From assembly GCA_001724025.1 (NCBI GenBank), contig MEDJ01000025.1, positions 90,289 to 154,288 on the forward strand: DNA of 64,000 bases, read 5' to 3'. A program made the position numbers and the translations under genes. Shown here piece by piece: positions 1 to 64,000 of the stretch. The notes under the pieces were generated by a model. That model did not search any database and had not been told where the DNA came from. It saw only the letters and a list, made by a program, of their open reading frames with translations. The DNA comes from Acidobacteria bacterium SCN 69-37 (lineage in GTDB: Bacteria; Acidobacteriota; Vicinamibacteria; Vicinamibacterales; SCN-69-37). Each line of letters starts with the position of its first letter. Positions within the stretch are counted from its first letter, which is position 1.

Positions 1-1061
1 CGCACCCGGGCCGCCCGCGCCTCGTCGACGAGCAGCGGCACCACCTCGTCCGCGATGCGCGCCGGGGTACACGCGTCCTGGATCAGCTCGGGCACGACCT
101 CGCGGCCGGCGATGAGGTTGACCATGCCGTAGTGCGGCAGCTTCACGAACAGCCGGCCCATCGTGTAGTCGAGTCCCGACAGCCGATAGACGATGACCAT
201 GGGCGGTCCGTGCAGCGCCGTCTGTACCGTGGCCGTGCCCGACGCGGTCACGACCGCGTCGGCCGCGGCCAGCACCGCGTCGGTCTCACCCGCCACGATG
301 CGCACGTCGGGCCGTCCCACCAGCCGCGCGAACATCCCGTCGTCGAGCGCGGGTGCGCGCGCGACGACGAACTGGACGCCAGGCACGCGCGCGGCGACGA
401 GCGGGACGGTGTCGGCCAGCACCGGCGCCAGCCGGCCGACCTCGTTCGGCCGGCTGCCGGGCAGCAGAGCCACGACGGGACGCGCGGGGTCGAGCCCGAT
501 CCGTCTGAGCCACGCCTCGCGTGGCTCGGACGGACGGGCGAGATCGACGAGCGGGTGCCCGACGAACTCGACGGGCACCCGCGCGCGCTCGTAGATCGCC
601 GGCTCGAACGGAAAGATCACCAGCATCTTCGTTACATAGCGGCGCAGCACGTCAATCCGGCCGGCGCGCCACGCCCAGATCTGCGGGCTGATGTAATAGA
701 CGATCGGGATGCCGAGCGCATGAATCTTCGGCAGGAGCCGAAAATTGAAGTCAGGGAAATCGATCGCGACGAAGACATCGGGCCGGCGCGTCGCCGCCGC
801 GGCCCCCAGGCGCCCGATCATCCGGAGCGATCGCGGCACGACCGACAACGCCTCACTCAGCCCGGTGACCGCGAACCGCGCATAGTCGCCGATGAGCTCG
901 CCGCCGGCCGCGGCGAGCCGCGCGCCGCCGAACCCGAAGATCTCGGTCCCCGGCGCGCACGCGCGCAGTTCGCGCGCGAGCGCGGCCGCATACAGGTCTC
1001 CCGAGGCCTCGCCGCAGGAGAGCATCACCCGCAGCGGCCCGGCGTGGGTCGCTGCACTCAC
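1..1061 (-). CDS. lpxB: Lipid-A-disaccharide synthase (partial, C-terminus beyond the window)
   Basis: Condenses UDP-2,3-diacylglucosamine with lipid X to form the lipid A disaccharide at the inner face of the cytoplasmic membrane (GT19). About 353 codons are visible with no stop, so only roughly the last 30 residues are missing. The N-terminus carries the family signature SCGEASGDLYA, followed by AIDFPDFNFRLLPK, YYISPQIWAWR and LLPGSRPNEV. The GTG start at 1061 shares its GTGA with the TGA stop of the upstream M16 gene, a coupling that fixes the start. It is the last visible gene of the minus-strand run lpxD, M16, M16, lpxB. Confidence 0.93.
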   Translation of the reverse strand, partial: MSAATHAGPLRVMLSCGEASGDLYAAALARELRACAPGTEIFGFGGARLAAAGGELIGDYARFAVTGLSEALSVVPRSLRMIGRLGAAAATRRPDVFVAIDFPDFNFRLLPKIHALGIPIVYYISPQIWAWRAGRIDVLRRYVTKMLVIFPFEPAIYERARVPVEFVGHPLVDLARPSEPREAWLRRIGLDPARPVVALLPGSRPNEVGRLAPVLADTVPLVAARVPGVQFVVARAPALDDGMFARLVGRPDVRIVAGETDAVLAAADAVVTASGTATVQTALHGPPMVIVYRLSGLDYTMGRLFVKLPHYGMVNLIAGREVVPELIQDACTPARIADEVVPLLVDEARAARV

Positions 1062-2518
1062 CGCCGCAGGGTCGGCGATCCGAGGTCGATCTCCGACACC
1101 GGAATCCTGTCGTAGTCGGTGAACCCGACGGCCCGCAACTGGTTCACGAACGTGGCCGCATCACCCACCAGCACGATCGTCAATTGATTCGGCTTCAGCA
1201 GCTGGCGCGCGACGCGCTGGATGTCGGCGGGCGTCACCTGCTGGACGCGATCGACGTAGGTCTCGATCTCCGACGGATCCTGGCCGTAGAAGAGCCGGAC
1301 GAGCACCTGCTCGGCCAGCGATGACGACGTCTCGATCGAGAGCGGGAAGTTGCCAGCCATGAAGTCCTGCGCGCCACGCAGTTCGGCCGGGTGCACGGCC
1401 TCGCGCTGCAGGCGCGCGAACTCGTCGACCATCAGGCGCAGTGACTCCCCCGTCGCCGCGGTCCGCGTGTCGGTTTCGGCCACGACGACGCCGGCCGTGC
1501 GATACGTGTTCAGATCCGCCGACGCGCCGTACGTCAGGCCGCGATCGGATCGCAGCACCCCGAAGAGCCGGTTCGCACCCTCGCCGCCGAGAATCCGGAT
1601 GGCGAGATCGAACGGAATGTAGTCGGCGTGCGTGCGCTCGATCGACAGGTGGCCGACGCGAATTTCCGTCTGGGCCGATCCCGGCCGATCGATGACCACG
1701 ACCCGGTGCGTCACGGGCGGCGCGGTCGGCACGGCCACCGTCGGCACATCGCGCCGCTCCCAGTCGCCGAACGCCCGCTGGACGGCCGCGAACAACTCGT
1801 CGGCACTCAGGTCCCCGACCACCGCGACGAGCGCGTTGTTCGGTACGAACCACGTCCGGTGGAAGGCCACCAGGTCCTCGCGCGTGAGCCTGTTGATCGC
1901 CTCGGGCGTCCCCTGCCCGGGCCGCCCGTACGGGTGGGCGCCGAAGACGAGGCGCGTGAACGCCGTGTCGGCGAGGAAGTCCGGATCGTCGAGCCCGACC
2001 TGCAGCGACGACAGCGCCTGCTGCTTCTGCAGCGCGATCTCCTGTTCGGAGAACGCCGGGTTGCGCACGATGTCGGCCATCACCGCGAGCGCGAGGTCGG
2101 TCTGATCCTTGATGACGGCCCCCTGCACGAACGTCATCTCGTTACCCGATCCGACGCCGAGCAGGCCGCCGGCCGAGTCGATGGTGTCGGCAATCTGGCT
2201 CGCCGTGCGCGTGGTGGTTCCCTGATTGAGCAGGGCCGCCACGAAGCTGGCCACACCGGGCCGATCGCCCGGCTCCTGCAGGGCGCCGGCCTTGACGATC
2301 ATGCGGAAGCTGACCGAGGGCTGCTCGTGGTGCGGCACGACGACCACCTGCAGGCCGTTGGGCAGCGTGCGGAGCTGGTACGCCGGGAAATCGAGCGGAC
2401 GGACGGCGAGCGGCGGCGGCGGGCCCTCGGAAGGCCAGGACTGGCCGAAGGCACAGCCGACGGCCAGGAACACGACCGCCAGGGATCCGACCGCGCGCGT
2501 CATCAGGTGTGCGATCAT
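1058..2518 (-). CDS. M16-family peptidase homologue with degenerate zinc site
   Basis: A 486-residue exported protein with the two-lobed M16 (pitrilysin / processing peptidase) fold. The zinc motif HxxEH is lost: at the aligned position the protein reads S91-F-V-A94-A95. The partner-subunit substrate motif is kept, with R323 and Y330 in LRSDRGLTYG. This matches the non-catalytic subunit of two-gene M16 pairs, which completes the chamber of an active partner. Residues 1-26 form a signal peptide; Cys22 could be a weak lipobox. It overlaps the active M16 gene upstream (ATGA at 2515-2518) and lpxB downstream (GTGA), so production is probably coupled. The substrate is unknown. Confidence 0.88.
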   Translation of the reverse strand: MIAHLMTRAVGSLAVVFLAVGCAFGQSWPSEGPPPPLAVRPLDFPAYQLRTLPNGLQVVVVPHHEQPSVSFRMIVKAGALQEPGDRPGVASFVAALLNQGTTTRTASQIADTIDSAGGLLGVGSGNEMTFVQGAVIKDQTDLALAVMADIVRNPAFSEQEIALQKQQALSSLQVGLDDPDFLADTAFTRLVFGAHPYGRPGQGTPEAINRLTREDLVAFHRTWFVPNNALVAVVGDLSADELFAAVQRAFGDWERRDVPTVAVPTAPPVTHRVVVIDRPGSAQTEIRVGHLSIERTHADYIPFDLAIRILGGEGANRLFGVLRSDRGLTYGASADLNTYRTAGVVVAETDTRTAATGESLRLMVDEFARLQREAVHPAELRGAQDFMAGNFPLSIETSSSLAEQVLVRLFYGQDPSEIETYVDRVQQVTPADIQRVARQLLKPNQLTIVLVGDAATFVNQLRAVGFTDYDRIPVSEIDLGSPTLRR

Positions 2519-3885
2519 CGCGGCAGTCCCCCGGGCCCCTGCGCCGCGCCCCGCGGCAGAATCGTGAGTCGCATCCGCGACGCCTCGGTGAAATAGGTTC
2601 GCGCCACCCGCTGCACGTCTTCGAGGGTGACGTTCTGGAACAGATCGAACTCGCCGTCGGCCGTCGTGATGTCGTTGTGGATCACAGCCGCGTGGCCGAG
2701 GTGCAGCGCCTTCTGCCGCACGGTCTCGCGTCCCAGGATGTAGTCACGGGCGAACTGCCGCTTCGCGCGATTCAACTCCGCCTCGGTGATCCCCTCGGCC
2801 TTCACCCGTTCCACCTGCTGCACGAGGGCATTCATCGCCTCGGCCGGCTGTCGGCCGGGATTGACGACGGCCACCAGATAGAACAGGTTCGGGTGCTCGA
2901 TCAGCTTGGCCTCGCCGAACGCGGCCAGCGCGATCTGCTGTTCGTAGACGAGCGACCGGTACAGGCGCGAACTGTCGCCATCGGACAGCACCTTGGCCAG
3001 GATGTGCAGCGGATACGCGTCCGGGTGCCCGTCGTACGTGATGTGATGCGAGAGCACGACGGCCGGCAGCGGCCAGGATTCGCTGACCGTCACGACCTTC
3101 TCGGCCGTGTGCGCCGGCTCGGCCGCGATGTCGCGCGGCACGGGCTTGCCGCGCGGCACACGGCCCAGGTACCGCTGCACCAGGCCGAGCGCCTCGTCAC
3201 TGTCGAAGTCGCCGACGATCACGAGCGTGGCGTTGTTCGGCACGTAGTACGTGTCGTGAAACGCCCGGACGTCGGCAATCGACGCCGCCTCGAGGTCCTC
3301 CATGCTGCCGATCGTCTGGTGCCGGTACGGGTGCGTGGTGAAGGCGTTGTCGAAGATGACTTCCGGGAGACGTCCGAACGGCTGGTTCTCGAAGCGCATC
3401 CGCCGCTCTTCCTTCACGACCTCGCGTTCGGTGACGAACTTGTCCTCGCTCACGTCGAGCGACGCCATGCGGTCGGCCTCGAGCCACAGGACGAGCGGCA
3501 GGTGGTGCGCGGGCACGGTCTGCCAGTAGAGCGTCGTGTCCTCGTCGGTCTGCGCGTTGGCTTCGCCGCCGATGCTGGTGATCCACGACGGGTGCTGATC
3601 GGGCCGCACGTTCTTCGACCCCTTGAACATCAGGTGCTCGAACAGGTGCGCGAACCCGGTGCGTCCCGGCTTCTCGTCCTTGGAGCCGACGTGGTACCAG
3701 ACCGCCACGTGGACGACGGGTGTGGAGTGATCTTCGAGCAGGACGACCTGGAGACCATTGTCGAGCGTGGTCATCCGGTAGTCGAACTTCGGCGGACGGA
3801 CGATCGTGTCGATACCGGTCGCGCTGGTGCACACCAAGGCGACCGCCACGACCATGAGCGCTCGGGCCCAGGGCAGGCGAAACAT
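2515..3885 (-). CDS. M16-family zinc metallopeptidase, catalytic subunit
   Basis: A 456-residue periplasmic zinc peptidase. The inverted zinc motif H80-L-F-E83-H84 lies in GFAHLFEHLMFKG, and the third ligand is Glu159 or Glu160 in VVKEE, about 75 residues later, the normal M16 spacing. A hydrophobic segment at residues 8-22 is a signal peptide. The second lobe is complete. It starts 13 bp downstream of lpxD and is followed with a 4-bp overlap by the degenerate M16 gene, so the two probably form a heterodimer. Placement between lpxD and lpxB suggests envelope quality control; this is inference. Confidence 0.9.
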   Translation of the reverse strand: MFRLPWARALMVVAVALVCTSATGIDTIVRPPKFDYRMTTLDNGLQVVLLEDHSTPVVHVAVWYHVGSKDEKPGRTGFAHLFEHLMFKGSKNVRPDQHPSWITSIGGEANAQTDEDTTLYWQTVPAHHLPLVLWLEADRMASLDVSEDKFVTEREVVKEERRMRFENQPFGRLPEVIFDNAFTTHPYRHQTIGSMEDLEAASIADVRAFHDTYYVPNNATLVIVGDFDSDEALGLVQRYLGRVPRGKPVPRDIAAEPAHTAEKVVTVSESWPLPAVVLSHHITYDGHPDAYPLHILAKVLSDGDSSRLYRSLVYEQQIALAAFGEAKLIEHPNLFYLVAVVNPGRQPAEAMNALVQQVERVKAEGITEAELNRAKRQFARDYILGRETVRQKALHLGHAAVIHNDITTADGEFDLFQNVTLEDVQRVARTYFTEASRMRLTILPRGAAQGPGGLPR

Positions 3886-3898
3886 GTCCGCGATTATG

Positions 3899-4924
3899 TC
3901 ACTTCAGCCGCTGTTCCACGGCCGCGAGCCGGCCCTCGAGATCGGCCAGGTCGCGACGGATCCCGGGCAGTCGGCGGCCGAGCACGACAATCTCGCGCCA
4001 GTCGCCGAGATCCACGGCTGGAATGCCCGCCACGTGACCGCCGGCCGGTACGTCCTTCGTAACCGCCGACTTCGCCCCGACGCGGGCCCCGCGCCCGAGG
4101 TGCACGTGCCCCGTCGATCCCGACTGACCCGCCATGATCACGTCGTCGTCGAGCACCGTGCTGCCGGCGATGCCCACCTGCGCGGCCAGCAGCACGTTGC
4201 GGCCGATGTGCACGCCGTGGGCGACCTGGACGAGGTTGTCGATCTTCGTGCCGCAGGCAATGCGGGTCTCGCCCACCGCCGGACGATCGACGGCCGACTG
4301 CGCCCCGATCTCGACGTCGTCCTCGATGACCACGCGGCCGTTCTGCGGAATCTTCTGGTGCGTCCCGTCCGGCCGGCGTGCGAATCCGAACCCGTCGGTC
4401 CCTACGACGACACCGTCATGGAGAATGACGCGCGCGCCGACCTCCACGCCTTCGCGCAGCGAGACGTGCGCGCGCAGGATCGTGTCCGCGCCCACCGAGA
4501 CGCCGGCGCCGATGACGACCTGCGGTTCGATGACGACACGGGCGCCAATCGTCGCACCAGCGCCGACGACCGCAAAGGGCCCGACGTGAACGTCGGGTCC
4601 CAGCGTGGCCGTGGGATCGATGGACGCCAGCGGACTGATGCCCGGTGACGGCCGGCGCACGGGCGAGAGCACGGAGACGGCCTCCGCCCAGGCCAGGTAC
4701 GGCTGGACCGTCCGCAGCACGGCGCACGGGGCGCCGGTCGTGCTGTCGTCGGCGATCACCGCCGTGGCGCGGGTGCCCGGCAGCCGCGCCGCATACTTCG
4801 AGTTGGCCAGGAACGTGACGTCGCCCGGTCCTGCATCGTCGAGGGCCGCGACCCCGGTGATTTCGAGGGTCCCGTCACCGTCCAGACGACAACCCAATCG
4901 TTCTGCCAGGTCAGCGAGTGTCAC
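3899..4924 (-). CDS. lpxD: UDP-3-O-(3-hydroxyacyl)glucosamine N-acyltransferase
   Basis: Third step of lipid A synthesis: transfers a 3-hydroxyacyl chain from ACP to the 2-amino group of UDP-3-O-acylglucosamine. The 341 residues show the N-terminal uridine-binding domain (residues 1-100, with GDVTFLANSKY), then a long hexapeptide-repeat left-handed beta-helix (about 100-305), then a short helical tail. The catalytic histidine is H236 in NLVQVAHGVHIG, close to His239 of E. coli LpxD. It is the first gene of the run leading through two M16 peptidase genes to lpxB. The lpxA-fabZ genes that usually neighbour lpxD are not present. Confidence 0.95.
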   Translation of the reverse strand: MTLADLAERLGCRLDGDGTLEITGVAALDDAGPGDVTFLANSKYAARLPGTRATAVIADDSTTGAPCAVLRTVQPYLAWAEAVSVLSPVRRPSPGISPLASIDPTATLGPDVHVGPFAVVGAGATIGARVVIEPQVVIGAGVSVGADTILRAHVSLREGVEVGARVILHDGVVVGTDGFGFARRPDGTHQKIPQNGRVVIEDDVEIGAQSAVDRPAVGETRIACGTKIDNLVQVAHGVHIGRNVLLAAQVGIAGSTVLDDDVIMAGQSGSTGHVHLGRGARVGAKSAVTKDVPAGGHVAGIPAVDLGDWREIVVLGRRLPGIRRDLADLEGRLAAVEQRLK

Positions 4925-5000
4925 TGCGGCCGCGAGTATAACCCGGGATCCGGGCCCCCGAACGTCTGTCGCCGGTGCGGCTGGCGAGCCCGCGTGGGCG

Positions 5001-5684
5001 TTACGTCCGCGCCGTCCGGCCGGCCACGCGCAGGACGAACGAGGCGAGGCGCGTGAGCCCCAGGGCCTGCCCGGCCTCGTCGATCCGGGTCTCGCGCTCG
5101 CTCGAGTCGCTCATCGACAGGGCGTCGGCCACGGCCGTCAGGTGCGGCGTCGGTTCAGCGGTCCAGGTCACGCCGGCCAGGGCGCGCCTGGCGCCACGCA
5201 TGGAAAAGAAGTGGCCGATGGCGCGGAAGGTGAAATACCACGACACGAGGTTGGGACCGGGCACGAGGAACAACAGGGGGCCTGTGATCGCGGTCAGGAG
5301 GGCATCGACGATCATCCAGCGCCGATGCCGGCCGTAGTCGGCGGCGAACTCTGCGCGCGCCAGGGATATCGCCCCGTCGGCCGTCAACGTGTCCGGATAC
5401 AGCAGCCGGGCATCGGTCGCCTGTCGCAGGTGCCACAGCAACCGCTGCTCGGCGACCGCTTCCGCCAGTTTCCTGGTGACGAGTCGGCGCAGCCGCCCGC
5501 GCTCGGGCGCGGGATCGTGGCCGTTGAGCGACGCCTCGCCTTCATCGACCGCCCGGCGGAACCGCCCCTTCATCCGCTCGATCCACGAGGCGGCGTGTTC
5601 GTTGCCGCCGCTGACCACCGGCGCGGCCATCTCACAATAGAGCGCATAGGTGGAAGCGCCGGCGGGCACGAGATAGACGTCCAT
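5001..5684 (-). CDS. Putative mitochondrial K+-H+ exchange-related family protein
   Basis: A 227-residue protein. The N-terminus MDVYLVPAGASTYALYCE resembles bacterial members of the family named after yeast mitochondrial K+/H+ exchange proteins (Mit_KHE1 type). A hydrophobic stretch around residues 135-165 (ALLTAITGPLLFLVPGPN) is followed by an aromatic motif (SWYFTFRAIGHFFSMRGA). The ATG at 5684 is chosen over longer in-frame starts, which would run back into gatA on the other strand; it begins the conserved motif. It is divergent from gatC with only 42 bp between the starts. The family call rests on motif memory; ion-exchange activity is not shown. Confidence 0.6.
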   Translation of the reverse strand: MDVYLVPAGASTYALYCEMAAPVVSGGNEHAASWIERMKGRFRRAVDEGEASLNGHDPAPERGRLRRLVTRKLAEAVAEQRLLWHLRQATDARLLYPDTLTADGAISLARAEFAADYGRHRRWMIVDALLTAITGPLLFLVPGPNLVSWYFTFRAIGHFFSMRGARRALAGVTWTAEPTPHLTAVADALSMSDSSERETRIDEAGQALGLTRLASFVLRVAGRTART

Positions 5685-5726
5685 GCGGGCAGGAAACAGA
5701 AGCGACCATGCTAGCATCCGATCCGC

Positions 5727-6023
5727 ATGGCAGGTACGCACGACGACATCGATGTCGCCCGGGTGGCCGCGCTCGCGCGCCTCGAACTGACCCCGGAAGA
5801 AACCACCCTCTTCACGAAGCAGTTGACCGACATCCTGCGCTACGCCGAAGCCGTGCAGCAGATCGACACGACCGGCGTACCGCCGACGTCGCACTTCGGG
5901 ACGGGCACGCCTGTGTGGCGCCACGATGACGTCCAGCCGTCGCTCGATCGCGACCGCGTGCTGACCGGGGCGCCGGGGGCGTCGCCGCGCGCCGGTCTCT
6001 TCAAGGTCCCGAAGGTACTCTGA
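5727..6023 (+). CDS. gatC: Asp-tRNA(Asn)/Glu-tRNA(Gln) amidotransferase subunit C
   Basis: A 98-residue subunit that wraps around GatA and stabilises the GatCAB amidotransferase. The family pattern is clear: DVARVAALARLELTPEE at the N-terminus, a central helical region, and the C-terminal R..D.V..S L.R..VL..AP segment ending in GLFKVPKVL. It is followed after 3 bp by gatA, so the two are co-transcribed. The gatB subunit is not in the window and must be elsewhere, which is common outside Firmicutes. Confidence 0.95.
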   Translation: MAGTHDDIDVARVAALARLELTPEETTLFTKQLTDILRYAEAVQQIDTTGVPPTSHFGTGTPVWRHDDVQPSLDRDRVLTGAPGASPRAGLFKVPKVL

Positions 6024-6026
6024 CCG

Positions 6027-7466
6027 ATGGGCGCTCCCGAGACGACAGCGCGCGGACTGCGCCACGCCATCCAGCAGGGCACGACCACCGCCGAGGCCGC
6101 CTGCGAGGCGGCTCTCGCGCGAATTGCCGCGACGAACCCGGACCTGCACGCGTTCCATCTCGTCGACGCCGAGCGCGCCCTGAACCGCGCACGCGCGCTC
6201 GACCGCGCCACGGGCCCGCAGGGGCCGCTGCACGGCGTGCCTGTCGCGCTGAAGGACAACATCACCGTCGCCGGCATGACGACGACCGCGGGATCGAAGA
6301 TGCTGGCGGACTACGTGCCGCCGTACGACGCCACGGTCGTCGAGAAGCTCGAGGCGGCCGGCGCGGTCATCATCGGCAAGACGATCTGCGACGAGTTCTC
6401 GATGGGATCATCGACGGAAAACAGTGCGTTCGGTCCGTCGCGCAATCCCTGGGATCCCGAACGGGCGCCGGGCGGTTCGAGCGGCGGATCGGCCGTCGCC
6501 GTGGCCGCCGATATGACGCCGCTCGCGCTCGGCTCGGACACCGGCGGATCGATCCGTCAGCCGGCCGCGTTCTGCGGTGTGGTCGGACTCAAGCCGACGT
6601 ACGGCCGCGTCTCGCGCTACGGCCTCATCGCCTACGCGTCGTCGCTCGATCAAATCGGGCCGTTCGCACACACGGTGGCCGACGCGGCGTTGTGTCTCCA
6701 GGCGATCAGCGGGCCCGATCCGCACGACAGCACCGCCGCGGCTGTCGAGGTCCCCGACTACGAGGCCGCGCTGACGGGCGACATCAGCGGGCTGCGGATT
6801 GGCGTGCCGCGGACGTGGCTGCGCGAGGGCGTGGACGCCGAGGTCACGGCCGCGTTCGAGCGAAGCCTCGCCGCGCTCGTGGCGCAGGGCGCAACGCTCC
6901 ACGACATCGATCTCCCCCACAGTCGCGTCGCGATCCCCGTGTACTACCTCGTGGCCACGGCAGAGGCGAGTTCGAACCTGGCGCGCTACGACGGCGTCCG
7001 CTACGGGTTGCGGATCCCCGACGCCAGGACGCTCGGCGACATGTACGACCGCACGCGCGATGCGGGTTTCGGCGCGGAAGTGAAGCGTCGCATCATGTTG
7101 GGGACCTACGTCCTGAGCGCCGGCTATTACGACGCCTATTACGTGAAGGCCCAGCAGGTCCGGACGCTGATTCGACGGGATTTCGATCAGGCGTTCGCCA
7201 CCGTCGACGTCGTCGCCATGCCGACGACGCCGACGGCCGCGTTCCCGCTCGGCGCGTTGAACGCGGATCCGATCCAGATGTACCTGGCGGACATCTTCAC
7301 GGTGAGTGCGCCGCTGGCCGGGCTGCCGGCCATCAGCGTGCCGTGCGGCCTCACGCGCGACCGGCTGCCCATCGGCCTGCAACTGACGGGCAAGGCCTGG
7401 GACGAAGCCACGCTCCTGCGCGCGGCTGACGCGTTCGAGCAGGCAATCGGGGACTGGCGGGGATAG
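6027..7466 (+). CDS. gatA: Asp-tRNA(Asn)/Glu-tRNA(Gln) amidotransferase subunit A
   Basis: A 479-residue amidase-signature protein that hydrolyses glutamine and channels ammonia to GatB for amidation of misacylated Glu-tRNA(Gln) or Asp-tRNA(Asn). The catalytic triad is visible: K76 in VALKDN, cis-Ser S151 in APGGSSGGS and nucleophile S175 in [12 protein letters not shown], with the same spacing as in characterised GatA. Length is normal. It follows gatC closely and is followed by two hairpins (7538-7566 and 7577-7606), the second of which looks like a terminator shared with the convergent hsp20 gene. Confidence 0.97.
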
Positions 7467-7537
7467 CACGACGACCCGGCCGCACGACGGCGCGGCGGCG
7501 GGCGGCGGCGCCGAACGGATACGGACACGAACCAAAC

Positions 7538-7566
7538 GGAGCCCTGGGTCTTCAGACCCAGGGACC
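7538..7566. repeat. REP-like hairpin with CTTCAG centre
   Basis: A 9-bp perfect stem CCCTGGGTC / GACCCAGGG with TTCA as loop, preceded by GGAG. The centre GGTCTTCAGACC is a variant of the GGCTTCAGCC core seen at 8257-8434, 43555-43612 and 52317-52373, so it appears to be a diverged single copy of the same dispersed element. Confidence 0.6.
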
Positions 7567-7576
7567 ATACACACGA

Positions 7577-7606
7577 ACGGCCGGACAGGTTCCCCTGCCC
7601 GGCCGT
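7577..7606. terminator. Terminator-like hairpin between convergent gatA and hsp20
   Basis: Arms ACGGCCGG-A-CAGG and CCTG-C-CCGGCCGT pair with one A/C mismatch around a TTCC loop and are followed by the pyrimidine-rich GTTCTCTT. The position between convergent gatA and hsp20 fits a shared terminator. The T-tract is weak, so termination strength is uncertain. Confidence 0.5.
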
Positions 7607-7663
7607 GTTCTCTTCCGCATCCGCGCGTCGTCCCGTGCAGCCCGCAGCCGAGCCGCCCGCCGC

Positions 7664-8101
7664 CTATCCGCCAATCGCAATCTGCCGCGGGCGACTTTCC
7701 TCGCGTCTCGGGAGCGTCACTGTCAGGACGCCGTCCCTGTAGTCGGCCTGGACCTTCGACGCGTCGACGCTGGCCGGCAGCGAGAAACTCCGCCTGAACG
7801 TGCCGTACCCGCGCTCCACGCGATGGTACGTCTCGGATTCGTTCGCCTTCTCGAACTTCCGCTCGCCCTCGATGCTGAGGACGTTGTTCTCGAACGTCAC
7901 CTTGATGTCCTCGCGCTTCATGTCGGGGAGATCGGCCTTCACGACCACATCCTTGCTGGCGGTCTCCACGATGTCGACGGGCGGCACCCAGGCCCCCTGC
8001 GAGAACGGCTCGCCCTGCCAGGCCGACTCGAACATGCGATTCAGTCGATCGATCTCCAGGGCGGCGAGACCGGAAACGGGACTCCAACGGGTCAATGCCA
8101 T
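7664..8101 (-). CDS. Hsp20/alpha-crystallin family small heat-shock protein
   Basis: A 145-residue ATP-independent holdase. The alpha-crystallin domain (about residues 40-140) contains VDIVETASKDVVVKADLP, the EGERK turn, YGTFRRSFSLP and the GVLTVTLPR motif, with the C-terminal IAI anchor for oligomerisation. A strong ribosome binding site (GAAGGAGG) lies 7-8 bp before the ATG at 8101. Upstream is a near-consensus sigma-70 promoter with a palindrome over the -35 box (8173-8202), so stress-regulated repression is plausible. It faces away from a second, more divergent Hsp20 gene at 8448. Confidence 0.93.
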   Translation of the reverse strand: MALTRWSPVSGLAALEIDRLNRMFESAWQGEPFSQGAWVPPVDIVETASKDVVVKADLPDMKREDIKVTFENNVLSIEGERKFEKANESETYHRVERGYGTFRRSFSLPASVDASKVQADYRDGVLTVTLPRREESRPRQIAIGG

Positions 8102-8172
8102 GGCTCTCTCCTCCTTCTTTCAAGTCGGGCGACCGTCGCACCCCCGTGCGCCATCGCCCGGAAACAAAGAGA

Positions 8173-8202
8173 AGTATAGATTTATCTTGACTACAAGTCA
8201 AG
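8173..8202 (-). promoter_or_regulatory. hsp20 promoter with overlapping 17-bp palindromic operator
   Basis: Reading toward hsp20, the -35 box TTGACT (8201-8196) and -10 box TATACT (8178-8173) are separated by exactly 17 bp. The -35 lies inside the perfect inverted repeat CTTGACT-N3-AGTCAAG (8186-8202). This resembles, but is more tightly spaced than, the HspR operator HAIR (CTTGAGT-N7-ACTCAAG). It is not CIRCE. The arrangement suggests a repressor that occludes RNA polymerase; the regulator is not in the window. A TTGACA at 8211-8216 faces the other way without a convincing -10. Confidence 0.65.
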
Positions 8203-8256
8203 CATGATAATTGACACCAATGCGCTCACATTAATAAGCACAGCGCGCAGACGTGC

Positions 8257-8434
8257 CTCCCTGAGGCTGAAGCCTCAGGGCTCCGATCGCCTGATGGACG
8301 GGCTCCAACCGCCCATCGCCCGTCACTCACAGAACATCCGGAGCCCCGAGGCTGAAGCCTCGGGCATTAGCGCCGAGACATGCGTGGCACACGTCTCGCA
8401 GAACATCCGGAGCCCCGAGGCTTCAGCCTCGGGG
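8257..8434. repeat. Cluster of three REP-like palindromes with GGCTGAAGCC core
   Basis: This 178-bp stretch occupies most of the roughly 345-bp gap between the two hsp20 genes. It holds three perfect hairpins with 20-22 bp palindromes centred on CTGAAG or CTTCAG: 8259-8280, 8345-8364 and 8413-8434. The last two sit in direct repeats that begin AGAACATCCGGAGCCCCGAG and are of opposite core orientation. An imperfect hairpin lies at about 8293-8317. No convincing gene is present; the open frame across it is compositional. The same core recurs at 43555-43612 and 52317-52373. Confidence 0.85.
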
Positions 8435-8447
8435 AACAACAGCACAG

Positions 8448-8921
8448 GTGCGTCCGGCCACGGTGCAGCCGCCATATGATGTCGAGGTGAGCTCTGCACC
8501 TCGAGACTCGTTCGATCTGGCCGAAGACGCCCGGCAACTGCTGGCGGAAATCGATCGCGACGTGCCTGGTGCCGCCGACGTCAGCGCTGACTGCCGGCCG
8601 CCTGTGGACGTCATCGAGACGCCGGGAGGCCTCGAAGTCGTTGTCGACGTGCCTGGTGTGCCCGCCGAGTCGCTGCGGGTGGCCGTCGGCCGCCACACCC
8701 TGCTGATCGTCGGGGCCAAGTTGACGACGACGCCGGATGCCGCGCGCTATCATCTGGCCGAACGCAGCTACGGCCGGTTTGCCCGGGCGGTCCGACTCGA
8801 TGGGGCGTTCGACGCCACGCGCGCACGCGCGACCTCGGCCAGGGGCGAACTGCGCATCACCCTGCCGCGCCTCGACGACCGACGCGGCCGGATCCTCCGG
8901 ATTCCCGTGGAACCTGCATGA
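8448..8921 (+). CDS. Divergent Hsp20/alpha-crystallin family protein
   Basis: A 157-residue protein with an alpha-crystallin domain at about residues 50-150: PPVDVIETPGGLEVVVDVPGV, YGRFARAVRL and the GELRITLPR motif, ending RILRIPVE with an I-x-I/V-like anchor. The N-terminal 45 residues differ from the neighbour. The GTG at 8448 gives the longest product, but no good ribosome binding site is seen and a later in-frame GTG could be used. The stop overlaps the start of ymdB (ATGA, 8918-8921), so it heads the ymdB-xseAB operon. It is only distantly similar to the hsp20 at 7664. Confidence 0.85.
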   Translation: MRPATVQPPYDVEVSSAPRDSFDLAEDARQLLAEIDRDVPGAADVSADCRPPVDVIETPGGLEVVVDVPGVPAESLRVAVGRHTLLIVGAKLTTTPDAARYHLAERSYGRFARAVRLDGAFDATRARATSARGELRITLPRLDDRRGRILRIPVEPA

Positions 8922-9742
8922 CCCGCATCCTCTTCATTGGTGACATTGTCGGCAAACCCGGGCGCGAGCTCGTTCGCCGGGCTCTGCCGGCCCTGGTGGA
9001 CCAGCACCGGATCGATCTCGTCGTGGCCAACGGCGAAAACTGCGCGGCCGGCTTCGGCATCACCCCGGATCTGGCCGAGGACCTGTTCTCGTATGGCGTC
9101 CACGTGATCACGGGCGGCAACCACAGTTGGGACAAGAAGGAGATCTATCCCTACATCGAGCGGCAGCCGCGGTTGCTCCGGCCGTGCAACTTCCCTGCGG
9201 GTGCGCCGGGCGGCGGGCGCGTCGTGGCCACGGCCGGCAACGGCGTGCCGGTGGCCGTCATCAACGCGATGGGCCGCGTCTTCATGCACCAGATCGACGA
9301 TCCGTTTGCCGGCATTCTCATCGACATCGAGGCCGTGCGCGACCAGGCGCGCCTCATCTTCGTGGACTTCCACGCCGAGGCCACGTCGGAGAAGGTGGCG
9401 ATGGGCTGGCACCTCGACGGCCGCGTCGCCGCGGTGGTCGGCACGCACACGCACGTGCCGACGGCCGACGCGCGCGTCCTGCCGCAGGGAACGGCCTATA
9501 TCACCGACGTCGGCATGACGGGCCCGCACGACTCGGTGATCGGCGTCGAGCGCCATCCGATCATCCAGCGCTTCCTCACCGGCATGCCGCAGCGGTTCGA
9601 AACGGCGCGCGAGAACCCGCGCTTGAATGCCGTCATCGTGGAGGCCGACGAGACCACCGGACGCGCGATCTCGATCGATCGCATCGGTCTGTCGGCTGAC
9701 GACATCGAAGCCCTGGTGGCGGCGCCCGCGCTCCCGCGCTGA
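8918..9742 (+). CDS. ymdB: YmdB-family metallophosphoesterase
   Basis: A 274-residue dinuclear metal phosphodiesterase of the YmdB/TIGR00282 family; the Bacillus homologue hydrolyses 2',3'-cyclic nucleotides. Metal-binding motifs are intact: FIGDIVGKPGR at the N-terminus, ANGENCAAGFGIT, TGGNHSWDKKEI, VDFHAEATSEK and GTHTHVPTAD, with the YITDVGMTGP signature. It overlaps the upstream hsp20-like gene by 4 bp and is followed by xseA after 2 bp. The physiological substrate here is unknown. Confidence 0.9.
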   Translation: MTRILFIGDIVGKPGRELVRRALPALVDQHRIDLVVANGENCAAGFGITPDLAEDLFSYGVHVITGGNHSWDKKEIYPYIERQPRLLRPCNFPAGAPGGGRVVATAGNGVPVAVINAMGRVFMHQIDDPFAGILIDIEAVRDQARLIFVDFHAEATSEKVAMGWHLDGRVAAVVGTHTHVPTADARVLPQGTAYITDVGMTGPHDSVIGVERHPIIQRFLTGMPQRFETARENPRLNAVIVEADETTGRAISIDRIGLSADDIEALVAAPALPR

Positions 9743-9744
9743 CC

Positions 9745-11127
9745 ATGTCCGACCTGTTCGCGTTGCCCTTCGACGACGAGCCACCGGCGCCGGACGCCCC
9801 GTGGACCGTCAGCGACCTGACCGCGGCCATTCGCGGCACGCTCGAGGGCGAATTCTCCGCCGTGGCGGTCGAAGGCGAGATCTCGAACTGCCGCCAGTGG
9901 AGTTCGGGTCACCTCTACTTCACGCTGAAGGACGAGCGCGCCCAGCTGCGCGCCGTGATGTTCCGCACGACGGTGCGGACGCTCAGATTCCGTCCCGAGG
10001 ACGGCCTGCGCGTCGTCGCGCGCGGGCGCCTGGGCGTCTACGATGCGAAGGGCGAATACCAGCTGATCTGCGACGCGCTCGACCCGCACGGGGTCGGAGC
10101 GCGCCAGGCCGCGTTCGAGGCGTTGAAGCGGCAACTGCAGGCCGAGGGCCTGTTCGATCAGACACGGAAGCGGCCGCTGCCCACGCTGCCGCGGCGGATT
10201 GGCGTGGTCACGTCGCTCGACGGCGCGGCCGTGCGCGACATCGTGCGCGTGCTCGTCACGCGCCATCCGACCGCGCGGATCCTGGTCCGCGCCGCGCGCG
10301 TGCAGGGTGAGGGCGCGGCCGACGACGTGATCCGGGCGCTGCGCGCCATCGCACGGGTCCCGGACATCGACGTCGTCATCGTCGGGCGCGGTGGCGGATC
10401 GGCCGAGGATCTGTGGGCGTTCAACGACGAACGCCTGGCCCGCGCGATCGCCGCGATGCCGATGCCCGTCATTTCCGCCGTCGGTCACGAGGTGGACTTC
10501 ACGATCGCCGATTTCGTGGCCGACGTCCGCGCGGCGACACCGTCGAACGCGGCCGAGATCGTCGTCGATCGCGCGGACAACTTCGTCTCGCGGATCGATC
10601 GCGCCGATCGCCGTCTGCGCGCGGCCCTGGCCCTGGCCCTGGCGCGCCGCGCGCAACGTCTCCAGCAGTGGCAGGCGCGACTGCGCCGCTGGCCCACGGT
10701 CCTGATGCTGCGCGACCGCGACATCCACCAGGTGCACAGGCGGCTCGATCGCGCGATCGCGGCGCGCCTGACAGCCGACGGCCAGCGATACGATCGACTG
10801 CGCCGCCGGCTCGAAGCGCGCGACGTGCGCCGCGTTGCCGCGGCCCTGGCCACGAGACTGGCCACGGCGCGCGCCAGGCTCGACGCGGCCATCACGCGTC
10901 GGCGTCTCGAGGCGGCCGCGCGCACGGGTGCGCTGGCGGCGCGGCTCGATGCGCTCAGTCCGCTCTCGGTCCTCGGCCGCGGGTACGCCGTCTGCTGGAA
11001 TGCGACGCGCGACGATATCATTCGATCGGCCGCGACCGTCCAGACGGGCGATCGCGTGCGCGTCACGCTTGCCGACGGCGAACTGGCGTGCCGCGTCGAG
11101 AACACGACGGCCGATCAACGGACGTAG
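9745..11127 (+). CDS. xseA: Exodeoxyribonuclease VII large subunit
   Basis: A 460-residue large subunit of ExoVII, which degrades single-stranded DNA from both ends to acid-soluble oligonucleotides. The N-terminal OB-fold (about 15-115, with VEGEISNCRQWSSGHLYFTL) is followed by the catalytic core containing RIGVVTSLDGAAVRDI, DVVIVGRGGGSAEDLWAFN and PVISAVGHEVDFTIADFVAD. A long arginine-rich coiled-coil region (about 285-400) ends in LSVLGRGYAV. The gene for the small subunit follows 33 bp downstream, so the enzyme is encoded as a pair. Confidence 0.96.
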   Translation: MSDLFALPFDDEPPAPDAPWTVSDLTAAIRGTLEGEFSAVAVEGEISNCRQWSSGHLYFTLKDERAQLRAVMFRTTVRTLRFRPEDGLRVVARGRLGVYDAKGEYQLICDALDPHGVGARQAAFEALKRQLQAEGLFDQTRKRPLPTLPRRIGVVTSLDGAAVRDIVRVLVTRHPTARILVRAARVQGEGAADDVIRALRAIARVPDIDVVIVGRGGGSAEDLWAFNDERLARAIAAMPMPVISAVGHEVDFTIADFVADVRAATPSNAAEIVVDRADNFVSRIDRADRRLRAALALALARRAQRLQQWQARLRRWPTVLMLRDRDIHQVHRRLDRAIAARLTADGQRYDRLRRRLEARDVRRVAAALATRLATARARLDAAITRRRLEAAARTGALAARLDALSPLSVLGRGYAVCWNATRDDIIRSAATVQTGDRVRVTLADGELACRVENTTADQRT

Positions 11128-11160
11128 CGGAGACCATCGCCCTCCCGGGACAGAACTCGC

Positions 11161-11400
11161 ATGTCGGACACCATCAAGGATTTCGAATCGGCCATTGCCG
11201 AACTCGAGCAGATCGTGACGAAGCTCGAAGCCGGCGACCTGCAGCTCGACGCATCACTAGCCCTGTTCGAACGCGGCGTGGCGCTCTCGCGCTATTGCCA
11301 CGACCAGATCGGATCGGCCGAGCGCCGGATCGAGCAACTGACCGAGCGCGGCGACGTGCGCGATGCGTCGCACCTGGCCGACGCGGACGGGGACCGATGA
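11161..11400 (+). CDS. xseB: Exodeoxyribonuclease VII small subunit
   Basis: A 79-residue helical-hairpin subunit that binds the coiled-coil of XseA in multiple copies. The family motif [20 protein letters not shown] followed by [12 protein letters not shown] is clear. Length is typical. Its TGA stop overlaps the ATG of ispA (ATGA at 11397-11400), placing the prenyl synthase in the same transcript. Confidence 0.96.
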
Positions 11401-12347
11401 CGGCGACGGTCCCGCTCGATACGCACCTCGCCACGCTGCGCGCGCTGGTCGAGCAGAGCCTGACGCGCGTGCTCGATCGCTTGGCGCCGCCCTCTGCGAT
11501 TGCCGATCCGCTGCGCTACGCCCTGCTCGGCCCGGGCAAGCGCCTGCGTCCCTGTCTCACGTTGACCACGGCCGAAACCGTCGGCCAGCGCCACGGCCTG
11601 TCCGCGGCCGACGCGCGCGCACTGGCGCTGCCGGCCGCCTGCGCCGTCGAGATGATTCACACCTACTCGCTGGTCCACGACGACCTGCCGGCGATGGACG
11701 ATGACGCGCTGCGTCGCGGGCGTCCGACCACGCACATCGTCCATGGCGAGGGACTCGCGATTCTCGCCGGCGACGGCCTGCTGACCGACGCGTTCACCGT
11801 GCTTGCCTCGGCCCCGTCACCGGCCGTCGATGCCGGGGCGCCGGTCGCCCCGGCTGATCGCCGGCTGCACGCCGTCCGCGTGCTCGCCGACGCGGCAGGC
11901 TCGCGCGGCATGGTCGGGGGACAGGCGATCGATCTCGCGGCCGTCGGCCGGGCCGGCACGGCCACGCTCGACGCCGCGGCCCTCACGGACATGCACGCGC
12001 GCAAGACCGGCGCGCTTATCCGTGCGGCCTCGACCCTCGGCGCCATCATCGTCGGCGGCACGGCTGCCGAAATCGACGCCATCGATCAGTACGCTACCGA
12101 TCTCGGCCTCGCGTTCCAGATCGTCGACGACATCCTCGACGTCGAGGGATCGGCCGCCGACCTCGGCAAGACGGCCGGCAAGGACGCCGCGGCCGGCAAG
12201 CCGACGTTTCCCGCGCTCTACGGCCTCGAGACCTCGCGACGCATGGCCGCCGACTGCCTCGCGCGCGCCACGTCCGTCCTCGATCGCGCCGGGCTGGGCG
12301 GACCGCTGCAGGACATCGCGGCCTGGAGCCTCACGCGCCGCGCCTGA
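11397..12347 (+). CDS. ispA: Polyprenyl synthetase, farnesyl/geranylgeranyl diphosphate synthase type
   Basis: A 316-residue trans-prenyltransferase that elongates allylic diphosphates with isopentenyl diphosphate. The first aspartate-rich motif D95-D96-L-P-A-M-D101-D102 has the two-residue insertion typical of bacterial type II FPP synthases. The second is DDILD near residue 245, followed by a [18 protein letters not shown] segment. GKRLRPCL provides the IPP-binding arginines. The start at 11397 is set by overlap with xseB; longer in-frame starts lie inside xseA. The final TGA shares its A with the tlyA ATG. A dxs gene, often found between ispA and tlyA, is absent. Confidence 0.92.
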
Positions 12348-13093
12348 TGGCGAAGACGCGGCTCGATCTGCTGCTCGTCACGCGTGGGCTGGCCCCGACA
12401 CGCGAGCGCGCACGTGCGCTGATTCTCGCGGGACACGTCACCGTCGACGGCCGGCCGTCGACCAAGGCCGGCACCGCCGTCGCTGACGATGCCGTCGTCG
12501 TGCTGCGACAGCCGGATCACCCGTGGGTCTCGCGCGGCGGGCTGAAGCTCGATCACGCGCTGACCGCGTTCGGCCTCGACGTGCGCGGGATCATGGCGCT
12601 CGACATCGGCGCCTCGACCGGCGGATTCACCGACGTTCTGCTGGCGCGCGGAGCCACGCGCGTCGTCGCGCTCGACGTCGGGTCGGGCCAGCTCGACTGG
12701 CGTCTCCGTACCGACGCGCGCGTCGTCTGCCTGGAAGGCATCAACGCCCGCTACCTCACGCCCGAGCAGCTGCCGGTCGATGCGCGACGCTTCGACGTCA
12801 TCACCATCGACGCGTCGTTCATCTCGCTGACGCACCTCCTCCCGGTGCTCCCGCCCCTGCTCGTGCCCGGCGGGCGGGCGGTGGTGCTCGTCAAGCCGCA
12901 GTTCGAAGCCGGTCGCGAGGACGTGGGGCCGGGCGGGATCGTGCGCGATCCGGCCATCCACGCGCGCGTCGTCGAGGCCGTGGCGGATGCGGCACGTCGG
13001 GTAGGATTGACGGCGCTGGCCGTCGAACCGTCGCCCATCACCGGCGCGGAAGGCAACAGGGAGTTCCTCATGCTGCTCGCCCACCATGACTGA
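12347..13093 (+). CDS. tlyA: TlyA-family rRNA (cytidine-2'-O)-methyltransferase
   Basis: A 248-residue protein with an N-terminal S4 RNA-binding domain (about 1-60, RLDLLLVTRGLAPTRERAR) and an FtsJ-like Rossmann methyltransferase domain. MALDIGASTGGFTDVLLARGA is the SAM-binding motif, and VVLVKPQFEAGR carries the catalytic lysine region. Mycobacterial TlyA 2'-O-methylates 16S and 23S rRNA; older annotations call the family hemolysin A. The start overlaps the ispA stop by one base, and the end overlaps nadK by 8 bp. Confidence 0.9.
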   Translation: MAKTRLDLLLVTRGLAPTRERARALILAGHVTVDGRPSTKAGTAVADDAVVVLRQPDHPWVSRGGLKLDHALTAFGLDVRGIMALDIGASTGGFTDVLLARGATRVVALDVGSGQLDWRLRTDARVVCLEGINARYLTPEQLPVDARRFDVITIDASFISLTHLLPVLPPLLVPGGRAVVLVKPQFEAGREDVGPGGIVRDPAIHARVVEAVADAARRVGLTALAVEPSPITGAEGNREFLMLLAHHD

Positions 13094-13976
13094 TCGCCTG
13101 ATCGTGCGACGCGCCGCTCTGGTGGCGCGCCCGTCACTGCCCGACGCCCTGACGACGATGCAGGAAGCGGCGGCGTGGCTCGAGGCGCGCGGCTGTACGC
13201 CGGTCATCGAACGCACGGGCGCCGAGGCGGCCGCGCTCGGCGGACGCTGGCCGGTGGTCGATCGCGTCAGGCTGGCGTCCGACGTCGATGTCGTGATCGC
13301 GTTCGGCGGGGATGGCACGCTGCTCGACGCGGCGCGCGCCGTGGTCCATGCCGATGCCGACGTTCCGCTCATCGGCGTGAACCTCGGGCGTCTCGGCTTC
13401 CTCACCGATATCGGCCGGGCCGAAATGACGCAGGCGCTCGATGCATTGATCGAGGGGCGGACCTGGGAAGACTCGCGGCTGATGCTCGACGCCCGCGTCG
13501 CCAGCCCGACCACAGCCATCACCGGCCCGCACCTGGCCCTCAACGAAGTGGTCGTGACGCGCGGAGCGCTGTCGCGCATGATCGAGGTCGAAGTGCAGGT
13601 GGACGGCCAGTTCGTCTGTCACGTGAAGGCCGACGGCCTGATCGTGGCCACGGCGACGGGTTCGACGGCCTACAACTTGTCGGCAGGCGGCCCGATCCTG
13701 CACCCGTCGATCGACGCGCTCGTGCTGACGCCCATCGCCCCGCACACGCTCACCAATCGCCCTGTCGTGCTGCCGGCGACGAGTCGCATCGAGTTGTTCC
13801 CGGCCAGCGAGCGATCCCCCGACCTGCTCGTCACCGTCGATGGCCAGGACAACCTGCCGTGCGAGGCCGGTGCCGTGGTTGCCGTCGAGCGGTCGCCTCG
13901 GCGGCTGCGCCTGATCCACACGTCCTCGCGCACGCACTTCGACATGCTGCGCGAGAAGCTGAAGTGGGGCGGGTAA
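13086..13976 (+). CDS. nadK: NAD kinase
   Basis: A 296-residue enzyme that phosphorylates NAD to NADP. The GGDGTLLDAAR motif, the LGRLGFLTDI segment, LALNEVVVTRG and the glycine-rich VATATGSTAYNLSAGGPI motif are all present in the order of the PpnK family. It overlaps tlyA by 8 bp and closes the plus-strand run begun at 8448. Its TAA directly abuts the stop of the convergent mltG with no intergenic base, leaving no room for a separate terminator. Confidence 0.96.
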   Translation: MTDRLIVRRAALVARPSLPDALTTMQEAAAWLEARGCTPVIERTGAEAAALGGRWPVVDRVRLASDVDVVIAFGGDGTLLDAARAVVHADADVPLIGVNLGRLGFLTDIGRAEMTQALDALIEGRTWEDSRLMLDARVASPTTAITGPHLALNEVVVTRGALSRMIEVEVQVDGQFVCHVKADGLIVATATGSTAYNLSAGGPILHPSIDALVLTPIAPHTLTNRPVVLPATSRIELFPASERSPDLLVTVDGQDNLPCEAGAVVAVERSPRRLRLIHTSSRTHFDMLREKLKWGG

Positions 13977-14984
13977 TCACCGTCGTCGCCGCTGCCATTC
14001 GTTGACCGCGCGATTGTGCTCGGTGAGCGTCGAGGAAAAGACGTGCGTGCCGTCGTTGCGACTGACGAAGTAGAGGTACGGCACATTGGCGGGATCGAGC
14101 ACGGCCTCGAGTGCCGACCGGCCAGGCGCGGCAATGGGCCCCGGCGGCAGGCCGGGATTGCGATAGGTGTTGTACGGATGCTCCATCTGGAGATCGCTGC
14201 GCCGGATGTTGCCCGTCCAGCGACCGAGACGCATCATCGCGTAGATCACCGTCGGATCGGTCTGCAGCGGCATCCCGCGCCGCAGACGGTTGAGGAAGAC
14301 GGCCGCCACCATCGGCCGCTCGTCGGGCGCGGCCGTCTCGCGTTCGACGACGGATGCCAGGGTGACAATCTCGCGCAGGCTCAGGCTGCTGGTGTCGGCT
14401 CGGCCGCGCAGGTCGGCGTACACGCGGCGGAACTGGCTCACCATGGCCGCGACCAGTTCGTCGGCGGTCGTCCGGCGCGACACCGTGTAGGTGCTCGGGA
14501 ACAGGTAGCCCTCGAGATCGTCGGCCGCCGGATCCAGATCGCGAATCAGGTCGACGCGACCGGCCGCCGTGCGAAACGATTCGGCCGGCCCGAGCCCGGC
14601 GGCCTCGAACACGCCGGCCATCTCGGGGATCGTGAGCCCTTCGCGAAAGGTGATCGGCAACACGAAGACATCGCCACGCGCGAGCCGGGCCACGACCTCG
14701 GTCGGCGTCGCGGCATCGGCAAAGCGATACTCGCCGGCCTGTAGACGACGCTCCTGACCAGACAGGCGGGCGGCCAGGCGGAACGTCAACGCGTCCGGAA
14801 CGATGCCGGCCGCGGCCAGGCGATCGGCCATGCCCGACACACTGGTGCCAGCCGGCAGCTCGACGAACACCTCCCCGCCGGTGAATCCCCGGTAGGGCGT
14901 GCCGACACGCACGAAGATCCACCAGACCGCGCCAGCGGCCACCAGGGCGAGCAGCACCATCCCCGCGAGCAGTCTCCGGATCAT
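13977..14984 (-). CDS. mltG: Endolytic murein transglycosylase
   Basis: A 335-residue inner-membrane lytic transglycosylase (YceG/MltG) that cuts nascent glycan strands and helps set their length. One N-terminal membrane segment (about residues 5-25), then a LysM-like region, then the catalytic domain with EGYLFPSTYTV, the catalytic-glutamate region SVVERETAAPDE (about 211-222), LQTDPTVIYA and YNTYRNPGLPPGPI. The ATG at 14984 overlaps the ruvX stop (ATGA), which is more likely than the longer in-frame start inside ruvX. It is the second gene of a ruvX-mltG pair. Confidence 0.95.
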   Translation of the reverse strand: MIRRLLAGMVLLALVAAGAVWWIFVRVGTPYRGFTGGEVFVELPAGTSVSGMADRLAAAGIVPDALTFRLAARLSGQERRLQAGEYRFADAATPTEVVARLARGDVFVLPITFREGLTIPEMAGVFEAAGLGPAESFRTAAGRVDLIRDLDPAADDLEGYLFPSTYTVSRRTTADELVAAMVSQFRRVYADLRGRADTSSLSLREIVTLASVVERETAAPDERPMVAAVFLNRLRRGMPLQTDPTVIYAMMRLGRWTGNIRRSDLQMEHPYNTYRNPGLPPGPIAAPGRSALEAVLDPANVPYLYFVSRNDGTHVFSSTLTEHNRAVNEWQRRRR

Positions 14985-15451
14985 TCGTGATTCTCTTGCG
15001 AAGGCGGGCGTGGCGCGGCCTGGCCGTCGAGCCAATCCTGCAGGATCAGCGCCGCTGCCGTGGCGTCGAGCTGCTTCTTGCGCGCGCGCCAGTCCGGCTC
15101 GCGGCGGGCGAGCAGCGCGTCGGCCTCGTGGCTCGTCAACCGTTCGTCCTGCAGATGGACAGGCAGTCCCATGCGATCGACGAGCGCGGCAGCCAGGGCC
15201 TGCGCATCGGCCGTCGCCTGGTTCGCGTCCCCGTTGAGGCGACGTGGCAGGCCGACGACCACGACCTCGACGACGAAGTCATCGAGCGTGGCGCGACGTT
15301 CGCTGTCGAGCCGAACCGCGATCCGATCGGCCGATGCCGCAGGCGTCGGCCCGGCGTCGAGCGTCAGCCAGGGGCGCGCCAGCGTGCCCGAGACATCCGA
15401 CACCGCGAGTCCAATCCGCCGCCGGCCGGCATCAACCCCGAGGATGCGCAT
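14981..15451 (-). CDS. ruvX: Holliday junction resolvase-like YqgF/RuvX nuclease
   Basis: A 156-residue RNase H-fold protein of the YqgF family, linked in E. coli to 16S rRNA 5'-end maturation. The N-terminus ILGVDAGRRRIGLAVSD gives the first acidic residue, VVVGLPRRLNG the second motif, and LQDERLTSHEA with the terminal DATAAALILQDWL the remaining ones. The ATG at 15451 begins the conserved strand; an upstream in-frame start would add about 48 basic, non-conserved residues. It is coupled to mltG by a 4-bp overlap. Confidence 0.92.
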   Translation of the reverse strand: MRILGVDAGRRRIGLAVSDVSGTLARPWLTLDAGPTPAASADRIAVRLDSERRATLDDFVVEVVVVGLPRRLNGDANQATADAQALAAALVDRMGLPVHLQDERLTSHEADALLARREPDWRARKKQLDATAAALILQDWLDGQAAPRPPSQENHE

Positions 15452-15604
15452 CGATCGAAGGCTACAGGACTCCGAGGCGACAACGCTACACGGACGGTGG
15501 GGCCACGGGCTGGCGAGGCGAGAAGGCCACGCGGCTACGAGAGCGGCCCGCCGCCGTGCAGCCCGCCGCCTCCTTTGTAGCCTTCCGCCTGCCATTCGCT
15601 GATA

Positions 15605-16783
15605 ATGAACGTCATGTCACCTCGCACCCGCCTGCTGGCCGTCGTCACCTCGACGCCGCTCGTCATCCTCGTGCTCGTCGGTGGCATGCTCGGGGCGGCA
15701 CGGCCGGTCACGGGACAGCAGGGCTTCGACGATCTGCCGGTGCTGCGTGACGTGGTGCGACTGACGCTCGGCGCGTATGTCGAGACACCCGACATCGAGA
15801 AGGTGATGGACGGGGCGATGCGCGGGCTCACCGATCATCTCGACGCCGCGTCGGCATATCTGCCGCCGGACGAGGTGCGGGCTCTCGATGCCGGCACGCC
15901 ACTGCCCGCCGCCACCCCGGGCATCACGGTCAGCAAGCAGTTCTACATCAAGGTCGTCGGGTTGCGCGACGATTCGCCCGCCGCACGGGCCGGGCTGCGC
16001 AGCGGCGACTTCCTCCGCGACATCGACGGTGTGCCGACGCGCGACATGTCGGTCCACACGGCCACGCGCATGCTGGCGGGCCGGGCCGGCTCCGCGGTCG
16101 ATCTGCTGGTCATCCGCACGAACATGGCCGAGCCTCGGGCAATGTCGATCACGCGCGAAGCGCCCGGCACGGTCCGGGCCACGGGACGACGGCTGCCTGG
16201 CGGCGAAGCGTACGTGCGCGTGACGAGCTTCGAGGCTGGAGCGACCGCGCAGATCGCAGCGGCCGTGCACGACCTGGGGACCGCAGCCGCGCCGGGCGTC
16301 CTCATCGACCTGCGCGACGTCGCGGACGGCACGCCGGAGGCCGGCATCGAGGCGGCCCGGCTGTTCGTGGCGTCGGGTACGCTCGCCACGCTGGCGGCGA
16401 AACACGCGGCCCCGACCACGACACCGGCCGCCACGGGCGATGGCGCGCTGACGATGCCGACGGTGCTGCTGGTCTCGAACGGCACGGGCCAGGCCGCCGA
16501 GGTCTTCGCGGCCGCGCTGGCCGACAACGATCGGGCCAGCCTCGTCGGCCTGCCCACGGCCGGCCTCGCCGGCGTGCAGACGCTCGTACGCCTGCCCGAG
16601 GGTCACGGCCTGATGCTCACGACCGCGCGCTACGTCCGGACGGACGGCACGCCCATCCACGAACGGGGGCTGCGTCCAGACACGTTCGTCGACGTTCCCG
16701 TCGTGCCGTTCGATCAAGACCCGCCGGAGGCCGACGCCACGCTGGCGAAGGCGATCGAGGTCCTGAAGGCGCTTCCCCGTTAG
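15605..16783 (+). CDS. S41 (CtpA-like) protease homologue lacking the catalytic Ser/Lys pair
   Basis: A 392-residue secreted or membrane-anchored protein. Hydrophobic segment at residues 9-37, a helical S41 N-terminal region (40-95), a PDZ domain (about 105-175) and an S41 C-terminal core (about 200-390). The core aligns without gaps to C-terminal processing peptidases in GTGQAAEVFAAALADNDRAS and VGLPTAGLAGVQTL. The nucleophilic serine position is Gln296 and the general-base lysine position, 25 residues on, is Leu321. It should not act as a Ser-Lys protease; a PDZ-based scaffolding or regulatory role is inference. It stands alone, upstream of tRNA-Val. Confidence 0.85.
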   Translation: MNVMSPRTRLLAVVTSTPLVILVLVGGMLGAARPVTGQQGFDDLPVLRDVVRLTLGAYVETPDIEKVMDGAMRGLTDHLDAASAYLPPDEVRALDAGTPLPAATPGITVSKQFYIKVVGLRDDSPAARAGLRSGDFLRDIDGVPTRDMSVHTATRMLAGRAGSAVDLLVIRTNMAEPRAMSITREAPGTVRATGRRLPGGEAYVRVTSFEAGATAQIAAAVHDLGTAAAPGVLIDLRDVADGTPEAGIEAARLFVASGTLATLAAKHAAPTTTPAATGDGALTMPTVLLVSNGTGQAAEVFAAALADNDRASLVGLPTAGLAGVQTLVRLPEGHGLMLTTARYVRTDGTPIHERGLRPDTFVDVPVVPFDQDPPEADATLAKAIEVLKALPR

Positions 16784-16800
16784 GAAATCTCTGCTATACT
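16772..16800 (+). promoter_or_regulatory. Candidate promoter for tRNA-Val
   Basis: A TATACT -10 box (16795-16800) lies in the A/T-richer stretch just after the S41-like gene. The expected -35 position (16772-16777) is a poor match. Initiation near 16807 would leave a leader of about 48 nt before the tRNA. Only the -10 is convincing. Confidence 0.35.
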
Positions 16801-16854
16801 TGACCGTTCTCTGGAACGCCCCGAGGCGGCCAGGGCCACGGGACAGACGCCCAT

Positions 16855-16931
16855 AGGCGCGTAGCTCAGCTGGTTAGAGCGCCTGCTTGACATGCAGGAG
16901 GTCGGCGGTTCGAGTCCGCCCGTGCCTACCA
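16855..16931 (+). tRNA. tRNA-Val(GAC)
   Basis: A 77-nt cloverleaf including an encoded 3' CCA. Acceptor arm AGGCGCG pairs with CGTGCCT (one G-T wobble), the D arm is GCTC/GAGC, the anticodon arm CCTGC/GCAGG encloses loop TTGACAT with anticodon GAC, and the T arm GGCGG/CCGCC encloses TTCGAGT. GAC reads the valine codon GTC (and GTT by wobble). Discriminator base is A. It precedes thrS by about 136 bp on the same strand. Confidence 0.97.
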
Positions 16932-17067
16932 ACCTTCGCCACACGCTCGCTTCGCTCGCGGCTTCGGTTGGCAGGCCGCGCAGGGGGTGCAGTCGCGAGG
17001 TGGTCCACCGAAGCGAACGAGCGTTGTGAGTGGTTTCCGCGTAGGTGGACGGCATCCTCCAGTCTTC

Positions 17068-18996
17068 ATGAGCGACATCACCATCACCCTGCCGGACGGA
17101 TCCGCACACGAGGTGCCTCAGGGCACGTCGGTGCAGGCGTTCGTTCAGGCGCACCTGCCCTCGGGTCTGGCCAGGCGCGCGCTGGCGGCGTCCGTGGGCG
17201 ATCGGCTTGTCGATCTCACGGCCCCGCTCGAGGTCGACGCGCGGCTCCGCGTCCTCACGCCCGAGGGTCCGGAGGCGCTGGCGCTCTATCGACACTCGAC
17301 CGCCCACCTGCTGGCCGCGGCGGTTACGCATCTCTATCCCGGCGTCCAGTGCGGCATCGGCCCGGCCACTGACGAAGGGTTCTTCTACGACTTCGTCGTG
17401 CCGCGCCCGTTCGTGCCCGAGGATCTCGAGCGCATCGAGGCCAGGATGAAGGAACTGGCGGCGGCCGATCTGCCCTACGAGCGGCAGATGTGGCCGCGCG
17501 ACGAGGCCATCGCCTTCTTCCGCGAGCGCGGCGAGCCGTTGAAGGTGCAGTTGATCGAGGAGAAGACCGCGGGTCAGGCCGAGGTCTCCTGCTACACGAT
17601 CAAGGATCGCGAAACGTTCGTCGACTTCTGCGTCGGGCCGCACGTGCCGTCGACCGGCCGCCTGCGGGCGTTCAAGCTCGTGTCCACGTCGAACGCGTAC
17701 TGGAAGGGCGACGCGCGGAACCAGCCGATGCAGCGCATCTACGGGACGGCGTTCTTCAAGGACGACGACCTGAAGCAGCACCTGCACCGGATCGAGGAAG
17801 CGAAGAAGCGCGATCACCGCCGGCTGGGCAAGGACCTCGGGTTGTTCATGTTCCACCCGTGGGCGCCGGGGGCGGCGTTCTGGCTCGGCAAGGGCACGAC
17901 GCTCTATCACCAGCTCGCCGACTACATGCGGTCCGTGCTCTTCCCGGCCGGGTACACGGAAGTCAAGACCCCGCTCATCTTCAACAAGGCGCTCTGGGAA
18001 ACCTCGGGGCACTGGGGCCACTACCGCGAGAACATGTTCCTCGTACAGGCCGAAGACGTCGAGATGGGCGTCAAGGCCATGAACTGCCCGGGGCACATGC
18101 TGGTGTTCGGCAGCGAGACGCGCAGCTATCGCGACCTGCCACTGCGGCTGCACGAGCAGACGCCCCTGCACCGCAACGAGGCGTCGGGCGTGCTCGGCGG
18201 GCTCACGCGCGTCCGGCAGTTCTCGCAGGACGATGCGCACTGCTTCGTGATGGAGTCGCAGATCGGCGAAGAGGTCAAGCGGCTGCTCGGCCTGATCGCG
18301 CGCGTGTACGGCGATCTCGGCCTGACGTTCTCGGTGAAGCTCTCGACCCGGCCGGAGGAGTTCCTCGGCGAGCGGGCCACGTGGGATCACGCCGAGGCAG
18401 AATTGAAGCGGGCGATCGAGTCGGCCGGTCTGGCCTACACGATCAACGAGGGCGACGGGGCGTTCTACGGGCCGAAGATCGACTTCGACGTGACCGACGC
18501 CATCGGCCGGACGTGGCAGTGCGCCACGATCCAGCTCGATTACCAGATGCCGGCGCGGTTCGATCTGACGTACATCGGTCCGGACAATGCGCCCCACAGG
18601 CCCGTGGTCATCCACCGGGCCATCTTCGGCAGCTTCGAGCGGTTCATCGCCCTGCTGATCGAGCACTACGCCGGGGCCTTCCCGCTGTGGCTCGCGCCGG
18701 TCCAGGCCGTGGTGCTGCCGATTGCCGACAGGCACGTCGAGTACTGCCGGGGAGTGGTCGCGCAATTGACGGCGGCCGGCTTCCGCGTGGAGCTCGACGC
18801 GCGGCTGGAGAAGATTGGTTATAAAATCCGGGAGGCCCAGCTGCAGAAGGTGCCCTACATGCTGGTCGTAGGGGATCGTGAAGCAGCCGAGGCGACCGTC
18901 GCCGTGCGCAGTCGCACGGGCGGTGATCTCGGGGCCCGGTCGGTCGACGCGTTCATCACATCGGCTCGAACGGAAGTGGCGACGCGTGGCCGCTGA
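17068..18996 (+). CDS. thrS: Threonine-tRNA ligase
   Basis: A 642-residue class II aminoacyl-tRNA synthetase. Domains in order: TGS (1-62), editing domain with HSTAHLLAAAV and the later zinc-type histidines (65-230), the class II catalytic core with the zinc cysteine in MNCPGHM, motif 2 RNEASGVLGGLTRVRQF and motif 3 with RAIFGSFERFIALLIEH, and the anticodon-binding domain (about 540-640). The ATG at 17068 begins the TGS domain; the longer in-frame extension has no family counterpart. No good Shine-Dalgarno is visible. infC follows 30 bp later, as in many bacteria. Confidence 0.96.
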   Translation: MSDITITLPDGSAHEVPQGTSVQAFVQAHLPSGLARRALAASVGDRLVDLTAPLEVDARLRVLTPEGPEALALYRHSTAHLLAAAVTHLYPGVQCGIGPATDEGFFYDFVVPRPFVPEDLERIEARMKELAAADLPYERQMWPRDEAIAFFRERGEPLKVQLIEEKTAGQAEVSCYTIKDRETFVDFCVGPHVPSTGRLRAFKLVSTSNAYWKGDARNQPMQRIYGTAFFKDDDLKQHLHRIEEAKKRDHRRLGKDLGLFMFHPWAPGAAFWLGKGTTLYHQLADYMRSVLFPAGYTEVKTPLIFNKALWETSGHWGHYRENMFLVQAEDVEMGVKAMNCPGHMLVFGSETRSYRDLPLRLHEQTPLHRNEASGVLGGLTRVRQFSQDDAHCFVMESQIGEEVKRLLGLIARVYGDLGLTFSVKLSTRPEEFLGERATWDHAEAELKRAIESAGLAYTINEGDGAFYGPKIDFDVTDAIGRTWQCATIQLDYQMPARFDLTYIGPDNAPHRPVVIHRAIFGSFERFIALLIEHYAGAFPLWLAPVQAVVLPIADRHVEYCRGVVAQLTAAGFRVELDARLEKIGYKIREAQLQKVPYMLVVGDREAAEATVAVRSRTGGDLGARSVDAFITSARTEVATRGR

Positions 18997-19013
18997 CGGC
19001 CCTCGTCACGTCT

Positions 19014-19029
19014 GGAGGAGGTAGTTATC
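19014..19029 (+). promoter_or_regulatory. Shine-Dalgarno and AUC start of infC
   Basis: A strong GGAGGAGG (19014-19021) is followed 5 nt later by ATC at 19027-19029, in frame with IF3. No ATG, GTG or TTG occurs in this frame between the thrS stop and Val21 (GTG at 19087), which would delete conserved N-terminal residues and has no ribosome binding site. AUU starts in E. coli infC and AUC in Myxococcus infC are known and allow IF3 to repress its own translation. Confidence 0.8.
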
Positions 19030-19626
19030 GCTTACGATCGCGGCCCACGACGGGATGACCGCACCCGGATCAACGAACGGATCCGCGTGCGCGAAATCCG
19101 CGTCATCGATGAAACTGGTACGCAGCTCGGCATCATGCCGCCGCCGCAGGCCCTGCAACTGGCACGCAGCAAGGGACTCGACCTCGTCGAGATTTCGCCG
19201 ACCGCCGTCCCGCCCGTGTGCCGGATCATGGACTTCGGCAAGTTCCAGTACGAACAGCAGAAGCGCGCGCGGTCGGCGAAGAAGCACCAGAAGGTCATTC
19301 TGGTGAAGGAGATCAAGTTCCGGCCGAAGGTCGACGAACACGACTATCAGTTCAAGAAGAAGCACATCGAGCGCTTCCTGGCTGATGGGGACAAGGTCAA
19401 GGCGACCATCTTCTTCCGGGGCCGCGAGAACGCGCACCCGGAGATCGGTCACCGGATTCTGGAACGCCTGGTGAGTGAACTCTCGGAGATCGCCATCAGC
19501 GAAACGATGCCGCAGAAGGAAGGCAATCAGCTGCACACGATTCTGGCGCCGCGTCCGGGCGTCAAACCGCGTGTGGTGGCTGCCGCTGCGGCTGCGCCGG
19601 CGGAACCGCTGGTGCCCGAGTCGTAA
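19027..19626 (+). CDS. infC: Translation initiation factor IF-3, apparent AUC start
   Basis: A 199-residue factor that binds the 30S subunit, prevents premature 50S joining and rejects non-canonical start codons. The N-domain begins after a basic leader with [18 protein letters not shown]. The linker is lysine-rich ([16 protein letters not shown]) and the C-domain contains [17 protein letters not shown] and the ATIFFRGRE motif. The tail is alanine- and proline-rich. Starting at ATC 19027 restores the conserved N-terminus; see the separate start-site entry. It lies between thrS and rpmI in the classical thrS-infC-rpmI-rplT-pheST order. Confidence 0.93.
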
Positions 19627-19662
19627 GCCCGTTAGGCAGTCAAGATCGTTGTCGAGGACATC

Positions 19663-19860
19663 ATGCCCAAGTTGAAGAGTCACCGTGGCGCCGCGAAGCG
19701 CTTCAAGAAGACCGGTACCGGCAAGTTCGTGCGGTCGCAGGCGTTCAAGCGCCACATCCTCACGAGCAAGCCGACGCGCCGCAAGCGCCAGATGCGCGGC
19801 AGTGAAGTCGTCGCCAGCGCCGACGCCCCGAAGCTGAAGCGCATGCTGCCGTACGACTAG
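19663..19860 (+). CDS. rpmI: 50S ribosomal protein L35
   Basis: A 65-residue, strongly basic ribosomal protein. [21 protein letters not shown] is the family N-terminus, and the C-terminus KRMLPYD is typical. It follows infC by 36 bp and precedes rplT with a 136-bp spacer that carries a repetitive inverted element (19866-19981). Confidence 0.97.
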
Positions 19861-19865
19861 GACGG

Positions 19866-19981
19866 CAATTCAGAAGTGAGAAGTCGGAAGTGAGAAGTTC
19901 CGGGAAGTTCGACGTTCGAACTTCGACGTTCGAACTTCTGAGTGTCCGAAACTTCTGACTTCGAAGTTCTAACTTCTAACT
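19866..19981. repeat. Inverted GAAGT/ACTTC repeat element between rpmI and rplT (copy 1)
   Basis: The left half is built of GAAGTGAGAAGT-like units, the centre contains CCGGGAAGTTCGACGTTCGA and two GTTCGAACTTC segments, and the right half is built of ACTTCTAACTTC-like units, so the RNA can fold into a long imperfect hairpin. It is markedly richer in A/T than neighbouring genes. A second copy with the same order of parts lies at 20374-20459, on the other side of rplT. Confidence 0.75.
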
Positions 19982-19996
19982 TTCCGAGAGGATCCC

Positions 19997-20365
19997 ATGC
20001 CCCGCGTCAAAAGAGGAACCGTCCGTCGCGCCAAGCGCCACAAGCTGCTGAAGCGCGCGAAGGGGTTCTACGCCACCAAGAGCAAGCTCTACCAGGCCGC
20101 CCAGGAAGCGGTCGACAAGGCCCTGAACTACGCGTACAGCGGCCGTCGCCGCAAGAAGCGCGATTTCCGGCGCCTGTGGATCGTCCGCATCAACGCCGCC
20201 GCCCGGACCAACGGCCTGACCTACGGGCAGCTGATCAACGGTCTGCGCGCGGCCGGCATCGACGTCGACCGGCGGAACCTCGCCGACCTCGCCGTCAACC
20301 ACCCCGACGCGTTTGCCGCCCTCGCCGGCAAGGCCCAGGGGGCGCGCAGCGCCGCCACTGCGTAG
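19997..20365 (+). CDS. rplT: 50S ribosomal protein L20
   Basis: A 122-residue primary 23S rRNA-binding protein needed early in 50S assembly. [20 protein letters not shown], the helical [18 protein letters not shown] and the C-terminal globular part with [24 protein letters not shown] are all family-typical. In E. coli L20 represses its own operon through mRNA structures upstream of rpmI; whether the repeat elements flanking this gene play any such part is not known. A ribosome binding site (GAGAGGAT) precedes the ATG. Confidence 0.97.
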
Positions 20366-20373
20366 CGGCGCTG

Positions 20374-20459
20374 CGAAGTGAGAAGTTAAAAGTTAGAAGT
20401 CAGAAGTGCCGGGAAGTTTGAAGTTTGAACTTCAAAGTTCGAACTTCTTACTTCTAACC
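20374..20459. repeat. Inverted GAAGT/ACTTC repeat element between rplT and pheS (copy 2)
   Basis: Same design as 19866-19981: GAAGTGAGAAGT at the left, CCGGGAAGTTTGAAGTTTGA in the centre, then GTTCGAACTTCTTACTTCTAAC at the right. It fills most of the 104-bp rplT-pheS gap and ends just before the pheS ribosome binding region. Sequence drift relative to copy 1 is concentrated in single bases. Confidence 0.75.
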
Positions 20460-20469
20460 TGCTCTCCTC

Positions 20470-21513
20470 ATGCTTCCCGATCTCCCCGCCCTCCGTTCCG
20501 AGTTCGATGCTGCGCTGGCCGGCGCGCGCACCACGGCCGATCTGAAAGCCATCCGCGATCGCTTCCTCGGCCGCAAGGCGGGACTCCTCACCGCGCTGCT
20601 GAAGGCGCTCGGGACCGTGGCGCCCGACGAGCGCCGCGCGCGCGGAGCGGCCGTCAACGCACTCAAGACCGACATCGAGGCCCGGCTCGCCGAACGCGAA
20701 TCGGCCGCGATCGTCGAGGACGTCGCGCCCGGCGTGGACATCACGTTGCCCGGCCGCGTGCCTGCGTTCGGCAGGCGCCACCCGTTGACGCAGGTCCGCG
20801 AGCGCATCGAGGACATCTTCGCCGGCATGGGCTACCAGATCATCGAGGGACCGGAACTCGAGGACGACTGGCACAACTTCGAAGCGCTCAACATGCCGGG
20901 CGATCACCCGGCGCGCGACATGCAGGACACGCTGTACCTGGCGACGCCCATGCCGGCCGACGAGCAGGGACGCCGCGCGAGCCTGCTGCGGACGCACACG
21001 TCGGGCATGCAGATCCGCTACATGGAGGCATTTCCGCCGCCCGTGCGCCTGATCGCCCCGGGCCGCGTCTACAGGCGCGACAACTTCGACGCCACACACA
21101 CGCCGATGTTCACGCAGGTCGAAGGTCTCGTCGTCGACGAGGGCATCAGCCTGGGCGACCTGAAGGGCACGCTCCAGGCCTTCGCGAATGCGTTCTTCGA
21201 GGCCAGCGTCAAGACGCGGCTGCGCCCGAGCTTCTTCCCGTACACCGAACCGTCGGCCGAACTCGACGTCGAGTGCCAGGGCTGCGGCGGTCGCGGCTGC
21301 GGTCTCTGCAAGCAGACGGGCTGGATCGAGGTACTCGGCTGCGGCATGGTGCACCCGGCCGTGTTCGAGGCCGTCGGCTATGACGCCGGCAAGTACACGG
21401 GCTTCGCCTTTGGCGTCGGCATCGAGCGGCTCGCCCTGCGCCTGTACGGCGTGGACGACATCCGGATGTTCTACGAGAACGACCTGCGGTTCCTGGAGCA
21501 GCTCGCGCCATGA
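20470..21513 (+). CDS. pheS: Phenylalanine-tRNA ligase alpha subunit
   Basis: A 347-residue catalytic subunit of the alpha2-beta2 PheRS. The N-terminal coiled-coil arm (1-90) binds tRNA; the class II core contains HPLTQVRERIEDIFAGMGYQ, the motif 2 region VYRRDNFDATHTPMFTQVEG, and motif 3 in FAFGVGIERLALRLYG. A CQGCGGRGCGLCKQTGW segment carries the usual cysteine cluster found in many bacterial PheS. It overlaps pheT by 4 bp (ATGA, 21510-21513), ensuring paired synthesis. Confidence 0.97.
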   Translation: MLPDLPALRSEFDAALAGARTTADLKAIRDRFLGRKAGLLTALLKALGTVAPDERRARGAAVNALKTDIEARLAERESAAIVEDVAPGVDITLPGRVPAFGRRHPLTQVRERIEDIFAGMGYQIIEGPELEDDWHNFEALNMPGDHPARDMQDTLYLATPMPADEQGRRASLLRTHTSGMQIRYMEAFPPPVRLIAPGRVYRRDNFDATHTPMFTQVEGLVVDEGISLGDLKGTLQAFANAFFEASVKTRLRPSFFPYTEPSAELDVECQGCGGRGCGLCKQTGWIEVLGCGMVHPAVFEAVGYDAGKYTGFAFGVGIERLALRLYGVDDIRMFYENDLRFLEQLAP

Positions 21514-23504
21514 AGCTTCCTGTCGCCTGGATGCGCGAGTTCGTCGATCTGCCCGACGGCCCGTCGCCGGTTGCCGATCGGCTGGCCGCGTGTGGCTTTG
21601 CCGTCGACGGGATCGATGACGACGTCGTCGATTTCGACGTCACGGCCAATCGCCCCGATGCCCTGTCGGTCTACGGCCTGGCGCGCGAGGCCTCGGCCGC
21701 GTTCGACGTGGATCTGCGCCCGCTGCGATTGGCCGCCACACCCAGTGGCGCAGCGCCGGTCCGCGTGTCGATTGCCGACAATGGGTGTGGCCGCTACGCG
21801 CTGGCCGTGGCCGACGTGTGCGTCGGCCCTTCGCCCGAGTGGCTGCGCGACCGGCTGGCGTCGGCCGGCGTCCGCCCCATCAACATCATCGTCGACATCA
21901 CCAACTACGTGATGCTCGAGATGGGCCAGCCGATGCACGCATTCGACGTGGCGCGCCTGGCGGGTCCCGAACTGCGCGTGCGTCGCGCGCGCGCCGGAGA
22001 GCCGCTGACGACCCTCGACGGCATCGCGCGCACGCTCGACGAGACGATGCTCGTCATCGCGGATCGCGATCGCGCCGTGGCCGTGGCCGGCGTGATGGGT
22101 GGAGCTTCATCGGAGGTCACCGACGCGACGACCCGCGTCGCCTTCGAAAGCGCCTGGTTCCAGCCCGGGACCGTGCGTGCCACAGGACGCCGCCTGGGCC
22201 TGAAGACCGAAGCGTCGGCGCGCTTCGAGCGCGGTGCCGACATCAATGCGCCTGTCGCGGCCCTGCGTCGTGCGCTGGCGCTGCTGGCCGATCTCGGGGC
22301 CGGGACGGTCGTGGGTGGCCTCTCGGACGTCTATCCCCGCGGCGCGGACGCCCGTGTGCTCACGCTGCGCCGCGCGCGCCTGACCACGGTCCTCGGCACC
22401 GCCGTACCGGACGCGACCATCCCCCGGACGCTCACCCGCCTCGGCTTCGATGTCGCGCCGACCGACGATGGCTGGCGCGTGACGGTACCGTCGTTCCGCG
22501 TCGACATCCTTCGGGAAATCGATCTGATCGAGGAAGTCGGACGGCACTGGGGACTCGATCGGGTGCCGGCCCACTTCCCTGCGCTGGCCTCGATCCCGCG
22601 CGCCTCGGCTCCGGGCGTCTCGCGCGGCCGGCTCGTGCGGCGGACCCTCTGCGGCGCGGGCATCCAGGAAGCGGTGACGTTCACCTTCATCGACGCCGCG
22701 GCCGCCGCGCCGTTCCTGGCCGACGACGCGGTGACGATCACCAATCCGCTCTCGGAGAAGTTCGCGGTCCTTCGGCCGTCCATCGTGGCCAGCCTCTACG
22801 ACTCGCTCGTCTATAACCGCAACCGTCAGGCCACCGACGTCCGGCTCTTCGAGGTCGGATCGACCTTTTCGTCCACACGCGGCGAGCGGACGGCCGTGGG
22901 CTGGGTGCTGAGCGGGTCGCGCGGATCGCACTGGAGCGGCGATGCCGGCGCCGTCGCGTTCACCGATACGAAGGGCGCGGCTGAACTCGTGGCCGAGGCA
23001 CTCGGCGCCCCGATCACGGCGGCCGCGGCTGACGACCTGACATGGCTGGCGCGCGGCGAACGTGCCGCGGTGCTCGTCGGGGCGCAACGTGCCGGCTGGA
23101 TCGGACGCCTGGCCGAGACGCGCGACGTCGATGTGCCCGTGTATGCGGGCGAACTCGACCTCGACGTGATCAGCCGCGCGGCCGTGAGCGGTGCGCGCGA
23201 GATTCGCCCGCTGCCGCGATTTCCCGCGGCGGTTCGCGATCTGTCGATTCTCGTCGACGAACGCTTGCCAGCCGCCGAGGTTCGTGGCACGATCCGCTCC
23301 AGCGCGCCCGCCACACTCGTGGCCGTTCGCGAGTTCGATCGGTATCAGGGCAAGGGTGTCCCTTCCGGCCAGGTCAGTTTGTCGATCCGGCTCACCTTCA
23401 GGCACGCCGATCGTACGCTGACCGACGCCGAGGTGCAGCAGGCGGTCGAGACCATCGTCGACGCGCTGGTGCAGGCGCACCACGCGGTCCTGCGCGGCCG
23501 GTAA
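21510..23504 (+). CDS. pheT: Phenylalanine-tRNA ligase beta subunit, without the N-terminal tRNA-binding OB domain
   Basis: A 664-residue beta subunit, about 130 shorter than the usual 790-800. The N-terminal strand region (LPVAWMREFVDLP... GFAVDGI) runs straight into VVDFDVTANRPDALSVYGLARE, so the EMAP/OB-type tRNA-binding domain, normally at about 40-150, is missing. The B3/4 editing region, the B5 domain, the catalytic-like core and the C-terminal FDX-ACB anticodon-binding domain (RFPAAVRDLSILVDE to the end) are present in frame. The join is clean, so this looks like a family variant rather than a damaged gene. Confidence 0.94.
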   Translation: MKLPVAWMREFVDLPDGPSPVADRLAACGFAVDGIDDDVVDFDVTANRPDALSVYGLAREASAAFDVDLRPLRLAATPSGAAPVRVSIADNGCGRYALAVADVCVGPSPEWLRDRLASAGVRPINIIVDITNYVMLEMGQPMHAFDVARLAGPELRVRRARAGEPLTTLDGIARTLDETMLVIADRDRAVAVAGVMGGASSEVTDATTRVAFESAWFQPGTVRATGRRLGLKTEASARFERGADINAPVAALRRALALLADLGAGTVVGGLSDVYPRGADARVLTLRRARLTTVLGTAVPDATIPRTLTRLGFDVAPTDDGWRVTVPSFRVDILREIDLIEEVGRHWGLDRVPAHFPALASIPRASAPGVSRGRLVRRTLCGAGIQEAVTFTFIDAAAAAPFLADDAVTITNPLSEKFAVLRPSIVASLYDSLVYNRNRQATDVRLFEVGSTFSSTRGERTAVGWVLSGSRGSHWSGDAGAVAFTDTKGAAELVAEALGAPITAAAADDLTWLARGERAAVLVGAQRAGWIGRLAETRDVDVPVYAGELDLDVISRAAVSGAREIRPLPRFPAAVRDLSILVDERLPAAEVRGTIRSSAPATLVAVREFDRYQGKGVPSGQVSLSIRLTFRHADRTLTDAEVQQAVETIVDALVQAHHAVLRGR

Positions 23505-23560
23505 GCGTCTCTTCCCATCAGGATTCGTCCCACGTGAGGTGGGACCGCTGGAGTCTGACG

Positions 23561-23836
23561 ATGTCACGAACGGGTACGAGCACCGAAGTCCTGCCGATCG
23601 ATCGCCTGGAGGAAAAAGTCCGGCAACTGGTCGGCGTCATCGACGGCCTGCGCGCCGATCGCGCGAAGGCCACCGACGAAATCGCGGCGCTGCAGGCCGA
23701 GATCGAGACCAGCCGTACCCGGCTCGCCGAGTTCGGTACGCTGTCGGCCGAACTCGGATCGCTGCGCGAGGAGCGTGACCTCATTCGCGATCGCGTCAGC
23801 GACATGATCGCGCAGATCGACAAGCTCAACCTCTGA
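23561..23836 (+). CDS. Small coiled-coil protein, ZapB-like
   Basis: A 91-residue, almost wholly helical protein. Residues 12-90 form a continuous heptad-rich coiled coil (IDRLEEKVRQLVGVIDGLRA onward) ending IAQIDKLNL, as in ZapB-like division proteins. The ATG at 23561 is chosen because the longer in-frame start would extend back into pheT. It is followed 8 bp later by zapA, a pairing that supports a division role. Orthology to E. coli ZapB cannot be established from composition alone. Confidence 0.72.
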   Translation: MSRTGTSTEVLPIDRLEEKVRQLVGVIDGLRADRAKATDEIAALQAEIETSRTRLAEFGTLSAELGSLREERDLIRDRVSDMIAQIDKLNL

Positions 23837-23844
23837 GGGGGCTC

Positions 23845-24156
23845 ATGTCCAGGGTGGTGCACGTCGAGATTCACGGCCAGCGCTACGCGGTCCGCAGCGA
23901 GCTCGATGCCCAGTACATCGCGGAGCTCGCCGGGTTCCTCGACGAGAAGATGCGTAATGCCGCGCGCGAACTGGCCAGCGCCGATCCGCTGCGCATCGCG
24001 GTCATCGCCGCCCTCAACATCACCGACGAACTCTACCGCACGCGCGCCGACTCGCGTGGTGTCGAAGGTCGGCTGCACGCGCGTGCCGAGGCCATCGAAC
24101 GCCTCGTCGACGCCGTGCTCGACGACGCCCGCGTACGACTCGCCGTCAACGAATAG
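23845..24156 (+). CDS. zapA: Cell division protein ZapA
   Basis: A 103-residue FtsZ-ring stabiliser. The N-terminal VVHVEIHGQRYAVRSELDAQYI matches the ZapA globular domain, followed by the typical FLDEKMRNAARE and LRIAVIAALNITDELYR segments and a C-terminal coiled coil. GGGGCT lies a few bases before the ATG. The gene is followed directly by a 6S RNA, as in many bacteria where ssrS lies next to zapA. Confidence 0.9.
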   Translation: MSRVVHVEIHGQRYAVRSELDAQYIAELAGFLDEKMRNAARELASADPLRIAVIAALNITDELYRTRADSRGVEGRLHARAEAIERLVDAVLDDARVRLAVNE

Positions 24157-24173
24157 CGCGCGGCGCGTCCCTC

Positions 24174-24202
24174 TTGTCTCGCCGTCGGGCGTCAGCTACG
24201 AT
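24174..24202 (+). promoter_or_regulatory. Promoter of 6S RNA
   Basis: TTGTCT (24174-24179) and TACGAT (24197-24202) are separated by exactly 17 bp, just downstream of the zapA stop. Initiation 6-8 nt later would fall at the predicted 5' end of the 6S RNA. Confidence 0.55.
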
Positions 24203-24205
24203 CAG

Positions 24206-24416
24206 GGCTGTTCCGACTCCCTGCTTTGTGCGTGATGGTTTCGGAGTGTCGCTTGAGCCGATGTTCTACTCCCAAGTGAGCCGCGACATCGCGTGGTGTG
24301 CATGCCTCCGTGGTGAGGAAGCCTGAAGCGCGATTTACAGAGTGGCTCCACCTGCACTAGCAGGTTCATGCGACCTCCCCACACGGCAAAGCGGGGACCT
24401 TTCCCCTTCCAGCCCG
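24206..24416 (+). ncRNA. ssrS: 6S RNA
   Basis: A non-coding RNA that mimics an open promoter and sequesters sigma-70 RNA polymerase in stationary phase. Segments line up in order with E. coli 6S RNA: GAGCCGATGTTCTAC (24255-24269; E. coli GAGCCGATATTTCAT), the GTGTGCATGC block, then GAGGAAGCCTGAA (E. coli GAGAAGCCTTAAA). The 5' GGGCTG can pair with CAGCCC at about 24410-24415 as the closing stem. The place immediately after zapA is the classical ssrS context. Ends are approximate. The downstream neighbour is thiL rather than the 5-formyl-THF cyclo-ligase gene seen in E. coli. Confidence 0.85.
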
Positions 24417-24426
24417 CCTGATTCAG

Positions 24427-25437
24427 ATGGCCGAAACCGTTGCCTCTCTCGGTGAGCGTGCGCTCATCGCGCGCCTGCGCAGCCGCCTGGCGCCCGATCC
24501 GCCGCACATCCGGCTCGGCATCGGTGACGACGCCGCCGTGCTCGAGCCCGAACGCGGCATGCAGATCGTGGTCACGACCGACAGCCTGGTCGAGGACGTG
24601 CACTTCAGGCGCGCCTGGACGCCAGCCGCCGCGATCGGGCACAAGGCGCTGGCCGTGAACCTGAGCGACCTGGCGGCCATGGGGGCGACGCCGCGCGCGT
24701 CATTGCTCAGCCTGGGCCTGCCGGCGACACTCCCGATCGCCGAGTTCGATGCGCTGATCGACGGCTATGCGACGCTGTCGGCGGCCACGCGCACACCGCT
24801 CGTCGGCGGCAACATCGCGCGATCGCCGGGGCCGCTCCTGATCGACGTGACGGCCATCGGCAGCGTACGGCCGCGGCGCGTCCTGCGCCGGACCGGCGCG
24901 CGCGCCGGCGACGAGTTGTATGTGACGGGTGCGCCGGGACGTTCGGCCGCCGGCCTGGCCCTGCTCGCGGCCGGCATCCCTCGCGACGCGATGGACGCCG
25001 ACGAACGCGAGTGCCTCGTGTGGCACGAACGGCCCGAGCCGCGGCTTCGCCTGGGGCGCATCGTGGCCCGCACGAGTGCGGCGACAGCGGCAATGGACCT
25101 GTCCGACGGCCTCGCGGACGCGGCGGCGACACTCGCGGCCGAGGCCGGCGTGGGCGTGGTGCTCGACGAGGCCGCGGTGCCGATCGCGCGCGGCGTGTCG
25201 CGGGTGGCCGGGCGGATCGGCGGCCGATCGGCGCTCGAGATCGCGATCGGCGGCGGCGAAGACTACGAACTCGCGTTCGTCGTGCCCGCACGACGCCGAT
25301 CGCGCTTTCTCGCGGCCGTGCGCCGATCGGGCGACGTGACCGTGACGCGCGTCGGCGTCTTCGAACGCGGGCACGGTGCCTGGCTCGAGACCGGGTCCGG
25401 CCGGCGTCCCCTGCCGCACGGTTTCGCGCACTTCTGA
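24427..25437 (+). CDS. thiL: Thiamine-monophosphate kinase
   Basis: A 336-residue ATP-dependent kinase converting thiamine monophosphate to the diphosphate cofactor. The N-terminal GIGDDAAVLE metal/ATP motif, TTDSLVEDVHF, AVNLSDLAAMGATPR, VGGNIARSPGP, MDLSDGLADAA and GGGEDYELAFV motifs occur in family order. The ATG starts about 10 nt after the 6S RNA 3' end, so it may be expressed by read-through or by an unseen promoter within the RNA gene. No other thiamine gene is nearby. Confidence 0.95.
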   Translation: MAETVASLGERALIARLRSRLAPDPPHIRLGIGDDAAVLEPERGMQIVVTTDSLVEDVHFRRAWTPAAAIGHKALAVNLSDLAAMGATPRASLLSLGLPATLPIAEFDALIDGYATLSAATRTPLVGGNIARSPGPLLIDVTAIGSVRPRRVLRRTGARAGDELYVTGAPGRSAAGLALLAAGIPRDAMDADERECLVWHERPEPRLRLGRIVARTSAATAAMDLSDGLADAAATLAAEAGVGVVLDEAAVPIARGVSRVAGRIGGRSALEIAIGGGEDYELAFVVPARRRSRFLAAVRRSGDVTVTRVGVFERGHGAWLETGSGRRPLPHGFAHF

Positions 25438-25572
25438 CCAGATCGACACAGCGCCCCGGCCGTTTTCGCTTGCCTTGGGCCCCGACCCGCGCGGTACGCT
25501 TGGGGCACCGTGTCGGTTGGAGATCCCGAACCACCCTCGCGCCGCTCAGGCGTTCGCGGACGCCATCACCTG

Positions 25573-26040
25573 ATGGTGCTTTCCCGATCGCTGTGGCGGA
25601 AGCTCTTCGTCACGCTGGTCGCGGGCCTGGCGTTCGTCCTCCTCTACCAGGCCACGGTCATCGATTCGCGCAGCGTGCCCGGGGCGCAGGTGTCGGCCGC
25701 AGCCGGAGCCCGCATCCGCTTCACGGCCACAGCCTACTGCAAGGGCCTGACCACGGCCTCGGGCACAGCGGCCCGCTCGGGTGTCGCGGCGGCCGATCCC
25801 TCGATCCTGCCGCTGGGATCGATCATCCGCGTGGACGGTGCCCCCGAACGGCACAACGGCGTCTACACCGTGCTCGACACGGGCCCGGCCGTGCAGGGCC
25901 GCCAGCTCGACCTGTACATGTGGAGCTGTCACGAAGCGCTGGCGTTCGGCCGCCACTCGGTGACCGTCACCGTTCTGCGCCGCGGCTGGCGCCCGAACGC
26001 CCTGCCCGAGGATCCCGTCCGTCCCACCGACGCACCCTGA
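25573..26040 (+). CDS. 3D-domain protein with N-terminal membrane anchor
   Basis: A 155-residue protein. Residues 10-27 form a membrane segment or uncleaved signal. The rest is a 3D domain (the double-psi barrel found in MltA and RlpA-like proteins): FTATAYCKGLTTASGTAARSG, AAADPSILPLGSII, and the aspartate motif VLDTGPAVQGRQLDLYMWSC. Such domains bind or cleave glycan strands in the periplasm, with the aspartates as candidate catalytic residues. A GTG start at 25510 in the same frame would add 21 non-conserved residues. Substrate and partner are unknown. Confidence 0.85.
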   Translation: MVLSRSLWRKLFVTLVAGLAFVLLYQATVIDSRSVPGAQVSAAAGARIRFTATAYCKGLTTASGTAARSGVAAADPSILPLGSIIRVDGAPERHNGVYTVLDTGPAVQGRQLDLYMWSCHEALAFGRHSVTVTVLRRGWRPNALPEDPVRPTDAP

Positions 26041-26161
26041 CCCGGTCCCTTCGTCCTGGAAGAAATCCGGACGGGGACAGTATCCGAGAGCGCGCCCGGC
26101 GCCGATAAGCCAGAGCGACGACGGTCGCCGCGCGGTGCGGGACGTCTGGAGGCAGTCATTC

Positions 26162-27010
26162 ATGGCACTTTTCACCGGGCAGACTTCATGGCGCCGCATC
26201 GTCGGCGGTGCGCTCCTTTCGGCAGCCATGCTCCTGCCCGCACAGGCCGGGGCGCAGGACCTGGTCGGCGGCGACGCCATCGGCGAAAAATACTGGATCG
26301 AGGTCGCGGGCACGCTCTGGAATCCGGATCTCCTCGGGCAGATCTCGAGCGAGCAGTTCGGGTTGATCGGCAGCACGATTGATTTCGCCGAAGACCTGAA
26401 CTACACGAAGACGCGCTTCCGCGATCTCCGGATCGTGCTGCGTCCCACGAAGAAGGCGAAGTTCCGGATCCAGTACACGCCGATGCGGTACGAGGCCGAT
26501 ACGAGCTTCACCCGGACGATCGTCTTCAACGGCATCGCGTATCCGATCGGCGTGCCGGTCGAGTCGTCGTTCGACTGGAAAGTGTGGCGCTTCGGGTACG
26601 AGTACGACATTTTCTACCGATCGCGGGGCTTCGTCGGTGTGCTCGCTGACGTGCGGCTCACGCGGATGGAAGCGCGCCTGGCCACGAACAGCCCGGCCAT
26701 CTCCCCGCGCTTCGACGAGTTCACGACCGTACAGGCGCCGCTGCCGGCCATCGGGGTCGTCGCCCGCGCCTATCCCCTGCCGGCCCTCGCCATCAATTTC
26801 GAGCTGAGTGGATTGAAGGTGCCGGAAGACATCGATCCGAAGTACCAGGGCAAGTGGCTGGAGTGGGACCTGAACGGGACGTTCAACGTCACCAACAACG
26901 TCGGCGTCCAGGTCGGCTGGCGACGCACGAACACGTTCGTGAAGATCGAGGATGACCTCGGCGACCTGAAGTTCAACGGCCTCTGGTTCGGCGCCGCCCT
27001 GCGCTACTGA
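26162..27010 (+). CDS. Outer-membrane beta-barrel protein, function unknown
   Basis: A 282-residue exported protein with a signal peptide ending about AGAQD (residues 1-31). The mature part alternates hydrophobic and polar residues in many short strands (for example RIVLRPTKKAKFRIQYTPMR and VGWRRTNTFVKIED) and ends in ALRY, an aromatic C-terminus typical of barrels inserted by BAM. The ATG at 26162 has GGAGG 10-11 bases upstream. The last 7 bp overlap the 3' end of the convergent membrane-protein gene. I do not recognise a specific family. Confidence 0.75.
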   Translation: MALFTGQTSWRRIVGGALLSAAMLLPAQAGAQDLVGGDAIGEKYWIEVAGTLWNPDLLGQISSEQFGLIGSTIDFAEDLNYTKTRFRDLRIVLRPTKKAKFRIQYTPMRYEADTSFTRTIVFNGIAYPIGVPVESSFDWKVWRFGYEYDIFYRSRGFVGVLADVRLTRMEARLATNSPAISPRFDEFTTVQAPLPAIGVVARAYPLPALAINFELSGLKVPEDIDPKYQGKWLEWDLNGTFNVTNNVGVQVGWRRTNTFVKIEDDLGDLKFNGLWFGAALRY

Positions 27011-29712
27011 TCGCCCCGGCTCTCCTCCCCGGCGACGACGCGCGGCGCATCGTCACGAGAGGCGTCGCCGAACGTCAGCCAGACGCCGAGGTAGCGGGCG
27101 TCGCGACTGACGCCGTCATCGGACGGCTTGAAGCCTGCCGGACTTTCGACGTGCACGCGGACGGCGGCCGCAGGGCTGACGGGCACGGGCACGTCGATCG
27201 TCTCGGACGCCCCGAGATCGAGATGCCTGACCGATCCGTCGATCGTGACCACGACCCGGTTCGGGCCGGGCCCGTTGGCCAGGTGCAACACGCTCGTCTT
27301 CCCTGCCGGATCCGCCGTCGTCAACGCCAGGGCGACAGATCCGGCCCCGCGCACCCACATCGCGCGGCCCTCGACGAACGGTTCGCCATCCAGCACCAGC
27401 ACGTCGAGACCGGCCAGGCGCAGACGCGCGGCAGCCGGCAGGAATGGGCCGGGCGCCAGGCTCCGCGGCGTCAAGCGCAACGTCCCATCGGCACCAGCCA
27501 GCGTCGTATCCGCCTCGACGTGCATCGCCGTCGTGGCCACCGGCAGGTCCATCGTCCACGTGTGGCGTGAACGTCGCGGCAGCACGACGGTCGCGAACGG
27601 TTCTCGATCGAGGACGGTGTACGTGGTCAGGGTGCCTTCCGTCGGACGCGGTGCGGAGAACGTCATGTCGTACGTCCCGGCCGGGATGTTGCGCACCTCC
27701 GCCCAGGCCGCGTGCTGGTCCATGGGCAGATCGATCCTCGGGATCGTGATCTGCACCGGGACGGGATCGTCCTGGACGCGCGCGACCCGCCACGGTGCAA
27801 CCGCGTAGACGCGGCGGCCGTCGACGGACGCGCGCAGCAGGGCCATCTGTGACGGCGCGGGACGGAGCCCGGACGTCCCGTTCAACCACCAGCCGATCTG
27901 CGCCGCGGCCATGGCACCGAACAGCAGGCCCCACGCCGCGACCACGCCCGGGCGCCGACCGCGCGACGCCCGCACGGCCGCCAGGCCGGCCGCGCCACCG
28001 AGTGCGGCGACGGCTCCCCACGCGGCCACGTGCGCGGCAAACGGCAGTTCGCTGCGCACGTCACCGCCGATCAGCCGCCAGAAGAAACTTGGCCAGGCCC
28101 GTGGCAGATCGACCACCGGACCAGCGGCCCACAGCCAAGCCGCCTGGCCGTCGCGCACCGACCAGGCCAGATCGCCGTTCGCGGTACCGAGCACGATCAG
28201 GCTGATGGCGAGGGACGTGGCCAGCAGCGTCGCGGCCACGGTCCGGCCGGCGACGCCGCTGTCGCGCCAGACGAGCGCGAGCGGCGCGGCCAGGAGCGGC
28301 AGGATGCTCGTGGCCAGGCGCGCGGGTGTTGCCGGTCCGCCAGCCCACCACATCCAGTAAGTACAGACCGCCACCAGATAGGCGATTGCCACGATGGCCA
28401 GCGGCCAGGTACGCGTGGGCCCCGATGCGCGACGATCCGCGATCCCCCAGCCGACCAGGACCAGCGCCAGCACGGGTGCGTAGCTGAACAGACCGAACTG
28501 CTGATCGACCAGCAGGCCGAGCAAGCCGCCGGGCGCGAACACCAGACGACTGTCACTGATGGCGCCGTAGGGAATCGCCGGGTTCACGGTGCCATACAGC
28601 ACGTAGAAATAGCCGAACCATGCAGCGGCGCCTACAGCCGGCAGGGCGAAAAAGCGCGCCAGGCCTGCGATCCGATTGCGAGGCTCGGCAGCCATCCACA
28701 GACGGACGGCAATGGCGATGCCCAGGCCGATCGAGAGCACGACGAAGCGCGTGTGGAAAAACGGCAGAATCGCCAGCAGGCCGGACACGAACATCGTTGC
28801 AGCCACCGGAACCTGGCGACCGGGTTCGAGGCGCAGCCACAGGACAGCGGCCGCGGCGACGATGACGGCGCCGGGACCATCGGGGAAGATCATGACGCTC
28901 TGCACGAGCATCGTGACGCTGCCCGAGACAGCGGCCCAGGCAAACCAGGCAGCCGACAGGCGTCCGCTGGCCTTCCATCCGGCCAGCCAGACGAGCGCGC
29001 CGCCAATGGCCGCCAGACCGATGAGGGTCCACTGGGCCCCGGCAAGCCCAAACCACGCGAACAGCGGCGCCACCAGCACGGCCACGCCCGGGGCGTGAAT
29101 CGAATAGAGTTCGCCATCGCGGCCGCGTTGAATGACATGGGGATCGAGGTCCCCTCCCCAGTAGGCGGCGTAGTCACGACTGGCGTGATTGTTCGCGATC
29201 CGAAGATCTCCGTCCTGAAGGAGACTTTGGGTGATAATGAGGTAGTGCGGCTCATCGCCCCCCGGCAGCCGCGCACCGACCGCATGCAGGACGAGCCCGC
29301 CGGCCACGAACGTCGCCAGGCCGGCAGTCACCGCTGACGTGCGCACACGGATCGTCCGTGGCGCTGCAGCGGCAGTCGACGCACGCCGGCCGGCCGCCAG
29401 CGCCGAGACGATCGTGACGCCAACGGGCACCCAAGCCAGCGGGCCGGTCCAGAGCAGGCAGATGGCCGGCAATGGTATCGGGAGCCACGGCAGGATTGTC
29501 AGCAGCGCTGGCCACGTGCACACAGGAGGGGCCTGGCGACAGGCCGGCAAGGCAAGACCGACCACTCCACCGGCAATCAGCCACACGGGCGACGCCGGGA
29601 CGATGAGTCGCTGACTGGTGTCGTCACCCGCGAGGGTGACGAGGCCGGCAGCGGCCCAGACAGCGACGGCCATGACGATTGGCCCAAGGGAACGAAGGGG
29701 CTCTGGCTTCAC
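27004..29712 (-). CDS. Large GT-C-type membrane protein with C-terminal soluble domain
   Basis: A 902-residue protein. Residues 1-625 carry about 12-14 membrane helices; a periplasmic loop after the third or fourth helix has GGDEPHYLIITQSLLQDGD, the acidic motif typical of lipid-linked-sugar (GT39/RgtA-like) glycosyltransferases. Residues 630-902 are soluble and beta-rich, without an obvious family. The predicted role is transfer of a sugar from a polyprenyl-phosphate donor to an envelope acceptor, which is inference. It is monocistronic, divergent from the TonB-dependent receptor and convergent with the beta-barrel gene. Confidence 0.7.
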   Translation of the reverse strand: MKPEPLRSLGPIVMAVAVWAAAGLVTLAGDDTSQRLIVPASPVWLIAGGVVGLALPACRQAPPVCTWPALLTILPWLPIPLPAICLLWTGPLAWVPVGVTIVSALAAGRRASTAAAAPRTIRVRTSAVTAGLATFVAGGLVLHAVGARLPGGDEPHYLIITQSLLQDGDLRIANNHASRDYAAYWGGDLDPHVIQRGRDGELYSIHAPGVAVLVAPLFAWFGLAGAQWTLIGLAAIGGALVWLAGWKASGRLSAAWFAWAAVSGSVTMLVQSVMIFPDGPGAVIVAAAAVLWLRLEPGRQVPVAATMFVSGLLAILPFFHTRFVVLSIGLGIAIAVRLWMAAEPRNRIAGLARFFALPAVGAAAWFGYFYVLYGTVNPAIPYGAISDSRLVFAPGGLLGLLVDQQFGLFSYAPVLALVLVGWGIADRRASGPTRTWPLAIVAIAYLVAVCTYWMWWAGGPATPARLATSILPLLAAPLALVWRDSGVAGRTVAATLLATSLAISLIVLGTANGDLAWSVRDGQAAWLWAAGPVVDLPRAWPSFFWRLIGGDVRSELPFAAHVAAWGAVAALGGAAGLAAVRASRGRRPGVVAAWGLLFGAMAAAQIGWWLNGTSGLRPAPSQMALLRASVDGRRVYAVAPWRVARVQDDPVPVQITIPRIDLPMDQHAAWAEVRNIPAGTYDMTFSAPRPTEGTLTTYTVLDREPFATVVLPRRSRHTWTMDLPVATTAMHVEADTTLAGADGTLRLTPRSLAPGPFLPAAARLRLAGLDVLVLDGEPFVEGRAMWVRGAGSVALALTTADPAGKTSVLHLANGPGPNRVVVTIDGSVRHLDLGASETIDVPVPVSPAAAVRVHVESPAGFKPSDDGVSRDARYLGVWLTFGDASRDDAPRVVAGEESRGDQ

Positions 29713-29955
29713 GCAGGCGAGGGCTCCGGCGGGAACATGCTTCCCACTGGGTCATTCTACGCGGCCATCGAGCCGTGCGCCCGGACACAAGACTGGCAGC
29801 GACATTACGATTCTGCCATTCACGCTGGGCGTCCGGGCGCCGATTCTCGAACGTCGGCGTGCGCCCACGCCATGATCGACACGCGGTCGACATCAGCAGA
29901 GGCACCGAACTTGCTAGTTTCTTCGATTCAGTATGGCTCCTCGCGGACTCACCGT

Positions 29956-32889
29956 ATGACCCAACACCTCCCGTCTGTGGCTCAACTCGTTCGATTCGCT
30001 CTTCTCCTTCTGACGCTCGTCCCGGCAACAGTGGCGGCGCAGATTCCGACCGGCACGATCAGCGGCCGGGTGACCGACTCGCAGGACCGTTCGATCGGCG
30101 GCGCCACCGTCATCGTCACGTCACCGGCCCTCCAGGGCACGCGGACGACGACGACCGCGCCCAATGGCGACTTCGTCATCCCGCTGCTGCCACCCGGCCT
30201 CTACACCGTGCTAATCGAGAGTCCCGGCTTCGCGCCGGTGGCCCAGACGCGGCAGGTGGCGGCGACGGCGACGATTCATGTGAACATCACGCTGCAGCCG
30301 GCGGCCCTGAGCGAAGACATCACCGTGCAGGGCGACACGACGGCCTTCACGAATACGGTCCAGAGCGCCTCGAACTTCAACCAACTGGTGCTCTCGCAGC
30401 TGCCCTCGAGCCGCACGCTGCGTTCCGCCGTCGTGATGGCGCCGACCGTGCACGAGTCGGGCCCCAATAACAACATCTCGATTGCCGGCGCAATGTCGTT
30501 CGAGAACCTGTTCATGCTCAACGGCGTCCGGATTCAGGACAACATCCGCGGCACGCCGTACGATCTTTTCATCGAGGACGCGATTCAGGAAACAACGGTC
30601 GCGACATCCGGCGTGTCGGCCGAGTACGGTCGCTTCACCGGCGGCGTCGTCAACGCCATCACGAAGTCCGGTGGCAACACCTTCAGCGGCTCGTTCCGCA
30701 CCTCGTTCCGCAACGACAACTGGCGCCGTGTGAGCCCGTACGGGGAATCGAAGGTGGATCAGGTCATTCCGACGTACGAGTACACGATCGGCGGTCCCAT
30801 CGTGCGTGATCGGACGTGGTTCTTCCTGGCCGGCCGGCTCGAGGATTCCAACGTCAGCCGTGAGACGGCGTATACGGATATCCCATACGAGCTCGGTTCG
30901 AACGAAAAGCGCTTCGAATTCAAGGGCACGCAGGCGATCACCTCGGATCACCGGCTGCAGGTGGCCTATACGCGTGGGGCCCTCGAGCAGACCAATTACG
31001 CGGCGGGCACCGTCATGGATCTCGCGTCGCTCGTCGATCGGCGCACGCCGCAGACCCTGCTGGCCGTGCACTACACGGGCTCGCTCCGGCCGAATTTCTA
31101 CCTCGAAGGACAGTATTCGGCGCGCTCCTTCACGTTCGAGGGTTCGGGCGGCCGCGATCGCGACCTGATTCGCGGCACCACGCTCATGGACCAGACGACC
31201 GGCGCGCGCTGGTGGTCGCCGACGTTCTGCGGCGTCTGCACGGATGAGGTGCGCAGCAACGACGCGTTCGTGCTGAAGGGCAACTACTTCCTCACGACCA
31301 CGAACGCCGGCTCTCACCAGATGGTGTTCGGGTACGACCGCTTCAACGACAAGCTGCTGTCCGACAACCATCAGTCGGCCTCCGACTGGCACATCTGGAC
31401 CACCGGGTCGGTCATCGACGACGGCACCGTCTATCCGGTCATCCGTCCCGGCGCAAGCACGTGGATCATCAACTGGCCAATTCTCGAATCCAGCAAGGGC
31501 ACGAACTTCGTGTCGCACGCGGTGTTCGTGAACGACACGTGGACGCTCAACCGGCACGTCACGTTCAACCTCGGCCTGCGCTACGACAAGAACGCGGGGC
31601 GTGATGCATCGGGCTCCCTCGTAGCCGACGACAGCATCCTGGCGCCGCGCCTCGGCGTGGTCTGGGATCCGACGGGTTCGGGCGTGACGTCGGTCAACGC
31701 GAGCTACGGCCGCTACGGTGCGGGCCTCAACAATTCGATCGCTGGATCCGGGTCGGCCGCCGGCACGCCGGCCATCCTGGGCTACCTCTACCAGGGCGCC
31801 CCGATCAACACGGGCGGCGCGCCGTACGTGCCGACCGACGTCGCAATCCGGCAGGTGTTCGACTGGTACGACGCGAGTGGCGGGGCGACCCTGTTCGCGG
31901 CTGACATCCCGGGTCTGGCCACGAAGATTGGCGGCTCGCTGAAGTCGCCGTACGCGGACGAAGTGGTCGTCGGCGTCAGCCACCAGCTCGGACGCCGCGC
32001 GGCCGTCCGGCTGGACTTCATCGACCGCAAGTTCGGCAACTTCTACACCTCGCGCCGGGACATGACCACCGGCCAGGTGGAAGACGAGTACGGCCAGCGG
32101 TTCGACGTGGCCCTGATCGAGAACACGAACAACCTGAAGCGGCAATACCGCGGCCTCAGCGCGCAGGCGTCCTATCGCGCCAGCACGCGGCTGCACTCGG
32201 GCATCAGCTACACCCTGTCAAGAACCTGGGGCAACATCAACGGCGAGACCACCGGCTCCGGCCCGGTGACCAGCAGCACGATGGAATACCCGGAGTACTT
32301 CGACATGCGCTGGTTCGCACCGGAAGGCGACCTCGAGGCCGATCAGCGGCATCGGGCCCGCATCTGGGCGACGTACACGCTGCCGTGGACGGAACGGTTT
32401 GCCACGGTCAACGTCGGCCTGGTACAGATCCTCGAATCGGGCACGCCGTATGGCGCGGTCGGGTCCGTCGAGACCGCTCCCTACGTCGACGATCCGGGCT
32501 ACGCGGTACCGCCTGGTCCGCAGACCTATTACTTCACGTCGCGCGATGCGTTCCGGACCGAGGGCCAGAAGCGAACGGATCTCTCGCTCAACCTGAGCCG
32601 TCGCCTGGGCGCGAGCGCCAGCGTCAGCGCGCCCGAGCTGTTCGCGCAGTTCCAGTTGCAGAACGTGTTCAACCAGTTCCAGGCCTTCAACGTGCTCGCG
32701 ACGAGCACGATCAACACGACGGTCCTGAGCGCGGTCGACACGCCGACGCTCCAAGAGTTCAACCCGTTCACCGAGACGCCCATCGAGGGTGTGCACTGGC
32801 GCAAGGGCGATCAGTTCGGCAAACCCATCGGCCGGGCCGCCTACACGACGCCACGCACGTTCCGGTTCTCGGTCGGGCTAAGGTTCTAG
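29956..32889 (+). CDS. TonB-dependent receptor with N-terminal carboxypeptidase-regulatory-like domain (Oar-like)
   Basis: A 977-residue outer-membrane receptor. Signal peptide (1-29), then a CarboxypepD_reg-like beta-sandwich (about 30-110, with GTISGRVTDSQDRSIGGATV), plug domain (about 120-240, with FENLFMLNGVRIQDNI and SGVSAEYGRFTGGVVNAITK), then a 22-strand barrel ending VGLRF. Such receptors are abundant in Acidobacteriota and import large substrates using TonB energy. The ATG at 29956 begins the signal peptide; the frame is open 73 codons further upstream without signal character. Substrate unknown. It ends at a strong hairpin (32914-32945). Confidence 0.92.
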   Translation: MTQHLPSVAQLVRFALLLLTLVPATVAAQIPTGTISGRVTDSQDRSIGGATVIVTSPALQGTRTTTTAPNGDFVIPLLPPGLYTVLIESPGFAPVAQTRQVAATATIHVNITLQPAALSEDITVQGDTTAFTNTVQSASNFNQLVLSQLPSSRTLRSAVVMAPTVHESGPNNNISIAGAMSFENLFMLNGVRIQDNIRGTPYDLFIEDAIQETTVATSGVSAEYGRFTGGVVNAITKSGGNTFSGSFRTSFRNDNWRRVSPYGESKVDQVIPTYEYTIGGPIVRDRTWFFLAGRLEDSNVSRETAYTDIPYELGSNEKRFEFKGTQAITSDHRLQVAYTRGALEQTNYAAGTVMDLASLVDRRTPQTLLAVHYTGSLRPNFYLEGQYSARSFTFEGSGGRDRDLIRGTTLMDQTTGARWWSPTFCGVCTDEVRSNDAFVLKGNYFLTTTNAGSHQMVFGYDRFNDKLLSDNHQSASDWHIWTTGSVIDDGTVYPVIRPGASTWIINWPILESSKGTNFVSHAVFVNDTWTLNRHVTFNLGLRYDKNAGRDASGSLVADDSILAPRLGVVWDPTGSGVTSVNASYGRYGAGLNNSIAGSGSAAGTPAILGYLYQGAPINTGGAPYVPTDVAIRQVFDWYDASGGATLFAADIPGLATKIGGSLKSPYADEVVVGVSHQLGRRAAVRLDFIDRKFGNFYTSRRDMTTGQVEDEYGQRFDVALIENTNNLKRQYRGLSAQASYRASTRLHSGISYTLSRTWGNINGETTGSGPVTSSTMEYPEYFDMRWFAPEGDLEADQRHRARIWATYTLPWTERFATVNVGLVQILESGTPYGAVGSVETAPYVDDPGYAVPPGPQTYYFTSRDAFRTEGQKRTDLSLNLSRRLGASASVSAPELFAQFQLQNVFNQFQAFNVLATSTINTTVLSAVDTPTLQEFNPFTETPIEGVHWRKGDQFGKPIGRAAYTTPRTFRFSVGLRF

Positions 32890-32913
32890 GAAGGCTACAA
32901 GGCGGCGCAGTGA

Positions 32914-32945
32914 GAGGGGCCGGACGGACGATCCGCCGGCCCCTC
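32914..32945. terminator. Bidirectional terminator between the TonB receptor and aminotransferase genes
   Basis: Perfect 10-bp arms GAGGGGCCGG / CCGGCCCCTC enclose a 12-nt loop and are followed on the plus strand by GTTATTT. It lies between the stops of two convergent genes and can serve both. Confidence 0.75.
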
Positions 32946-32946
32946 G

Positions 32947-34146
32947 TTATTTCTGGAAACGCCGTAGCCGCTCAGCGGCTGCGGCGAGTGTTTCGTCTTT
33001 CTTGCAGAAGCAGAAGCGCACGTGCCGCCGGCCGTGCGCGGGGTCACTGAAGAAGCTGCTCCCCGGCACCGCCGCCACGCCAACCTCCGTCACCAGGTGC
33101 CTGACGAACGCCACATCGTCGTCCCATCCGAGTCCGGTGATGTCCGTCATGATGTAGTACGCCCCCTGCGGGCGATGGCACGCGAACCCGGCCGTCGTCA
33201 GCACGTCCATCAACCGATCGCGCCGACGCGCGTAGGCCGCCGCCAAGTCCGTGTAGTACGACGACGGCCCGCTGAGCGCGCGAGCGGCCGCGGCCTGGAG
33301 CGGCGCCGCCGCCCCGACGGTCAGGAAATCGTGCACCTTGCGGATGGCCCCGGCAATCTCCACCGGCGCCACGGCCCAGCCCACGCGCCAGCCCGTGACG
33401 CTGAACGTCTTCGACACGCTGTTGATCGTGACCGTCCGATCGGCCATCCCCTCGAGTGACGCCATCGGCACGTGCACCGCGTCGTCGTACACGATGTGGT
33501 CGTAGATCTCGTCGGTCACGACCGTCACGTCCCACTCGCGGGCGAGCCCGGCAATCATCTCGAGTTCGGCCCGCGTGAAGACCTTGCCGGTGGGATTGTT
33601 CGGCGTGTTGATGATGATGGCCCGCGTCCGACGCGAGAAGGCCGCCCGCAGCTCGTCCGGATCGAATGTCCAGGCGGCACCGGCCGTCACAGGCGGATGG
33701 AGTCGCACGAACCGCGGTGTGGCGCCGGAGAGGATCGCGTCGGGGCCGTAGTTCTCGTAGAACGGCTCGAAGACAATCACCTCGTCGCCCGGATCGACGA
33801 TGGCGAGCAACGTGGCGATCATCGCTTCGGTCGAGCCGCAGCAGACCGTGACCTGCCGATCGGGATCGATGGGCACGCCGACGCGTGTGGCCCAGTCAGC
33901 GGCAATCGCGTCGCGCAGATCCCTGGCGCCCCACGTGATGGCGTACTGGTTGACGTCGCCATCGATGGCGTCGGCCGCGGCCGCCTTCAAGTGCGGCGGT
34001 GCGGGGAAATCCGGGAATCCCTGGGAGAGGTTGACGGCGTCGTGCGCCAGCGCCAGACGCGTCATCTCACGGATGACCGACTCGGTGAACTGCGCGGCCT
34101 TGCGCGACGTGCGCGCACGCGCTGGCGTGTCCGTCGTGCCGCTCAT
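32947..34146 (-). CDS. PLP-dependent class I/II aminotransferase (methionine/kynurenine aminotransferase-like)
   Basis: A 399-residue fold-type I aminotransferase. PLP residues are in place: N184 in INTPNNPTGK, D212 in VVTDEIYDHIVY, and Schiff-base lysine K246 in SVSKTFSVTGWRVGW. GFPDFPAP near the N-terminus and the QYAITWGARDLRDAIA segment resemble the YbdL/KAT group that acts on methionine and aromatic amino acids; exact specificity is inference. The ATG overlaps the stop of the lytic transglycosylase gene (ATGA, 34143-34146). Confidence 0.9.
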   Translation of the reverse strand: MSGTTDTPARARTSRKAAQFTESVIREMTRLALAHDAVNLSQGFPDFPAPPHLKAAAADAIDGDVNQYAITWGARDLRDAIAADWATRVGVPIDPDRQVTVCCGSTEAMIATLLAIVDPGDEVIVFEPFYENYGPDAILSGATPRFVRLHPPVTAGAAWTFDPDELRAAFSRRTRAIIINTPNNPTGKVFTRAELEMIAGLAREWDVTVVTDEIYDHIVYDDAVHVPMASLEGMADRTVTINSVSKTFSVTGWRVGWAVAPVEIAGAIRKVHDFLTVGAAAPLQAAAARALSGPSSYYTDLAAAYARRRDRLMDVLTTAGFACHRPQGAYYIMTDITGLGWDDDVAFVRHLVTEVGVAAVPGSSFFSDPAHGRRHVRFCFCKKDETLAAAAERLRRFQK

Positions 34147-36281
34147 CGCGCGTCTGCCCGCGATCCGTACAGCAGCCTGTAGTCCTCGGTCGTGCCGATG
34201 ATGCGCTTCACGTAGTTCTGCGTCTCCGGGAACGGAATGTCGTCGATGAACTCGTCGCGCGGCAGGCCTGGCCGCTCGGCACGCCAGCGATCGACACGGT
34301 TCTCGCCGGCGTTGTACGCCGCCAGGGCCGAGGCCCGATCCTGGCCGTAGCGACCGAGCAGTTCCGAGAGATACGCGGTCCCGAGCCGCACGTTGGTCTC
34401 CGGATCGACGAGCGCCGCCGGCGTGAAACCGGCGACACCGATCTTCCGCGCATACTGACGCCCTGTCGACGGCAGCAGCTGCATCAGACCGACGGCATTG
34501 GCCGACGACACGACGTCGGCCTGAAAGGTCGACTCCTGCGCCACGAGTGCCGTGACCAGGTATCGATCGAGATCGCGCGACTCGGCGTGGCGCCTGATGG
34601 TGTCGCCGTGGGCGACGGGGAAAATCACCTTCAGGAGACGTTCGGGCAGTGCCTCTCCCCCATCTGCCATAAACTGAGGATAGGCGCGTCGCATGGCGGT
34701 GATGCCCGGCCGGAGGTCGCCCTTGCGATTGAGCGCGTAGGCGACCGTTGCCTCGATGACCGGACTCGAACTGCCAGCTGCCTGCGCGCGCCGCAACTCT
34801 GCCACGGCATCGTCCCAGAGGCCGGCATCGAGCAGCGCCCTGACGAGTGCGGCGTTGGACGGCGGCGGACCGACAGCGATCGCGCGCGCCGGATTCCGCT
34901 CGCCGGCCACGGCCTCGGCCGGCGGCGGTGTGCCTGTCAGCGCCTGGTATGCCTGACTGGCCTGACGGCCATAGTAGGAGTTGCGATAGTCCGCCACGGT
35001 CCGCAGATACCAGAGCCGAGCGGTGTCGCGCTGGCCGAGCGCCTCGTACGCCCGAGCCGTCCAGTACAGCCACGAGGGCCGGTAATCGGAGCGCGGCATC
35101 GCGGTGACCGCCGGCTCGAACAGGCGGATGGTCTCGCGATAGTCATCGGCGCGGTATGCCCACCACCCGGCCCGCCACGACGCGCGGTCCGCAGACGCGC
35201 CCGTCGGGAATTTCGCGACCATCTCGGTGAACACGCGGGCGGCCTGTACGTCCTCGTCGGCCAGGATGTAGTGCGTGGCCAGGTCGTTCAACGCCGTCTC
35301 GGCGAGCGGGTGCGTGGCGTGGTCGCGCACGAAGCGCGCGACGCGCGCGGGATAGTCGGCACGCTTCAGCCCCCGCAGGGCCGTCAGCACGTAGTAGCCG
35401 GCTTCGGGACGATCGGCGGCGGGCGCCTGCGCCAGGTACGCGGTGAGCGCGGTCAGGCCGCGCTGATACCGCCCGAGGCGCACGTCGCACAGCGCCAGCC
35501 GGAACTCAACCAGTCGCCGATCGGCGCCGGTGCCCCGGCCGCGGATCGCCTCGTAGGCGCGAAACGCATCGCTCAGGCGGCGCGCGTCGTACAGGCGGGC
35601 GGCGCGGGCCAGTTCGCGCTCGACACTCTGATCGCCGCGCGTGACAGGCAACCGGGTGAACGCGGTTTCGGCCTCGCGCGCCTCGGCCGAGGCCGGGCGT
35701 TCGTAGTACAGCCTGTCGTAGACCTCGAGGGCCCGGCGCAAATCGCCCCCCTTCTCGGCCGCCTTCGCGAGGCGGAGCTGGACCGCCGACGACGAACCCG
35801 CCTGCAGTGTGTCGAGCCGCGTCCACGTCTCGACGGCCTCGCCCCACGCCTGTCGGGCCTCGAGCGCCTCGGCCAGCAGGAACAGGGCCGACTCACCGAG
35901 GTAGCCGGAGCCCGAGGCGTCGGCGACCTCTCGTGCGATTGCCGCGGCGTCTTCGGCGCGGTCGAGGGCCAGCGCCGCCCGACCGCGGTGCAGCGCGACA
36001 TACGGCGCCACGACCGGCGGCACGCGTGCGGCCTCGAACGTTGCCAGCGCGTCGGCGGCCTGTCCCGCGGCGAGCCAGGTCACGGCCAGCCCTATGGGCG
36101 ATGCCGGATCGGGATCGCGGGCCGGCGCAAGCCACAGGTCGCTCTCCGCCCAGGCCCGAGTCGCGGCGGCCGACGCCTCCGGTACGGACGATAGATCCGG
36201 CTCACCGGATCGCGAGGACCACGACAGGTACCCGGCCGCGATCACCGTGACCACCGCCGATATGCGCAGGAACGATGTCAT
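34143..36281 (-). CDS. Slt70-like soluble lytic murein transglycosylase with TPR repeats
   Basis: A 712-residue periplasmic enzyme. After an N-terminal membrane or signal segment (5-20), residues 40-540 form a superhelix of TPR-like helical repeats. The C-terminal Slt domain (about 560-710) holds the catalytic glutamate in ALVAQESTFQADVVSSANAV, the GLMQLLPSTGRQYA motif and the YLSELLGRYGQ...ALAAYNAGE motif. It cuts glycan strands with anhydro-muropeptide formation. The start at 36281 excludes an in-frame run into the neighbouring gene. It lies between a GAF-like gene (13 bp upstream) and the aminotransferase (4-bp overlap). Confidence 0.9.
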   Translation of the reverse strand: MTSFLRISAVVTVIAAGYLSWSSRSGEPDLSSVPEASAAATRAWAESDLWLAPARDPDPASPIGLAVTWLAAGQAADALATFEAARVPPVVAPYVALHRGRAALALDRAEDAAAIAREVADASGSGYLGESALFLLAEALEARQAWGEAVETWTRLDTLQAGSSSAVQLRLAKAAEKGGDLRRALEVYDRLYYERPASAEAREAETAFTRLPVTRGDQSVERELARAARLYDARRLSDAFRAYEAIRGRGTGADRRLVEFRLALCDVRLGRYQRGLTALTAYLAQAPAADRPEAGYYVLTALRGLKRADYPARVARFVRDHATHPLAETALNDLATHYILADEDVQAARVFTEMVAKFPTGASADRASWRAGWWAYRADDYRETIRLFEPAVTAMPRSDYRPSWLYWTARAYEALGQRDTARLWYLRTVADYRNSYYGRQASQAYQALTGTPPPAEAVAGERNPARAIAVGPPPSNAALVRALLDAGLWDDAVAELRRAQAAGSSSPVIEATVAYALNRKGDLRPGITAMRRAYPQFMADGGEALPERLLKVIFPVAHGDTIRRHAESRDLDRYLVTALVAQESTFQADVVSSANAVGLMQLLPSTGRQYARKIGVAGFTPAALVDPETNVRLGTAYLSELLGRYGQDRASALAAYNAGENRVDRWRAERPGLPRDEFIDDIPFPETQNYVKRIIGTTEDYRLLYGSRADAR

Positions 36282-36294
36282 CGGCGTCCTCCAC

Positions 36295-37011
36295 TCACGA
36301 GGGGCTCGACAGCACCTCGACCGTCCGCAGAGAGGTGACGTTCTCGAGCCGCGCCGAGGCGTGCCGCACCAGCACCTCCACCTGCTCGGTCCAGACAGGC
36401 TCGCCGGGCTCGTGTGGCTGACGTGCGGCGCCCTCGGCGAAGACGATCGCCACCGTCTGCTGCGCGAGCACGAGTGGCATGGCCAGACCCACGCGACCGG
36501 GCAGCACGCGCAGGAACGCCGGCCGCGATCGTTCGGTGCGCGGCGTCGGCGGTTCGAGCGGTGCGGTGCACTTCGTCTCGACCACACTGGCCAGGAGTGG
36601 CGAGGCGTCGATCCGGAGATCCCCGGGCACCGAGGCCGCGTCGTACCCGTGGTGCCTGTAGCTGCGCAGCCACTCACCATCGACGAGCAGCACGACGGAT
36701 CGCGCGGCCTCGGCCGCGGCCCCCTCCGCCAGCGCGTCGAGCACCCCGCGCAGGGTGGTGGCCTCGTCGAGCCGGCGCACGGCCGCGATGACGCGCGAGA
36801 TCAGGTCGTGCCGCGCATGCACGCCCCCGCGTCCCACGGCACGGGCCACCTCGATGGCCGCCCGCTCGACCGGCACGAGTCCCGTAGCCTGATCCTCGCG
36901 CGCGAACTGCAGCAGTTCAGCCGCCAGGCTCTCGAGCCGCGCATCGATATCCTGCCGCACCTGCGCCAGAAATCGATCGACCGCATCGCGAATCTGCTGT
37001 TCGCTGGGCAT
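36295..37011 (-). CDS. GAF-domain-like protein of unknown function
   Basis: A 238-residue cytoplasmic protein without signal or membrane segment. The N-terminal 60 residues are helical (AVDRFLAQVRQDIDARLESL). Residues about 70-225 resemble a GAF sensor domain: LISRVIAAVRRLDEATTLRG, SVVLLVDGEWLRSY, AFLRVLPGRVGLAMPLVLAQ and the final VEVLVRHASARLENVT helix. There is no output domain, so it may work by binding a partner. It probably shares a transcript with the lytic transglycosylase. Confidence 0.65.
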   Translation of the reverse strand: MPSEQQIRDAVDRFLAQVRQDIDARLESLAAELLQFAREDQATGLVPVERAAIEVARAVGRGGVHARHDLISRVIAAVRRLDEATTLRGVLDALAEGAAAEAARSVVLLVDGEWLRSYRHHGYDAASVPGDLRIDASPLLASVVETKCTAPLEPPTPRTERSRPAFLRVLPGRVGLAMPLVLAQQTVAIVFAEGAARQPHEPGEPVWTEQVEVLVRHASARLENVTSLRTVEVLSSPS

Positions 37012-37087
37012 GGTTACTGATTATAGAAGGCTGAGAGGCTGCAGGCGGGGAGGAGGCGGGAAGGCGGGAAGCAAGGCAAGGCGGGAA

Positions 37088-37133
37088 GCGACAGGCGGGG
37101 AGGAGGCCTTCCGGCCTCCTCCCCGCCTGTCGC
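37088..37133. terminator. Perfect 21-bp-arm hairpin after the xylA operon
   Basis: Arms 37088-37108 and 37113-37133 are perfectly complementary around a TTCC loop (centre AGGCCTTCCGGCCT). Outer arms AAGGCTGAGAGGC (37027-37039) and GCCTCCCAGCCTT (37131-37143) also match with one mismatch, and the AGGCGGGGAGGAGGC unit is duplicated at 37043 and 37093. It ends within a few bases of the xylA stop. There is no T-tract, so factor-independent termination is not certain; it could also be a dispersed element. Confidence 0.6.
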
Positions 37134-37142
37134 CTCCCAGCC

Positions 37143-38309
37143 TTATCTGACTCCCAGCAGCACTTCGATCGTCAGCTGGTCGAGCTTCTCGTACGCGAGG
37201 CCGCGCGCGGCGATCTTGGTGCGATCGAGCGACGCGTTGAGCACGGTGTCGCGCTGCGCGGCCGAGTAGGTGCCCACGGCCGGTGCGGGATCGACGGACT
37301 CGTGCGCGGCCTGGACGATCGCCTGGATCTCCTTGTCCGCGTTCCACCGCTTCGCCTTTTCCTTGAGGATCAGGTACGTGCGCATGCAGCCGCGTGCGAA
37401 GTCCTTGACGCCCTCGTAGTCCTCGGTGCGGTACGCATGCGCGTCGAAGTGGCGCGGGCCGTCGTAGCCGACGTCCTCGAGGAACTTGACGAGGAAGAAG
37501 GCGTTCTTCGGGTTGGCCGCGCCGAAGCGGAAGTCCTGATCGTACCGGCCGATGACCTGATCGTTCAGGTCGATGTGGAACAGCTTGCCGGCCTCCCAGG
37601 CCTGCGCCACCGCGTGCGTGAAGTTCAGGCCCGCCATGGTCTCGTGTGCCACCTCGGGGTTGACACCCACCAGCTCGGGATGCGCCAGGGTCGGGATCAG
37701 GCCGAGGTAGTTGCCCGTCGTGGCCATGTAGATGTCGCCGCGCGGCTCATTCGGCTTCGCCTCGAGCGCGAACCGGTAGCCGTACTTCCTGTCGATCGAG
37801 TACTCGCACAGGAAGTCGATCGCGCTGCGCAGCCGCTTCACCGCATCGTCGGCACGACGGCAGGCGTCGGTCTCCGTGCCCTCGCGACCGCCCCACAGCA
37901 CGAAGGTCTTCGCGCCGAGTTCGGCGCCGAGATCCATCGCGCGCATCGTCTTCTGCACGGCATAGGCGCGCACGGCCGGATCGTTGGCCGTGAACGCACC
38001 GTCCTTGAACACCGGATCGGTGAACAGCGACACGGTCGCCATCGGGACGACGAGGCCGTGCTGCTCGCAGGCCTTCTTGAAGTTGCGAACGATCGTGTCG
38101 CGCTCGCTCGGCGTGGCGTCGATCGGCACGAGATCGTTGTCGTGCAGGTTCACACCCCAGGCCCCCACGTCGCCGAGCATGGCCGCGGCGTCCACGGGAT
38201 CGAGCACCGGGCGCACTTCGGTCCCGAACGGATCGCGTCCGCGGTTGGCAACGGTCCAGAGACCAAAGGAGAACTTGTGTTCGGGACGTGGGGTATACGA
38301 ATCCGACAT
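37143..38309 (-). CDS. xylA: Xylose isomerase (short, class I type)
   Basis: A 388-residue TIM-barrel enzyme interconverting D-xylose and D-xylulose (or related aldose/ketose pairs) with two divalent metals. The catalytic His is H56 in NLHDND, followed by D59; [13 protein letters not shown] holds the metal-binding glutamate and lysine, and FHIDLNDQ and RHFDAHAYR supply further ligands. Length and the N-terminus fit the short actinobacterial-type class rather than the 440-residue class. A GAGAGG ribosome binding site precedes the ATG. It is the last gene of the operon, 9 bp after xylB. Confidence 0.95.
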
Positions 38310-38318
38310 GGAAACCTC

Positions 38319-39824
38319 TCAGGACTGGGAAGAGGCGCCCTGGTACACGGACCGGAGCGCAGGATAGACACGTTGGAACTCGGCGTATCGACGATCGAGC
38401 ACCGGCACGGCCGCCGCATCGGGTGCGGTCACGTCCTTCGTGCGGACCACCGCGTCGCAGGCGGCATCGACCGTCGGCCAGATACCGGCGCCCACGCCGG
38501 CGAGCAGCGCCGCACCGTACGCGGCACCTTCCTCGGCCACGACGGTCTCGACCGCGTGCTGATAGACGGCCGCCTGGATACCGCGCCAGAGCGACGACCG
38601 CGCGCCGCCCCCGCCGACACGCACGCGCGTCACCGGGACCTGCAACTCGTCGAAAATGCCGAAGCTGTCGCGCAGGCTGAACGCCACGCCCTCGAGCACC
38701 GCGCGCGTGACGTGGCCGCGCGTGTGGCTGGCCGCCAGGCCGAGCAGCGCGGCGCGCACGTCCGGATCGGTGTGCGGTGTGCGCTCGCCCATCAGGTACG
38801 GCGCCCAGATCACGCCATCGGCTCCCGCCGGCACCGCGGCAGCCTCCTTCGTCATCTGCTCGTACGCCGCATCGTCGTGACCGACGCCCCACTGATCGCG
38901 AAGCCAGCGCAGCGACAGTCCCGCCGCCTGGGTGACGCCCATCACGTGCCAGCGTCCGGGAATCGCGTGGCAGAACGTGTGGATCCGCCCCTTGCGATCG
39001 AGCGCCGGTCGTTCCGTGGCCGCGAACACCACACCCGACGTACCGATGGTGACCGACACCGTGCCCGGCGCCGTGATGCCCATGCCGACCGCGCCGGCTG
39101 CCTGATCCCCCGCGCCGGCCACGATCGGCGTACCGGCCACGAGGCCGAGCGTTGCTGCCGCCTCGGCCGAGAGCGTCGCGCTGACGGCCGGCGACTCGAA
39201 GACCTCCGGCAGGATCGCGCGATCGATGTCACAGGCCGCGAGCATCTCGTCCGACCACTGCCGCTTCGCGACGTCGAGCATCAGCGTGCCCGACGCGTCG
39301 GCTACGTCAATCGCGTGCGCGCCGCTCAGCTTGAACCGCACGTAGTCCTTCGGCAGCAGGACGTGCCGCACGCGCGCCCAGATCTCCGGCTCGTGCGTGC
39401 GCACCCACAGCAGCTTGGTCAACGTGAAGTTCGTGAGCGCCGGGTTCGACGTCAGCTCGAGCAGCCGCGACGGCCCGACCGTGCGATCGAGCCAGCGGCA
39501 CTCCTCGGCCGTGCGCTGATCGCACCAGATGATCGACGGCCGCAGCACCTGGCCGTGCGCGTCGAGCAGCACGGCCCCGTGCATCTGGCCGGACAGGCCA
39601 ATTGCCTGGATGTCGGCGGCCTTCAGGCCACTGGCGGCCAGCGCCGCTGTCGTGGCGCCAACCGCCGCCTGCCACCAGTCGGCCGGGTCCTGTTCGGCCC
39701 AGGCCGGCCCCGGTGACGCAAAGGGCACGTGAGGTTTCGTCGACGACGCCACGATGGTGCCGGCGTCATCGACCACGAGCGCGCGCGAGCCGCTCGTCCC
39801 GATGTCGATGCCGAGGACAGGAAT
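38319..39824 (-). CDS. xylB: Xylulokinase, apparent ATT start
   Basis: A 501-residue FGGY-family kinase that phosphorylates D-xylulose. The phosphate-1 motif PVLGIDIGTSGSRALVVDD is at the very N-terminus, followed by GLSGQMHGAV with W-C-D-Q-R, the GAGDQAAGAVGMG motif and VRVGGGGARSSLWRGI. There is no ATG, GTG or TTG in frame between the upstream gene's stop and this motif; GAGGAG ends 6 nt before ATT at 39824. An ATC at 39827 is too close to the Shine-Dalgarno. It stands between the TIM-barrel isomerase gene and xylA. Confidence 0.93.
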   Translation of the reverse strand: MPVLGIDIGTSGSRALVVDDAGTIVASSTKPHVPFASPGPAWAEQDPADWWQAAVGATTAALAASGLKAADIQAIGLSGQMHGAVLLDAHGQVLRPSIIWCDQRTAEECRWLDRTVGPSRLLELTSNPALTNFTLTKLLWVRTHEPEIWARVRHVLLPKDYVRFKLSGAHAIDVADASGTLMLDVAKRQWSDEMLAACDIDRAILPEVFESPAVSATLSAEAAATLGLVAGTPIVAGAGDQAAGAVGMGITAPGTVSVTIGTSGVVFAATERPALDRKGRIHTFCHAIPGRWHVMGVTQAAGLSLRWLRDQWGVGHDDAAYEQMTKEAAAVPAGADGVIWAPYLMGERTPHTDPDVRAALLGLAASHTRGHVTRAVLEGVAFSLRDSFGIFDELQVPVTRVRVGGGGARSSLWRGIQAAVYQHAVETVVAEEGAAYGAALLAGVGAGIWPTVDAACDAVVRTKDVTAPDAAAVPVLDRRYAEFQRVYPALRSVYQGASSQS

Positions 39825-39836
39825 GATCGACTCCTC
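39822..39836 (-). promoter_or_regulatory. Shine-Dalgarno and ATT start of xylB
   Basis: GAGGAG (39836-39831) is followed by 6 nt and ATT (39824-39822), then CCT GTC CTC GGC. Homologues usually read Met-Pro-Val-Leu-Gly at this place, so a single ATG-to-ATT difference explains the site. It may be real, or a single-base error. Confidence 0.65.
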
Positions 39837-39849
39837 GTGAAAACGGTCG

Positions 39850-41091
39850 CTAGGACCGGTACGCCTGCCGGCCGATGCCCTGGGCCGGAATGCCCTGCGC
39901 GGCCAGCACCTCGTGCTGGAGCGCATACATGTTCGCCGCGGCCTGATCGATCGCCCGCACGAACGCGATCGATCCCTGCAGGATCGGCGTGAGCCGCGCC
40001 TTGTCCTGGATGCGCGCCTTCGGGTACTCGTGCTCGACCACCAGGTGCGTGTTGGCCACGTCGAGCGAGAGCAGTTCGCGCGCGGCGAGCTGATGATCGA
40101 GCCAGTCGACCGTGCGGTTCTGCAGGTAGGCCAGCGGGTCGTGCTTCGCCGTGCCCGGCAGTTCGTGTTCACACAGGACGACCTGCTTCTTCCAGGCATT
40201 GGCCTGATCGGCCGGGTTGGGCGACGGTTCGCCGTCCTTCCAGTCGCCACGCTCGATCGTCTGGCCGCCGTAGCCCCACGCCGACACGCCGACGGGGTCG
40301 ATGACCTGCCCCTTCACGTGGAACCCGCCGATGAGGAAGCCGTAGCCCTGATCCTTCAGATACTGGAAGATCGAGCGCGTGTCCTGCCCCATCAGGATCG
40401 CGTGCGACGGATCGTAGTGGATGCGGAAGTTGTCGCCCACACCGTGCTTCTCGCAGATGCGGTGGAGGGCAATCCACGGGCCCGGGGCGTACGCGATGTT
40501 GTTGTGAAACAGGTCCGTCGTGTTCCAGCCCGGCATCGGGCACTGCTCGACGCGGTAGGTGATGCCGCGCGCCTTGGCTTCCTTCAGGAGCGGGATGAAC
40601 CAGTTCTCGAAATCGACGAGGTTCTGATCCATCGATCGCTCGATGTTCCGGCCGACGAAGCCACACACCGCATCGACGCCGAGCAGCGCGGCGGCATCGA
40701 ACACGCGCAGCATGAAGTCGATCTTCTTCTTCCGGATCGCCGGGTCGTGATGGAGCAGGTTGTCGAAGTAGCCGAGGTCCGAGACGCCGATGCCCGTGGC
40801 GTCGAGGGCCGCGCGCACGCGCGTGGCGCGCACCTTGTCGAACGGCAGCCGCAGGTCGAGCGTGTTGGCCACCGGATCGAGCATCGCCTCGGCGGGCACG
40901 TCGCTCTCGCTCGGGTGCAGCGCGGACGAGATCTGCACGTAGCTGGCGCCGACCTCCTTCGCGAAGTCGAGCCACTCCTCGATGGCGCGGTCCGGATCGG
41001 GATCGCGGACCTCGCGCGGCGTGAGTTCCTGCAGGGCGGCCGTGAGCACGCCCACTTTCATGTACTTCGGGTCGAATGCCTTGGTTGCCAT
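39850..41091 (-). CDS. Sugar phosphate isomerase/epimerase family TIM-barrel protein
   Basis: A 413-residue protein of the AP-endonuclease-2 superfamily used as sugar isomerases or epimerases. The N-terminal strand [15 protein letters not shown] and later [16 protein letters not shown] and [14 protein letters not shown] segments carry the acidic and histidine residues expected for metal binding. The C-terminus [14 protein letters not shown] is typical. It starts one base into the stop of the upstream oxidoreductase (TGATG) and precedes xylB by 25 bp. The actual sugar is not known; operon context points to an aldose or its oxidised derivative. Confidence 0.85.
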
Positions 41092-42254
41092 CAGTATTCC
41101 ACCTTCGTCCAGACGCTGCCGGCACGCGCGCTCTTCAGGATCGCGTCGACGACGGCGTTGGCGCGATAGCCGTCCTCGAACGTCGCGAAGGCCGGCGGCG
41201 TCGGCTCCTTCGGGCTCTTGCCCGCCTGGATGGTGCGGTAGATATCGCCCATGATGTTGCTGAACGCATCCGCCCACGCTTCCTGATGACCGCCCGGCAG
41301 GTGCGCGTAGTGCCGCACCTCGGGATCGAGCAGGCCCGGATCCTTCACGAGGATTTCGCTCGGCTTGTCGCGGTGGCCGATCCACAGCTCGTTCTGCTGC
41401 TCCTGCTGCCACTTGATCGAGGCTTCCGATCCGCAGACCTCGAACATCAGGTCGTTCTTGTGTCCCGAGCAGACCTGCCCGGCCGTGAAGACACCCTTGG
41501 CCCCGTTGTCGAAGCGGATGAGCACCGAGGCCAGATCCTCGACCGTGATGTCGATGAGATCGAACTCCTCGTTGGCCGACGCCGCGGCGAACGCCTCGCG
41601 GCGGCCACGCGGCTTCTTGCGCTGCGGCACGACGGTCGTGATGTCTCCGAGCACGTGCGTGATCCGGAGGCCGGTCACGTGCTGTACCAGGTCGCACCAG
41701 TGCGATCCGATGTCCCCCAGCGCCGACGACTCGCCGCCCTTGTCGGGTTCGAGGCGCCACGAGTAGTCCGTGTCGCGCAGCAGCCAGTCCTGGATGTAGT
41801 GCCCGTAGACGAAGTTCGGCTTGCCGATGCGGCCCTTGGCAATCGCGACGCGCGCCTGCTGCACGAGCGGGTTGCCGCGGTACGAGAACGTCACACCGTT
41901 GAACACGCCGGCCTTCGCCGCCTGGTCACGCAGCTGGCGGGCCTGGTCGGCGGTGAGCGCCAGCGGCTTGTCGGAAACGACGTGCTTGCCCGCGGCGATG
42001 ATGGCGGCGTTGACGGGATAGTGCAGGAAGTTCGGCGTCGCGTTGTGAACCACGTGGACGTCGGGGTCCTTGAGCATCTCCTCGTAGTTGCCGTACGCCT
42101 TCGGCACGCTCAGCTGGTCCGCCTTCTCGCGCGCGAGGGCCTCGTTCATGTCGGCCACGGCGACGATGTCGACGAAGCCCAGTCGACGGACGGCGTTGAT
42201 GTGTTGCGGCCCGATGAATCCGGCGCCAACGATGCCCATTCCGATTCGCTTCAC
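41091..42254 (-). CDS. Gfo/Idh/MocA-family NAD(P)-dependent oxidoreductase
   Basis: A 387-residue sugar or inositol dehydrogenase. Rossmann motif [17 protein letters not shown] at the N-terminus, [11 protein letters not shown], the catalytic-region lysine in VVSDKPLA (DKP for the usual EKP), and a C-terminal GFO/IDH domain with [16 protein letters not shown]. The GTG at 42254 follows a GTGAGGGG ribosome binding site. First gene of the four-gene sugar operon; LacI-type operator sequences lie 50 bp upstream. Substrate unknown. Confidence 0.9.
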
Positions 42255-42286
42255 GCACCCCTCACTTTCCCGACAGGGGGCGGGCT

Positions 42287-42314
42287 GTTCCGCTCGGCCG
42301 CGGAACCGTTTCCA
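42287..42314. promoter_or_regulatory. Candidate LacI-family operator upstream of the sugar operon
   Basis: CGGAACCGTTTCCA (42301-42314) matches the LacI-family consensus TGGAAACGTTTCCA at 12 of 14 positions, with the characteristic central CG. It overlaps a second inverted repeat, GTTCCGC-N6-GCGGAAC (42287-42306). It sits between the start of the oxidoreductase gene and the end of the LacI-type regulator gene. No convincing -35/-10 pair was found nearby. Confidence 0.55.
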
Positions 42315-42373
42315 CCCCGATAAACACAAAGGCTTTCGAGTGGCCGATTGTATCGGATCTGACCGCGGCGCGC

Positions 42374-43471
42374 CTACTCGCCGGCGGCGGCGATCCCCGA
42401 TCTGACGACCGGCTGGATCCGCGGCCGATCGGCGGCGACCGGAGCCGGCCCGCTGCTCTCGCGCGGCACCAGCGTCATCCGGAACTGGATCTGCTCCACC
42501 GACCCGGGTTGCGCGATGGCCTCGAACAGCCGGCGGCAGGCCACGCGGCCCATGTCGCGAATCGGCTGTGCGACGGTCGTGAGCGACGGCCAGGAGATCG
42601 CGCCGAGCGGCAGGCCGTCGAAGCCGACGACCGACACGTCCTGCGGCACGCGCACGCCACGCTCGTGCGCCACGCGCAGGAACCCGAGGGCCAGTGCGTC
42701 ATTGGCGAACACGATGGCGGTCATCGGCAGCGGACGCCCGAGCAGCGCCTGCGCGAACGTCGTCCCGGCCTCGAGCGCCCAGCCGCCGCACGAGTAGACC
42801 AGCGCCGGGTCGAGCCGCAGGCGGCGCCGGGCGAGTCCCTCGCGGACGCCGCGCAGCCGGTGCCGGGAATCAATCGAGTGCGGCGGGCCGGCGGCAAACG
42901 CAACCCGCGTGTGGCCCAGGTCGGCCAGGTGCTCGGCCACGGTCACGCCGGCCTCGAAGTTGTTGCAGTGCAGGACCTGGACGTCCGCGAGCCGCTCGTC
43001 AGGTGCCACGGCCACGACCGGGAGGCGCACCACCGCGGCCTCGTGCAGGATCGCGCGGTCGCGCCGCTGCGTCTTCGCCAGGATCATCCCGTCCACCCGG
43101 CGGTCGCGAATCCACTCGAAGACCCGGGCCGGATCGTACCGGCCGAGCAGCTCGAGGCTCGCCAGCTGCAGGCTCGAATCGCGCGACGCTAGTTCCTCCT
43201 CGATGCCGAGCAGGACCTGCGTGAACCAGGGATCCTCGATCGAATCGACGACCACGCCGATACTGCCGCGTCGGCCGAGACTGAGATTCCGCGCCGTCCA
43301 CGATCGGCTGTACCCGAGCGTCTCGATGACTGTCGCCAGCCGGGCGCGGACTTCGGGACTGACGTAGTGCCCGTTGAGAAAACGGGAAACGGTGCTGACC
43401 GCGACGCCGGCCTGCGCGGCGACGATCGCGATGGTGGGCTTCTTGGAGCTGGCGGTGCGAGATGCGGCCAT
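42374..43471 (-). CDS. LacI-family transcriptional regulator
   Basis: A 365-residue repressor. N-terminal helix-turn-helix (about 12-60: IAIVAAQAGVAVSTVSRFLNGHYVS) with hinge helix, then a periplasmic-binding-protein-like effector domain (about 68-345) with IGVVVDSIEDPWFTQVLLGI and PQDVSVVGFDGLP. It lies immediately upstream of, and on the same strand as, the oxidoreductase-isomerase-xylB-xylA operon, with an operator-like site in between. It is therefore the likely local regulator; the inducing sugar is unknown. Confidence 0.92.
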   Translation of the reverse strand: MAASRTASSKKPTIAIVAAQAGVAVSTVSRFLNGHYVSPEVRARLATVIETLGYSRSWTARNLSLGRRGSIGVVVDSIEDPWFTQVLLGIEEELASRDSSLQLASLELLGRYDPARVFEWIRDRRVDGMILAKTQRRDRAILHEAAVVRLPVVAVAPDERLADVQVLHCNNFEAGVTVAEHLADLGHTRVAFAAGPPHSIDSRHRLRGVREGLARRRLRLDPALVYSCGGWALEAGTTFAQALLGRPLPMTAIVFANDALALGFLRVAHERGVRVPQDVSVVGFDGLPLGAISWPSLTTVAQPIRDMGRVACRRLFEAIAQPGSVEQIQFRMTLVPRESSGPAPVAADRPRIQPVVRSGIAAAGE

Positions 43472-43503
43472 AGGCGTCGGGATGGACGCATCATAGCCCT
43501 GCA

Positions 43504-43525
43504 GGGGCGACGCATGCGTCGCCCC
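43504..43525. repeat. 22-bp perfect palindrome
   Basis: GGGGCGACGC followed by its exact complement ATGC-GTCGCCCC forms a perfect palindrome flanked by CA and CTAC. It lies upstream of the LacI-type gene and 30 bp from the REP-like doublet at 43555. Similar GC-rich palindromes occur as dispersed elements in other phyla; this is from general familiarity, not a search. Confidence 0.6.
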
Positions 43526-43554
43526 CTACGTTTACCGACGGACCACTGATGCCC

Positions 43555-43612
43555 GGAGCCCCGAGGCTTCAGCCTCGGGGGACGCTCCCTGGGGCTGAAG
43601 CCCCAGGGCTCC
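43555..43612. repeat. REP-like doublet: GGCTTCAGCC and GGCTGAAGCC hairpins
   Basis: Two perfect hairpins in opposite orientation: 43559-43580 with centre CTTCAG and 43587-43608 with centre CTGAAG. The pair is bounded by GGAGCC on the left and GGCTCC on the right. Same design as 52317-52373. It lies downstream of the peroxiredoxin gene. Confidence 0.85.
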
Positions 43613-43636
43613 GAAGATCCGCCGCCCGCGGCCTGC

Positions 43637-44278
43637 CTACGATCGATCGAACTCAGGCTGCGATGTCAGGCGGAGGTACGGCTTCTTCGTGACGAACCCC
43701 GGGAAGCGTGTCTTCGCGTCTTCGTCTGAAACCGACGGGACGATGATGACGTCCTGCCCGGCGGTCCAGTCGGCCGGCGTCGCCACCTGATGCTTGGCCG
43801 TGAGCTGCAGCGAATCGAGCACGCGCAGGATCTCCTGGAAGTTGCGGCCTGTCGAGGCGGGGTACGTCAGTGTCAGCTTGATCTTGTTGTCCGGTCCGAC
43901 GATGAACACCGACCGCACGGTGGCCGTGTCGCTGACGTTCGGGTGAATCATGTCGTAGAGCGCGGCAATCTTCCGCTCCGGATCCGCAATCAACGGATAG
44001 TTGATCGTCGCGCCCGTCACGTCGCGGATGTCCTGCGCCCAGCGACCGTGCGAGTCGACCGGATCGACCGACAGCCCGATCACCTTCGTATTCCGCTTCG
44101 TGAACTCCGGCTTGAGGTTGGCGACGGCGCCCAGCTCCGTCGTGCACACGGGCGTGAAGTCACGCGGGTGCGAGAAGAGCACCGCCCAGCTCGCTCCCTT
44201 CCACTCGTGGAACGTGAGGGTGCCTTCGGTGGTCTCGGCCGTGAAGTTCGGGGCGATATCTCCCAGTCGCAGTGACAT
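43637..44278 (-). CDS. 1-Cys peroxiredoxin (Prx6/AhpC-TSA family)
   Basis: A 213-residue thiol peroxidase. The peroxidatic cysteine is C45 in FSHPRDFTPVCTTELG, with the partner threonine and later arginine of the Prx active site. The C-terminal 1-cysPrx_C segment (about 150-213, with PADWTAGQDVIIVPSVS and DEDAKTRFPGF) identifies the Prx6 subgroup. No resolving cysteine is seen. The start at 44278 follows a strong GGAGGAG; a longer in-frame start is unlikely. Confidence 0.94.
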   Translation of the reverse strand: MSLRLGDIAPNFTAETTEGTLTFHEWKGASWAVLFSHPRDFTPVCTTELGAVANLKPEFTKRNTKVIGLSVDPVDSHGRWAQDIRDVTGATINYPLIADPERKIAALYDMIHPNVSDTATVRSVFIVGPDNKIKLTLTYPASTGRNFQEILRVLDSLQLTAKHQVATPADWTAGQDVIIVPSVSDEDAKTRFPGFVTKKPYLRLTSQPEFDRS

Positions 44279-44392
44279 GATGCTCTCCTCCGCCATCTGA
44301 TCGACACCGTCGTCGACGGGCCGCCGTGTCGACGACGCCGGCCCTGAACCCACGTGAGACCCGGATCGGGGCGGGGCCCACGCCCCGCTCAC

Positions 44393-44833
44393 TCAGTAGA
44401 CGCCGACCAGGTCGATATCGAAGACCAGCGTCGCGTTCCCCGGAATATTCCCCGACCCGGACGCGCCGTAGGCGTAGTCGGGCGGAATCACAAGTCGCCG
44501 CTTGCCGCCCACTTTCATCCCGTCCAGCCCGATTTCCCAGCCGCTGATGACCTGGCCGTACCCGAACGCGAACGAAAAGTTGTCGTAGGACTGCACCTGC
44601 GTCCCCTTGCCCTCGGGCTTCGTCTCGTCGTACAGCCACAGGGTGTAGTTGACGATCGCCCCGCGGCCCACCTGCAGCTGCGTGCCGCTGCCGGTGACCA
44701 GGTCCGTGGCCTGGATGCCGAATTCCGACGGCTTGAGCGGACTGTAGCCGCCGCACGCAGCCACGGCGACGAGCGCGGTCAGCGTCGCGGGGACGACCAG
44801 CGCGCGGATCAGACGACGAACACGTGAACGCAT
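44393..44833 (-). CDS. FKBP-type peptidyl-prolyl isomerase lipoprotein
   Basis: A 146-residue exported protein. The signal peptide ends in a lipobox-like AVAAC-GG (Cys27), so it is probably lipid-anchored. The FKBP domain (about 45-146) shows GRGAIVNYTLWLYD, FSFAFGYGQVISGWEIGLDG, MKVGGKRRLVIPPDYAYG and a final FDIDLVGV, including the hydrophobic pocket residues. It would catalyse proline isomerisation in envelope proteins. Confidence 0.9.
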   Translation of the reverse strand: MRSRVRRLIRALVVPATLTALVAVAACGGYSPLKPSEFGIQATDLVTGSGTQLQVGRGAIVNYTLWLYDETKPEGKGTQVQSYDNFSFAFGYGQVISGWEIGLDGMKVGGKRRLVIPPDYAYGASGSGNIPGNATLVFDIDLVGVY

Positions 44834-44909
44834 CGAGACTCTCCGTAGCAGATGCCCGGCCGCCGGAACCGACAGCGGCGGGGCCTGGGGCCTGCGCCTA
44901 GCAGGCTCT

Positions 44910-45371
44910 CTAATAGTGCTTCACAACGAGCGTGTAGGCCAGCGGTTCGGTCACCGTCGGCGCGTCCGGATTGTCGAAAATCGCGATGCAGTACGGCCCG
45001 GCCAGAAACGGACTGCCGTTGGTCGGCAGCTCGGTATTGTAGGCCGCCGTCGGGTTGGTCAGCGCGGCCACCCGGGTGCAGGTCCCCACGCTGATGACAC
45101 CGAATCCGACACCGACCGTGATGGCGTGCTCGCCGCCATCGGACGCGGCCTTCAGGCTGGCGACAGTCACGCTCGCATCGCTGTACGCCTGCGCGTAGTT
45201 GACCGTGAAGGTGTGGAATGCCAGGCCGCGTGGCGTCAGCGTCCCGGTGAAGGTTTCCGTGGTCAGCTCGGCCGTCGGCTCGGTCGGGCTGCTGGAGCAG
45301 CCCGTCGCGATCAGTCCACACACGAGCCATCCCGCGCACAGCAGCGCTGCGCGCGCGTCTCTCATCCGCAT
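44910..45371 (-). CDS. Small predicted lipoprotein, function unknown
   Basis: A 153-residue exported protein. Signal peptide with lipobox-like ATGC-SSS (Cys25) followed by a short linker SSSPTEPTAE. The mature part is beta-rich (TFTGTLTPRGLAFHTFTVNY, CTRVAALTNPTAAYNTEL) and ends LAYTLVVKHY; it has two cysteines that could form a disulfide. The layout resembles small acidobacterial lipoproteins with a single beta-sandwich domain. No named family recognised. It is probably transcribed just before the FKBP lipoprotein gene. Confidence 0.7.
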   Translation of the reverse strand: MRMRDARAALLCAGWLVCGLIATGCSSSPTEPTAELTTETFTGTLTPRGLAFHTFTVNYAQAYSDASVTVASLKAASDGGEHAITVGVGFGVISVGTCTRVAALTNPTAAYNTELPTNGSPFLAGPYCIAIFDNPDAPTVTEPLAYTLVVKHY

Positions 45372-45547
45372 TCGTGTCTCCCCGCGCGGGCGCTGGCGAC
45401 GCCGTCCTGGGCATTGGCGGCCGGACTGTGCAAGGCAGAGACCAGCTGTGCGTGGCCTGAATCGGGGCGGGCCGTGTGGCAGAAGGCGATCGCGGCGTGT
45501 GGGGCGTCCACGCCGGGGGACGAGGATCGCGGCCGAAGGTCACCGGA

Positions 45548-46276
45548 TCAGCTCATGTACCAGCCGCCGTTGACGTTGAACGTCTGCCCGGTGAGATAGC
45601 CGTTGCGCGCGATCGTCACGGCCACGTCAGCCACTTCCTCGACGGCCCCGAACCGCCCCACGGGAATCAGGGCCGGCGTTGCGCGCGGGTTGCTCGTCAC
45701 CATCTCCGTGGCGATCAGCGCCGGCGCGATGGCATTGGCCGTCACGCCCTCCTTCGCCAGGAGGGCCGCGTAGGCGTGTGTGAGCCCGAAGAGGCCGGCC
45801 TTGGCCGCGGCATAGTGCGGCCCCACCACACCGCCGAGCTGCGCGGCCACCGACGACAGATTGATGATCCGCCCCCAGCGACGGGCGCGCATGCCGGGCA
45901 CGACGGCCTGCGTGACGAGGAACGCCGACTTGAGGTTGACCGTGTGCATCTCGTCCCAATCGCGCTCGGTGATCGCGTCGAGTGCGAGCGGGCGGATGGC
46001 GCCCGCATTGTTGACGAGGATGTCGATTGGCCCGAGCGCCGCCTCGACGTGCTTGACGAGGATCGCGACGTCATCCCCGCGCGACACGTCGGCCTGCACG
46101 CACAGGCTGCGACGACCACGCGCCTCGACATCGGCCTGCGTCTGCCGGGCCTCGGCTTCGCGCACGCGATACGTCAAGGCCACGTCGACGCCGGCGTCGG
46201 CCAGCGCGATCGCGATCGCGCGGCCGATGCCGCGATTCCCCCCGGTGACGAGTGCGAGACGGCCGGACAGATCCAC
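45548..46276 (-). CDS. Short-chain dehydrogenase/reductase (FabG-like)
   Basis: A 242-residue classical SDR. Cofactor motif TGGNRGIG (11-18), NNAG at 89-92, and catalytic S142, Y155 and K159 (YAAAK). ALIATEMV and the C-terminal YLTGQTFNVNGGWYMS are FabG-like. It is separated by 16 bp from the upstream zinc alcohol dehydrogenase gene, so the two probably share a pathway, perhaps sugar or polyol oxidation; a fatty-acid role is less likely outside a fab cluster. Confidence 0.88.
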   Translation of the reverse strand: MDLSGRLALVTGGNRGIGRAIAIALADAGVDVALTYRVREAEARQTQADVEARGRRSLCVQADVSRGDDVAILVKHVEAALGPIDILVNNAGAIRPLALDAITERDWDEMHTVNLKSAFLVTQAVVPGMRARRWGRIINLSSVAAQLGGVVGPHYAAAKAGLFGLTHAYAALLAKEGVTANAIAPALIATEMVTSNPRATPALIPVGRFGAVEEVADVAVTIARNGYLTGQTFNVNGGWYMS

Positions 46277-46292
46277 GTGTCGTGTCCTCCTG

Positions 46293-47306
46293 TCAGGCCG
46301 TGAGATCGACGAGGATCTTCATCACCGGACTGCCGCCGAGCGCGTCCTCCATCCCCTGCTGGAGCTGCTCGAGCGGAATCAGCCGGCTGACGAGCGGCGA
46401 CGCGTCGATCGCGCCAGACGCCAGCAGCTCGATCGCTTCCACCCAGGCGGCCCGCGTGTAGAGCCGGCTCCCCAGCATCGTCAACTCGCGCGCGAACATC
46501 GGGTACAGGTTCACCGGTGTCGGCTCGGCGTGAATGGCGATGATGCTCACCGTGCCCCACACGCGCACGACCTCGGTGACAATCCGTACGACCGCGGGAC
46601 TGCCGCTCACCTCGAACACGACGTCCACACCGTTGCCGTCCGTCCACGCGCGCACGACGGCCACCGGATCCTCCCCGGGCCCGATCGTGGTGAAACCGAG
46701 CTGCTGCAGGAACGCCACCCGCCACGGATTGATTTCGACGACGCGGACGTCGGCGCCGCGCTGGCGGGCCACGAGCGCGATCAACGTGCCGATGGGCCCG
46801 CCACCGAACACGAGCACGGTGTCCCCGCGCTTCACCTGGGCGCGTCCCACGTCGTGCGTGGCCACGGCCATCGGCTCGATGAGCGCGGCTTCATTGTCGG
46901 CGAGCGTGTCGGGCACGGGCAGCAGGCGATCGACAGGCACGGCCCAGTAGTCCTGCATGCCGCCGGTGTCGTCGACGCCGAGCACTTTCAGGTGATAGCA
47001 GAGATAGGTCGCGCCCATGCGGCACGCGCGACAGGTGCCGCAGAACCGGACCGGCTCGACAACGACGCGATCGCCACGGGCGAAGCGGCTCGCGGCCGGC
47101 GCCTCGACGACCTCCGCGAAGACCTCGTGCCCGATCGTGCCGTTGACGGGGACGCGATGATCGAGGTGTCCCTGGAAGATGTGCAGGTCGCTGCCGCAGA
47201 TGCCCACGCGGCGCACACGGAGCAGCGCCTCGTCCGGCCCGGGTTCGGGCCTCGGAGCGTCACCGATTTCGAACAGGCGGTTGCGTCGATAGAAAGATGT
47301 GCGCAT
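46293..47306 (-). CDS. Zinc-dependent medium-chain alcohol dehydrogenase
   Basis: A 337-residue MDR enzyme, sorbitol/threonine dehydrogenase-like. Catalytic zinc ligands C37 (GICGSD) and H60-E61 (GHE); structural zinc cysteines C89, C92, C95 and C103 in CGTCRAC and YLC. The Rossmann motif is VLVFGGGPIGTLIAL. The substrate is not evident. The ATG at 47306 is chosen because upstream in-frame sequence is compositionally unlike coding sequence. It is the first gene of a two-gene unit with the SDR; a hairpin (47319-47341) lies just upstream. Confidence 0.9.
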   Translation of the reverse strand: MRTSFYRRNRLFEIGDAPRPEPGPDEALLRVRRVGICGSDLHIFQGHLDHRVPVNGTIGHEVFAEVVEAPAASRFARGDRVVVEPVRFCGTCRACRMGATYLCYHLKVLGVDDTGGMQDYWAVPVDRLLPVPDTLADNEAALIEPMAVATHDVGRAQVKRGDTVLVFGGGPIGTLIALVARQRGADVRVVEINPWRVAFLQQLGFTTIGPGEDPVAVVRAWTDGNGVDVVFEVSGSPAVVRIVTEVVRVWGTVSIIAIHAEPTPVNLYPMFARELTMLGSRLYTRAAWVEAIELLASGAIDASPLVSRLIPLEQLQQGMEDALGGSPVMKILVDLTA

Positions 47307-47318
47307 CGAAGTCCTGTC

Positions 47319-47341
47319 AGGGGCCGACAGGGTCGGCCCCT
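47319..47341. repeat. 10-bp-stem hairpin upstream of the alcohol dehydrogenase gene
   Basis: AGGGGCCGAC / GTCGGCCCCT arms pair perfectly around AGG. It lies in the gap between the DUF1080 gene and the alcohol dehydrogenase gene, 12 bp upstream of the latter's start. It may terminate the DUF1080 transcript or affect the dehydrogenase leader. Confidence 0.55.
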
Positions 47342-47461
47342 GCACGTCAGTGTGCGTGCCGGGCCTGGCCCCGACGGCTCGGTTGGAGATTCCGGCCCAC
47401 GTGGCGGGCCCCGTGCCCGTCCGACGCCCGGGATCGGCGGTCTCTGTCCGTCGGGCGCGGC

Positions 47462-48256
47462 CTACGGCAGTTCCCGCACCCAGATATTGCGGAAGCTGAT
47501 CGCCGGGCTCGGGTCGCCGTGCGACTGCAGCTTGATCGGGGCCCGATCGTAGCGGCGGTCGTAGTTCGGCTGCCCGATGTAGACGGTCTCGCCCTTCAGC
47601 TCGACGTGATTCTGGACGAGCACGCCGTTGTGCATCACCGTCACGTAGGCCGGCGTCTTCAGGCTGCCGTCCGCATTCCACACCGGCGCGTTCCAGACGA
47701 TGTCGTACGTCTGCCACTCGCCGGGCTTGCGCGTCGGGTTAGCCAGCGGGATGTGCTGCTTGTAGACGCTGCCGGCCTGACCGTTGACGTAGGTCTTGTT
47801 GTTGTACGAGTCGAGCACCTGGACCTCGTAGCCCGCATCGCCCTCGCCCGTCGAGGCCAGGAAGACGCCGCTGTTCCCGCGCGCCTGGCCCTCACCCGTG
47901 ATGGCCGTCGGGATGCGCCACTCGAGGTGCAGTTGGTAGTTCCGGAATGTGCGCGTCGTCTCGATGTTGCCGACAGGCTTGTTGACGGTCAGCACGCCGT
48001 CGGCCACAGTCCAGCCGGCCGGCGTCTTGTCGCGTGAGTTGACCCACGCATCGAGCGACCGGCCGTCGAACAGCACGATGGCATCCGACGGGGCCGCGCC
48101 GTTCTCGCCCGGCGTCACGACCGGCGGCACCGGCTCCCAGACCTCGGTGTCCTCGGGCCGCGGCTTGGCCGTGTTCCCCTGCTGGGCGGCCGACAACGAC
48201 ACACCGCCCACGAGCACGGCAGCAGAGAGGAGGGACACAACGGGAAGCGCGCGCAT
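47462..48256 (-). CDS. DUF1080 (3-keto-disaccharide hydrolase) domain protein
   Basis: A 264-residue exported protein with a signal peptide (1-25). The DUF1080 concanavalin-like domain (about 58-262) shows IVLFDGRSLDAWVNSRDKTP, GNSGVFLAS, YEVQVLDSYNN, GSVYKQHIPLANPTRKPGEW and the final SHGDPSPAISFRNIWVREL. Members of this family have been linked to cleavage of 3-keto-disaccharides, which fits the nearby dehydrogenases, although the link is inference. It is divergent from purL. Confidence 0.88.
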   Translation of the reverse strand: MRALPVVSLLSAAVLVGGVSLSAAQQGNTAKPRPEDTEVWEPVPPVVTPGENGAAPSDAIVLFDGRSLDAWVNSRDKTPAGWTVADGVLTVNKPVGNIETTRTFRNYQLHLEWRIPTAITGEGQARGNSGVFLASTGEGDAGYEVQVLDSYNNKTYVNGQAGSVYKQHIPLANPTRKPGEWQTYDIVWNAPVWNADGSLKTPAYVTVMHNGVLVQNHVELKGETVYIGQPNYDRRYDRAPIKLQSHGDPSPAISFRNIWVRELP

Positions 48257-48410
48257 GATCGGACCTCGCAGGACATCTTTTCGACGGAAACGGAGGGCAT
48301 TCTCCCGCCGCGCTCGAACGGGTGTCAAGCGATGGATGCGGTAGACTGGACGGTATGCGCGCGCAGCCGCCGCGCGCGTCTGCCACTCCCGCGCCGTGAC
48401 CGATATCCGC

Positions 48411-51400
48411 ATGATCACACTCCCGGGCGCCGCGGCGCTCTCGTCGTTCCGCCTCCAGCGCCTGCGCACCCGCCTGCGTGCCGTCGAACCGGCCACCGTG
48501 CGGGTCGACGCGCGGTTCATCCACTTCGTCGACACCACGTCGGCCCTCGATCCCGCCAGCCACGACGTGCTGACGCGCCTGCTGACGTACGGGCCACGCC
48601 GGGCCGAGGTCCGCGAGCAGGGCGACCTGTTCCTGGTCGTCCCGCGGCCCGGCACCGTCTCGCCCTGGTCGAGCAAGGCGACCGACATCGCGCACAACGC
48701 GGGCCTGACGACGATCCGGCGCATCGAGCGCGGTATCGTGTACTACGTCGACGCCGGACGTCCGCTGCCGGCCGACACCCGGACCCGTCTCGCCGCCGTG
48801 CTGCACGACCGCATGGTCGAGACCGTGCTGCCGCACCTCGACGAGGCGGCACGCCTGTTCTCACACGAACCGCCGCGCCCCCTGGTCACGATCGACGTAC
48901 TCGGCGGCGGCCGCGCCGCGCTCGAGCGGGCCAACGTCGAGCAGGGCTTCGCACTGGCGCCTGACGAGATCGAGTATCTCTGCACCGCGTTCGCGGCCCT
49001 CGGCCGCAATCCGACCGACGTGGAACTGATGATGTTCGCGCAGGCCAACAGCGAACACTGCCGCCACAAGATCTTCAACGCCACGTGGACGGTCGACGGC
49101 ACCGATCAGCCGACGAGCCTCTTCGGCATGATTCGCCACACGTACGAACAGGGCGACGTCACCGACGTCCTCAGCGCATACGCGGACAACGCGGCCGTGA
49201 TTCGCGGCCACGAGGCCTCGCGATTCTTCCCCGACCCGATCACCGGCCGGTTCACGGCCCACCGCGAGCCGGTCCACATCCTGGCGAAGGTCGAGACCCA
49301 CAACCATCCGACGGCCATCGCGCCGTATCCCGGGGCGTCGACCGGATCGGGCGGCGAGATCCGCGACGAGGGCGCTGTCGGGTGCGGGGCCCGGCCAAAG
49401 GCCGGCCTCGTCGGTTTCAGCGTGTCGCACCTGCGGGTGCCCGGCCTCGAGCAACCCTGGGAGCAGCACGCGGGTCGTCCCGATCGCATCGTGTCGGCCC
49501 TGCAGATCATGCTCGACGGTCCAATCGGCGCCGCGGCGTTCAACAACGAGTTCGGCCGTCCCGCGATCTGCGGCTACTTCCGCACGCTCGAACAGGCCGA
49601 CGGCGATCGCGTCCGCGGCTATCACAAGCCGATCATGCTCGCCGGCGGCCTCGGCAACATCCGCGAGGGCGACGTCCACAAGCGCGACATGCCGGACGGC
49701 GCCCTGCTCGTCGTGCTCGGCGGCCCGGCGATGCTGATCGGCCTCGGCGGCGGCGCCGCATCGTCGATGACGTCAGGCGCGAGCGACGCCGACCTGGACT
49801 TCGCGTCCGTGCAGCGCGACAACGCCGAGATGGAGCACCGATGCCAGGAGGTGATCGACCGCTGCTGGCAGTTGGGCGATCGCAACCCGATCCGCTTCAT
49901 CCACGACGTGGGTGCCGGCGGACTCTCGAACGCGCTGCCCGAGCTCGTCAAGGACGGCGGCCGCGGCGCGCAGATCGATCTGCGGGCGATCCCGAGCGCC
50001 GACACCTCGCTGTCGCCACTCGAGATCTGGTGCAACGAGGCGCAGGAGCGCTACGTGCTGGCCATCGCCCCGGCCGATCTCGAGACGTTCCGCGCCCTCT
50101 GCGCGCGTGAGCGCTGCCCGTTCGCCGTCGTCGGCGAGGCGCGCGCCGCCGCGCACCTGCACGTCGACGATCCGCACACGGGCACGGCGCCCGTCGATCT
50201 GCCGCTCTCGGTGCTGTTCGGCAAACCGCCGCGCATGCACCGCCAGTTCACCCGCATCCAGACCACGCGCCCGCCGGCGGCCCTGCCCACTCGATCGATC
50301 GCCGAGGCCGCCGATCGGGTGCTGCGCATGCCGGCCGTGGCGGGCAAGGGCTTCCTCGTCACGATCGGCGACCGCAGCGTGACCGGGCTCGTCCACCGCG
50401 ATCAGATGGTGGGCCCCTGGCAGGTGCCCGTCGCCGACGCGGGTGTCACGCTCACGAGCTACGACGATTACATGGGCGAGGCGATGGCCATGGGCGAGCG
50501 GACGCCGCTGGCGCTCGTCGACGCCCCGGCCTCGGGACGCATGGCGGTGGCCGAGGCCATCACGAACATTGCCAGCTGCCGCATCGCGACGCTGAGCCAC
50601 GTCAAGCTCTCGGCCAACTGGATGGCGGCCGCCGGACAGCCCGGCGAAGACCAGGCGCTGTTCGAGACCGTGCGCGCCGTCGGCATGGAGCTCTGCCCCG
50701 CGCTCGGCCTGGTCATCCCGGTGGGCAAAGACTCGATGTCGATGCACACGCAGTGGCACGACGGCGATCGCGATCGATCGGTCACGGCTCCGCTGTCGCT
50801 GATCGTCTCGGCCTTTGCACCGGTGGTCGACGTGCGCGCGTGCGTCACCCCGCAGATCCACCCGGACGATGACGCCGAGTTGCTGCTCATCGATCTCGGC
50901 GCGGGCCGCAACCGTCTCGGCGGATCCGCGCTGGCGCTGGCCTGGAACACCATCGGACACGAGGTTCCGGACGTCGACGACCCGACGCGGCTGGCGGCCT
51001 TCTTCGAGGCAATCCAGCAGTGCCTCGCGGACGGGTCCCTCGTCGCCTATCACGATCGGTCGGATGGGGGCCTGTTCACCACGCTGTGCGAGATGGCCTT
51101 TGCGGGCCACTGCGGCCTGGCCATCGACATCGGCACGCTCGGCTCCGACACGCTGGCCGCGCTCTTCAACGAAGAGCTGGGCGCGGTCGTCCAGGTCCGC
51201 CGCGCCGCGCTGCCGACGGTCCTGGCACGCCTCACGGCCGCGGGTCTCGACGCCTGCACGCACCGGATCGGCCGTGCCGTTCCGGGCCACACGATCCACG
51301 TGGCGGCCGACGACGTCGAAATCTACCGTGCGTCACGCGTCGATCTCCACCGGACCTGGGCGGAACTCAGCGCCACGATGCAGGGCCTGCGCGACAACCC

Positions 51401-52292
51401 CGACTGCGCGCGCGAGGAGTACGACGCGCTGCTCGACGACGCGGATCCCGGCCTGTCGGCGTCGCTCACGTTCGCCACACGCGACGATGTCGCGGCGCCG
51501 TTCATCGCCACGAGCGCGCGACCGCACGTGGCCATCCTGCGCGAACAGGGCGTCAACGGCCAGTACGAGATGGCCGCCGCCTTCGAACGCGCCGGCTTCG
51601 ACGCCTTCGATGTCCACATGAGCGACATCCTGGCGGGCCGCGTCGATCTCGCCGCGTTCCACGGTCTGGCCGCGTGCGGCGGCTTCTCCTACGGCGATGT
51701 GCTCGGGGCCGGCGAGGGCTGGGCCAAGACCATCCTGTTCAACACGCGGGCCCGCGATCAGTTCGCCATGTTCTTCGCACGGCCCGGGACGTTCACGCTC
51801 GGCATCTGCAACGGCTGCCAGATGCTGTCGAACCTGCGCGAGATCGTGCCGGGCACCGCGCACTGGCCGCGGTTCGTCCGGAACCTGTCCGAGCAGTACG
51901 AAGCGCGCGTGGCGCTCGTCCGCGTCGAACGCAGTCCTTCGATCCTGCTGGCAGGCATGGAGGGCTCACAGATCCCCATCGTCGTAGCTCACGGTGAAGG
52001 ACAGGCGGAGTTCGCGGACGATGCCACGCATGCGGCACTCGAGGCGCACTCTGGCGTGGCACTCAGATATGTCGATACGCGCGGACGCCAGGCGACGACC
52101 TACCCGGCCAACCCGAACGGCTCGGTGGCCGCCATCGCCGCCATCTGTTCCGACGACGGCCGCGTGACGATCACGATGCCGCACCCCGAACGGGTGTTCC
52201 GCACCGTGCAGAATTCCTGGGAGCCGCCCGCCTGGGGCGAGGATGGCGCGTGGATGCGGCTGTTCCGCAACGCCCGCGTCTGGCTCGGCTAG
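48411..52292 (+). CDS. purL: Phosphoribosylformylglycinamidine synthase, single-chain type
   Basis: A 1293-residue enzyme of purine synthesis that converts FGAR and glutamine to FGAM. N-terminal PurS-like region, two AIR-synthase-like halves with the conserved [10 protein letters not shown]-like segment ([16 protein letters not shown]) and GKDSMSM, and a C-terminal class I glutaminase with nucleophile Cys in LGICNGCQM and PHPERVFRT. It is close to the E. coli protein over its whole length (E. coli is 1295 residues). ATG 48411 matches the E. coli N-terminus better than GTG 48396. No other pur gene is near. Confidence 0.96.
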
Positions 52293-52316
52293 AGCGGTTC
52301 TCGTTTCTTCGTAGAT

Positions 52317-52373
52317 GGAGGCCAGGGGCTTCAGCCCCTGGCGCGGCCGCACGGGCTGAAGCCCGTGCGCTCC
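52317..52373. repeat. REP-like doublet downstream of purL
   Basis: Two perfect hairpins, 52321-52342 (centre CTTCAG) and 52349-52368 (centre CTGAAG), bounded by GGAG and CTCC. Same orientation pattern as 43555-43612. It lies between the stops of convergent purL and the MarR-family gene. Confidence 0.85.
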
Positions 52374-52470
52374 ATTCGGACAAGACCGGCCGCTCAGGGT
52401 CTACACCGAACTGGAAACCGCTCCAGGCCCGGGTCGTCCTTGAGATCGAGCGTCAGGCAGTGGCGGATGG

Positions 52471-52899
52471 TCATGCCGTCGATCCGGCCAGCTTGCCGAG
52501 CAGCGTGCGCAACTGCTCGGCCTCCTGGCGGCTGAGGGAACAAAGAAGGTCGCGTTCGGCCGAGGCCTTGACGCGCGTGCCCTCGTCACACGCGCGCCGG
52601 CCCGCCGGCGTCAGGACGGCGAGACGCAGGCGGCGGTCGTGCGGGTCCGTGCGGCGCCGGACCAGCCCGTCGGCCTCGAGGCGATCGACGAGCTGCGTGA
52701 TGTTCGATCGCACACACGACAGGCGATCGGCCAGCTGATTGAGCGGCAGCGCGTCACCGGCGTCGATCAGCGCCTGAAGCGCGGCAAGCTTGGCCAGTGA
52801 CAGACCCACGGCTGCCAGCTTCGCCTCCACGCCCGCCTGCGCCACGCCCGCCGTGTGCAGCAGCGTCGTCAGGTTCATCGACGCGTTGTTCGGGACCAT
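52471..52899 (-). CDS. MarR-family transcriptional regulator
   Basis: A 142-residue winged-helix regulator. Dimerisation helices at both ends, and a wHTH core with LPLNQLADRLSCVRSNITQLVDRLEADGLVRRRTDPHDRR, the last part being the MarR wing (DPHDRR). The ATG at 52899 is preferred to a longer start. It lies 31 bp downstream of the Old Yellow Enzyme gene on the same strand, so it may control it in response to an electrophile or quinone; Cys residues at about 56 and 95 are possible sensors. Confidence 0.88.
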   Translation of the reverse strand: MVPNNASMNLTTLLHTAGVAQAGVEAKLAAVGLSLAKLAALQALIDAGDALPLNQLADRLSCVRSNITQLVDRLEADGLVRRRTDPHDRRLRLAVLTPAGRRACDEGTRVKASAERDLLCSLSRQEAEQLRTLLGKLAGSTA

Positions 52900-52930
52900 G
52901 GCTCGCCTCGTCAGGATCAGGACAGTGACG

Positions 52931-54019
52931 TCACGCGGACGCGTCGCCGAGTGCGGGATAGTCCGTGTAGCCCTTCTCCTCACCCGCGTAGAACGTGTTC
53001 GGATCCGGCTCGTTCAGCGACGCGCCGCGGCGGAAACGCTCGGGCAGGTCCGGGTTGGCGAGGAACGGCACGCCGTAGGCGATGAAGTCCGCCTCGCCGC
53101 TCGCCACCGCCGCCTCGCCCGAGGCGAAATCGTACCCGCCGTTGACGATCAGGGCGCCGCCGAATCGTGACCGCAGGCCGGGCGCGATGCGGGGCCCCGG
53201 CGCCAGCCGCGGACCGGCAACGGCCTCGGCCACGTGGAGGTACGCGATCCCGCGCCGCGAGAGTTCGTCGGCCAGATACCCGAACGTCGCGGCCGGGTCG
53301 CTGTCCTCCATCCCGAAGATGGATGCCGTCGGCGAGATCTTGTAGCCGACACGGCCCGCGCCCCAGACACCAATCACCGCATCGACCACCTCGAGCGGCA
53401 GGCGCGCCCGATTCTCGATCGCGCCGCCGTACGCGTCGGTCCGGACGTTCGATCCGTCGCGCAGGAATTGATCGAGCAGGTAGCCATTGGCTCCGTGCAG
53501 TTCGACCCCGTCGAATCCCGCGGCCTTCGCCTGGGTCGCTGCCTCCCGGAACTGCTCGACGATCCCGGCCATCTCGTGGGTCTCGAGCGCCCGCGGCGTC
53601 ACGAGCGCCTTGCGGCCTTCCGGGGTGAAGACCTCCCCGACACCCGCGATGGCCGACGGCGCCACGGGCAGCGCGCCGTCGTGGAAATCGGGGTGCGAGA
53701 TGCGCCCCACGTGCCAGAGCTGCGCGACGATGCGCCCGCCGGCCGCGTGGACGGCCTCCGTGACCACGGCCCACGCCGCCGCCTGCGCGGCCGAATGGAT
53801 ACCGGGCGTGCGGATGTAGCCGACACCCTGCGGACTGACCTGGGTCCCCTCACTGATCAACAGGCCGGCCGACGCGCGCTGCGCGTAATACGTGGCGGCG
53901 AGCGGGTTGGCGAGACCGCCCGGGAGCGCGCGCGAACGCGTCATGGGCGACAGGACGAGACGGTTGGGCAGCGCGAGATCGCCGGCTGCGTGCGGCGTGA
54001 ACAGGACACGTGTCGACAT
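52931..54019 (-). CDS. Old Yellow Enzyme-family alkene reductase (NemA-like)
   Basis: A 362-residue FMN oxidoreductase that reduces activated alkenes and nitro compounds with NAD(P)H. TIM-barrel motifs in order: LPNRLVLSPMTRSRA, the AQLWHVGRISHPDF segment, substrate-binding H-x-x-N in VELHGANGYLLDQFL and GAIENRARLPLEVVDAVIG. The ATG at 54019 begins the conserved TRVLFTPH; two in-frame ATGs further upstream would add up to 13 residues. Paired with a MarR regulator gene. Confidence 0.9.
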   Translation of the reverse strand: MSTRVLFTPHAAGDLALPNRLVLSPMTRSRALPGGLANPLAATYYAQRASAGLLISEGTQVSPQGVGYIRTPGIHSAAQAAAWAVVTEAVHAAGGRIVAQLWHVGRISHPDFHDGALPVAPSAIAGVGEVFTPEGRKALVTPRALETHEMAGIVEQFREAATQAKAAGFDGVELHGANGYLLDQFLRDGSNVRTDAYGGAIENRARLPLEVVDAVIGVWGAGRVGYKISPTASIFGMEDSDPAATFGYLADELSRRGIAYLHVAEAVAGPRLAPGPRIAPGLRSRFGGALIVNGGYDFASGEAAVASGEADFIAYGVPFLANPDLPERFRRGASLNEPDPNTFYAGEEKGYTDYPALGDASA

Positions 54020-54092
54020 CGAGGGGTCCCAATCATTCATTGCTGTATTATTTATCACGCAACGAACTGATGCGGCAAGCCCACCACCCCGG

Positions 54093-55496
54093 CTACAGCA
54101 GCGTGCCCTGCAGAAGCAGCGCGGCCACGGTGAAATAGATGACGAGGCCCGTGACGTCCACGAGCGTGGCGACGAACGGCGCCGACGACGTGGCCGGATC
54201 GGCGCCGAGGCGCTTCATGATGAACGGCAGCATCGACCCGCTCACCGTGCCCCACAGCACCACGCCCACGAGCGAGAACCCCACGGTCAGCGCCACGAGC
54301 AGCGAGTGCTCGCCGTACGCGCCGAACACGCGTCCCCAGACGGCCACCCGCGCGAATCCGATGGCGCCGAGGATGCTGCCGAGCGCGAGCCCCGAGAGGA
54401 CTTCGCGATGCATCACACGCCACCAGTCGCGGAGGGTCAGTTCGCCCACCGCCAGCGCCCGGATCATCAGCGACGCCGCCTGCGATCCGCTGTTGCCGCC
54501 CGACGAGATGATCAGCGGCACGAACAGCGCGAGCACCACCGCGCTCGCGATTTCCTCTTCGTAGTACGCCATCGCGGTGGCGGTCAGCATCTCGCCGATG
54601 AACAGGACGATCAGCCAGCGCGCTCGCTTCTTGACGAGGGTGCCGAAGGGCGTCTGCGTATACGGCTCGTCGAGTGCCTCGAGGCCGCCCAGTTTCTGGA
54701 TGTCCTTCGTCGTCCTGTCGTCCATGACGTCGATGACGTCGTCGACCGTGATCGATCCCACCAGCTTGTTGTGGCCGTCGACCACGGGCACGGCAAGCAG
54801 GTTGTAGGACGCCACGAGCCGCGCGGCCTCCTGCTGATCTTCGTCCTCGCCGATTCGGACGACATCGCTGGTCATGATGCGGTGGATCGGCGTGTCCGGC
54901 GGCACGACCAGCAGCCGGCGCAGCGACGTCACGCCGACGAGATGCCCGTCGCGGTCCGTCACGTAGAGATAGAACACCATCTCGGCCTGCTGGCCCGCGC
55001 TCCGCTGGAGTGCCGCCACGGCATCGCCGGCCGTGGTCGTCTCCGGCAGGGCGAAGACGTCGGGATTCATGATGCGCCCGGCCGTCCGATCGCCCTGCTG
55101 CAGGAGACGGTCGGCCCCGCCGCGGCGGCTCATGGCGTCGCGCGCGCGCGTCGAGAGGTCGTCGGGCAGACGCTCGAGGATCGGGGCGGCGTCGTCGGCC
55201 GGCAGCGTCTCGAGCAGACGCGCCACCTCGTCGGCCGCGCGATCCTCGAGCAGCGAGGCGCCCAGCGTTGGCGCGAGTTCGGCCAGAGCCTGCATCGCCA
55301 GCGTCCGGTTGTGCCCCACGAGCAGGTCGAAGGTCGGCCGACGATGACGATCGGGGATCCGCTGCAGGATGCGGGCAATATCGGCCGGATGCTGCTTCTG
55401 CAGCAGTTTCACGACGTGATCGGTCGCGCCGGCGGCCAGGAGCCGGATCACCGTGTGCGGAACGAGATCGTGCTTCAGCGGAGACGGAATCGCCAT
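54093..55496 (-). CDS. mgtE: MgtE-family magnesium transporter
   Basis: A 467-residue inner-membrane Mg2+ channel. N-terminal superhelical domain (about 25-140, with repeated HPADIARILQRIP and LLETLPADDAAPILERLP), a CBS pair (about 145-270, with RIMNPDVFALPE and HRIMTSDVVRIGEDED), a plug helix and five membrane helices (about 300-467) with the pore signature PLIISSGGNSGSQAASL. The acidic N and CBS domains sense cytoplasmic Mg2+ and close the pore. It is monocistronic. Confidence 0.94.
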   Translation of the reverse strand: MAIPSPLKHDLVPHTVIRLLAAGATDHVVKLLQKQHPADIARILQRIPDRHRRPTFDLLVGHNRTLAMQALAELAPTLGASLLEDRAADEVARLLETLPADDAAPILERLPDDLSTRARDAMSRRGGADRLLQQGDRTAGRIMNPDVFALPETTTAGDAVAALQRSAGQQAEMVFYLYVTDRDGHLVGVTSLRRLLVVPPDTPIHRIMTSDVVRIGEDEDQQEAARLVASYNLLAVPVVDGHNKLVGSITVDDVIDVMDDRTTKDIQKLGGLEALDEPYTQTPFGTLVKKRARWLIVLFIGEMLTATAMAYYEEEIASAVVLALFVPLIISSGGNSGSQAASLMIRALAVGELTLRDWWRVMHREVLSGLALGSILGAIGFARVAVWGRVFGAYGEHSLLVALTVGFSLVGVVLWGTVSGSMLPFIMKRLGADPATSSAPFVATLVDVTGLVIYFTVAALLLQGTLL

Positions 55497-55641
55497 GGCG
55501 TGTCGGGCGCGCACGTCGCACGTGGCAACAGAGACGAGCGTGGACGACGGGAACGCGCGCGTCCAGTGTAACCGCCGTGCGGACCGGTGACGCGGGCGTT
55601 CCAGGGACGATGAGGACGCCGCCGACGCACGGGCAGCCGGC

Positions 55642-56781
55642 TCAGTCGTACCGCAGCACGGCGATCGTGGCGTCATCGACCGACGAGGCCGTGCCGACGA
55701 ACGCACGGACGGTCGCCAGCAGACCGTCGACGCATGCACGAGGCCGTGCGCCGTGCTGCCGCCGTACCGCCTCGACGAGCCGAGCCATGCCGAAATCCTC
55801 CCCCTCGAACGTCTCCGCGTCGGTGACGCCGTCGCTGTAGTACACGATGACATCACCGGGAGCCAGGACCAGACTGTCCGACGGATAGGCCGCCGACTCG
55901 AACACGCCGAGAATCGGGCCGCCGGTCGTCAGCAGTTCCACGCGGTCGCCGCGCACGACGAGCGGTGGAGGATGGCCGGCACTGGAATAGGTGAATCGCC
56001 CGTCCGGCTCGAGGATGCCGTAGAAGAACGTCGCATACCGCGGGGCGATCCCGCGTCGGCACAGCGCACGATTGAGTCGCGCGACCATCGCCCCTGGGGC
56101 CGCAGGGATCTCGTCGACCATCGCGAACATGCCCTGGAGCATGGCCGCCACGAGCGCGGCCGCCGGCCCCTTGCCCGACACGTCCCCGATGGCCAGGCCG
56201 AACGCGCCGGACGACAGCCCCCTGTACTCGAGGAAGTCCCCGCCGATCGCACGACACGGCAGCGACGCGCCCACGATCTCGAAGAAGGATCCGGATGACG
56301 ACGTGCGCGCCATGAGCGTCTGCTGGACCACCGACGCCAGCGCCAGTTCGCGATCGACGCGTGTCTTCTCGAGCCGCTCCAGCACGCCGGCAAAGTCGTA
56401 GATGCGCTGTTCGGCCGCGATCAGGCCATCGACGACCGTGTAGAGCCGGGCGGCGTGATATTCGATCGTCTGCCCCGTCGGCGGCAGCCCGTAGAGTTCG
56501 ACGCGGTGCGTCCCCGTCACGGTGCTGAACTGCGCGGCCCTGTCGCCCTCGGCCAGGAACAGCGCGTCCTTCACGGTCAGCGTGTAATCCGGAAAGACCT
56601 CGAACAGCCGGACGAACGACTCGGCGATCGCCCGGCGGCCGCGCACGGTCTGGAACATCGGGCTGACGAGGACCGCGTCGTCGGCGTACATCCCGGCGAG
56701 GGCCGTGACATCGTGACGATTGAGCGCGTCCTGATGACGTCCCAGCAGCGCGCGTACGTCGTCGCGGGTCATGAGCGGCAT
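55642..56781 (-). CDS. SnoaL-like domain fused to a SpoIIE/RsbU-type PP2C phosphatase
   Basis: A 379-residue cytoplasmic protein. Residues about 5-125 form an NTF2/SnoaL-like fold (ALLGRHQDALNRHDVTALAG, ADDAVLVSPMFQTVRGRRAI, HAARLYTVVDGLIAAEQRIY). A short helical linker leads to a SpoIIE phosphatase (about 150-379) with metal aspartates in AIGGDFLEY, GDVSGKG, YSDGVTDA and SSVDDATI. Such phosphatases act on anti-sigma-factor antagonists; the SnoaL domain may bind a small signal. The start is uncertain by a few codons (ATG at 56781 or 56772). Divergent from the epimerase gene. Confidence 0.85.
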   Translation of the reverse strand: MPLMTRDDVRALLGRHQDALNRHDVTALAGMYADDAVLVSPMFQTVRGRRAIAESFVRLFEVFPDYTLTVKDALFLAEGDRAAQFSTVTGTHRVELYGLPPTGQTIEYHAARLYTVVDGLIAAEQRIYDFAGVLERLEKTRVDRELALASVVQQTLMARTSSSGSFFEIVGASLPCRAIGGDFLEYRGLSSGAFGLAIGDVSGKGPAAALVAAMLQGMFAMVDEIPAAPGAMVARLNRALCRRGIAPRYATFFYGILEPDGRFTYSSAGHPPPLVVRGDRVELLTTGGPILGVFESAAYPSDSLVLAPGDVIVYYSDGVTDAETFEGEDFGMARLVEAVRRQHGARPRACVDGLLATVRAFVGTASSVDDATIAVLRYD

Positions 56782-56834
56782 GATCCTCACGATTCTATCC
56801 GGCGACCGTTGCACGAGACTGATAGCATCCGGGC

Positions 56835-57749
56835 ATGCAGGTCATCCTCGGCGCAGGCGGCGTGATCGGACGGGCACTGGCCGGGCGGCTGCCGACATTC
56901 ACGACCGGCGTCCGGCTGGTCAGCCGGACGCCGACGCGCGTCAACGACCACGATGAACTCGTGGTGGCAAATCTGCTCGATGGTTCGGCGACGGCGGACG
57001 CCGTGCAGGGCGCCACTGTCGCCTACCTCCTGGCGGGCCTGCCCTACGAGACGCGTCTCTGGCGCGAGCAGTGGCCGCGGGTGATGCGGCACGCCATCGA
57101 CGCGTGTGCCCGGCACGACTGCGCGCTGGTCTTTCTCGACAACGTCTACGCGTACGGCCGGGTCGATGGCTCGATGACCGAGTCCACGCCGTACAACCCG
57201 TGCAGCGGCAAGGGCGAGGTGCGCGCGCAGATCGCGTCCATGCTGACCGACGCGATCGCCGCCGGCGAGGTCCGCGGGATGATCGTGCGCGCGGCCGATT
57301 TCTACGGTCCGGGCGCCGCGCTCAGCGTTGCCACCGCCACCGTCTTCGCGCGCCTTGCGGCCGGACGCACGCCACAGTGGCTGGCCAACGCGCGTGCGAT
57401 TCACACGTTCTCGTACACGCTCGACGTCGCCGAATCGCTGGCGCGCCTCGGCAATCGCCCCGACGCGTACGGCCAGGTGTGGCATGCGCTGACGAGCCGG
57501 GAGCCGGTAACCGGCGAAGACTTCGTGCGCCTGGCCTGTGAGCTCGCGGGCCGGCCGTATCGCCTCCAGGTCGCGCCGCGCTGGCTGCTGCGGCTGTTGG
57601 GGCTCGCCATGCCCGTGATCCGAGAGAGCGGCGAGATGCTGTATCAGTTCGAGCGCGACTACGTATTCGACAGCACGAAAGCCGAGCGGGCGCTCGGCCT
57701 GGCCGCGACCACGTACCGCGAGGGCATTGCCGCGACGCTTCGGCAGTGA
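56835..57749 (+). CDS. NAD-dependent epimerase/dehydratase-family protein
   Basis: A 304-residue extended SDR. The dinucleotide motif is degenerate at the extreme N-terminus (VILGAGGVIGRALAGRL), the catalytic region FLDNVYAYG replaces YxxxK with Y-x-x-G, and ADFYGPGAALS and TFSYTLDVAE follow. The family resembles nucleoside-diphosphate-sugar epimerases and atypical SDR5-like proteins; activity may be a reductase. It is divergent from the phosphatase gene with 53 bp between starts. Confidence 0.82.
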   Translation: MQVILGAGGVIGRALAGRLPTFTTGVRLVSRTPTRVNDHDELVVANLLDGSATADAVQGATVAYLLAGLPYETRLWREQWPRVMRHAIDACARHDCALVFLDNVYAYGRVDGSMTESTPYNPCSGKGEVRAQIASMLTDAIAAGEVRGMIVRAADFYGPGAALSVATATVFARLAAGRTPQWLANARAIHTFSYTLDVAESLARLGNRPDAYGQVWHALTSREPVTGEDFVRLACELAGRPYRLQVAPRWLLRLLGLAMPVIRESGEMLYQFERDYVFDSTKAERALGLAATTYREGIAATLRQ

Positions 57750-57763
57750 CGCTCGTCGATCGA

Positions 57764-58630
57764 TCACCCGGCGTCGGCCGTCGGCGTCGAATCCGTGCGA
57801 CGCGCGATGAACCCCACGGCACAGAGGTGATCGCGGTACTGGCGGAAGACGCCGCGGACGGCGCGCAGCCGGCTCGTCGCACCGCGTGTGCGCAGGACGT
57901 TGCACAGAAACCGCGTAGCACCCACGGCCCCTTCGTCACGCACCAGGCGGCCCGGTTCCAGCAGGTGCATCGGCGCGGTCGTCGTCTGTTCGACCGTGAA
58001 CCCGGCCTGCTCCAGCCAGCTCCGCCATTCACGGACCGTCCCGATGCGCACGCCCACGTGAATGGTCGATGACATGTCGGCCTGGATCCGCGCGGCCAGC
58101 GCCGGATCGATCGTCTCTGGCGTGATGGCCAGCTCGTGAATCACGTAGCGCCCGCCTGCGCGCAGGAGCCGGTGCGCCTCGTGCATGATGGCCTGCTTCG
58201 TCGTGGTCGTCTGCATGCTGAGCATCGCTTCGCCGACGAGCAGCGAGGCCGATCCGTCGGGTAGCGGCACGGTCGAGGCGTTGGCGTGCACGATGCGTGT
58301 GGCGCCCGCGGCGCGACCGGCACCGGCCAGCGCGCGTTCGGCCAGGTGCGCGGCACTCGCGTCGCGTTCGATCCCGACGTAGCTGTGCGGGCCACGCGAC
58401 AGGATCACGGCCGCCGTCCGCCCCAGCCCGGGCGCCACCTCGATCACGTCATCGGTCGACGTGATTGCGGCGCGGTCGAGCAACCAGTGCGTGGTCTCGA
58501 GACCACCGGGACGCAGCACGCGCTTGCCGAGCCGCGCCATCAGCCAGTGGGCGGGCATCTTCCGGACGTCGAGATGGGCGCCCAGTTCGATGGCGTCGTG
58601 GCTGACGGTCGATGTGTGTTCGGACGGCAT
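57764..58630 (-). CDS. Class I SAM-dependent methyltransferase
   Basis: A 288-residue methyltransferase. Motif I is DVIEVAPGLGRTAAVIL (glycine-rich SAM loop), motif II YVGIERDASAAHLAERA, then the ARIVHANASTVPLPDGSASL-like motif III segment and LRAGGRYVIHELAI (motif IV). The family is ubiquinone/small-molecule methyltransferase-like; the substrate cannot be deduced. The ATG at 58630 is chosen because the in-frame region upstream (58631-58741) is arginine-rich and not conserved. It is convergent with the epimerase gene. Confidence 0.82.
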   Translation of the reverse strand: MPSEHTSTVSHDAIELGAHLDVRKMPAHWLMARLGKRVLRPGGLETTHWLLDRAAITSTDDVIEVAPGLGRTAAVILSRGPHSYVGIERDASAAHLAERALAGAGRAAGATRIVHANASTVPLPDGSASLLVGEAMLSMQTTTTKQAIMHEAHRLLRAGGRYVIHELAITPETIDPALAARIQADMSSTIHVGVRIGTVREWRSWLEQAGFTVEQTTTAPMHLLEPGRLVRDEGAVGATRFLCNVLRTRGATSRLRAVRGVFRQYRDHLCAVGFIARRTDSTPTADAG

Positions 58631-58860
58631 GGCTGTCGGTCTCCTCGGCCCCCGTTCGCGCACGCGCCGGGTGGGCGTGGGATCCGGGGCCTCAGATCGC
58701 GGACGCGCCACCTCCCGATTCGGGTCTGTGAACCGGCGCACTCGCCGATCGCCCGTGCGGGACGATCGGCAGGTCGAGTGTGCCGCAGACGCCCTCGTGA
58801 GTTGTCACGGTCATGTCCGCCGCCACGTGACAGGCACGCCACGTGGCCACGGACGACGCG

Positions 58861-59262
58861 TCAGACGGCCTTGTCCGGCCACGCGATCGTGAGCAGGAAC
58901 GCGCTGTCGTCGACCGCCTCGACGTCGTGCCGCACACCGCGATCGAGCGCGAGCAGACCGCCAGTCGGAAGGCTGAACGTGCGGCCGCTGGCGCGGACCG
59001 TGATGTGACCGCGGATCGTCTGGATCGCGATCCGTCCCTCGGTCTGGTGATCCGGAATGCGTGCGTGCGCCTTCAGCACGGTCAGGACGACGCGCAGGTC
59101 GTCGTATTTCACGAGCGTCCTGGCGTTCTGGCCGCGCTCCCACTCGGGTTCGCGCTGCAACTGCTCCACTTCGCGCACCAGATCGAGTTCGAGGTATGGC
59201 GCGGCCGTCACCTGCGTGTGCGGACGACGGGGCGACTGCGAGGAATGCGATGGCTCGGACAT
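58861..59262 (-). CDS. Small cupin-domain protein
   Basis: A 133-residue protein. After a polar 20-residue N-terminus, residues about 45-130 form a single cupin (TLVKYDDLRVVLTVLKAHAR, with the HITVRASGRTFSLPTGGLLALDRG second motif and HDVEAVDDSAFLLT). The usual metal histidines of motif 1 are partly replaced (DHQTEGRIAIQ). GGAGGTTCCC before the ATG is a good ribosome binding site. It stands alone between the methyltransferase and the exporter genes; role unknown. Confidence 0.8.
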   Translation of the reverse strand: MSEPSHSSQSPRRPHTQVTAAPYLELDLVREVEQLQREPEWERGQNARTLVKYDDLRVVLTVLKAHARIPDHQTEGRIAIQTIRGHITVRASGRTFSLPTGGLLALDRGVRHDVEAVDDSAFLLTIAWPDKAV

Positions 59263-59389
59263 GGGAACCTCCTGTCGGCCAGGCGGACGAACGCCGCGGC
59301 GCTTCGGATCATAAACCTTCGACGCGATATGACGTCGACCGCGCGCCCGCACGTTGACGACGACGGGGCGCTCCGGGAATGCTCACGAG

Positions 59390-60943
59390 ATGTCCGATCC
59401 GCCGATTGTGGCCGGCGCCGAGTCCCGCACCAGGTCGCGTACGCCGATCCTTGCCGCGCTGATGTGCACGATGGGCCTGGCGGCGATGGACACCACCATC
59501 GTTTCGACGGCCATCCCGCAGATCGTCGGCGACCTCGGCGGTTTCCGGTTGTTCAGCTGGGTCTTCTCGATCTACCTGCTCGCGCAGACCGTCACCATTC
59601 CCATCTACGGCAAGCTGTCCGACCTGTTCGGGCGCAAGCCGGTGTTGACGGCGGGGACGACCATCTTCCTCGCGGGTTCCGTCGCCTGTTCGTGTGCCTG
59701 GGACATGACGTCGCTCATCGCGTGCCGCGGCCTCCAGGGCATCGGCGCGGGCGCCATCATGGCGACGGTGGCCACGCTGGCCGGCGATCTCTACCCCGTC
59801 CGCGAGCGCGCGGCCATCCAGGGCTGGCTGTCGAGCGTGTGGGGCATCGCGGCCATCGCCGGGCCGCTGCTCGGCGGGGCGCTGGCCGAGTACGTATCGT
59901 GGCGCTGGATCTTCCTGATCAACCTGCCGATCGGCGCGCTCTCGATGACGCTGATCGGGATCTTCCTGCACGAGTCGTTCGAGCGACGACAGCCACGTAT
60001 CGACTATGCCGGATCGATCCTGGTCCTCGTCGCCGTTGGCCTGTTGATCTTCGGCCTCCTCCAGGGCGGACAGGCCTGGCCGTGGATGTCCCGCCCCAGC
60101 GTGATCGTCTTTGCGCTGGCGGCGCTGTGCCTGGTCGTGCTCGCGCGGGTCGAACGCCATGCGGCCGAACCGGTGATTCCCGGCTGGCTGTGGCGCCGGC
60201 GCGTGCTGGCCGGATCGAACCTGGCCACAGCGGGCCTCGGCATCGCGATGATGTCGCCCGACGCGTACCTGCCCACGTTCTCCCAGTCGGTGCAGGGCCT
60301 GGGCGCCATTGCCGCGGGGTTCGTGCTGGCCAGCATGAGCCTGGGCTGGCCGACGGCCTCGACGCTTTCTGGCCGGCTCTACATGCGCATCGGGTTCCGC
60401 GATACCGCCCTGGGCGGCGCACTGGTCATCGCCCTGGCATCGGTCACCTTCACGCAGATTCCCGAACCGCAGCCCGTCTGGGCCGTGGTGCTGAACCAGG
60501 TGCTGCTGGGGGCCGGATTCGGCCTGTTGTCGACGCCGCTGCTCGTCGGGGTGCAGTCGGTGGTCGGCTGGGGACAGCGCGGCGTGGTCACCAGCGCCAA
60601 CATGTTCTCCCGCTACCTCGGGCAGAGCCTCGGCGTGGCGGTCTTCGGCGCGATCTTCAACGCCACGATTGCCGGCCGGCTCGCCGACGCGCCCCTGTCG
60701 CTGGCCGGCCAGTTGCCCGCGCACGTCGACGACGTGATTGGCGTGCTGCACGCCGGCCAGGCCGGTCCCAAAGCCGACGCCTACCTGCGCGCCACGATCT
60801 CGCTGGCCACGCAACACCTGTTCGTGGGCATGGCCGGGGTTGCGGTGTTGATGGTCCTCGTGCTGATGACCGTGCCGCGACGCTTTTCGTCAGAGGGCCC
60901 CTTCACGGAATCCGCATCAGGGGACGAACATTCCGGGGCGTGA
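59390..60943 (+). CDS. DHA2-family MFS drug exporter (EmrB/QacA type)
   Basis: A 517-residue inner-membrane protein with 14 predicted membrane helices. N-terminal AMDTTIVSTAIPQIVGDLG, motif A GKLSDLFGRKPVL, RGLQGIGAGAIM and motif C-like GIAAIAGPLLGGALAEYVSWRW are characteristic of the DHA2 family. It would expel hydrophobic compounds using proton flux. TTG 59354 in frame would add 12 residues; ATG 59390 is preferred. Its 3' end overlaps the small protein gene on the opposite strand by about 40 bp. Confidence 0.9.
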   Translation: MSDPPIVAGAESRTRSRTPILAALMCTMGLAAMDTTIVSTAIPQIVGDLGGFRLFSWVFSIYLLAQTVTIPIYGKLSDLFGRKPVLTAGTTIFLAGSVACSCAWDMTSLIACRGLQGIGAGAIMATVATLAGDLYPVRERAAIQGWLSSVWGIAAIAGPLLGGALAEYVSWRWIFLINLPIGALSMTLIGIFLHESFERRQPRIDYAGSILVLVAVGLLIFGLLQGGQAWPWMSRPSVIVFALAALCLVVLARVERHAAEPVIPGWLWRRRVLAGSNLATAGLGIAMMSPDAYLPTFSQSVQGLGAIAAGFVLASMSLGWPTASTLSGRLYMRIGFRDTALGGALVIALASVTFTQIPEPQPVWAVVLNQVLLGAGFGLLSTPLLVGVQSVVGWGQRGVVTSANMFSRYLGQSLGVAVFGAIFNATIAGRLADAPLSLAGQLPAHVDDVIGVLHAGQAGPKADAYLRATISLATQHLFVGMAGVAVLMVLVLMTVPRRFSSEGPFTESASGDEHSGA

Positions 60944-61187
60944 CGTGATCTGCCGCGTCGCCCTCGTGCGCGCGTCGTGAGCAATCGAATGCCGCAACCG
61001 CGCCCGGACCGCTCGACGCTGCGCCCACAGCCGACGTGAGGTCCACGTGCCGCATGGCGGACAGCGCCGCCTCCCAGCGCCCCTCCGCACACAATCCCTG
61101 GATCCCCGCGTCCTCATAGGCCTGTTGCGCGGCCTCGAGACAGGCGGCCCGTACCGCGTCGAGTCTCGCGTTCTGTTCCTGCGGCAT
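60903..61187 (-). CDS. Small conserved helical protein
   Basis: A 94-residue protein. Residues 1-50 carry a compact helical motif (RLDAVRAACLEAAQQAYEDA, then GLCAEGRWEAALSAMRHVDL) that I recognise from short unnamed bacterial proteins sometimes labelled acetyltransferase. The last 44 residues are compositionally unlike it and run antisense into the exporter gene, so an original end near residue 50-60 may have been lost. Function unknown. The IS630 remnant lies 84 bp upstream of its start. Confidence 0.55.
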   Translation of the reverse strand: MPQEQNARLDAVRAACLEAAQQAYEDAGIQGLCAEGRWEAALSAMRHVDLTSAVGAASSGPGAVAAFDCSRRAHEGDAADHVTPRNVRPLMRIP

Positions 61188-61270
61188 GGCCGCATCATAC
61201 GCGCGTCCGACGACTGCCGCCCCCCGTCCCGGCGTGCACGAAGAAGTTGCTGGCTTCTCCGGCCACCTCC

Positions 61271-62195
61271 TAGCGCGTTTTCGGGTTCTTCATAGCGACG
61301 CGTAGCCGCAGTGGCGGAGATAAGCCGCACATTCAGCCGAGGAATAGAGCCGCAACGCGTCGGCGACGCGCGCGCAGATGTCGTCGAAGGATCGGGGGCG
61401 GGGGGCGCGCAGAAACGCCTTGAGCTTCGCGAACGCGAGCTCGATCGGATTGAGGTCGGGGCTGTCGGGCGGGAGGAAGTGCACAGTGCCTCCCGCGCGA
61501 GCGATCGCCGCGGCACTGGCGGCATCCCGGTGGACGTTGAGGTTGTCGAGCACGACGCGATCGCCGGGGCGGAGCGTGGGCACGAGGACTTGCTCAACAT
61601 AGGCGCGAAAGCTGTCGGCGTCGATCGGCCCGACCAGCACGGCCGGGGCGATGAGGCCATCGGTGCGCAGCCCTGCCACGCCGGATCAGATCGGTCGCCA
61701 CGCCGGGTTCGGCCAGAAAGACGAACGCATGAGCCGGACGCGTGAGCCTCGCGCCCCGCCACGTCTCGCGCCGCGCGACCACGTCTGGCCGATCGCGTTC
61801 AGTGGCGTGTACGGTTTTTCTTAACCGACAGGTTCAGCCGGTCGAGTTCGGGCCAGAGTGTGCTGAGCGCCACCGCCACGCCGATCGCCGCACGAATCTC
61901 CCGGTCGGGCTGCGCCGCGACGAGCGCGCGCAGCCGGTCTTCCTGGCCCGCCAAGCGCCGGCCCCGAAACTTCGTCTGCTTCCGGGGCGCGTCCTCGCCC
62001 GCTCGAGGCCGCTGGTCGATGCGATCCACCCACGACCGGCTGCCCCGGTACGTCGCGGCGACGTCCTTCGACGCTCGGCCGCTCACCCGGTCCGCCAAGA
62101 CGCGACTCCGCAAGTCCATCGAGTCCGGTGCCATGGTCCCTCCTGACCGGAGAAGTACCACGACGCGGTACTACGTACAACCCGAAAACGCGCTA
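61271..62195. mobile_element. IS630-family insertion sequence remnant with intact inverted repeats and TA duplication
   Basis: A 921-bp element (61273-62193) bounded by the target dinucleotide TA on both sides. The terminal inverted repeats TAGCGCGTTTTCGGGTT (61271-61287, and its complement at 62179-62195) are identical over 17 bases including the TA. TA target choice is a hallmark of IS630/Tc1-mariner elements. The transposase inside is destroyed. The right-hand TA is part of the TAG stop codon of the DUF6766-type gene. Confidence 0.9.
61290..62134 (-). pseudogene. IS630-family transposase, inactivated
   Basis: N-terminal helix-turn-helix part (62134-61799: MDLRSRVLADRVSGRASKDV, RKQTKFRGRRLAGQEDRLRA) ends at a premature stop after LNLSVKKN. 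The middle part continues in another frame (AFVFLAEPGVATDLIRR); in active relatives it reads FLDE, so the first catalytic Asp is Ala here. About 25 codons and a frame are then lost before VAGLRTDGLIAPAVLVGPID. The C-terminal part retains VVLDNLNVHRD and SPDLNPIELAFAKLKAFLR with the other two acidic residues. At least three disabling changes. Confidence 0.88.
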
Positions 62196-62885
62196 ACGAC
62201 CGGTCTCGGCGCACGGCGCGTGTACGGGCTTGGACTCGGGCGACCGGCGCTGGCGCAGATACACGGCAAGCCAGACCATCGACGCGATCGCCAGGAACTC
62301 GCTCTGCCAGTTCTGGAGCGACTCGAACCAGAAGCGCGAGGAGGTCAGGGAGACGGCGAGGCGCGGCGGTGTCGTGCCATGTGCGAGAGCTTCCTCGACC
62401 GCCGCGGCATGGCCGCCGGCTGCGTGACCGGCGAAGGCACCGACGAACAACAGGATGAACGTCAGGGCCGAGCGACGACTCGTATACCCGCAGCATCCAA
62501 CCGCCGCGGCGCACGGGCCAGGGCACGCCGGGTGCGTCAGCGAAGTCGCGCGGATCCGCGTCGACGAGTTCGATCGCTGCGGCCGCCGGGACTCGGGCGA
62601 TCCCTGCTGCACGAGCACGGTCGTCAGCAGAACGAAGACAGCCATCTGCAGGAATTCGCTCTCCCAATTCTCGAACACGGCCTCCCACAGATGACCGGTG
62701 CGCAAGTAGCGCTGGAGTCCGGCGGGTTCGAGCCCGACCTCGGCCCGATCGGCGTTATAGGCCACGTGGCCCGCACCCACCTGGCCCGCAAGCGACAGGG
62801 CGAACATCGTCAGGAGCACCAGGGTCAGTCCACGCGCCCGGATCCAAGCCATGCGTCTCACCTTCCACGGGGCGTGGGCGGGCAC
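62193..62885 (-). CDS. DUF6766-type membrane protein with a compensated frameshift
   Basis: A 230-residue inner-membrane protein with two similar halves, each a membrane helix followed by an F-E-N/F-E-S-x-x-N-W-x-SEF motif (FENWESEFLQMAVFVLLTTV; FESLQNWQSEFLAIASMVWL). The link between them, about residues 99-137, does not fit: the +1-shifted frame instead encodes AIELVDADPRDFADAPGVPW and PVRRGG...RVYESSLG, typical of the family. So one base is lost near 62582 and one gained near 62468. The end AETGR-TAG coincides with the IS insertion point. An in-frame ATG 11 codons later (62852) is also possible as start. Confidence 0.7.
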   Translation of the reverse strand: MPAHAPWKVRRMAWIRARGLTLVLLTMFALSLAGQVGAGHVAYNADRAEVGLEPAGLQRYLRTGHLWEAVFENWESEFLQMAVFVLLTTVLVQQGSPESRRPQRSNSSTRIRATSLTHPACPGPCAAAVGCCGYTSRRSALTFILLFVGAFAGHAAGGHAAAVEEALAHGTTPPRLAVSLTSSRFWFESLQNWQSEFLAIASMVWLAVYLRQRRSPESKPVHAPCAETGR

Positions 62886-62898
62886 CGCCGTGACGCCG

Positions 62899-64000
62899 CT
62901 AGTCGACTGGCGGCAGCGGCGTCACGGCGGGTCCGGCCAGCACGTCCCCGTCCGGCGTGAAACGTGACCCATGACACGGGCAATCCCACGTGCGTGCTGC
63001 GGCATTCCACCGCACGACGCAGCCGAGGTGCGTGCACACGGCGGAACGCAGCACGATCCGTCCCGCATCGTCGCGGAACGCCGCCACCTTCGTGCCGCTC
63101 CGTTCGATGACGCGCCCGTCGCCGACCGCCAGGTCACGTACGGATTCAGCAGCGCCCGACAGACGATCGCGAACCAGGTAATACGGATAGTCGGCGTTCT
63201 CCTTCACGTAGCTCCATACGCCGGCAGCCGGCACCGCTCGATCGATCTCGAACAGACCGGCCCAGGTGTGGCCGCGGCCGGCGATGATATCGGCGATCAT
63301 CATTCCCGCGAGCGTGCCGAAGGTCAGGCCATTGCCGCCGTATCCCGTCGCTGTGTACTCGTGCTCGGCCGTGCGCCCGATATACGGCAGGCCGTCGGGC
63401 GTTTCGATGACCTGCCCCGACCAGCGGTGCGCGATCTGCACGTCGGGACACAACCCGATTAGTTGCTGCTCGAGCCGGCGATGACAGGCCTCCGGATCCG
63501 CCTGCTGGCCGGTCTTGTGATCCTCGCCCCCGAGAATGACGACATCGGCGTCGCGGCGTCGATCGATGCGCAGGTAGTGGTACGGATCGGCCGTGTCCCA
63601 CCACAGCGCGTCGGGCACCGTGCCTGGCGCCACGTGCCCTGCCACGGCATACGTCGTGTACGCCGCGAGACGTGTCTGCAGCAGCGCCGTGCCCGCCGAA
63701 CCGCCCAGTCCCGCGAGCGGCGTGTGCGTGGCGATGACGACATCTCCGCACGAGACGACGGCGCCGTTGGCCCCGACGACCCGGGGATCGTCGTGAAACT
63801 CGCGGACGTCCGAGTCTTCGTAGATGCGTCCGCCCAGCAGGGAAATCGCCTCGGCCAGCCCGGCCAGGTACCGCCGCGGGTGCAGTCGGGCCTGCCCGCC
63901 AAACCGCACGCCAGGCTGCTGCACGAAAGGGACGACCTCCACGGATTCCGCGTCGAAGCCGAAATCTCGGGCCAGCCCGCGTCGGCCTCGAACGCCGACG
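62899..64000 (-). CDS. FAD-dependent oxidoreductase with C-terminal Rieske domain (partial, N-terminus beyond the window)
   Basis: 367 codons are visible up to the right edge; the FAD-binding N-terminus is missing. The DAO-type substrate region ([70 protein letters not shown]) is followed by a Rieske [2Fe-2S] domain with CTHLGC...CPCHGSRF (C-x-H, C-x-x-H) near residue 330 of the visible part. The architecture is that of YhfW/glycine-oxidase-like proteins. Substrate unknown. It is the only visible gene of its transcript, 13 bp from the DUF6766 gene. Confidence 0.88.

Follow-up and report, generated by a model that had tools for sequence, protein, structure and literature searches.

A conserved acidobacterial CtpA paralogue without the Ser-Lys dyad, probably a retained pseudoprotease of the cell envelope

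The closest solved relative of the protein described here is CtpA of P. aeruginosa (best sequence match in the PDB, 1.6e-43), a MEROPS S41A peptidase with the partner LbcA, encoded in an operon of the order envC-ctpA-PA5135 (PMC12569750). In vivo, the S302A and K327A substitutions of this enzyme each abolished the activity, H84A lowered it, and Q331A had a minor effect (PMC11021448). CtpA of H. pylori is an active, adaptor-independent protease with Ser300, Lys325 and Gln329. In vertebrates, the S41-type fold is reused by RBP3/IRBP, a secreted retinoid binder of two or four tandem modules, which has lost the protease residues and gained a role in the binding of retinoid and fatty acid (PMC11750400). 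Inactive protease folds are retained for binding or signalling also in MamO, CspC/CspA and the pseudo-orthocaspases, all of protease families other than S41. A bacterial S41/CTP pseudoprotease was not found in a literature search that was thin on subscription journals, and the acidobacterial protein, hereafter pseudo-CtpA, looks undescribed so far.

The window, i.e. the whole stretch of 64,000 nucleotides of Acidobacteria bacterium SCN 69-37 that was analysed, contains an intact open reading frame (0 internal stops) with a product of 392 aa. The Pfam matches of the product were Peptidase_S41 (PF03572) at residues 202-360 with 1.7e-29 and PDZ_6 at residues 119-171 with 4.7e-11; both were above the cut-off, which assigns an S41 fold with a PDZ domain to the protein. 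With the NCBIfam model TIGR00225, 161.6 bits were obtained, which is below the cut-off of 218.6. The features of the gene, all on the + strand, are the following:

15605 to 16783, +: pseudo-CtpA gene, 392-aa PDZ and S41 protein without the catalytic residues (Pfam, alignment)
15620 to 15697, +: N-terminal hydrophobic helix, residues 6-31, putative membrane anchor; Ser16 within the helix is Ser/Thr in 92% of orthologues
15848 to 15850, +: Ala82, at the position of the conserved CtpA His (His84 of P. aeruginosa); His in 51 of 51 paralogues and 2 of 100 orthologues
15908 to 16162, +: PDZ domain, approximately residues 102-186; the sensor Arg/Lys position, 158, is Ala
16316 to 16330, +: DVADG, residues 238-242, replacing the xNPGG loop of active CtpA
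16490 to 16492, +: Gln296 (CAG) at the catalytic Ser position, codon checked in the sequence
16565 to 16567, +: Leu321 (CTC) at the catalytic Lys position, codon checked in the sequence
16577 to 16579, +: Gln325, the kept third conserved residue, corresponding to Q331 of P. aeruginosa CtpA
16769 to 16783, +: C-terminus ALPR followed by the stop codon; the -AA tail is absent

The PDZ/S41 layout and a similar length are shared with P. aeruginosa CtpA, whereas Ser302, Lys327, His84 and the NPGG loop of that enzyme are all replaced. The initial annotation had placed Gln296 and Leu321 at the Ser and Lys positions, 25 residues apart, in a gene otherwise intact with a PDZ domain and an anchor. Both statements were borne out: Ser302 and Lys327 corresponded to Gln296 and Leu321, respectively, with the same spacing of 25 in the two proteins and in agreement with the codons, and the reading frame, the PDZ_6 match and helix 6-31 were as described. 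The gap-free alignment that was also claimed holds for the catalytic segment, in which the window protein was aligned with SNGTGQAAEVFAAALADNDRASLVGLPTAGLAGVQ of P. aeruginosa CtpA, but not for the full S41/PDZ alignment, which has a few short gaps. The annotation had overlooked that Gln325 is kept and that the His and the NPGG loop are lost as well. The window protein thus lacks the Ser-Lys dyad of S41A CtpA/Prc peptidases (Gln296, Leu321) as well as the NPGG loop and active-site His (DVADG, Ala82). Helix 6-31 fits a membrane anchor, and the protein would face the periplasm.

The corresponding positions were surveyed in 100 orthologues, one per genome, picked for spread, hence non-randomly, within a single phylum (Acidobacteria). 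The dyad was missing in 97 and present in 3. The Ser position was occupied by Gly in 78, Ser in 8, Gln in 3 and other residues in the rest. At the Lys position 16 different residues occurred, with Arg in 28, Leu in 18, Ala in 9, Met in 7 and Lys in 5 orthologues. The active-site His was lost in 98 and found in 2, and Gln was present at the position of Q331 in 74. In contrast, the ordinary CtpA of these genomes, a longer paralogue that served as the control, had Ser, Lys and Gln in 51 of 51 sequences and the His in the same number, the NPGG loop and His being invariant or nearly so. As far as the sequences tell, the residues essential for activity are gone from the pseudo-CtpA family, and what it mostly retains is the dispensable Gln. 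The exact Gln/Leu pair, the conservation of which had been proposed as a check, was found only in the window genome among the genomes read and is not conserved; what is conserved is the loss of Ser and Lys. The Lys position was occupied by Leu or Ile in the window's family and mostly by Arg in the order-mates. The Arg/Lys of the PDZ carboxylate sensor was retained in 48 of the 100 orthologues and is Ala in the window protein, therefore a classic role in the binding of C-terminal tails is weakened for this protein.

The gene was detected in 175 of 193 genomes of the class at E<=1e-36, so that pseudo-CtpA is nearly universal in its class. At a loose threshold, one that the CtpA paralogue can meet too, an S41 match was obtained in 120 of 120 relatives, and in most of the acidobacterial families searched with a profile, a second S41 protein with a length of about 390-450 aa was retrieved. 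On contig 23 of the window's genome, three more S41-type genes of other subfamilies were observed (L002, L004, L005), without Lys at the usual position and with one of the three truncated.

In the tree, pseudo-CtpA and CtpA were split by a single branch with an SH-aLRT of 100; the deep forks were weak. Many of the same families clustered inside both clades, and these similar lineage groupings suggest that the duplication predates the split of the sampled lineages. Of the 25 closest pairs listed, some of which occur twice because of double locus names, 24 had a dN/dS of 0.08-0.19, and L079/L083 had 0.38; the gene appears to be under purifying selection. The separate clades with similar internal groupings, together with the low dN/dS, point to an old and constrained pseudoprotease. 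A fold that is kept by prediction, lost catalytic residues and selection that maintains the gene, as expected of a pseudoprotease, are combined in pseudo-CtpA.

These data bear on whether a protease gene is turning into a pseudogene in the window genome. The replacement of both catalytic residues and the missing envC, a neighbour of the gene in order-mates, would agree with such recent decay, which according to the initial annotation would follow if the orthologues of most relatives had Ser and Lys. This was checked, and the opposite was found in 97 of 100 orthologues. The reading is also opposed by the spread of the gene through the class, the low dN/dS in nearly all close pairs, the intact reading frame and an identity of 68% within the genus. 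With conservation across the phylum and low dN/dS, recent decay was ruled out as extremely improbable. The interpretation of the initial annotation, a retained pseudoprotease, is strongly supported by the missing dyad, the near-universal presence in the class and the purifying selection.

Proteolytic activity may persist in some orthologues, because L094, L180 and L181, which belong to one family, keep Ser, Lys and Gln together with an NAGG loop; the His is lost in them. Their sister L179 keeps Lys and has Gly at the Ser position. The dyad of these three may be ancestral, with repeated loss elsewhere, or regained: a loss-only model (lnL -7.76), which requires 9 losses, and a reversible one (-7.52) fitted equally well. 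L212, with Ser and Lys present, Gln lost and NPGG kept, was set aside as a probable member of another S41 subfamily.

The neighbours of the gene in the window are the following:

13977 to 15035, -: mltG/yceG-like endolytic transglycosylase gene (PF02618), adjoining ruvX
14981 to 15451, -: ruvX (PF03652), divergent neighbour
16855 to 16931, +: tRNA-Val (GAC), in the conserved block tRNA-Val-thrS-infC
16987 to 18996, +: thrS, conserved downstream neighbour; reading frame as listed, the true start may be further downstream

The gene lies between ruvX-mltG and tRNA-Val(GAC)-thrS-infC in genomes of the order and also in several lineages so distant that the identity is about 32%, and this synteny supports orthology. 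The adjacency of the gene to mltG/ruvX is conserved in several lineages and absent in many; mltG/ruvX was therefore rejected as the functional partner and is regarded as background synteny, since many lineages lack it while envC adjoins the gene.

In most lineages an EnvC-like cell-division gene, encoding a coiled coil and Peptidase_M23, was located directly upstream of pseudo-CtpA. Among the order-mates outside the window's family, envC lay within about 125 bases of the S41 gene in 15 of 16; in the remaining one, G018, the contig ends within the S41 match. In 24 of 40 further lineages envC adjoined pseudo-CtpA as well. The order rnc-envC-S41-divergent polysaccharide deacetylase of L105 matches that of the Pseudomonas operon envC-ctpA-PA5135. 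Because envC is the usual neighbour and this order corresponds, pseudo-CtpA most likely descends from the CtpA of the EnvC operon. LbcA of Pseudomonas is a TPR lipoprotein, and a TPR protein adjoins pseudo-CtpA in some lineages (L101). In many lineages (L065, L079, L101, L110), envC is preceded by the gene of a phosphodiesterase (PF01663, about 700 aa) that looks secreted or like a lipoprotein, and this gene is retained without envC in two subgroups of the window's family. In one family (L087, L088, L098, L107, L118) the gene of a bifunctional PBP1A, a peptidoglycan gene, directly follows pseudo-CtpA.

The locus in the window differs from this arrangement: envC is not directly upstream, and the window's family is without it. 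Full-length EnvC was absent in 14 of 14 genomes of this family (G000-G013), and so was full-length FtsX. The 16 order-mates that lie outside the family all gave an EnvC match that clearly exceeded the background of M23 proteins, and their FtsX matches were at 1e-34 or better. The window's family has, by these searches, lost FtsX and EnvC yet retained pseudo-CtpA. EnvC was also absent genome-wide in many other lineages that retain the gene, which rules out a strict dependence on EnvC. EnvC may be an old, though dispensable, partner, and since many EnvC-less lineages retain the gene, the operon link alone is insufficient for deducing the function. At G021:C187:42804-43576, EnvC is seemingly in two pieces and may be decaying, whereas the adjoining pseudo-CtpA is intact.

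The C-terminus of the orthologues was -AA in 61 of 100 and -KAA in 42 of 100 (e.g. L094, L103, L180, L201), counts that are non-independent due to shared ancestry. The corresponding numbers for -AA were 0 of 51 in CtpA and 3 of 427 in other neighbourhood genes. All four Ala codons are used in these tails, therefore the constraint acts on the protein. The ending, mostly -KAA, was found in most distant orthologues and in none of the window's family. It resembles the nonpolar C-termini that are recognised by CTPs. EnvC-less lineages retain the tail, so a dependence of -KAA on EnvC was ruled out. P. aeruginosa CtpA differs in this respect from pseudo-CtpA, many orthologues of which end in -AA and which has a conserved Ser in the membrane helix.

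The tail would suit a decoy or brake, in which pseudo-CtpA joins or caps the active CtpA, or offers the -KAA tail to its PDZ domain, and so tunes its activity. An intact, active-looking CtpA paralogue was present alongside in 60 of 60 genomes checked, CTPs work as dimers or hexamers, and the substrate-like ending distinguishes the orthologues from CtpA. However, the identity between the two proteins is only about 30%, their lengths are unequal (392 versus about 550 aa), a common locus was not seen, the window's family is tail-less, and the three orthologues with Ser and Lys have the tail too. A decoy or brake is thus considered rather unlikely. That pseudo-CtpA might serve a different C-terminal processing protease as an adaptor or decoy, as the initial annotation suggested, is possible, but the genes around it suggest EnvC and the remodelling of peptidoglycan in the first place.

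The AlphaFold2 model of the window protein had a pLDDT of 92.2 and a pTM of 0.86. The CtpAs of H. pylori and P. aeruginosa were matched with Z values of 35-37, the former with the highest score of all (Z 37.5 over 339 residues). With B. subtilis CtpB, Z was 34.9 at 3.2 A for the resting state and 23.7 at 5.9 A for the active state. As the model is nearer to resting than to active CtpB, it suggests, with the usual caution on predicted conformations, that the PDZ domain of the window protein is closed. Residues 16, 41, 77, 111 and 114 are conserved in the pseudo-CtpA family and not in CtpA: Ser/Thr 16 in the membrane helix (92%), aromatic 41, acidic 77, Lys/Arg 111 (92%) and aromatic 114. Like the C-terminal tail, these sites hint at a new role.

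RBP3/IRBP chains are also among the structural neighbours of the model, at 14-22% identity. By the precedent of this S41 protein, the old cleft could bind a small molecule or lipid, or a migrated catalytic set could make the protein a cryptic enzyme. The variability of the former active site speaks against this, with 16 residues at the Lys position, mostly Gly at the Ser position and a cleft that lacks any newly conserved set of polar residues, and the pseudo-specific conserved sites are located in the anchor, the N-terminal region and the PDZ domain. Ligand binding or cryptic catalysis is therefore regarded as improbable.

The explanation preferred here, and held with some confidence, is that pseudo-CtpA is a non-proteolytic, membrane-anchored PDZ-S41 paralogue derived from an EnvC-operon CtpA, and that it binds and holds clients in the envelope. 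The protein would no longer cleave. Its closed PDZ/S41 body would bind peptidoglycan hydrolases or their regulators, originally EnvC, and the bound clients would be held, positioned or presented, possibly to active CtpA. The persistence of pseudo-CtpA where FtsX and EnvC are lost argues for clients beyond EnvC. As to the function, our best guess is that the protein acts as a non-catalytic PDZ scaffold when peptidoglycan is remodelled. It is proposed more tentatively, as a less likely reading, that a dedicated non-proteolytic CtpA serves as a PDZ scaffold throughout the phylum, that its -KAA tail docks to its own PDZ or that of active CtpA, that activity was lost repeatedly and in parallel from an ancestor in the EnvC operon, and that the protein outlived FtsEX-EnvC in several lineages.

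Such proteins are labelled as S41 peptidases by Pfam; if they are dead enzymes, most sampled acidobacterial genomes have a mislabelled regulator of the cell envelope. The phylum would then also present a natural series from the full Ser-Lys dyad through Gly and Lys to complete loss, in which a processing protease turns into a scaffold. Pseudo-CtpA may provide a direct handle on the control of peptidoglycan hydrolases where FtsX and EnvC are absent.

Follow-up and report, generated by a model that had tools for sequence, protein, structure and literature searches.

A DUF6766 gene with its central linker in the neighbouring frame: probable consensus errors or a very recent compensated frameshift

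In this work we show that the central linker of a DUF6766 gene from Acidobacteria bacterium SCN 69-37 has its proper reading frame in the neighbouring frame, and that the rest of the gene follows the family frame and is free of stops. The gene appears to be an ordinary member of its family whose assembled sequence, rich in G+C at this place, holds two opposite one-base indels some 105-115 bases from each other. These indels shift the linker out of frame and then back. We consider it rather probable that both are errors of the assembled consensus, which would have arisen in a stretch near the contig end; the usual family linker is probably what the organism encodes. Most likely the case reflects an assembly error, or failing that an ordinary pair of mutations of very recent date, rather than a new kind of biology. 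The window denotes the whole analysed stretch of 64,000 nucleotides (contig MEDJ01000025.1, positions 90,289 to 154,288); unless noted otherwise, coordinates are window positions, and the features are collected in Table 1.

The ORF matches the Pfam profile of DUF6766 (PF20554) with an E-value of 1.9e-70 and 237 bits (cut-off 27), its residues 13-229 aligning to profile positions 3-220 of 221, which places it in the family over nearly the whole model. It starts with GTG, an ATG following 11 codons further on, and it is the only match in the 4.43-Mb genome and thus a single-copy gene. The distance to the end of the contig (155,252 bases) is 2.1-2.8 kb. In several relatives, residues 4-109 also aligned to the other half of the protein as a second match; as the two halves resemble each other, the family looks like the product of an internal duplication. 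Directly 3' of the gene lies a degraded transposase (61293-62170, minus strand), presumably of an IS630-type element. It consists of a piece with a DDE_3 domain (61293-61685) and, in a different frame, an N-terminal piece that matches no Pfam family (61802-62170), and the sequence between the two is apparently gone; one further copy, 59% identical, is present in the genome on contig C4. On the other side, a homologue (63%) of the upstream FAD/Rieske oxidoreductase also adjoins DUF6766 in the order relative L082 (1504-2154 and 2619-3653 of that locus), in the opposite order to the window, and weaker homologues were found near DUF6766 in L045, L030 and L048 among the 95 loci searched.

Table 1. 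Window coordinates of the DUF6766 gene, its parts and its upstream neighbour
Feature	Position	Strand	Basis
DUF6766 ORF, stop included	62193..62885	(-)	230 aa; two two-helix halves and linker (PF20554, AlphaFold models)
First half, family frame	62583..62885	(-)	62% mean identity to ten order relatives, residues 12-101
Interval holding first frame change, towards frame 2	62571..62582	(-)	Frame-change profile alignment, between 62573 and 62571; conserved SPESRRP ends at 62580
Shifted stretch, family linker in neighbouring frame	62466..62571	(-)	Identity as read versus neighbouring frame; substitutions by codon position
Interval holding second, opposite frame change	62463..62469	(-)	Profile alignment, between 62469 and 62465
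Second half, back in family frame	62196..62465	(-)	64% mean identity to ten order relatives, residues 141-224
FAD-dependent oxidoreductase with C-terminal Rieske domain, upstream neighbour, same direction, open to window end	62899..63999	(-)	PF01266 and PF00355 on 62899-63942

In the alignment to its relatives, the ORF tracks the DUF6766 family as far as SPESRRP and rejoins it at LTFILLF. Between these two motifs it reads PQRSNSSTRIRATSLTHPACPGPCAAAVGCCGYTSRRS as it stands. The relatives, e.g. L082, L083 and L084, show the pattern DPRDFxDxPxxPWPVRRGGWxLRxYExSL at this place, and the neighbouring frame of the window gives ELVDADPRDFADAPGVPWPVRRGGWMLRVYESSL, which is the family linker. The combination of PxPVxxGG and YxxSL is thus present in the neighbouring frame only and not in the gene's own frame. 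For the placement of the frame changes, a profile of 85 relatives, with the window left out, was used, and each shift was charged 15 bits. The score rises from 355.7 bits in one frame to 420.5 bits with two frame changes, the 30-bit penalty already being taken off, which is more than chance. The first change can be placed no closer than about 62582-62571. The original prediction had put the indels at 62582 and 62468, within some ten bases of the sites given by the profile, and it located the ORF, both conserved halves and the out-of-frame middle where the alignment to relatives has them. It had given about 37 codons for the off-frame span; we measure about 38, with no stop as read. With two opposite short indels, a restored frame and no stop in between, the gene has the pattern of a compensatory frameshift pair (pCFM).

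The shifted stretch was then compared with the ten order relatives in both frames. As read, ORF residues 103-140 share a mean identity of 8% with them, as against 69% among the relatives themselves; for the two flanks, whose identities to the same relatives are listed in Table 1, the relatives reach 64% and 70% among themselves. Read in the neighbouring frame, the stretch matches each of the ten at 23-29 of 34 residues, bearing out the PWPVRRGG-type linker that had been predicted there. The mean is 25.8/34, and the relatives share 24.6/34 among themselves. At the 22 columns kept by at least eight of the ten relatives the proper-frame linker shows no departure at all, i.e. no decay (L002 and L088 are the same protein and were counted once in the identity and 22-column comparisons). 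Across 26 relatives 38 columns are invariant, 35 of them when the window ORF is added; the three residues lost are the Y, S and L of YxxSL, all within the shifted stretch.

Codon usage points in the same direction. When substitutions between the window and the relatives are assigned to codon positions of the neighbouring frame, positions 1, 2 and 3 receive 75, 83 and 181 (10 of 13 relatives tried; L028 was left out with fewer than 15 identical residues, and L086 and L088 are absent as they lie on the other strand). The G+C content by codon position of the proper-frame linker (0.79/0.53/0.82) is like that of the flanks (0.72/0.47/0.83 and 0.67/0.54/0.84). The codon signal favouring the neighbouring frame, 8.5-10 nats, is positive but modest: compensated pairs simulated in the same genome gave a median of 23.5 nats, and 97% of them reached 8.5.

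Since the constraint in the neighbouring frame is intact, this frame must have been kept by selection until now or very recently, and since its linker shows no decay, the shifts are either not real or very recent. The absence of decay at the 22 columns fits a consensus error and is equally to be expected of a very recent mutation. As a rough estimate from the third-position distance to L082, one tenth of the terminal branch would be enough for a neutral linker to collect about two departures at these columns. If the shift is real, it is therefore unlikely to date from before about the last 15% of this branch.

We favour consensus errors because the frame changes are seen in one genome only, lie near a contig end and are accompanied by no decay, although the closeness to the contig end is only suggestive as a sign of error. 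Furthermore, errors concentrate in poorly covered stretches, real pairs are very rare as well, and of the two explanations error alone can do without a recent date; we weighed these points in favour of error. In addition, the window was presumably picked after many genomes had been scanned. The main argument against consensus errors is the quality of the assembly, which is otherwise clean, with few disrupted genes in 445 kb. The same cleanliness speaks for the alternative of real indels, in which a recent frameshift was followed by a second one restoring the frame, so that both halves stayed intact and are now joined by some 38 residues of new linker. We regard this as possible, if somewhat doubtful.

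The cleanliness of the assembly was assessed by a codon-frame scan of 444,964 bases, which flags same-strand switches that are not plain gene junctions. It yielded 118 same-strand frame switches, seven of them flagged, at five places. With 300 simulated single indels, 271 were shown and 217 flagged. At one flagged place the disruption is clear: a UPF0261 gene is divided between two frames at about 13023 of L101 (12057-13333, minus strand, G000:C6:20001-40000). Profile positions 2-79 lie in one ORF, positions 89-174 and the C-terminal domain in another, and the split is a single, uncompensated frame change. A second place (L096, about 13980-14129) probably holds a remnant, whose match to HTH_37 is weak at 21 bits (cut-off 27). 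Two others were discarded as disruptions, L112 7263-7442 being the Pro/Ala-rich part of a dnaX-like protein and L101 9368 looking by eye like a gene start; at the flagged switch at window position 39850 a stop is one base away. The degraded transposase escaped the flags and was noticed by eye. The search for an assembly rich in indels thus came out negative, with one clear and one likely disrupted gene in the scanned sequence.

Among 101,869 windows scanned separately for compensated pairs, four clusters exceeded 8 nats. One is the DUF6766 linker; the other three were dismissed by eye as Gly/Ala-rich stretches of L108. Starting from three disruptions, uncertain ones included, independent errors would produce about 0.016 compensated pairs per genome. 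An opposite-sign pair within about 110 bases is accordingly odd for independent errors, which counts for a real pair, and consensus errors would have to cluster at the DUF6766 gene.

To see how the linker varies in the family, we used DUF6766 relatives from 80 loci of named genomes, more from genomes of the same order and three loci from viral contigs. The motif pattern was present in the gene frame of 76 of 97 related loci. The remaining 21 comprise three fragments and 18 loci with variant or shortened linkers, and all of these 18 full-length relatives keep YxxSL when read by eye. L046, L063, L065 and L068 lack PxPVxxGG; that these four manage without part of the linker, and that the shifted stretch has no stop, is in favour of a real pair. 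Against it stands the loss of the invariant Y, S and L, which every variant-linker relative has retained, and the undecayed old frame, by which the pair would need to be very recent. As a side observation, the DUF6766 gene of a Verrucomicrobiaceae MAG (L006, 3001-3645) carries an in-frame TGA in its GSxES motif.

Within the order, the gene occurs in 11 of 161 other genomes (a tally of 12/162 counts the window's own genome, as does another of 10/100), and in the order search no listed genome from its own family or genus had it. As the genome examined from the same genus lacks the gene, the terminal branch is long. The gene is thus dispensable in the order, which again counts in favour of a real pair. 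Ten of ten order relatives encode the neighbouring-frame linker in their own frame. In the phylum, matches to the proper-frame linker were obtained in 9 of 396 genomes, the own one included, in frames without stops. The present-frame linker gave matches in four of the 396, again including its own. One of the three others comes from reading an intact DUF6766 gene out of frame and is interrupted by a stop, and the remaining two, with no more DUF6766 similarity around them, look like chance. A shift shared with a second species was seen neither in the 97 related loci (three of them fragments) nor in the 396 genomes.

These counts bear on two further explanations. The present linker might be an old, functional variant of the family, since the ORF is open throughout and linker length and sequence vary among members. 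We rejected this explanation as very improbable: among the 396 phylum genomes only the window's own encodes the present linker in the frame of a DUF6766 gene, and the neighbouring frame is undecayed. Programmed frameshifting, by which the ribosome would shift twice and obtain the family protein from the present DNA, has in its favour that reading through both shifts yields a complete family protein. It was likewise rejected, and we give it practically no credence, as two opposite shifts would be needed in one message and the ten order relatives encode the linker in a single frame, with no shared slippery site to select for. The original prediction of two cancelling one-base indels is supported by the same counts, and orthologues with the present-frame linker, which would have spoken against it, were found in no relative examined.

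Structure predictions were made with AlphaFold for the present ORF and for the intact relative L002. In the L002 model (mean pLDDT 85.6), long helices form two pairs and the linker is ordered, with blocks at residues 101-130 reaching 83-89. In the model of the present ORF (mean pLDDT 76.4) the helices are kept and pLDDT falls below 50 at residues 98-135, which argues against a real pair, although this gap is biased by the alignment, which backs the family linker only. A structure search with the L002 model gave 17 matches, none with E <= 0.001; as no known fold resembles it, no function was inferred. It is rather unlikely that we see here a genuine bacterial compensated frameshift very soon after it arose, in which a membrane protein has just swapped a conserved connector for about 38 unrelated residues with both halves still under constraint.

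Should consensus error be the cause, as we favour, the case would illustrate that an open, full-length ORF matching its family can still hold a wrong central segment, and that ordinary annotation misses it, given the Pfam E-value of the present ORF. If the pair is real, it would be a prokaryotic compensated frameshift of such recent date that the ancestral frame can still be read directly, and it would offer a natural, direct test of whether the DUF6766 linker matters.

In the literature searched, no paper on DUF6766 by that name was found, and nothing on compensated or frame-restoring shifts in bacterial genomes appeared to bear on this case. Compared with the family, the ORF keeps 35 of the 38 residues invariant in 26 relatives and is set apart by its central linker, whose PWPVRRGG and YxxSL motifs are out of frame. 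With consensus indel errors it shares one-base indels near a contig end and an undecayed true frame, whereas such disruptions are few in the sampled rest of the assembly. A survey of pairs of compensatory frameshifting mutations has been made in vertebrates and insects (PMC8935012). In that survey 624 candidate genes were reduced to six by filtering, which cautions against a real pair here, even as the existence of such pairs in animals favours one. NCR3LG1 and SPATA24 are given there as a 1-bp deletion with a 1-bp insertion and RAB36 with a spacing of 99 nucleotides, and regions spanned by compensatory pairs are reported there to be less conserved. The DUF6766 case is like those pairs in its two opposite short indels with the frame restored, and differs in being prokaryotic and known from the assembled sequence of one genome alone; if confirmed, it would belong with them.
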